Virus record (IMG/VR): IMGVR_UViG_3300025879_000099
Location: 1-24,680 of that record
Direction: 5' to 3' (one strand)
Source: a virus
Length of the DNA: 24,680 nt
The notes under the pieces were generated by a model, which had not been told where the DNA came from, did not search any database, and saw only the letters and a program-made list of their open reading frames with translations. The translations under genes were made by a program, and so were the position numbers. Shown here piece by piece: positions 1 to 24,680 of the stretch. Position 1 is the stretch's first letter; every line of letters begins with the position of its first letter.

Positions 1-116
1 TTCCATACTCTCTTTTGGAGAGTATCAAAGGCAGATATATATTCTACCTCTCTCTTTGCTATCTGTGCTCGTTCTTCCAATGCACCCAATGCTGATATTA
101 GTTCTTCTGCGTTCAT
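1..116 (-). CDS. Start of a gene leaving the window; possibly large terminase subunit
   Basis: An open frame starts with ATG at 116 and runs leftward without a stop to the window edge, giving 38 codons beginning MNAEELISALGALEERAQIA. The start overlaps the stop of the small-terminase gene as TAATG (114-118), which suggests translational coupling. The same junction occurs twice more in this genome (1880-1884 and 6757-6761). The visible part is a helical, charged N-terminus with no diagnostic motif. In most tailed phages the large terminase follows the small one, so TerL is the natural guess. That is from position only: no Walker A motif is reached within the window. The reading frame itself is well supported; the function is not. 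Confidence 0.6.
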   Translation of the reverse strand, partial: MNAEELISALGALEERAQIAKREVEYISAFDTLQKRVW

Positions 117-454
117 TAGTTAAAATCGAATGATATACTACTTGTGGTTTCGTTCTGTATCTCCTGTCTTTCTATATACCCTCGGTGTTTCCCTTTGGTT
201 TTTAGGTAGAAGATTGTTGCAGTGGTGTTCTTATCTTTGATTTGTTCGTGCAACTTACTCTCTGCAAAATCTACTGCAATCTCTTGTATATCTTTTACCT
301 CCTTTGCAAAGACCTCATCTTCGTTTAGATACTTGTAGAATGTTGTTCTATCTATACCTACCATCTTACATGCTGATGTTACTACTCCCAACGATTGTGT
401 CAGTGCTTCTATCAGTGCTCTTTTAGTCTGTTGTTTTTTGTTAGTTCTTCCCAT
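116..454 (-). CDS. Putative terminase small subunit (helix-turn-helix DNA-binding protein)
   Basis: This 112-aa protein has a basic N-terminus (MGRTNKKQQTKR) followed by a helix-turn-helix of the type seen in small terminases: GVVTSACKMVGIDRTTFYKY at about residues 23-42, where a short helix, a GI/GID turn and a recognition helix with R-T-T-F-Y are visible. The C-terminal half is helical (KDIQEIAVDFAESKLHEQI) and carries the K-T-K-G-K-HRGY segment common in phBC6A51-like small terminases. Small terminases bind the packaging site and load the large subunit on concatemeric DNA. The gene lies 2 nt after the methyltransferase stop and overlaps the next gene as TAATG. Length and motif fit the family; a simple phage transcription regulator is the main alternative. 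Confidence 0.72.
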   Translation of the reverse strand: MGRTNKKQQTKRALIEALTQSLGVVTSACKMVGIDRTTFYKYLNEDEVFAKEVKDIQEIAVDFAESKLHEQIKDKNTTATIFYLKTKGKHRGYIERQEIQNETTSSISFDFN

Positions 455-456
455 CG

Positions 457-1284
457 TTATTCCTTTGTATATATTTCTGGAAATGCAATTGCAATCAGTT
501 GATGTATATAGTTCATATCGGTTATACTACCACCTGATATACTGAATTGTTCCACTGCTTTTGTTTGTTTATTGTATGCATATAACCATTTTAGGTATTT
601 TATTATCTTATCCCTATACTCATCATCAGTTACTTTCATACCACATACTCTTACTGCTTCATATGGTCTTGCTTCCTTAAATAGACTTCCCCATAGTACG
701 AATGAGTAGTCATATTCTTGTATCTTTTTATGATTATCCTTCTTATGTTCTCTACCATATTGTACGAATTCGATTATATCTGTCTTATATTGGATGTTTT
801 TGTACCTATCTTTGTCTGGGTTTCGTTTATATATCACGAATGCAGTAGGTATATCTAAGTTAGTATATTGAGTATCCAATAGAGTTGAGTAGATTATCTC
901 GAACTTATCAAATTGGTTATAGTTGTTATGATATATAGCTGGGAGTATCCATGCTATATAATCTCCTTCACTTACTGATTTATCGTAGAATGCATTTAGA
1001 AGTTGTTTTGCTGCACCTCCATATGGTGGGTTTCCTATAAATAGTCTGCCTTTCTTATATCCTAAAGACTCTACTATAAAGTCTGTCTTATGTATATACT
1101 CGTGTTGTGGGTATAAGTCCATTGCTATACAATTGGGTATTTGATGGGAGAATGAACCTGCACCTGCTGATGGTTCTACTATCTCTGTTATATTCTCCTT
1201 ACCAATTATCTCATATGCCTTTTCTATACACCATCTAGCAACTATTGGTGGAGTATAGTATTTATCAAACTCTATCTTTGCCAT
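457..1284 (-). CDS. DNA N6-adenine methyltransferase
   Basis: This 275-aa protein carries the hallmarks of an amino-methyltransferase acting on adenine in DNA. The N-terminal KYYTPP (about residues 8-13) is usual in phage enzymes of this type. Motif I, EPSAGAGSF (37-45), binds S-adenosylmethionine. DLYP (56-59) follows strand 2. The catalytic motif IV is NPPY (85-88) inside GNPPYGG. There is no separate target-recognition domain of restriction-system size and no endonuclease next to it, so it is probably an orphan enzyme protecting or marking phage DNA. Its start lies inside the 3' end of the ParB-like gene (20-nt overlap), so the two are probably co-translated. The target sequence cannot be read from the protein. 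Confidence 0.88.
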   Translation of the reverse strand: MAKIEFDKYYTPPIVARWCIEKAYEIIGKENITEIVEPSAGAGSFSHQIPNCIAMDLYPQHEYIHKTDFIVESLGYKKGRLFIGNPPYGGAAKQLLNAFYDKSVSEGDYIAWILPAIYHNNYNQFDKFEIIYSTLLDTQYTNLDIPTAFVIYKRNPDKDRYKNIQYKTDIIEFVQYGREHKKDNHKKIQEYDYSFVLWGSLFKEARPYEAVRVCGMKVTDDEYRDKIIKYLKWLYAYNKQTKAVEQFSISGGSITDMNYIHQLIAIAFPEIYTKE

Positions 1285-1882
1285 ATCGTAGTATTAGTTG
1301 TTTCATATCTTCTACAAATGCATTTTTAGTCTGTATATCTTTTAAGTTTCTTATAGCCTTCTTTACACTATCATCCTCGAACTCTACCATATATTCGTTG
1401 AGGAATATGATGTTTTGTTTGATATAGTCATTCACATCTACTTTATCTGCAATGAAATTGGAACCTTCAAGTTGTTTCTTGAATTTATTTTCCATTTCAT
1501 TCTCACCGAATATACCTATCATCTGCCAGTCCTCGAACCCTGATTTTAGTAGTAGGTTCTTATCCCATCCACCAAGTAGTTCCAAATCCCATTCACCATA
1601 TCCATTATTATCTTTTAGGATGAATTCTTTTTTCTGTGCATCAGTTAGGTTTTCTGCTTTGATGATATAGATTTCTTCCAACCCAGCATCCTTACATGCT
1701 TGTAATCTCATATTCCCACCCAATACTACCATATCACTATCTACTACGATAGGTCTTATTTTTAGCATCTCGGGGAAATCCTTTATGGATTGGACGAGTT
1801 TTTTTCTCTTATCCTTACTGATGGTTCTTGGATTATCCGTATTCGGTTTTACTTTATGTATTCTTACCTTTTGTATATCCAT
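1265..1882 (-). CDS. ParB/sulfiredoxin-fold domain protein
   Basis: The N-terminal ~110 residues of this 205-aa protein match the ParB-like fold found in many phage proteins next to methyltransferases. KPNTDNPR is the entry loop, IRPIVVDSDMVVLGGNMRLQA is the core strand-helix element with GGNMR in place of the usual GxxR signature, and LKDNNGYGEWD closes the domain. The C-terminal 90 residues are helical and charged, without a motif I recognise. The ParB fold binds nucleotides (CTPase or nuclease activities are known in the wider family), but its role in phage versions next to methyltransferases is not settled. Its start overlaps the upstream stop as TAATG and its end overlaps the methyltransferase. 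I see no HTH or partition partner, so plasmid-type segregation is unlikely. Confidence 0.75.
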   Translation of the reverse strand: MDIQKVRIHKVKPNTDNPRTISKDKRKKLVQSIKDFPEMLKIRPIVVDSDMVVLGGNMRLQACKDAGLEEIYIIKAENLTDAQKKEFILKDNNGYGEWDLELLGGWDKNLLLKSGFEDWQMIGIFGENEMENKFKKQLEGSNFIADKVDVNDYIKQNIIFLNEYMVEFEDDSVKKAIRNLKDIQTKNAFVEDMKQLILRYGKDRV

Positions 1883-2301
1883 TATTTTTTCTTTGTGGTT
1901 CGTTTCTTTCTTGTTGGTTTTACTGGTACTGATTTAACTTCTACCTCTTTTGGTTTGGATATACTCTTTTCCAACTTACTTACATCAAACTCTATCTTTA
2001 CGTTAGATAGTTCTTCCAAAGGTTCTTCTTCTTTGATTAGTGCTAGATTGGGTAGTAGTGAGTGGAACCTTTCTGTAAATCGTATCTCATCACTAAAAGT
2101 ATATTCACTTATCATTACATTTACCTTATTTACTGTATCTCTATCCATGCACGTGCATACGTGTGGTCCTCTTCCTTCTTTTGGATTGAAGAAGTTAAAG
2201 ATTTGGTATAGGGTATTCCTATCCATCTCTTTTGGTCCCTTACCTTGGTAGTTTTCTATGTAAAAGAGTATTAGTGTCTCTTGTTCTATGGTTAGTTTCA
2301 T
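1882..2301 (-). CDS. Hypothetical protein with lysine-rich tail
   Basis: I do not recognise this 139-aa protein. The N-terminal part looks globular, with a helical segment (LTIEQETLILFYIENYQGKG) and a CxC pair in GPHVCTCMDRDT at about residues 46-57. The end is disordered: repeated Lys-Pro-Val-Glu and then RKKRTTKKK, a basic tail suited to nucleic-acid contact. It sits between a small membrane-protein gene (2-nt gap) and the ParB-like gene (TAATG overlap), in a compact operon with DNA-related functions. A DNA-associated role is only an inference from the tail and the neighbours. Confidence 0.6.
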   Translation of the reverse strand: MKLTIEQETLILFYIENYQGKGPKEMDRNTLYQIFNFFNPKEGRGPHVCTCMDRDTVNKVNVMISEYTFSDEIRFTERFHSLLPNLALIKEEEPLEELSNVKIEFDVSKLEKSISKPKEVEVKSVPVKPTRKKRTTKKK

Positions 2302-2303
2302 CT

Positions 2304-2546
2304 TTATTGGTGTTTGTATGTAAAATTATCTTGGTTTTTCATTCGTTCTATTCTCTTTCTCATCTCACGGATTTCTTTGCATGTCAATCCGTTGAGGTAG
2401 TCCTCTCTCTCGGCACACCCGCAATCTTCATAGCCAAGTTTATTGGCTATCCAATATGCGATTTGGTATCCGTTACCGAGGGTTACTATGGTTATCAATC
2501 CTTGTAGCATTGTTCCCAATTTAATATAGCATCCTATTTGTTTCAT
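2304..2546 (-). CDS. Small membrane-anchored protein with CGC motif
   Basis: This 80-aa protein has one hydrophobic stretch near its N-terminus (LGTMLQGLITIVTLGNGYQI, about residues 10-29). It is followed by LGYEDCGCAERED (37-49) and a charged helix (EIREMRKRIERMK). Small proteins combining a single hydrophobic segment with a CGC-x-x-R-type motif recur, as I recall, in phages of Bacteroidota, with no established function. The start overlaps the HNH gene stop as ATGA (2543-2546), so it is likely translated from the same message. A role in the cell envelope or lysis is possible, but no signal-arrest-release or holin pattern is convincing. Confidence 0.6.
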   Translation of the reverse strand: MKQIGCYIKLGTMLQGLITIVTLGNGYQIAYWIANKLGYEDCGCAEREDYLNGLTCKEIREMRKRIERMKNQDNFTYKHQ

Positions 2547-3082
2547 AATGAGTATTTATCGTTTATATCTGTATCATAGGTTCTTGTACCATACTTTCCA
2601 CTAGGTAGTATAGTATGAACTCTGTTTCTTATCACTCTATGTACTGCTGTAACTGATACTCCCCACCTGTCAGCAACTTTCTTAAAAGAACCGAGTTCTT
2701 CATAATCTGTTATGAGTTCATCTCTTACATCTCTTAATATACTACCACCTTGAACTTTTCTATTATACTTGTCATTATTTTCTCTCGGTGTCATTAGTTG
2801 TAAATTGGAGAGATTATTGTTACTTGGGTTAGAATCTTTGTGGTCTATATCCAATCCTTTTGGTATTTCACCTACGAAGTTTTCCCATACCAATCTATGT
2901 ACATATTTTAATTTACCAAGTTTTCCACTACCATCATACAAGCGAACTTGGTAGTAGCCTTTCTTACTCTGTGATGCACGTTGTGGTTTTAGTTTTTTCT
3001 TCTTTGCCCATTTTAGGGAATATACATCACCACTTTGGTTGATTGTATATTTTTCGTACCCTTCTATTTTTTTTGTTTCCAT
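2543..3082 (-). CDS. HNH endonuclease with NUMOD4 and HTH modules (homing type)
   Basis: The 179-aa protein has the three-part layout of free-standing HNH homing endonucleases. A NUMOD4-type N-terminus (EGYEKYTINQSGDVYSLK, about 7-24) precedes the HNH core YVHRLVWENFVGEIPKGLDI-DHKDSNPSNNNLSNLQLMT (about 60-99). The core includes HR, IDHKD and the N-rich segment NPSNNNLSNL that ends in the third motif. A C-terminal helix-turn-helix (VADRWGVSVTAVHRVIRNR, about 136-154) should give site choice. Such enzymes nick or cut DNA and spread by copying themselves into homologous sites. It sits inside an operon of small genes, with the following start overlapping its stop, so it is a resident gene and not an interruption of one. 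No intron is visible around it. Confidence 0.88.
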   Translation of the reverse strand: METKKIEGYEKYTINQSGDVYSLKWAKKKKLKPQRASQSKKGYYQVRLYDGSGKLGKLKYVHRLVWENFVGEIPKGLDIDHKDSNPSNNNLSNLQLMTPRENNDKYNRKVQGGSILRDVRDELITDYEELGSFKKVADRWGVSVTAVHRVIRNRVHTILPSGKYGTRTYDTDINDKYSL

Positions 3083-3085
3083 AAT

Positions 3086-3274
3086 TTAGTTCTTTAATTC
3101 GTTTAGGTATTCTATTACTTGTTTTCGTATATACTCTCTTAGAGGGTTTCTAAGAGGTTTTAATTTAATTTTGGATACTATATACTTTATTCCTCTGTAC
3201 ACTCCGTATCCCATTGTAAATGCACCTACAAACGGTAGTGCATCATTTAGTATTGCAATCATAATTGTTCCCAT
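3086..3274 (-). CDS. Small membrane protein
   Basis: This 62-aa protein has a hydrophobic N-terminal half (IMIAILNDALPFVGAFTMGY, about residues 4-23) that could span the membrane once, followed by a strongly basic amphipathic tail (KIKLKPLRNPLREYIRKQ). The start codon lies one nucleotide after the stop of the sigma-like gene, so the two are read from one message. Size, one membrane segment and positive C-terminus recall small phage holins or envelope-modifying peptides, but no endolysin gene is adjacent, so no function is assigned. Confidence 0.5.
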   Translation of the reverse strand: MGTIMIAILNDALPFVGAFTMGYGVYRGIKYIVSKIKLKPLRNPLREYIRKQVIEYLNELKN

Positions 3275-3275
3275 G

Positions 3276-3803
3276 CTATTTGGTTTTATAGTTATCTTTA
3301 TCGAAACTCATTCTTATATTTTTCTTTATATTATTTATATCCTTGGTTATATGGATTCTGTTGATGTTATAGTATCTACTCATCTCTCTTTGAGAGTCAC
3401 CTGATATAAAGTGTTTCTCTGCTATGGTTCGTTCATATACTGGTAGATTGCCAATATATAATTTTACATCCTTAGATAGTTTTTCTGTATCCTCATGTAT
3501 TTCTATATTATCTTCTACTCCCTCCATTATATCATCGTTTATTTCTACCGATTTTAGTAAGGTCTTTTTGTATTGGTTATAGAATGGAGATGAGCCTGAG
3601 TTGTATTGTATATGTACCATCTTTACGATATAGTGTTGCACTTTATCATCTTCTACTATCTTGTTAGTATAATCACTACCCTTTTCTAGTAGGTTTAAGA
3701 TACAGTCTTGTAGTAAATCTTCTGTATCTTGATGGTTTCTCGTTACTGCTTTTACCTTTTGGAGTATTTCGGTATAGTGCTGTTCTATATAGTTTCCTAT
3801 CAT
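3276..3803 (-). CDS. Sigma-70-like (ECF-type) RNA polymerase factor, divergent
   Basis: The protein, 175 aa from the start chosen here, has two regions placed as in small sigma factors. A region-2-like helix with NHQDTEDLLQDCILNLLEKG lies near residues 23-42 (compare the DAEDLxQDxFL signature). A region-4-like HTH lies near the C-terminus, LPVYERTIAEKHFISGDSQR followed by EMSRYYNINRIHITKDI. Such factors redirect host RNA polymerase to phage promoters. The open frame extends to 3863, but that start would fall inside the terminator of the fibre gene. The ATG at 3803, preceded by AAAGGAAAAGG, is preferred. It is the first gene after that terminator, which suits a separately controlled regulator. 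The sequence is divergent, so a non-sigma DNA-binding role remains possible. Confidence 0.6.
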   Translation of the reverse strand: MIGNYIEQHYTEILQKVKAVTRNHQDTEDLLQDCILNLLEKGSDYTNKIVEDDKVQHYIVKMVHIQYNSGSSPFYNQYKKTLLKSVEINDDIMEGVEDNIEIHEDTEKLSKDVKLYIGNLPVYERTIAEKHFISGDSQREMSRYYNINRIHITKDINNIKKNIRMSFDKDNYKTK

Positions 3804-3825
3804 TATTACCTTTTCCTTTAAGTAT

Positions 3826-3837
3826 AAGTATATACTT
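3826..3837. promoter_or_regulatory. 12-bp perfect palindrome upstream of the sigma-like gene
   Basis: AAGTATATACTT is a perfect dyad 22 bp ahead of the preferred start codon at 3803, between it and the fibre-gene terminator. Part of it is repeated just to the left (AAGTAT again at 3820-3825). Its location in the only space available for a promoter of the sigma-like gene suggests an operator. The AT-only core makes chance occurrence in this genome quite possible. Confidence 0.3.
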
Positions 3838-3851
3838 TTTGTATTTAACGT

Positions 3852-3883
3852 AAAAAACCCCATAGATTTTTTCTATGGGGTTT
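3852..3883 (-). terminator. Rho-independent terminator after the fibre gene
   Basis: On the minus strand, a 12-bp stem (AAACCCCATAGA pairing with TCTATGGGGTTT, 3872-3883 with 3855-3866) encloses a 5-nt A loop and runs directly into a T tract (3857-3852). It begins 20 bp beyond the stop of the 752-aa fibre gene and ends the virion-gene transcription unit. It also separates that unit from the sigma-like gene. Confidence 0.9.
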
Positions 3884-3903
3884 CATTTACATATTGTTTT
3901 AGT

Positions 3904-6162
3904 TTATACTAAACTTACTGCTCTCCATGCACCATCATAGAAGTATAATGCTGAACCTGATACTGCAAGTTCTCCAACTACTCCACTTGGTAGTGGGTCT
4001 TGTGCAACCATTTTGAGAGTTTCTGTAATTTGAACTGTTCCGTTGAGGTTTACATCAACTCCTACTAATCCACCAAGAGTTGCATTATTTACTTCTACTT
4101 TATTAGTTCCAGTTCCATCTTTAACTTGGAAAGTAGCACCTGGTGCTGCATTAGTTCCATTTATAGTTTGATTACCAGTTAAAGTAGCATCACCATCGTT
4201 TAATAAATTACCATTTACTATTACATCAGCTCCAGTTAAACCTGCTAATGTTGCATTTTGGACTTGTAATCTTGGTGTGTTGTTTCCATCTTTAACTGTT
4301 AAAGTAGAACCTGGTGAAGTATTAGTTCCATTCACCACACCATTTTTATCAAGGGTTGTATCGTTATTTAGATTTATCCCAAATACTGCATCAACTGCTA
4401 CTAAACCATTTGCTTGTATGTTAAAATTACCTGTTGAAAGAAACTTACTATTGGGTGCGTTAAATACTACTCCTGCTTGTCCATCACTAAACTTTCCAAC
4501 AAACTCTACTGTATTACTACCTGAACTAATAATAAATTTATTATCAGCAATACCCAATGAACCAGTTGCAGATATATTACCAGCAACAAATTGATTACCA
4601 TTTACTATTACATCAACTCCGGTCAATCCACTTAATGTTGCATTGTTTACTTGTAATCTTGGTGTGTTGTTTCCATCTCTTACATCTAATGTAGAACCTG
4701 GTATAGTATTAGTTCCACCCACAAATACATCATCTGCAAATGAAGTTGAACCAGATACGATTACATTTCCACTTGTTTTGAGGTTTAGAATATTCTGTGC
4801 CTCTATATTAGTAGAGTTGATTGCATAATGATTCCAATTGGATACTACTGTGTTATATGCTGCTGCCTTAATGTTAAAGTTGTCTACATACTTACCTACT
4901 GAACCCAATTCAATAAGACTTGCACTTGGTGCGTTTATATCACCTAATAAAGTTTGATTACCAGTTAAAGTAGCATCTCCATCATTTAGTAGATTACCAT
5001 TTATTACTACATCAGCTCCTGTTATACCTGCTAATGTTGCATTTTGGACTTGTAATCTTGGTGTGTTGTTTCCATCTTTAACTGTTAAAGTAGAACTTGG
5101 TATAGTATTGGTTCCTTGTATGATTTCATCACCAGTAAAGGTATTGGAACCAGTAGTAGCAAATGAACCTGTATCTATACTACTACCGAATGAACCAGTT
5201 GATACTTGTTGTGGAACTCCATTAACATCTCCTACCCATACATTACCTTCTGTGATGTTAGGTAAAGTTGTATGTAATTGATTAATAAAGTATCCTGCTC
5301 CATTGTTTCCTGGTCTTGATACTACACCCAATACTTGAATGTCTGCAGAACCCGTTGGTCTTGTTGCAGTCCATCCACCATTAGTTCCAAGATAAACTAT
5401 ATCTCCTGATTGTAAAGTTCCTACATCTATACTATCTATTAAACCTGCAATCAACCCTAAACCATTTCCATTTGCAGAAATGTTCTCACTTGCAATAAGT
5501 GTTGCTGGGAATCTATTTGGATTACTATTATCTGCTAAGTAAACATCTACTCTATCGCCTGTGTTAGAATCAACATATAATGCTTGTCCTCTTTGTATCT
5601 CAAATGCTTCTCGGTTTTTGATTTCTTCATACATTGATTTCACATACTGAAAGGATAAGTTCCCTGCTCCATCAGTTTGTAAGAATGATTTATCACCGTT
5701 ATCCGTATAGGTTGTATCTTCTAGTACTATCTGTGAACTTCCACTTACCAATCCACTTGGTAAAGTTGGAATTGGTAGGTTAGTCAATCCACTACCATCT
5801 CCTATGAATGAACCAGTAAAGTTAGAACCACCCGTTACATATCCGTGATTACCTGCTTGTATTCTACCTACATAGTTAGTTATATCACCCGCATATTGTT
5901 CATACTGTGAATTTACAAATATACCACCGTTGAATGAATTAGCACCTGTAAAGGTGTTAGAACCAGTAGTTGCATATTTTGGATTTAGATTATCTATTCC
6001 ACTACCATCACCAACGAATGATGATGATACGGACCCACTTATGGTTACACCATCTATGGGGTTTCCAAGACCATCTACTAAATTACCAGTATCTGTATCC
6101 TTTTGTAGTAGTTGTTGGAATGAACTACTGATTGTTTGGTTTGTTAAATTGTAATTTGCCAT
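3904..6162 (-). CDS. Phage tail fibre / receptor-binding structural protein with internal repeats
   Basis: This 752-aa, Gly/Thr/Asn/Ser-rich protein has the low-complexity beta-rich composition of tail fibres. Two motifs of the fibre type GDGSGLTNL occur (about residues 52-60 and 122-130), with ATTGSNTFTG spacers near residues 65 and 335. The C-terminal half has four copies of a ~60-130-residue unit starting GTNTxPxSTLxVKDGNNTPR (about 349, 482, 611, 669), each followed by LQVxNATLxGLTGxDVxxNGN. The protein ends with a short aromatic strand (ALYFYDGAWRAVSLV), and no S74 intramolecular chaperone domain is present. The gene follows the connector gene by 15 nt, has AGAGGACA before ATG, and is last in the virion operon. 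A fibre or whisker is favoured; the receptor is unknown. Confidence 0.75.
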   Translation of the reverse strand: MANYNLTNQTISSSFQQLLQKDTDTGNLVDGLGNPIDGVTISGSVSSSFVGDGSGIDNLNPKYATTGSNTFTGANSFNGGIFVNSQYEQYAGDITNYVGRIQAGNHGYVTGGSNFTGSFIGDGSGLTNLPIPTLPSGLVSGSSQIVLEDTTYTDNGDKSFLQTDGAGNLSFQYVKSMYEEIKNREAFEIQRGQALYVDSNTGDRVDVYLADNSNPNRFPATLIASENISANGNGLGLIAGLIDSIDVGTLQSGDIVYLGTNGGWTATRPTGSADIQVLGVVSRPGNNGAGYFINQLHTTLPNITEGNVWVGDVNGVPQQVSTGSFGSSIDTGSFATTGSNTFTGDEIIQGTNTIPSSTLTVKDGNNTPRLQVQNATLAGITGADVVINGNLLNDGDATLTGNQTLLGDINAPSASLIELGSVGKYVDNFNIKAAAYNTVVSNWNHYAINSTNIEAQNILNLKTSGNVIVSGSTSFADDVFVGGTNTIPGSTLDVRDGNNTPRLQVNNATLSGLTGVDVIVNGNQFVAGNISATGSLGIADNKFIISSGSNTVEFVGKFSDGQAGVVFNAPNSKFLSTGNFNIQANGLVAVDAVFGINLNNDTTLDKNGVVNGTNTSPGSTLTVKDGNNTPRLQVQNATLAGLTGADVIVNGNLLNDGDATLTGNQTINGTNAAPGATFQVKDGTGTNKVEVNNATLGGLVGVDVNLNGTVQITETLKMVAQDPLPSGVVGELAVSGSALYFYDGAWRAVSLV
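4139..5117. repeat. Direct repeats inside the fibre gene
   Basis: Two ~166-bp blocks, 4166-4331 and 4952-5117, are close to identical at the DNA level. They share the run GTTTGATTACCAGTTAAAGT at their left ends and the same text through the codons for the VKDGNNTPRLQVQNATLAG unit. A more diverged third copy lies near 4585-4718 and a fourth near 4070-4158. The near-identity at silent positions points to recent duplication or gene conversion. This could let the fibre gain or lose repeat units by recombination. Confidence 0.85.
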
Positions 6163-6177
6163 GTGTTTTTTGTCCTC

Positions 6178-6759
6178 TTATTGTGGTAAATAATCGTATC
6201 TTGAGTTTATTACTTTCAGTCCCATTGCATTTACTACGTTTGGTATTTCGTTTCTAAATACTATTGGGGATTTATATTGAGTTGATGTATCAGGGTATAT
6301 ATCATCATTTACATTTTGGTTGTATTCTGGATATGCAGCTTCATTGAATGCCATATAATCTACCAACCTCTCACTAAAATATTCCGCCTTATTTTTAACG
6401 GATTGTCTTTTTTTATCGTATAATGCTATATCTGCAGCTGCATTGTTCTCTCCACCTTGTGGAACGACCAATCCTGCGTTTCTTGGTCTTAGATAGATTG
6501 TTTCCAAACTTTCGTAGTAGGACCAGTATAGTAGTGCATCTTGGATATAATCATCTACGAGTGTTTTATAGTTTCCACTTAGAGTATCGTTATCTACATC
6601 ACTTATGATTTTATCATATAGTTTAGTTCCCAATAGTCTTGTTATATGAACTATCTGTGCTTCTCTTATTACTGATGAAATTAAGTCAACATCCAATGCG
6701 TTGTTTATATCAGTAAATCGTTTTAGTTTTGCTTCACTTATTAGTAGAGTATTCTGCAT
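6178..6759 (-). CDS. Putative head-tail connector / head completion protein
   Basis: The 193-aa protein is mainly helical at its start (LLISEAKLKRFTDINNALDV, then SSVIREAQIVHITRLLGTKL). That pattern, a set of N-terminal helices predicted to pack as a small bundle, is common to head-tail connectors encoded next to portal genes. The middle contains DALLYWSYYESLETIYLRPR, and the C-terminal part is Asn/Tyr-rich. Its start overlaps the portal stop as TAATG (6757-6761), so the two are coupled. It resembles uncharacterised connector-like proteins of Bacteroidota phages (DUF6712-type), as far as I can tell by eye. The assignment rests on position and helical pattern. Confidence 0.5.
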   Translation of the reverse strand: MQNTLLISEAKLKRFTDINNALDVDLISSVIREAQIVHITRLLGTKLYDKIISDVDNDTLSGNYKTLVDDYIQDALLYWSYYESLETIYLRPRNAGLVVPQGGENNAAADIALYDKKRQSVKNKAEYFSERLVDYMAFNEAAYPEYNQNVNDDIYPDTSTQYKSPIVFRNEIPNVVNAMGLKVINSRYDYLPQ

Positions 6760-7997
6760 TATACTATCCCTTTGTTTTCGTTAATGTTTAGGTCTGGTGT
6801 TATATCCTTACGTTCTATACTATCTTCCAATACCTTATCTTCACCTGCTTCAGCATCTATCGAGGTTACTACTTCTGTTTCTTCACCATCCTCGAATAGT
6901 CTTGTTGTATCTACTCCAATTGGTTCATCATATCCATTCACCTTAAATAGTTCCTCAAAGACTGATAGTATATCACTTTGTTTAGGTTCTATCACGTTCT
7001 TTTGGAATAGTGCCATTGCCTCTAGCATCTCATCTCTACCTCCCAGTTGTCCTTCAGTTTTGATACCTACCAACATTGGAGATGTTATACGGTGTGATGT
7101 TAGTATCTTTTGTAGCACCATATCATTTACAGTAGTATAGTATCCATCGGCACCATTCTGTGGAATTGGTGTGATGATTGGTGCTTCATCTTTATTAGCT
7201 ACATCCATGTATATCAAAGAACCAGCATTGTTAGAACCAGCATACGCAGCACGTAGTTGTCTTTCTATTGCTTCTCTTTCTTCATTATCTGCATCTGTAA
7301 ATGTTGTTATAGATAAAGATGGTGCAAGACCATTCTGTATATTGTTCTTATGGAAATTATCTATCTCAGCATCTAAGGAGATTATATTTAGACCACCTGT
7401 ATAATCAGGTAGTGGATAGTATTTCATTCCAGGTCTATATGGATTGTAGTAGTATATCTGTGATGGAGAGCTTCTATCTACTGTATTATATCTTGGTATA
7501 TAGGTTACTTCTTCATCTTTTACTCTCAATCTACCTTTGTTTTGGAACTCACTTGATACATAGTATCCTGGTGTTATACCTCGTTCGTTACATCTATGTG
7601 CTCTTACATATGAAAAGTCTATATGGTAGACATCAGTTATCTTTGTTCTATCGTTAGACCAGATTACCTCGAGTGCAAATCCACCGAATAGTGCTCTATC
7701 TAATGCTACTTTCTTGAACACATCATTCCAAGACTCACCATCTCGGTTTGCTATTTCCAATACTTCTTCGTTTGCAGTAGTTAACCCATTGCCAACGATA
7801 CCATCTTTGATGGCGTTAATGGCTGTAGCGTTGATAGCTGATTTATTATATAGTTCGATTATATAAGTTGGAAAGTCATTCCTTGTACCATAATATACAA
7901 TCTTACCTTTATCATCCTCAAAGGCCATTGTATCTTGGTAGAACTCATTACCATACTTTGGTATAATCATCATCTTATGTTTATTTATTTTTTCCAT
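6759..7997 (-). CDS. Phage portal protein
   Basis: This 412-aa protein has the order of elements expected of a siphovirus-type portal. It opens with YYGTRNDFPTYIIELYNKS, continues with NAIKDGIVGNGL and WNDVFKKVALDRALFGGFAL (the wing region), and then LSITTFTDADNEEREAIERQ. The clip/stem part reads LQKILTSHRITSPMLVGIKT followed by EGQLGGRDEMLEAMALFQKN, with helix VIEPKQSDILSVFEELFKVN. The motif SHRITSPMLxG followed by a helix ending in a Q/K-rich stretch is characteristic. The portal is the dodecameric ring at one capsid vertex through which DNA enters. The length (~410) is usual. It follows an unknown gene by 3 nt and is coupled to the connector gene. AAGGATAACAA precedes the ATG. Confidence 0.85.
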   Translation of the reverse strand: MEKINKHKMMIIPKYGNEFYQDTMAFEDDKGKIVYYGTRNDFPTYIIELYNKSAINATAINAIKDGIVGNGLTTANEEVLEIANRDGESWNDVFKKVALDRALFGGFALEVIWSNDRTKITDVYHIDFSYVRAHRCNERGITPGYYVSSEFQNKGRLRVKDEEVTYIPRYNTVDRSSPSQIYYYNPYRPGMKYYPLPDYTGGLNIISLDAEIDNFHKNNIQNGLAPSLSITTFTDADNEEREAIERQLRAAYAGSNNAGSLIYMDVANKDEAPIITPIPQNGADGYYTTVNDMVLQKILTSHRITSPMLVGIKTEGQLGGRDEMLEAMALFQKNVIEPKQSDILSVFEELFKVNGYDEPIGVDTTRLFEDGEETEVVTSIDAEAGEDKVLEDSIERKDITPDLNINENKGIV

Positions 7998-8000
7998 TTG

Positions 8001-8504
8001 TTATCCTTGATATACTGTATATGTGGCATCTTCGTTTGATGATATATATTTTTTCTCGTTTGGTTGGACTGAGCCTGAGATAAAGACTCTGTCTTGGTAT
8101 TTTAGTACGGAGTTTTCGGTTATACCATTGTAATCAACTGCTTGATTCCATAGTTGTGTGGTTTCTATCCAAGTAGTTTGGGTTTGAGACCATATAGTAG
8201 AGGCAGAACCTGTTTCTCCATACCATACCTCTAAATTATATGTTGTGCCACCTTCTGCTCCTAATTGGTTGTTGTTATATACACTACCAGACGAAAGATT
8301 AGTTTGTAGTGTTGTCCATCTTGGATTAGTGGGGTCTGTATTGTTTGTATAGGTTATACTCGATAGTAGAGTATTATTCTGTAATGTAGGGTAAATTATT
8401 ATATTATATACACTGCCCGTATCGTAAGAACTCGTTACGAGGGGCGTATCGTTTTCTTTTTGGAAGGTTATAGTATTGAGTTGGTTTTCCTTTAATGTTA
8501 TCAT
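8001..8504 (-). CDS. Hypothetical virion-block protein
   Basis: I do not recognise this 167-aa protein. It is beta-rich with repeated Ser/Thr/Asn/Tyr and ends in KYISSNEDATYTVYQG. The pattern (MITLKENQLNTITFQKEND, then alternating polar and hydrophobic short stretches) recalls small virion proteins of Bacteroidota phages. It lies between the tail-tube-like and portal genes, so a structural role such as neck or tail completion is likely. It has a strong Shine-Dalgarno sequence, and a G6/C6 hairpin lies just upstream. Confidence 0.5.
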   Translation of the reverse strand: MITLKENQLNTITFQKENDTPLVTSSYDTGSVYNIIIYPTLQNNTLLSSITYTNNTDPTNPRWTTLQTNLSSGSVYNNNQLGAEGGTTYNLEVWYGETGSASTIWSQTQTTWIETTQLWNQAVDYNGITENSVLKYQDRVFISGSVQPNEKKYISSNEDATYTVYQG

Positions 8505-8508
8505 ACAT

Positions 8509-8514
8509 CTCCTT
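8509..8514 (-). promoter_or_regulatory. Shine-Dalgarno sequence AAGGAG
   Basis: AAGGAG lies 4 nt before the ATG at 8504. It is the best ribosome-binding match seen in the window. Neighbouring virion genes show weaker AAGGA-type matches followed by AAATT and ATG: before the capsid gene (AAGGAAATAAAATT), the tube-like gene (AAGGAATAAAATT) and the scaffold gene (AAGGAACAAATT). Confidence 0.55.
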
Positions 8515-8525
8515 ATAATAGGTTT

Positions 8526-8545
8526 GGGGGGTTGTTACACCCCCC
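8526..8545 (-). promoter_or_regulatory. G6/C6 intergenic hairpin between virion genes
   Basis: Six G pair with six C around an 8-nt loop (GGGGGG, 8526-8531; CCCCCC, 8540-8545) in otherwise AT-rich DNA, 15 bp beyond the tube-like gene. On the minus strand the stem is followed by AAACC, not a T tract, so it is not a standard terminator. An mRNA-stabilising, processing or attenuating hairpin that sets expression of the genes beyond is the likely reading. Confidence 0.6.
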
Positions 8546-8560
8546 TTCCCTATATTTCAC

Positions 8561-9097
8561 TTATTGTGATACTGTGATTCCAGTTAATGCATCTGCAAGA
8601 GTAGTTCCTGTGATTACATCTGCTGGGTTGGGCTCTTGTGAGCTAAAAGTCAATGTATAACCATTAGCATCTCCTATAGCCGTTCCTGATTGTCCTTGTC
8701 CACCATTTAACTGTGCACCATGTACTCTACCTACGTAGAAGAACTTGCTACCAGATTGATCATTGTTAGTTTCCACTACAATTTTTAAGTCTGGGTTTGC
8801 TGCAAGTACTTTAATTTGATTTCGTACTGATGTTTGTAATTTAGCGAACACGGCATTTACCGTTGCTTCATAGAATACTGTTCCATTTTCAGTAGACCCG
8901 TTGATGGTCTCTGTAAAATCACTTGTATTTCTTTGTAAATCGAACTGATAAAATATACCAGTACCATCTATATCACTAATCTCGTTTGTTGTATCTGTGA
9001 TAGATGATACTGAACCAGAAAGGATATATAGGGCCTTAATTCCACCTGTGTTGTCTCGACAGCCAAGCACAAATCCGTTTGTAATATCGCACGCCAT
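8561..9097 (-). CDS. Putative tail tube (major tail) protein
   Basis: The 178-aa protein begins MACDITNGFVLGCRDNTGGI and has the order seen in a family common in Bacteroidota and environmental phages: an N-terminal CxD/GCRD strand pair, GIFYQFDLQRNTSDFTETIN, ENGTVFYEATVNAVFAKLQT, then GGQGQSGTAIGDANGYTLTF. The alternating strands, the central FxxxVxAVFxKLQ helix and the final GYTLTF strand suit a tail-tube/Hcp-like fold. The gene lies directly downstream of the capsid gene, in a highly expressed position, with AAGGAATAAAATT before ATG. A capsid decoration protein is the main alternative. Confidence 0.6.
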   Translation of the reverse strand: MACDITNGFVLGCRDNTGGIKALYILSGSVSSITDTTNEISDIDGTGIFYQFDLQRNTSDFTETINGSTENGTVFYEATVNAVFAKLQTSVRNQIKVLAANPDLKIVVETNNDQSGSKFFYVGRVHGAQLNGGQGQSGTAIGDANGYTLTFSSQEPNPADVITGTTLADALTGITVSQ

Positions 9098-9134
9098 AAT
9101 TTTATTCCTTTTTGTTTAGTTATTTATTCAGTTA

Positions 9135-10049
9135 TTATAAGTTGTTAGTTACCCAGAATTCAGGGTATGCAACTTGAACCCCTAGCTTTGTCACTATACG
9201 GTGTTTCAATTGGTCACTGTTTATATCGTAAAACAATTGGAAGTTATCTAAATCACTTACTAAATCCGTACCTACTACGATTTGTCTTGCAGGTCCAGTT
9301 ACGATTCTATCGCTTCCTTGTAATCCTACTGTTCCTACGATTGTTAGGTTAGCGAATGGGTGTCTCATAGAAAGTAAAGAACCTCTGTTTTCTACTGCAG
9401 CTGGGTCAAAGTAGAAGTTGTTAGTTTTTCTTAACCATACAATATATTTACGGAAGTTAGCTACTGATAAGAAAGTAGTTAAATCGTCTCTATCTTGTAC
9501 ATCTACGTTTAATGATTCTAATTGTAAATCGATTTGGTCACCGATATTATCACTTGTTGGTACAGAAGATGATACAAAAAGAGCACCAGAACCTGAAGCT
9601 AATAAAGTATTTAATCCTACTGAACAATCACCAGCTGCAGTTGTTGCAGTCCAGATGAATTGGTCATTCTTCTTTTGGAAGTTTGCAACCAGTTGGCTCG
9701 CATACTCTTCTACGAATGCGAAAGTCTCCGGATATGAACCTTGTGGGCCAAGTAATCCAATATACTTTTGGTCTAAATCTTTAAGACATAAACCATCGAA
9801 AGATGTTCTTGTACATACTTCGATGTCTCTTTGAGAGTAAGTTACTGAACCAGATGGAGTAGATACACATGTATTACCATCTTGGATTACTAGATCAATT
9901 TCTTGTAGGTTGATCGGTTGTTTGTATTTAATTCCTTCGGTTACTGTTACATACTCAGCTGTTGAGCCTGCCATTACCGATTTTACGATAAGTTCACCTG
10001 CTAGTTCATTGTTAAATGCATCTAATGCGGCTACGTTAAATCCTGCCAT
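9135..10049 (-). CDS. Major capsid protein
   Basis: This 304-aa protein follows a scaffold-like and a protease gene and has the composition of a capsid protein (Val/Ala/Thr/Asn-rich, few Lys). Visible elements include KYKQPINLQEIDLVIQDGNT, a Cys cluster (CTRTSFDGLCLKDLDQKYIG), EEYASQLVANFQKKNDQFIW (an N-terminal helix region) and SVANFRKYIVWLRKTNNFYF. FANLTIVGTVGLQGSDRIVT and the final VTKLGVQVAYPEFWVTNNL complete it. The order helix, loop, then a C-terminal strand set is what an HK97-type fold would give. Position and length are the main support; no close sequence comparison was possible. AAGGAAATAAAATT precedes the ATG, a leader like that of the tube-like gene. Confidence 0.82.
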   Translation of the reverse strand: MAGFNVAALDAFNNELAGELIVKSVMAGSTAEYVTVTEGIKYKQPINLQEIDLVIQDGNTCVSTPSGSVTYSQRDIEVCTRTSFDGLCLKDLDQKYIGLLGPQGSYPETFAFVEEYASQLVANFQKKNDQFIWTATTAAGDCSVGLNTLLASGSGALFVSSSVPTSDNIGDQIDLQLESLNVDVQDRDDLTTFLSVANFRKYIVWLRKTNNFYFDPAAVENRGSLLSMRHPFANLTIVGTVGLQGSDRIVTGPARQIVVGTDLVSDLDNFQLFYDINSDQLKHRIVTKLGVQVAYPEFWVTNNL

Positions 10050-10068
10050 AATTTTATTTCCTTTTTAA

Positions 10069-10695
10069 TTAGTTTTTTCTAAGGTTAAGTAGTCTCTCGA
10101 ATTGTGCCTTTTTTGCAGCATCTCTTGGTTCGTAAGATAAATCTACTTTCTTAGAGTTAGTTTTTGTTGTAATTGTTTTTTCAGTTGCTGGTTCAGCAGA
10201 AAATGTTTCTACTTTTCCTTTAACTTCTTCGATTTGGTTTGCGAAGTCTAATTTTAATGCCTCAATCTGTGTCTTGAATTCTGCAGATAGTGCTTTGATT
10301 AGTTCTTCATGCATGTCAAAAGTTTTTTCGATGATTTCTTCCTCATCTTCCAATTCCTCTTCTGCTTCTTCAGCTTCAGTAGCTTCGAGTTCGGTGATTA
10401 CACCTCCCTCCACTTTGATAGTTACACCACCTTCTAAATCGTGGTAACCATCTGGTGCTGGGATGTCACCATCCTCAGTCACTACCATAATCTCACTACC
10501 GATTGCTAGTTCATCACCTGTGTATTTCAGGTCAATACTACCATCTGCAGTTTTGATTTCGCCCATTTTGATTTCCTCCACTACATCTACGATTGTTTCT
10601 TCTACAAACGTTTCTTCAGTAACGGTTTCTTCTACTTTAGGAGCATCAACTAAATTGAAGTGTTTTTTCACTAAATCTTTTAGTTCTTTGTTCAT
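10069..10695 (-). CDS. Putative capsid scaffolding protein with small beta-module
   Basis: The protein (208 aa from the ATG at 10695, which has AAGGAACAAATT before it; a longer frame starts at 10761 inside the protease gene) is very acidic and helical. It has three parts. The N-terminal helix is MNKELKDLVKKHFNLVDAPK. A compact beta segment at about residues 43-102 contains EDGDIPAPDGYHDLEGGVTI. A Glu-rich coiled-coil-like stretch (EEAEEELEDEEEIIEKTFDM onward) and FKTQIEALKLDFANQIEEVK follow. A charged coiled coil between a protease and the capsid gene is the usual signature of a scaffold that is cut during capsid maturation. The beta segment resembles the C-terminus of the preceding protease. 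Confidence 0.68.
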   Translation of the reverse strand: MNKELKDLVKKHFNLVDAPKVEETVTEETFVEETIVDVVEEIKMGEIKTADGSIDLKYTGDELAIGSEIMVVTEDGDIPAPDGYHDLEGGVTIKVEGGVITELEATEAEEAEEELEDEEEIIEKTFDMHEELIKALSAEFKTQIEALKLDFANQIEEVKGKVETFSAEPATEKTITTKTNSKKVDLSYEPRDAAKKAQFERLLNLRKN

Positions 10696-10729
10696 AATTT
10701 GTTCCTTGTTAAGTTTTGATTGTTTTGAT

Positions 10730-11950
10730 TTAGAAATCACCTTTAGCCTTTGAGTCCTCAACTACTAATGTCTCTCCATTAGTCAACTTGTATTCTCCAT
10801 CAGGCAACGTTACTGCTCTTTCTCCATCTTTTAATATAAATACTACTGAGGTATTTTCATCTATTACGATTTCAGTTCCTCCCTCAGTCGTTCTGTAATA
10901 GAAAGCTTGTTTGGATTGGTTTATCATTTTATCAGCAAAGTATCCTTCTACGGACCAGCCGAGTACCTTACCTTCCTTGATATATTCATTCCATACTTTC
11001 TTGTTGTTTATCTTCATAGTACCGAACCAGGTACCTTTAGGGTATTTCTTACCCATCATTGCATATGATTTATCCTTTTCTGGATCTTCTACCAGCCACG
11101 ATTCTACGAGGGTTACATCATCTACTACATTATCTTCTTGATGGTCTATATTTACTGATGATTGGTAGTTGTTTATCAAGTATTTATGTGCAATCTTTTC
11201 GATTGTGTCCTCACTAAAATATACCCAATACTCACCATTGTATATATCGTATCTATATATCAGTTTTTTTGGAACCATTATAGCTCCTACCACCATTTGT
11301 TTCTCTTTATCTTGTTCAGCAAAATCACTCTTGATGTTTGCTTTCTTATATGGAACTTTTACCCATTGGTGTCTGCAGTTTTTTCCACCTGCATACTTAA
11401 ATATATCGTATATTAGTGAGCCTTTTTGTGCAAATCCACTATTCTCACCAGTATAAGTCATCTTATTTATATCTTCTTTACGATATAATTTTCCTAATTT
11501 TATTAAGTTTGAACAGAACTTACGAGTATCACTCTGTATAGGGTTACCTTTATTTGGTTTAACTCGGTATTGGTATCTGTATATCCTATTACTGGTATCT
11601 TCTAAAGAAGATAGGTCTGCAGTGGATTTTATAGTAAAGTTTTCATCCCCCAACTCATCTTTAACCCATCCTGCAGCCCTTAACTCTTCCTCTGTCTCCC
11701 CTACGGATTCTAGTTGTTCTATTATATTATCTTGGATTTCTTGTGGTAAATCATCAACGTATTCTTCACTAATGATTTCTTCTACGAGTTTCTCGAAGAT
11801 ATACTCGTCAGTTATAGGTTTTTGTTCGTTAAAGTAGTGGAAGTTTTCTTCTATAGCTGGAGATTCTACTAATGATATACGATCTACACCCGATTCTAAA
11901 TCAAACTCATCTATTTCTAATGCAATTATTTTCATTGGTTTCTTTCCCAT
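10730..11950 (-). CDS. Prohead (XkdF-like) protease with internal Cys/His domain
   Basis: The 406-aa protein starts with DRISLVESPAIEENFHYF (about 21-38), as in XkdF-type head proteases. A middle region (about 119-200) has DTRKFCSNLI and GGKNCRHQW, a C...C-x-H pattern that resembles the MuF-type head morphogenesis module and may bind metal. The protease part (about 217-345) has VVGAIMVPKKLIYRYD, YQSSVNIDHQEDN (candidate catalytic His), VESWLVEDP, GTWFGTMKI and VLGWSVEGYFAD (candidate catalytic Ser). These match the S78-like serine proteases that cut scaffold and capsid during maturation. The C-terminal ~35 residues form a beta-module (LPDGEYKLTNGETLVVED) shared with the scaffold. The ATG lies in a 22-bp palindrome. 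Confidence 0.78.
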   Translation of the reverse strand: MGKKPMKIIALEIDEFDLESGVDRISLVESPAIEENFHYFNEQKPITDEYIFEKLVEEIISEEYVDDLPQEIQDNIIEQLESVGETEEELRAAGWVKDELGDENFTIKSTADLSSLEDTSNRIYRYQYRVKPNKGNPIQSDTRKFCSNLIKLGKLYRKEDINKMTYTGENSGFAQKGSLIYDIFKYAGGKNCRHQWVKVPYKKANIKSDFAEQDKEKQMVVGAIMVPKKLIYRYDIYNGEYWVYFSEDTIEKIAHKYLINNYQSSVNIDHQEDNVVDDVTLVESWLVEDPEKDKSYAMMGKKYPKGTWFGTMKINNKKVWNEYIKEGKVLGWSVEGYFADKMINQSKQAFYYRTTEGGTEIVIDENTSVVFILKDGERAVTLPDGEYKLTNGETLVVEDSKAKGDF

Positions 11951-11969
11951 ATATAAGCTCTTATATATG
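11948..11969 (-). promoter_or_regulatory. 22-bp palindrome covering the protease start codon
   Basis: CATATATAAG and CTTATATATG (11948-11957 and 11960-11969) are perfect inverted copies, separated by 2 bp (CT). As RNA from the minus strand this folds into a 9-bp stem with a 4-nt loop (GAGC), and the ATG start codon (11950-11948) forms the last pairs on the 3' side. Sequestering the start would make translation depend on opening the hairpin. An operator for a DNA-binding dimer is the other reading. Confidence 0.55.
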
Positions 11970-11990
11970 ATTTAGGGTTTTGGTTAAAGT

Positions 11991-13862
11991 TTAACCTATA
12001 TTTCTTTTAGAGGATAGTTTTGCATCTGCTTCTTGGTTAGTAGTTACATCACCACTTACCACATATGCTCTTACCATTTCGTTACTTGGTCTCTGTGCTT
12101 CTGCTATATCTATCGGTCCTATTTGTTCTTCCAATCCACTCATGTTAGGAGTTTGTGATACACCCCTTGGAACTGTAGCAGAACTATTACCACCTTTTGG
12201 ACTAGCAGAGTTGATTTGTTTTAGGGAACTCATCGTTGTTGCTGCAAGTAGTGCAAATTGAGAGATTTGGTAGGGTATAGCACCGAATGCCATTTTCTGT
12301 GAGTTATTTATAATACCTACTGCTGCTTGTCCTGCATCTACCAATACCATTGCTGATGCTAGTGCTTTGTTTTCTCCAAATAGTGTTGTCAGTGCTCCTT
12401 GTATAGCATCTATGGATTGGTTAGTTACATCTGCTTTATATTGTGCAACTGCTTCATCATCATCCTTCTGTATCTGGTTATAATCTTGATTGAGTTGTTT
12501 AGTTTTCTCATCATATAGTTTGTTTATAGCAAACTTTTCTTCAGCAGTTTTAGTAGTATCATCAAGTTCTTTATATCTCTGTTCTTGTAATATAGCTAAG
12601 TTTGCCTGTCTTTCCTCTTCCAAGGTAGTTGCTTGCATCAACCTTAGTTCATTTTCTATATCAGTTACATTCTGCATTGCAGCAAAGATTGCATCATCAC
12701 TTATCTGTTGTGCAGTATCTTTGATTTCTTTTAGTTTAACTTGGTAGTTTTGTTCTGCCTGTAATCTTATTTTAGTTTTTTCTTCTTCAGTTACTTTTAG
12801 AGCATCTATCTCTGCCAGTGCTCTCTTGTATTCTAAATTAAGTTTTTCTTCATCACTTTTAGCGAGTAGGTCTTGTGCTTCTGTTTGGTATTTTTGTAGT
12901 AGAGCTAATCCTTCTTCTGCATTCTTTTTTGCTTCTTCTGCTGCAGCCTTGTTTCTAGCCTTTTGTTTATCACTTGCCTCTTTATCAAGTCTTTCTTGCT
13001 CATCCTTGATTTCTTTATTTATTTTAGCATCGAGTATCTGTTGTTCTAAGAGGTTTTCCTCGTATTCATCTGTACCTTCTTCCAATAGTTTAGCTTCTTC
13101 TTGTAGCTTCTTCTTTTGTAGTTCTAAGGTCTTTTCTCCTGCTGCCTCTTGTAATCTTATTTGTTTATCAAGTTCCTTTATAGTTTTCTTGGTTAGTTTA
13201 GTTGCAGCATCATCTACTAATCCCATACTTTCTGCCAGAGATGTGAATGCACCTACTATACTATCTATTATTCCACTAAATGGTCCAAGTGCTTTCTTTA
13301 TCAGTTCGAGGATACTATCTCTAAATGCATATACTAATCCTGCTACTGCTGTTAAAGATACTATTAGTATTCCAAGTGGGTTCATTGCCATGATTGCATT
13401 GAACGCAGTTTGTACTACGTTATATGCTTTCTGTGCTGCAGATGCAACTTTGGTTGATTTAGCAAGTTTGCCAAATCCTTCACTCAGGTCTTTTAGACCG
13501 AGTCCAAAGGAGATTGCACTAGCTGCTTTTCCTTCTAAGAACTCCAACTTCTCACTTTCTACTCCAAGTAGTCCAAACCCTCCTACGAGTGCCTGTGTTG
13601 AACCAGCAAGGGTTTTTATTGCACCATCAGCAGTTTCCAACTTATCTTCCAAAGATATACCTTCTATTTCTTTATTTAAGGTTTTTATCTTTTGTTGTAC
13701 ATTCTGTGCTTCCTTTGCAAGTTGCTTAAATTGTTGAGTATTCGGTTTTACCAACTTTAGGGCAGTGTTCAGCCCCTCTGCTTCTCTTTCTAGCTGAGAA
13801 AGGGATTGGATAGATTTACCATCATCTATGTTGATTTTGTAATTTATAGTTTTTTCTGCCAT
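11991..13862 (-). CDS. Tail tape measure protein
   Basis: The 623-aa protein has the layout of a short tape measure. The N-terminus is coiled coil (SLSQLEREAEGLNTALKLVK then KQLAKEAQNVQQKIKTLNK). Hydrophobic segments lie near residues 145-185 (MAMNPLGILIVSLTAVAGLV), then helical repeats rich in K, E, Q and A run for ~250 residues (for example LQKKKLQEEAKLLEEGTDEY). A second hydrophobic region near 505-550 includes SAMVLVDAGQAAVGIINNSQ. The end, EMVRAYVVSGDVTTNQEADA, resembles tape-measure C-termini of Bacteroidota phages. At the usual ~1.5 Angstrom per residue this would specify a tail of roughly 95 nm. It is the first gene of the left virion block. No gpG/GT-type frameshift chaperone gene is visible beside it. 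Confidence 0.75.
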   Translation of the reverse strand: MAEKTINYKINIDDGKSIQSLSQLEREAEGLNTALKLVKPNTQQFKQLAKEAQNVQQKIKTLNKEIEGISLEDKLETADGAIKTLAGSTQALVGGFGLLGVESEKLEFLEGKAASAISFGLGLKDLSEGFGKLAKSTKVASAAQKAYNVVQTAFNAIMAMNPLGILIVSLTAVAGLVYAFRDSILELIKKALGPFSGIIDSIVGAFTSLAESMGLVDDAATKLTKKTIKELDKQIRLQEAAGEKTLELQKKKLQEEAKLLEEGTDEYEENLLEQQILDAKINKEIKDEQERLDKEASDKQKARNKAAAEEAKKNAEEGLALLQKYQTEAQDLLAKSDEEKLNLEYKRALAEIDALKVTEEEKTKIRLQAEQNYQVKLKEIKDTAQQISDDAIFAAMQNVTDIENELRLMQATTLEEERQANLAILQEQRYKELDDTTKTAEEKFAINKLYDEKTKQLNQDYNQIQKDDDEAVAQYKADVTNQSIDAIQGALTTLFGENKALASAMVLVDAGQAAVGIINNSQKMAFGAIPYQISQFALLAATTMSSLKQINSASPKGGNSSATVPRGVSQTPNMSGLEEQIGPIDIAEAQRPSNEMVRAYVVSGDVTTNQEADAKLSSKRNIG

Positions 13863-13936
13863 ACTCTTTTATATTTTTTTTTCTATATTGGTATAAATAA
13901 GTTTAACCACCTGAGGTTTTTTCATATAGTATAGTA

Positions 13937-13974
13937 GAGTGGGTTTTCTTGATTACCTTTCATTTTTCCCACTC
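13937..13974. repeat. 7-bp inverted repeat upstream of the tape-measure gene
   Basis: GAGTGGG (13937-13943) and CCCACTC (13968-13974) are perfect inverted copies around a 24-nt T-rich spacer, 75 bp upstream of the tape-measure start. As leader RNA of that gene it could form a hairpin. Its role is unknown; the arms stand out in AT-rich DNA. Confidence 0.45.
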
Positions 13975-14006
13975 GTGCTATTTTTATAGTTTTACTATAT
14001 AGAAAC

Positions 14007-14050
14007 AAGGGGACAATGGTTTATGGTATTCTTCATTTAGTCCCCTTTTT
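14007..14050 (+). terminator. Terminator-like hairpin whose loop carries a 15-nt repeat arm
   Basis: AAGGGGAC (14007-14014) pairs perfectly with GTCCCCTT (14040-14047), and on the plus strand T residues continue to 14050. The 25-nt loop contains the left copy of a 15-bp inverted repeat (14015-14029). On the minus strand there is no proper T tract, so rightward termination or attenuation is the more natural reading. No rightward gene lies upstream, so it would end only a short leader or antisense RNA. Confidence 0.5.
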
Positions 14051-14181
14051 CACGTCTTGTTGTTACCTTATTTAGACTCATTCTAAATAGTATTTAGACT
14101 CATTATAAATTACACTATTTTATCTATTTTTTTTTACGTTTTGCTTAGAACCTTCTATTTATTACTATACCATAAACCATT
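14015..14181. repeat. 15-bp perfect inverted repeat flanking a 137-bp segment
   Basis: AATGGTTTATGGTAT (14015-14029) and ATACCATAAACCATT (14167-14181) are exact inverted copies. The centre of the pair (about 14098) falls in the tandem operator-like repeat. In a stretch this size and composition an exact 15-bp pair is not expected by chance (a rough count gives far fewer than one). It could be the pair of ends of an invertible segment, a long-range RNA pairing, or a protein-binding pair; the sequence does not decide. Confidence 0.8.
14069..14112. promoter_or_regulatory. Two tandem 22-bp operator-like repeats
   Basis: TATTTAGACTCATTCTAAAT (from 14069) is repeated from 14091 with one base changed (C to A). 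Each unit holds the dyad ATTTAG-N7-CTAAAT, perfect in the first copy and one mismatch in the second. The junction also makes CTAAATA-G-TATTTAG (14083-14097). A 22-bp period is close to two helical turns, so two dimers would bind the same DNA face. The site lies between divergent transcription units. Confidence 0.6.
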
Positions 14182-14236
14182 AAATACATTAAACCACACT
14201 AATACATTCATTTACCCGATTATCTCTGGTGGCGGG

Positions 14237-14245
14237 TTATCCACC
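14237..14245 (+). promoter_or_regulatory. DnaA-box-like sequence TTATCCACC
   Basis: The site matches the consensus TTATCCACA at 8 of 9 positions. It lies in the largest non-coding gap, next to AT-rich DNA and an 8-bp direct repeat AATACATT (14183-14190 and 14201-14208). A single box is weak evidence, and the same bases form one arm of a small RNA hairpin. Confidence 0.3.
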
Positions 14246-14570
14246 TAAAACATTCATCCGTAGTGTCCTGATTCATATAGTAAATGAATCCTCTTAGCCA
14301 AACGAAGCAGTTGGGGAAGAGTCGTGAGTGGGGGGAACATCTTTGGCCTGTAAGAGGTATGTTAGTGTTTGTAACGGAGACAGTAAGGGACGTTAAGTAA
14401 ATTAAGTATAGGGGGTAGAATCTCCACCTTTTTTTAACCCTGAATCATCCCTTTAATAAAGAACTTGCATCTAATTACTACTATACTATCAGTTGTGTTA
14501 GATGTTGGGAACCCACCTAGGGTTCCTCATCAACTATACTCACTCACAGATTTAGAAAAAAGAGTATCTA

Positions 14571-14615
14571 CCTCGTACTAATCAGTTATTCCTTACGAGG
14601 TTTATAACTTTTTCT
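14571..14615 (+). terminator. Terminator-like hairpin before the rightward promoter
   Basis: CCTCGTA (14571-14577) and TACGAGG (14594-14600) form a 7-bp stem around a 16-nt loop. TTTATAACTTTTTC follows on the plus strand. It would end the candidate RNA 8 bp before the -33 element of the next promoter. The long loop and interrupted T tract lower confidence. Confidence 0.5.
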
Positions 14616-14622
14616 ATAAAGA

Positions 14623-14654
14623 TTTGGATATATCAGTATTTATTCGTATCTTTA
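14623..14654 (+). promoter_or_regulatory. Bacteroidota-type promoter for the rightward genes
   Basis: TTTG (14623-14626), a 20-nt spacer and TATCTTTA (14647-14654) match the Bacteroidota housekeeping consensus TTTG-N19/20-TAnnTTTG at all but the last base. Transcription should start near 14660, giving a ~25-nt A/T-rich leader before the ATG at 14685. It is the best promoter seen in the window and a main reason for proposing a Bacteroidota host. Confidence 0.7.
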
Positions 14655-14684
14655 CATTATATAAATTATTAAATAGCAACACTT

Positions 14685-15122
14685 ATGAACAAACCTACCA
14701 ATTTATTATTATTAGTTCTTTCAGCATTAAGAAAGAAACCAGTTACCGATACTGAAGCTAGAATCAACTATACTAATGCAGTATGGGATTATATTTTAGA
14801 TTTAGAATCATTATTTCCCATTTCAGTTCAACCTACCTCATCAGCATTCAAGCAGAAGAATTACTTGGACAAACTACTTATACTGAACGATAGATTTATT
14901 AGTATAGGAGATGAGTTCCTTACACCATCAGCAGTTGATAGTATTTTAGAAAAGGTACAGGATATGTTTAGAGAGTATTTAGATGATAAATTATACTATG
15001 AGTTTTATGATTTACGAAAGAATCATTATGCTCAGTTGATCAACTCCAATAGGGATGATTCAGTACCTAGCTATAATAGGTTAGATACTCTAAAACATGC
15101 AGCATTTAAGAACTTAGGATAG
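14685..15122 (+). CDS. Hypothetical protein, first of a rightward pair
   Basis: I do not recognise this 145-aa protein. It is mostly helical and mixed-charge: a hydrophobic N-terminal helix (TNLLLLVLSALRKKP) is followed by NYTNAVWDYILDLESLFPIS, VDSILEKVQDMFREYLDDKL and a Tyr-rich stretch (YYEFYDLRKNHYAQLI). The start is an ATG 25 nt after the predicted transcription start. It and the next gene are the only rightward genes in the window, with their own promoter, so they probably belong to a different expression class from the leftward virion genes. The N-terminal hydrophobic helix is too short and charged at its end for a confident signal peptide. Confidence 0.65.
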   Translation: MNKPTNLLLLVLSALRKKPVTDTEARINYTNAVWDYILDLESLFPISVQPTSSAFKQKNYLDKLLILNDRFISIGDEFLTPSAVDSILEKVQDMFREYLDDKLYYEFYDLRKNHYAQLINSNRDDSVPSYNRLDTLKHAAFKNLG

Positions 15123-15126
15123 ATAT

Positions 15127-15459
15127 ATGGCATATAATAAAGTTACATTATCAACTGCTCATAGATTTGAGGAGTTAGAGAGTTATAGAAACTTTCTTAA
15201 AGAGAAGAAGATTATACAAGCAAAGTATCCTTCTAAACCTTGGAATATACACGTGGGAACTGGCAGACCGGGTAACCATAAAGACCCTTTTGATACAGAG
15301 TGGTGGAATGATTGGCAATCATACAAAAAAGAGATTACTGATTTGATGCTTACACCCAATGGCAATTTCCAGCAATTTACTTGGGAACTTATCAGCGAGA
15401 AGAATGAAGAGGTTATGGAACGTATAGCTAAAGGTGTTAAGAGGAGTATATATTACTAA
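15127..15459 (+). CDS. Hypothetical protein, second of a rightward pair
   Basis: This 110-aa protein starts 4 nt after the preceding stop and is surely co-transcribed with it. It is rich in Trp, Lys and Glu. The centre (KPWNIHVGTGRPGNHKDPFD, then TEWWNDWQSYKKE) looks like a compact loop-helix structure, and the C-terminus is helical and basic. I know no family with this pattern. Its last 23 bp overlap the 3' end of the SGNH-like gene on the other strand, so the two transcripts would be antisense to each other there. Confidence 0.6.
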   Translation: MAYNKVTLSTAHRFEELESYRNFLKEKKIIQAKYPSKPWNIHVGTGRPGNHKDPFDTEWWNDWQSYKKEITDLMLTPNGNFQQFTWELISEKNEEVMERIAKGVKRSIYY

Positions 15460-16051
15460 TCCACTCATACATCTGTTCAGCAATTAGTTTATATCCCAGG
15501 TAGTTAGGATGATAGTCACCTATCATCATACCTGTTTCATCTTCCCATACTCGTCTACTTTGATACTCCCATACTGATTTATCATTTAGCATCTCATAGT
15601 CATTCAGTACATCACTCATACATTGTTCAGGTTCCACGAAGTGTGTTGTGTTGATATACTTTATCCTTTCAGTATCAAAGGTTCGGTAGAACGAGTTAAA
15701 ATATAAATGGTTATAGGTTTTTAGTATTTCTTCTGCTTCATTATATACATCAGTTGGGTCACTATCCCTATATGGATAGGACCACATTATGATTATCATA
15801 TCATCTTTCTTCACCCACCCTTCTTTTATAGTTTGTTTTACTAATTCAAGTATCTTTCTATTTCCTATACCACATACCCCAAAGTTTATTGCAGGTATAT
15901 TCAGTAGGTTAGATAGTTGGTTGGGCCAGGAGTTCTGTTCTCTTAGTTTATCTATAAATGGTGGAGGGGTTGGGTTTTCTTTATAGTCTATATCAGTTTC
16001 TACTCCGTGTCCTTTAGTCCAACTATCTCCAAATGCTAGTATTCTACTCAT
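15437..16051 (-). CDS. SGNH/GDSL-type hydrolase (probable esterase)
   Basis: This 204-aa protein has the SGNH blocks in order: GDSWTKG with Ser10 as candidate nucleophile (block I), NFGVCGIGNRK with Gly63/Asn64 (blocks II-III) and GDYHPNYLGY with candidate Asp179 and His181 (block V; spacing D-x-H rather than the usual D-x-x-H). SWPNQLSNLLNIP and IIIMWSYPYRD are also common in phage members. These enzymes cleave ester groups, often acetyl groups on polysaccharides. Between glycosyltransferases and tail genes it could trim decorations on host surface glycans or act in a glycan pathway. There is no signal peptide, so it acts in the cytoplasm or in the virion. Its end overlaps the rightward pair. 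Confidence 0.78.
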   Translation of the reverse strand: MSRILAFGDSWTKGHGVETDIDYKENPTPPPFIDKLREQNSWPNQLSNLLNIPAINFGVCGIGNRKILELVKQTIKEGWVKKDDMIIIMWSYPYRDSDPTDVYNEAEEILKTYNHLYFNSFYRTFDTERIKYINTTHFVEPEQCMSDVLNDYEMLNDKSVWEYQSRRVWEDETGMMIGDYHPNYLGYKLIAEQMYEWISNIYSS

Positions 16052-16712
16052 TTCCCCAATTAAATCTGTTAGTATCTGCGTTCTTACCCCACCAATCCAT
16101 ATCTTGTTTATGTAATTCAGTTAGTACTGGTATTAGTTCGTGGTGAGCTGAGGTTGCTGATATATTACTATCTTTCATTGGTAGCCCTTTTAGTGCCTTA
16201 CATGGCACAGGGTTCATATGGAACTGCCAAGTATCACCATAGTATAGTTTTAGTTCTTCAGGTACTGGTACCCAATTATGTTTATCAAAGAAGATTGCAC
16301 ATCCCCATCCATAGTTGTGGTGGGGTATATCTATTATCTCGTAGTTCTTTTCGGTAGTAGTATAGTTATCTTGATGCATACCAAGTATTCCTATCTTCTC
16401 ACTAAAATATAGTATATAATCAAAGACATCTGTATCATATAGTATATCATCATTCACTATTCCTATTAAGGATTGTTCACTACATGCTTCTACTCCTATA
16501 TTCCACGCTTTATTCACCACCCATTCATTATATGTTGGTGGTTGATATACTCTCCACTTACCGAGTGGGAACCTATTGGGATAGTGTTTATGGAACTCTT
16601 TTGCATTATCTATAATATGAACTGCTGATACTAAATCATTCTCATCATATCTCTTCAGCATCTCATGTATATGTGGAGATTTCCACAGAGTTGGTATTAC
16701 TATTTCTATCAT
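16044..16712 (-). CDS. Glycosyltransferase, GT-A fold (GT2-like)
   Basis: The protein (222 aa from the ATG at 16712) starts IEIVIPTLWKSPHIHEMLKR, the opening strand and loop of GT-A enzymes. A donor-site D-D motif, IGIVNDDILYDTD, lies near the middle (about residues 82-94). GWGCAIFFDKHNWVPVPEEL and YYGDTWQFHM follow in the acceptor part. Such enzymes transfer sugars from nucleotide-sugars. A longer frame begins at 16745, but the ATG at 16712 overlaps the bS21 stop as ATGA (16709-16712) and gives the better start. The 3' end overlaps the SGNH gene by 8 nt, so GT and hydrolase are coupled. Substrate and acceptor cannot be deduced. Confidence 0.75.
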   Translation of the reverse strand: MIEIVIPTLWKSPHIHEMLKRYDENDLVSAVHIIDNAKEFHKHYPNRFPLGKWRVYQPPTYNEWVVNKAWNIGVEACSEQSLIGIVNDDILYDTDVFDYILYFSEKIGILGMHQDNYTTTEKNYEIIDIPHHNYGWGCAIFFDKHNWVPVPEELKLYYGDTWQFHMNPVPCKALKGLPMKDSNISATSAHHELIPVLTELHKQDMDWWGKNADTNRFNWGNE

Positions 16713-16924
16713 CCGTTCTCTTGTTTGTATCTTTGTTCTGCCCATTGTTGGGTTCTTATAGCATCCTTCTTCATCTTTCTATTTACTACTGATGGTTTTA
16801 GGTATTGTTTCCTTTCGCGTAATTCCTCTAAGTGTCCAGATTCTATAACTTTTGATTTCCATTTTTTTAACGCAACTTGGATGTTTCCTTTTATCACTTT
16901 TACGTGTGCCTTACTGTTTTTCAT
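16709..16924 (-). CDS. rpsU: Phage-encoded ribosomal protein bS21
   Basis: The 71-residue product matches bS21 over its core: VKVIKGNIQVALKKWKSKV, then ESGHLEELRERKQYLKPSV and VNRKMKKDAIR. The ALKxxKxKVxxSGxLxELRxRxxYxKPSVxxRxKK pattern is diagnostic. The C-terminus is shortened and basic. bS21 sits on the 30S platform near the anti-Shine-Dalgarno sequence, and it is the ribosomal protein most often carried by phages. In Bacteroidota it helps hide that sequence, so a phage copy could shift which messages are translated. The frame can also start at a TTG at 16942, 12 nt after GAGGT, but the ATG at 16924 is preferred because it leaves only a short extension before the core. It lies between two glycosyltransferase genes. 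Confidence 0.9.
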   Translation of the reverse strand: MKNSKAHVKVIKGNIQVALKKWKSKVIESGHLEELRERKQYLKPSVVNRKMKKDAIRTQQWAEQRYKQENG

Positions 16925-16929
16925 ATCTT

Positions 16930-17880
16930 TTATATTAAGCAACTTGTTTTCCCTACCTCTTGTACTATCTTATAGTATTCATATCCTGCTAGGGTTGTAT
17001 CTATATCTTTTATCTCATCTCCATAGGGTAGTATTCCATTATCATATTTTCCCTTGAAGAACCTATCTGTTTGGTTTCCTAAAACTCCAGCATTGTGGTA
17101 GAATCCATATGTTTCCCAATCCTTTATTGGATTGGTATAGAACATAAAGTTGAATTCCTCTGGTACTGCAGTTAATCTACCATACTTCCAGGCCATCCAT
17201 AGTTCTGCCCACATAGACATAGTCCAATGTTGTAGTGGATGGTAGGATTCTCCTTTTTCTTTTTTCTCTGCACCTATTTTATTGGATACTACTGGTACTT
17301 CCTTCCATAGTTTTAGTTGGAGTTCATATACATCTTTCCAATACTTGGGTGGTACATTCTTAATTAGTTTTTGTGCTCCTCCACTTCCACCTTGATTTCT
17401 TCTTACGAACGATTTATCTATCTCAGCAATCTCACACATCTTATCTAAAACTTCCTCTCCTTTTGAGGAGATATATTCTGCACCTATATACGAGATAGTA
17501 TCACTTAAATACCATATACTATCATGTAAGAAAGGTTCCATATCGAATGGTTTAGTAAAGACGAAGTCACTATCGTGGAAAAATACATATTCCTTTTCCA
17601 TTAGTGGATTACTTATCCAATGTTTGTAGAGTAGATGTGCTTGGATAGATGGTTGGTAGTTGTTTTGTTCTCTTGTATCTTGGTAGAAGAAGAACTGAAC
17701 TCCTGGAAAGTTCTTAACTAATTTCTTCCATTCTAAGGGTATTTCTTTCCAACTTGGTACTAATCCTTGGACTAGTTGTATTTGTTGAGGAGCAACCCCC
17801 ATATTTAGAAAGTTGGTTATATATACCTCTGCCTCCCACGCAAAACGTGGGATAGCAGGTTGGCAACTTAAATAAATCAT
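16930..17880 (-). CDS. Putative glycosyltransferase with DxD motif
   Basis: This 316-aa protein opens MIYLSCQPAIPRFAWEAEVY, as in GT-A-like enzymes, and has HDSD at residues 102-105 in EYVFFHDSDFVFTKPF, where D103-x-D105 fits the metal/donor-binding motif. NQGGSGGAQKLI (about 162-173) and PLQHWTMSMWAELW (about 217-230) are further conserved-looking segments. The many Trp and Tyr residues suit sugar binding. No membrane segment is visible, so it should act in the cytoplasm. It begins a cluster with bS21, a second GT and the SGNH hydrolase. Role: modification of phage structural proteins or of host glycans; both fit, and neither is shown. Confidence 0.65.
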   Translation of the reverse strand: MIYLSCQPAIPRFAWEAEVYITNFLNMGVAPQQIQLVQGLVPSWKEIPLEWKKLVKNFPGVQFFFYQDTREQNNYQPSIQAHLLYKHWISNPLMEKEYVFFHDSDFVFTKPFDMEPFLHDSIWYLSDTISYIGAEYISSKGEEVLDKMCEIAEIDKSFVRRNQGGSGGAQKLIKNVPPKYWKDVYELQLKLWKEVPVVSNKIGAEKKEKGESYHPLQHWTMSMWAELWMAWKYGRLTAVPEEFNFMFYTNPIKDWETYGFYHNAGVLGNQTDRFFKGKYDNGILPYGDEIKDIDTTLAGYEYYKIVQEVGKTSCLI

Positions 17881-17889
17881 ACTATATCT

Positions 17890-18294
17890 TTATCTATTAT
17901 ATATAGTTTTTATTTTGGTTATTTTTTCTTCGCAGTATTGGTTATTTACTTTGCTAAGTAAATCTTCATGGTATTCTATATCACCATCTTCGCTCTGAAT
18001 TATTATACCTTCTAAAACTTTGGTTTTCACATCAGTTGTATCTCTTACGAATACATCTAGTATATAGCCACTATCTAATTTAACTATAAATTGTTCGGTT
18101 ACTGGTGTTGGAAAAGTAGTACCTTCTATGGGTAGGTATAAGCCCATATCTTTTATATTAGTTTTATCACTTTCGTTTATCACTATATCTATCCACTTTT
18201 TAGTATAGGTTTCTTCGTAGCCCATTAAGTAACGGGCCACTCCACCTACTATAATTCCATTATTTTCCGTTATTTGTTGTAATATATCTGTCAT
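17890..18294 (-). CDS. Possible nucleotidyltransferase-fold protein
   Basis: The 134-aa protein has IIVGGVARYLMGYE at residues 14-27 with GG at 17-18. WIDIVI follows (Asp36), and a second acidic residue, Asp80, lies in GYILDVFV. A GG signature, then D-x-V/D, then a later Asp is the layout of the nucleotidyltransferase fold. However, the second Asp of a DxD pair is missing (DIV), so activity is doubtful. It is sandwiched between a tail gene (4-nt gap) and the glycosyltransferases. An alternative is a small tail-assembly protein. Confidence 0.4.
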   Translation of the reverse strand: MTDILQQITENNGIIVGGVARYLMGYEETYTKKWIDIVINESDKTNIKDMGLYLPIEGTTFPTPVTEQFIVKLDSGYILDVFVRDTTDVKTKVLEGIIIQSEDGDIEYHEDLLSKVNNQYCEEKITKIKTIYNR

Positions 18295-18298
18295 AATT

Positions 18299-20515
18299 CT
18301 ATGGGTTTTCTAAACAAGAGTTAAAGGTACATGGGTCACCAAGTTCTGTCCAAACTCCACCTCCTACTGTTGGCGTAGTTCCGTCTTTCACACAGAAGAT
18401 AGTATCTGTATCTGGTGGTATAGTATCACTACAAGATGTTCCATCTAATTTAGTAAAGGTATATGCACACCCACCACCAGCAGATGAAGGACAAAATAAG
18501 TTCCACAATACACCTGGTGCCAATGTAGTGCTAGTGGTAGTCACCGGAATTGTAGTGCTGGTCGTAGTTACAGGAGGTTCGGTGGTGGTGCTGCTGGTGG
18601 TGGTTGTAGTAGTTGCACAAGATGTTTTAGCAATTACAGTTCCAGTATTATCTATCTGTACACTAAAATCTGCTGGTCCAAATTGTCCTGCATCATCCAT
18701 AGCATACCATAGGTTTCCACCCAACCAGTAATCTTCTATACCGGTTTGATTAGTTGTAAATCTTGTTCCAATTCCAATCTCAGCCAATGTATTAGCGTTA
18801 GTTGAGTAAATCTGTGTTCCAGTTATACTTTGGCATGCCTCTGTTGCATTTCCTGCACCGTTTCCTTCGGTTGCAGATGTTGCAAACTCGGTTCTTGGTG
18901 GCTCGGTGGTGGTAGTAGTTGTAATCGGTTGCGTAGTGCTGGTGGAAGTTGTCGTAGTTGTATCACATACCAAACAAGAACCAACGGATACTGCAACTGT
19001 TCCTGCTGATTGTTTTTGGAATGGCATATACACACCTTGATACTTAACTTGTACCACATCATTTATACTCATACCACTTACGAACGATGCATCTATTGAA
19101 GTAGCTACACATATATCGCAGTTTCCTATTTTATACATTGTAATTGGCGTAGTTTCAGGCTCTTCACAGATAGTAAAGATTGAAAAGGTATAACCTACAT
19201 TTACATTACAGCTTGTTACTCCACTGGTTGTGGTAGTAGTGGTTGAAACTGGAGGTTCAGTTGTGGTGCTGGTGGTGCTAGTGGTGCTAGTGGTGGAGCT
19301 GGTAGAAGTTGTTGTGGTAGTCACTGGCACTACTGGTATACAATCTCCATCTACGGTACATATAGTTCCATTTGGATTTATATTCATTCCTTCTATTCCT
19401 ACGAATGGACTTCCACTTGGACCATACTTAAATAAATCACTTGTAGTTCCTCTACTACATAATCCAAAGTATGTAGAACCTCCAACTTCACTTCCAATAG
19501 TTTCTGCTAAGTTCACATCTCTTGAACCTCCAGCACAATCATTCAGTATATAGTATAGGTCTAATCCACCATCTGTTAGTTGAGTGTTTAGTACATCTAC
19601 TGTTATACAGTTACATTCTACTTGAGTAGTGGTGCTAGTAGTCGTAGTTGTAATCGGTTGGGTGGTGCTGGTCGTGGTGGATGTAGTTACACATAGAACT
19701 GCTCCTAAAAACTCACCATTACTAGCAATTTGCCAAGATTGTCCTGATACTACATCCAATCCATCTCCTACTCCATAGTATAAGTTTCCACCATTCCACG
19801 GAGTTGTTGCTCCTGCATCACTATATAGTATATCTCCAGGCACTATTGAGTAGAATGAGTTTCTTAGTGAGTAGAAGATATATGGTAGTGGTTGATCACA
19901 TCCTCCTGCAGGTCCTCCCGAACCATTAGTTGGTGTTGCATGTATATCATAACTAAATGTTTGAGGAGCGGTTGTAGTGGTAGTTGTTATACCAAGGCAA
20001 TCATTACAGTTAGTATATACTGATTGAACGTAGAACTTGATGAATGGTTCTTGTTCGTGTGTTTCTATTAAAGTATAGCATGCATCACTACCAATTTTAA
20101 CCACATCACCAGGCGAGAGGGATGAAGTTGCTACTATAAATCCTGTAACTGTAAATGGTGCCTCACATCCACTACCACTCCAATATGTTTCTACTATTGG
20201 TTGAGTAGTTGTGGAAGTTGTAGAAGTTGTGCTGGTGGTGCTGGTTGTGCTGGTACTGGTGCTGGTTGATGTTGTGGTAGTGGTACTTCCACTAATCACG
20301 AAAGTATCACATGGTTCAGGTATAGATTGTAGTTTTATACATTGGGTTTCTTCTGGTACAGTTATTACTGCAGTAGAACCAACCGTAGGCAGATTTATAT
20401 TATCTCCATCTACTGATTGAGTAAAGTTTATACAATCAGTTGAGTAGAATGCATCATAGTTTGGTCCAGAGTCATTCTGTTCAGTTAGTGTGATTAGTTT
20501 TAGTATATCTGCCAT
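18299..20515 (-). CDS. Modular tail-associated protein with threonine-rich linkers (putative adhesin)
   Basis: This 738-aa protein consists of an N-terminal domain and six Cys-containing modules of ~70-110 residues, joined by six Thr/Ser linkers. The linkers lie at about residues 78-105, 175-183, 275-298, 397-431, 519-542 and 634-668; one is TSTSTSTSTTSTTSTTSTTS. Modules carry paired Cys residues (for example CNDC, CDIC). Several share the pattern Y-S-D/N-A-x-T-x-x-G-x-LxY, seen in ILYSDAGATTPWNGGNLYYG and WLGGNLWYAMDD. A similar module closes the preceding gene. Rod-like linkers and small disulphide-prone modules suit an extended, exposed adhesin on the virion. No signal peptide or membrane segment is present. 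Thr-rich linkers are possible O-glycosylation targets, with glycosyltransferase genes following. Confidence 0.65.
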   Translation of the reverse strand: MADILKLITLTEQNDSGPNYDAFYSTDCINFTQSVDGDNINLPTVGSTAVITVPEETQCIKLQSIPEPCDTFVISGSTTTTTSTSTSTSTTSTTSTTSTTSTTTQPIVETYWSGSGCEAPFTVTGFIVATSSLSPGDVVKIGSDACYTLIETHEQEPFIKFYVQSVYTNCNDCLGITTTTTTAPQTFSYDIHATPTNGSGGPAGGCDQPLPYIFYSLRNSFYSIVPGDILYSDAGATTPWNGGNLYYGVGDGLDVVSGQSWQIASNGEFLGAVLCVTTSTTTSTTQPITTTTTSTTTQVECNCITVDVLNTQLTDGGLDLYYILNDCAGGSRDVNLAETIGSEVGGSTYFGLCSRGTTSDLFKYGPSGSPFVGIEGMNINPNGTICTVDGDCIPVVPVTTTTTSTSSTTSTTSTTSTTTEPPVSTTTTTTSGVTSCNVNVGYTFSIFTICEEPETTPITMYKIGNCDICVATSIDASFVSGMSINDVVQVKYQGVYMPFQKQSAGTVAVSVGSCLVCDTTTTTSTSTTQPITTTTTTEPPRTEFATSATEGNGAGNATEACQSITGTQIYSTNANTLAEIGIGTRFTTNQTGIEDYWLGGNLWYAMDDAGQFGPADFSVQIDNTGTVIAKTSCATTTTTTSSTTTEPPVTTTSTTIPVTTTSTTLAPGVLWNLFCPSSAGGGCAYTFTKLDGTSCSDTIPPDTDTIFCVKDGTTPTVGGGVWTELGDPCTFNSCLENP

Positions 20516-20529
20516 AATTTATCTTTTAT

Positions 20530-23500
20530 TTATATACAATCTCCATGAGAGTTTAAGAAACCAGAACCTACTATTGCTCCCCATACAAGTGGTTGTCCTC
20601 CGTTTATATCACTTATACCCCAATAGTCTCCATTACCATCAAATGTAGTTGTCAATCCACTATCGGTATAGAACCTTGTGTTAAAATCACTAAAATCTAA
20701 TACATCATTGTATATACCATCAGTATATACTACTGTTGATACTGCACCACCATCACATGCTAGATTAGCAGTTGAGTATCCTGCCGTGGTTAAATACCAA
20801 GTATAGGATGCTGGAGCTGTTGTTGTAGAAGTAGTTGTAGTAGTTCCACAGAACCCATTATTTACTGTTGTTGTTGAGTTAGGTGTTACTACTTCCAATG
20901 ATGAAGTATAACTTGCACATACATCTATAAAATCAGTACCTGCTGTTGCTGGTAACCAACCATATGCTAGTTCACTACTATTTATGGGAACGTAGAAGAC
21001 TACTGCATCAGCATTATCAACTGGTATTTTATCGTTTGTTATTCTAAAATTATATGCATCGTTAGATGGAGTAAATGTTGTTCCAAATCTTGTTTGAGAT
21101 GGGAATAGTTGTGAACCTTCACCGGTTATATCAGCTGATTGTGATACTGCACCTATAAATATTCTTTCATTTTCAGCCAAACTTTGAGTTACTGCTGAAC
21201 CTGTTACATCTAGCCAAGTAGCAACTCCACCACCATTTTCACCACCCTCTATTACATAGTATATTACATCAAATGCAGATGTTGTTGTCGTAGTTGTAAT
21301 TGGAACGGTTGTGCTCGTGGTCGTGCCAGGTTGAGTTGTAGTCGTTGTACCTACATAGTCTATTGCCTCGAAGTCAAAGTTACAGTTGTTGATTGTTATA
21401 TCACTATAATATGCTGGGAAGAGTCGTATTAGTTCTACTCTTGCAACATCATCGTTAGATAGGTTTATACCACTTATCTTGTTTATTCTATATCTCTGGT
21501 CTTTGATGAAGATTACATCGTTTAGTTGTATATCTTTGTATTCATCTTGCCTGAACTTTATATCTACTACTAATTTTTTAGAACCATCCCAATATAAGCT
21601 ATTCACATAGGTTTCCCAATATAGTTGGTAGTTATCAGTTCCACCCAATGGGTTTAGGTCAGCAGGTATATATGAATTATAGTCATTACTGAAGTGTAAA
21701 TCTTTTGTCCCTTGTACCGCAGGTATTTGGGATAGATTACTTATAGTAGAGTATTCACTTACTGCTTGTGCAGAACCAGAGTTCCCTATCCATATTTGAT
21801 TATTGAATGCACCTACTGGTGTTAGTCCATCTACTTTATATCCTAGTCTATTCTTGAACTTGAAGGATGTTTGTTTATTGTTTTCGTATTTGTAGAGGTG
21901 TGGTAGAACGAAATTGGAATCACCAAGGTTGAACTCCGTTACTCCATCTAAATCTACTGAGCCACTATCTATTGCAGAACCAAGGATGATTGGTGCAAAT
22001 GTTTTTCCTATTTCTTTTTCACCTTTAGGTATATTGGAACTTGCAATCACCCTCTGTGTTCCATATTGGAAGTTCGGGTCATTCTGTTTAGTTTCTACTG
22101 AGAATCTATCATTATCCTCTGCATTAGTAAATCTAAGTTCCTTTTCTTGTTCCTCTATCGTTTGTGATACTGCAACTCTCTTTGCATTATTCACTTTATC
22201 AGTCCAATCTACGTTTCTACCTTGTCTTACCCAAGTATCGAAGGTTTCGATACGAAGGGTTTTATCTTGTCCTGGTTCTGGTGTTACTACGAGGTTAAAG
22301 TGTTCTATGAATCCATTTAGTAAATCTATGGATTTAGTTTTACTCTCGAATTGTAGTGCCATATCTACCGGTGCATTATCGTAGATACTTAATGCCTTTG
22401 GAACTTTTAGGTAGGTATTATCACTATCGTGGATTACGAATAGTTCTAAATCAGCGTTAGGGTTGATGTATTGTATTGTTACCTTGGGGTTATAGGTTGT
22501 TCCACCTACGAGTGTTACTCTTCTGTTTAACCTTACAGTTGTATTATAGGTTCCTGGTGGTAGTTCTATTGTAGTTCCCCATCCAGCAAACGATAGGTTC
22601 AGTTGTTGAGTATCTGCTTGTCCTGCATCTACTGATAGTTCCAACGATACATCTATCACATATACACCAGTATAGGGTGGAGTATAGGTATAGGTTAGTG
22701 GGTTATAGTTGTTTCCAGGGTCTGCAATCTCTGTATCGAACTCTAAGGTTGATACTACGGTTCCTCCTGGTTGTAGTATAGATAGGTCTTGGTCAACGGA
22801 CATATCTACATCCAAAGTATTTTCTTGTACTAATCCTACTATTCCTAGCTCTTCTTTTGCACGTGGTAGTAGGTATAGTTTATCCCAATCAGTTCCATCT
22901 ATAAACGAAGAGGTATAGTTGTAATCTACTTGGTCAAAGATTGCCTTGATTACATCTCTTGCTCGTATAGTTGGTAGAAACTGTTGTACTTGCATTGGAG
23001 ATACTATATTATCTATACTACCTGTTCCATTGCTATCTCCACTTACTTGTATTCTTGGTGTTGATGGAAAAACTACTGTATCATCTCTACCATAATCTAC
23101 TAATGGGTAGAATATACTACCAGCTAGTAGGTTATCACTCCACGAATCTATGATACTACCACTTGTTAGAGTGTGGTTGTATTCACTAAAATCAGCATCG
23201 ATGATTAGTTTATCTGCTAGGTTATCATTGAATTGTATTACATTATCTGTAATCTGGCACTTATAGTTGATATACCCATTATCATCATTTACCATTTCCA
23301 ATAGTTGGAACTGTCCTTCTAAGATAGTTTCACCATTGTAGATGATATATCCCTCTATTGTATTGTATAGTGCTGGTATATCTTCTGCACCTATTGTCCA
23401 TGGGTTCTTAAAGAATCTATTGTTTCTTTTAGTTCCTGGTAAATCAAAGGTTTGTGAGCCAACACCGAAGAACTTACCTATCTTTTGGTTTTCTACTGCA

Positions 23501-23592
23501 GATACATCAAGACGTAGTGGTATTCCACTATCTATATCTAAATCGTAGGTATTTCCTTCATATACAACCCGTATCAGTATATCTTGTTTCAT
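20530..23592 (-). CDS. Tail hub / tip protein with C-terminal threonine-linked modules
   Basis: The N-terminal ~650 residues of this 1020-aa protein look like tail hub or baseplate proteins of Bacteroidota phages. They begin MKQDILIRVVYEGNTYDLDI, then GIPLRLDVSAVENQKIGKFF and GVGSQTFDLPGTKRNNRFFK. Later elements are LLNGFIEHFNLVVTPEPGQD and DWTDKVNNAKRVAVSQTIEE. The last ~275 residues differ in composition: a Thr linker at about 747-772, a beta domain, a second linker near 915-928, and a final module containing FYTDSGLTTTFDGNGDYWG. The C-terminal modules match those of the next gene, so the same receptor-facing design is attached to a hub. The gene lies in a large tail block, directly after the 361-aa tail gene with no gap. 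Function is inferred from architecture. Confidence 0.68.
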   Translation of the reverse strand: MKQDILIRVVYEGNTYDLDIDSGIPLRLDVSAVENQKIGKFFGVGSQTFDLPGTKRNNRFFKNPWTIGAEDIPALYNTIEGYIIYNGETILEGQFQLLEMVNDDNGYINYKCQITDNVIQFNDNLADKLIIDADFSEYNHTLTSGSIIDSWSDNLLAGSIFYPLVDYGRDDTVVFPSTPRIQVSGDSNGTGSIDNIVSPMQVQQFLPTIRARDVIKAIFDQVDYNYTSSFIDGTDWDKLYLLPRAKEELGIVGLVQENTLDVDMSVDQDLSILQPGGTVVSTLEFDTEIADPGNNYNPLTYTYTPPYTGVYVIDVSLELSVDAGQADTQQLNLSFAGWGTTIELPPGTYNTTVRLNRRVTLVGGTTYNPKVTIQYINPNADLELFVIHDSDNTYLKVPKALSIYDNAPVDMALQFESKTKSIDLLNGFIEHFNLVVTPEPGQDKTLRIETFDTWVRQGRNVDWTDKVNNAKRVAVSQTIEEQEKELRFTNAEDNDRFSVETKQNDPNFQYGTQRVIASSNIPKGEKEIGKTFAPIILGSAIDSGSVDLDGVTEFNLGDSNFVLPHLYKYENNKQTSFKFKNRLGYKVDGLTPVGAFNNQIWIGNSGSAQAVSEYSTISNLSQIPAVQGTKDLHFSNDYNSYIPADLNPLGGTDNYQLYWETYVNSLYWDGSKKLVVDIKFRQDEYKDIQLNDVIFIKDQRYRINKISGINLSNDDVARVELIRLFPAYYSDITINNCNFDFEAIDYVGTTTTTQPGTTTSTTVPITTTTTTSAFDVIYYVIEGGENGGGVATWLDVTGSAVTQSLAENERIFIGAVSQSADITGEGSQLFPSQTRFGTTFTPSNDAYNFRITNDKIPVDNADAVVFYVPINSSELAYGWLPATAGTDFIDVCASYTSSLEVVTPNSTTTVNNGFCGTTTTTSTTTAPASYTWYLTTAGYSTANLACDGGAVSTVVYTDGIYNDVLDFSDFNTRFYTDSGLTTTFDGNGDYWGISDINGGQPLVWGAIVGSGFLNSHGDCI

Positions 23593-24680
23593 TTATCTGC
23601 CTAGTCTTTGGTTAGAAGTAGTATATTCTATTCTGTATTGGAATATCTTTTGTGATTTTTTGTTGGTGTTATGAACGTAGGTTGAGTTCGTAATCAGTAC
23701 CGGTATAAAGTTAGTTCCTTCTTGGATATATACACTTGGAGATTCTAGCAACTCACTTAACCACTCTGCCTGTTCTTGTGTTAAGAACTCACTTGATATA
23801 CTGAACCTATCCATAGTTTGTATATTATAGTACTCGTGTCCTCTTCTTAATCCATTATATGGTGCAGTTTGTGATGAGTAGTCTATCATTGGTTTAGTTA
23901 TCTGTTTCTTATCCAAGGATGTATTGTGTGCTTTGGGTAGAGATACTCCATATGAATCCCATACTCCAAACGAGTTGATGAACAAGAAATTAACTCTTGG
24001 ATAGTTACACCCTTCTCTATCTATTGTATAGTAGAATCCATTGCCATCTACTACTATCTCATAGTATGCTGTTAAATCTAAATCATTTTGTGATATACCT
24101 GCATCTAATAGGTTTTTAGGATGTGATGGTATATATGTTCCATTTACATCTGTTGTACCGCTTAGAGTGGTTGAGGTTACTATCTGTCCGTTAGATTGGT
24201 ATAGTACTACTCCTGGTGTTGTTACTGATGTTCCTTTGAATGCAATTACACCATAATCACTCGGTGCTACTTTCTTGTAGTTTTGTTCTGTATTAGTAGT
24301 CTGTGAGTTAGGATAGTTAGTTAGGTATATATCATCACCATAGACATCATCCCAATTCCACCCTACTCCATTGTTTGGATTTACTGTTGCTGGCCATACT
24401 ACTGATTCAGTACCAGTCACTGCAGGGTTTCCTACTCCACCATTCCCATCGTATATTGTTACTGATGATGAAGGAGATGAACCATATGATTCACCAAACT
24501 TGATTTGGAAGGTTCCCTTGGAGGAACCTAAATCCGTGGTGGTTGAACTATCGAATATATCAGTTCTATACTCTAAGTAGTCATTCATTATTCTTGCAGG
24601 GTCAAAGATTGCAGTTCCTGCTGGGTTAGGGTATTGTTTTACTCTCGTTAGTATATCACTACCCGATACTACATCCATTA
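23593..24680 (-). CDS. Tail protein, 5' end probably outside the window
   Basis: The readable part is 361 residues. It has DILTRVKQYPNPAGTAIFDP (about residues 8-27) followed by ARIMNDYLEYRTD, Gly/Ser/Thr/Asn-rich strands in the middle, and a C-terminal half with YYTIDREGCNYPRVNFLFIN and FLTQEQAEWLSELLESPSVY. It ends in beta strands (SQKIFQYRIEYTTSNQ). This pattern recurs in tail proteins of Bacteroidota phages encoded next to the hub. Those proteins usually have ~40 more residues before the RVKQYPNPAG segment, and the frame is still open at the window edge. The ATG at 24678 may therefore be internal. The TAATG at 24676-24680 would suit a coupled start, so a complete gene cannot be excluded. 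Confidence 0.6.
   Translation of the reverse strand, partial: MDVVSGSDILTRVKQYPNPAGTAIFDPARIMNDYLEYRTDIFDSSTTTDLGSSKGTFQIKFGESYGSSPSSSVTIYDGNGGVGNPAVTGTESVVWPATVNPNNGVGWNWDDVYGDDIYLTNYPNSQTTNTEQNYKKVAPSDYGVIAFKGTSVTTPGVVLYQSNGQIVTSTTLSGTTDVNGTYIPSHPKNLLDAGISQNDLDLTAYYEIVVDGNGFYYTIDREGCNYPRVNFLFINSFGVWDSYGVSLPKAHNTSLDKKQITKPMIDYSSQTAPYNGLRRGHEYYNIQTMDRFSISSEFLTQEQAEWLSELLESPSVYIQEGTNFIPVLITNSTYVHNTNKKSQKIFQYRIEYTTSNQRLGR

Follow-up and report, generated by a model that had tools for sequence, protein, structure and literature searches.

The DNA analysed here, a virus record of 24,680 bases (IMGVR_UViG_3300025879_000099, positions 1 to 24,680), is referred to as the window. It contains a phage structural gene set, with matches to portal, prohead protease and tape-measure proteins, and a 304-aa product (9135-10049) is taken as the capsid protein on the basis of its position. 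An 822-nt non-coding gap (13863-14684) is flanked by the tape-measure gene on the minus strand and a 145-aa open reading frame (ORF) on the plus strand. No match to the product of this ORF was found in Pfam or PHROGs. A structured RNA element occupies the right half of the gap. A preliminary description had placed a candidate structured RNA at 14226-14615, bounds that need revision, as the conserved element actually covers approximately 14215-14466. The stretch is, as had been described, non-coding and exceeds its flanks in GC and G content, with a GC fraction of 0.43 at 14201-14400 compared to 0.27-0.28 before it. The location at a divergent transcription switch holds in the window but not in the three other contigs with the RNA (L031, L048 and L049), where it is found elsewhere, on the same strand as the genes that follow.

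Relatives of the window were gathered via the tape-measure and capsid proteins, and one of these, L031, gave a match to the RNA region at approximately 75-78% nucleotide identity. Three separate conserved blocks were scanned against 2.9 million viral contigs. As a result, L031, L048 and L049 were identified as true members, along with an identical twin of the window. A variant of one block that required an exact match was present only in L031 and this twin, and not in L048 or L049. L050 and L051, with one exact block each, were single-block coincidences and were not included as members, and three matches from two further genome-contig pattern scans were non-homologous and did not match the covariance model. 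The conserved core corresponds to 14213-14445 (plus strand), with weaker conservation to about 14466, and the cores of the three other IMG/VR contigs are 75-77% identical to that of the window at the nucleotide level. Covariance-model scores were 254-285 bits for all four members. The 5′ boundary is sharp, similarity being lost just upstream of the first pseudoknot strand, and on the 3′ side similarity fades around 14466. Neither a blastn search (50,697 phage records, 72,556 plasmids) nor a covariance-model search of 395 sampled Bacteroidota genomes, which seldom hold lytic phages, gave a match. Among 21 contigs searched whole, four carry the RNA, each in one copy. The features of the locus are as follows.

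14134-14162, plus strand: promoter-like element TTAYGTTT-N13/14-TATTTAT, conserved in five related contigs
14215-14466, plus strand: structured RNA element, delimited by identity, covariation and covariance-model scores
14215-14245, plus strand: 5′ H-type pseudoknot, 5 of 9 pairs double-changed, kept in all four members
14215-14218/14233-14236, plus strand: pseudoknot stem S1, CCCG/CGGG
14228-14232/14241-14245, plus strand: pseudoknot stem S2, GGUGG/CCACC
14254-14261 with 14374-14380, plus strand: probable long-range helix P2, UCaUCCGU/ACGGAGA, invariant in all four members
14263-14269 with 14333-14340, plus strand: probable helix P3, GUGUCCU/GGGAACAU
14270-14290, plus strand: hairpin P4, 7 bp, 3 double-changed pairs, 100% paired
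14291-14321, plus strand: hairpin P5, two 4-bp segments, 3 double-changed pairs, abutting P4
14346-14358, plus strand: small hairpin P6, one pair with a kept one-sided change, the rest invariant
14386-14441, plus strand: 3′ domain, in which P7 (14386-14389/14438-14441) encloses P8 (14401-14434)
14467-14615, plus strand: non-conserved tail, unaligned in relatives, whose hairpins are specific to the window, the final one lying at about 14570-14602
14624-14653, plus strand: Bacteroidota-type promoter TTGGATATAT...GTATCTTT of the downstream gene, a motif that recurs in L031 and L048
14685-15122, plus strand: 145-aa ORF that follows the RNA, function unknown

The secondary structure was examined on an alignment of the four sequences (A4), on which 56 pairs were set out by hand. 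This structure was partly derived from the same sequences on which the following counts were made: 98.2% of the pair cells were standard, and changes on both sides were found in 14 of the 56 pairs (18 cells). On no measure did any of 500 shuffles equal the observed value. When the partners were slid by 1-3 columns as a control, only 33-46% of the cells paired (maximum 45.5%). A hold-out fold, predicted with RNAalifold from L031, L048 and L049 alone, comprised 60 pairs. The window retains 55, including six through double changes specific to it. This examines the fold and not the alignment, as the window was part of A4. Compensatory changes in homologous sequences, which the preliminary description had named as a check, are thus present both in the A4 counts and in the hold-out fold. 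Read as plus-strand RNA, 218 of the 222 cells pair, compared with 201 when read as the minus strand. Since there are 17 G-U cells and no A-C cells, the plus strand should correspond to the RNA, as had been claimed.

The helices best supported by these data are the pseudoknot stems, P4 and P5, and P7 more weakly, with one window-specific double change. The hairpin at 14270-14290 (P4) was correctly recognized beforehand and covaries in A4; its loop, AUAGUAA (14277-14283), is invariant. A second hairpin directly adjoining position 14290 had also been predicted and covaries, but it extends over 14291-14321 rather than 14291-14356. The pseudoknot, P2, P3 and P7 had been overlooked. P2 and P3 are probable but not proven: P2 shows no variation, changes in P3 affect a single side, and the P3 region is paired differently in the hold-out fold; with only four members, the two helices rest on invariance, not covariation. 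Five base pairs of P2 are also predicted from the other three sequences alone. In P3, two one-sided changes keep pairing (GU/GC and UG/UA) and the rest is invariant; it is the least certain of the inner helices. P8a is 89% paired and is partly broken in the window. P8b of the window resembles a terminator (GGGGGTAGAATCTCC-ACC-T7, 14411-14435), and the T-run is missing from L031, L048 and L049. Unpaired segments that are invariant or nearly so include AAACAUUCA, AUAGUAA, UCGURAGUGGG and UUAGUGU.

As for a coding explanation, the four members have no reading frame in common that runs uninterrupted through the core. All plus-strand frames of all members contain stops, and a minus-strand ORF common to L031 and L049 does not stay open over the whole core in every member. 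A Shine-Dalgarno-like AGGAGGU is present in three of the four RNAs, with AGGGGGU in the window (A4 columns 199-205, approximately 14410-14416). A mini-ORF behind this motif in the 3′ domain was dropped, as the window lacks the ATG.

Folding energy gave a different picture. A comparison with dinucleotide shuffles had been named as a further check, and for 14200-14620 on the plus strand the z-score was -0.77, with 20 of 100 shuffles folding as well. Judged by energy alone, the claim of an RNA would fail. The core by itself (z +1.3) is less stable than the shuffle mean, and the cores of the relatives range from -0.24 to +0.68. Strong folding is found elsewhere, at 13863-14197 and 14446-14620 (both about -3.6, the latter -3.55), neither of which is the conserved RNA. 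The energy z-scores carry no information for the core, and a shuffle-energy test on its own would have thrown out a real RNA. An energy no better than that of shuffles, and the position a few kb upstream of the terminase genes in L048 and L049, would fit a reading in which the similarity is due to chance or to a DNA-level site such as a recombination hot spot or packaging site. However, compensatory changes and 17 G-U against no A-C cells fit RNA and not double-stranded DNA, the element of the window lies about 14 kb from a terS-like gene (116-454), and other relatives do not have it. We consider this explanation very improbable, and that of a conserved folded RNA hardly open to doubt.

The element does not include the tail. 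A terminator-like hairpin had been described as its end, but 14467-14615 is not conserved with the RNA. Likewise, the 9-bp pairing between a loop and the tail (14324-14332/14539-14547) is present in the window but is not conserved; the best matches in relatives are unrelated and only 6-7 bp long. The promoter expected next after the RNA was indeed found: the element at 14624-14653 is promoter-like, and the corresponding motif, TTGGAnAT...GTATCTTT, is situated directly 3′ of the RNA in the window, L031 and L048. The terminator hairpin said to precede it is the part that is not conserved.

With respect to the start of transcription, the TTAYGTTT-N13/14-TATTTAT element occurs once per contig in five related contigs, in the same gap and the same direction (window 14134-14162 (plus); L005 5730, L030 5247, L035 4952 and L040 1158, all minus), with variants in L017 and L026. 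It faces away from the tape-measure gene, towards the position taken by the RNA. Because of this conservation, we infer that 14134-14162 is likely to be the promoter of the RNA in the window phage. In terms of the Bacteroidota promoter consensus, L049 has a promoter of this type (TTG-N20-TATATTTG) ending 4 nt before the conserved 5′ end. It is the only contig with a clear promoter adjoining the 5′ end of the RNA, and none was recognized directly upstream of the RNA in L031.

In relatives without the RNA, other noncoding sequence lies downstream of the promoter-like element, which suggests a promoter with an exchangeable RNA cargo, the cargos of the relatives being noncoding sequences and putative RNAs. 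One could tentatively extend this to a gap upstream of the tape-measure operon that serves as a slot for RNA genes, in which the conserved promoter at 14134-14162 would drive any noncoding RNA exchanged into it. The RNA described here would then be one cargo of several, a ribozyme or host-takeover RNA that stands alone and moves between distantly related phages of Bacteroidota. We consider this broader scheme possible but doubtful. Several further elements were observed in this gap. The slot of L030 (4880-5215, minus) contains a hairpin-rich, G-rich stretch with a z-score of -2.0. A partly conserved element, TTGGTTCAGGTAAATCT, is found in the slots of L035 (4690-4880), L040 (890-1060) and L026 (500-640), with a diverged form in L023 (1-110), all on the minus strand. 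The window also has a 15-nt perfect inverted repeat (14015-14029/14167-14181) that joins the loop of a terminator-like hairpin (GGGGAC...GTCCCC) to sequence just past the promoter-like element, and the gap of L030 has an equivalent 12-nt repeat of other sequence (TAAAGATTACCC/GGGTAATCTTTA).

We considered whether the RNA is the 5′ UTR of the next gene, acting in cis as a riboswitch, an attenuator or an element of translation control. A same-strand ORF is present downstream in all four contigs, that of L049 starts about 80 nt past the core with no promoter found in between, and P8b of the window has its resemblance to a terminator. A leader is the main rival reading, and one that may apply to L049. 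On the other hand, the four ORFs are mutually non-homologous and without family matches, no homologue of the 145-aa ORF occurs behind the RNA in L031, L048 or L049, and there is thus no constant downstream gene family. A promoter motif separates the RNA from the ORF in three of the four contigs (window, L031 and L048), and the terminator-like T-run is missing in the other three members. The non-homologous ORFs and the intervening promoters argue that the RNA is independent of the next ORF; a leader role seems unlikely, and action in trans appears rather probable.

The RNA was compared with known families. Rfam 15 gave no match at the gathering thresholds, and at E<=10 the four members matched only chance families that differed from one member to another and did not consistently cover the core. 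No match at E<=10 was obtained for group I or II introns, HEARO, pistol or other ribozyme families, and none to the covariance models of GOLLD, ROOL, 6S-Flavo or Flavo-1. ARAGORN found no tRNA or tmRNA in the window, and a limited literature search revealed no description of this RNA. The absence of an Rfam match and the compensatory changes in the homologues uphold the earlier proposal of a novel structured RNA distinct from GOLLD and ROOL, and the element is best placed as a new family among the phage-borne structured RNAs of unknown function. GOLLD and ROOL RNAs are several hundred nt long, whereas the conserved unit here is about 230-250 nt and has its own layout with a 5′ H-type pseudoknot. 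It resembles them in kind, as both are reported as structured noncoding RNAs of phages and mobile elements without known function (cryo-EM study, PMC12286853). 6S-Flavo (RF01685), Flavo-1 (RF01705) and Bacteroidales-1 (RF01693) are noncoding RNAs of Bacteroidota (PMC2864571), the likely host phylum here, but they give no match at E<=10 and our model matches none of the 395 sampled genomes of the phylum. The manA and wcaG motifs are likewise structured RNAs of marine sequence and phages, including T4-like cyanophages (PMC2864571), whereas the RNA here precedes unrelated genes and has no Rfam match to them. A packaging role was considered from the position in L048 and L049, and the position in the window gives no support. 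The pRNA of phi29-like phages is a phage-encoded small structured RNA, a likeness that includes the location upstream of terminase genes in L048 and L049; unlike it, the RNA here has no Rfam match, and it coexists with terminase genes.

A self-acting mobile RNA or ribozyme, that is, an intron-like, guide-RNA-like or self-cleaving unit, would explain the sharp 5′ boundary, the differing positions and neighbours across contigs, and a pseudoknot combined with long invariant unpaired stretches. An HNH homing-endonuclease-like gene (NUMOD4 and HNH_3; 5353-5700, minus) is located just upstream of the RNA in L048. However, no nuclease, transposase or reverse transcriptase was recognized next to the element in the window, in L031 or in L049, and the single copy per contig and the lack of intron, HEARO or ribozyme matches also speak against such a unit, which we regard as improbable.

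The distribution of the RNA points to exchange between phages. G001, whose proteins are 85-94% identical to those of the window for most structural genes, does not have the RNA, and the same flanks enclose different sequence there. Between L031 and L049 the RNAs are 88.7% identical with capsid proteins only about 23% identical, while between L031 and the window the RNAs are 76.2% identical with capsid proteins 82% identical. Vertical descent alone would require opposite rates, and transfer of the RNA unit is therefore the simpler account and hard to replace with another; the argument concerns the amounts of divergence, as an unrooted four-taxon distance comparison does not on its own conflict with the protein grouping.

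Taken together, we favour, with a probability of roughly 60%, a noncoding RNA gene of a new family in marine-type phages, about 230-250 nt long, that is independently transcribed, horizontally exchanged and acts as a trans-acting accessory RNA with a host partner. That the RNA does a job is almost certain, because its shape is maintained through matched mutations in three further phage genomes, of which two are only distant relatives. Transcription would start at the conserved element and proceed away from the tape-measure operon, and in the folded product the 5′ pseudoknot would precede a closed domain of several helices, with long single-stranded segments that do not vary. Exchanged between phages, it may work in trans. 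A host partner is proposed as no phage gene was found whose presence and absence match those of the RNA. The invariant or nearly invariant unpaired segments suggest binding to such a partner. As a guess, this could be a protein of the host or one of its ribonucleoproteins (RNA polymerase or the ribosome, for example), bound during infection, an identification that we put forward as speculative and less likely than not. Certainty falls at each step from a conserved folded RNA, through action in trans, to this binding.

Families of structured RNA that are new and supported by covariation are usually signs of worthwhile biochemistry, including riboswitches, ribozymes and RNA-protein machines. The RNA here remains 75-89% identical across phages in which capsid protein identity can fall to about 22% of residues, and its apparent exchange independent of neighbours is the behaviour of host-takeover factors. 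Being small and having a sharply defined 5′ end, it lends itself directly to tests by transcription, probing and pull-down.

Some additional features of these phages were noted. The window encodes a homologue of ribosomal protein bS21 (16709-16942, minus; Pfam PF01165, 2.4e-11), also present in L031, G019 and G001. Sigma-factor-like genes (phrog_1740) are found in the window (3276-3863), L048 (2829-3389) and L049 (1000-1545), all on the minus strand, and could serve the unusual promoter elements of these phages. The minus-strand leader of the tape-measure operon contains a hairpin, GAGTGGG/CCCACTC (window 13935-13975), whose stem varies with pairing kept (GGTGGGG/CCCCACC in L017 and AGATGAG/CTCATCT in L030) and whose loop is similar across relatives, TACCTTTCAT-like on the plus strand.
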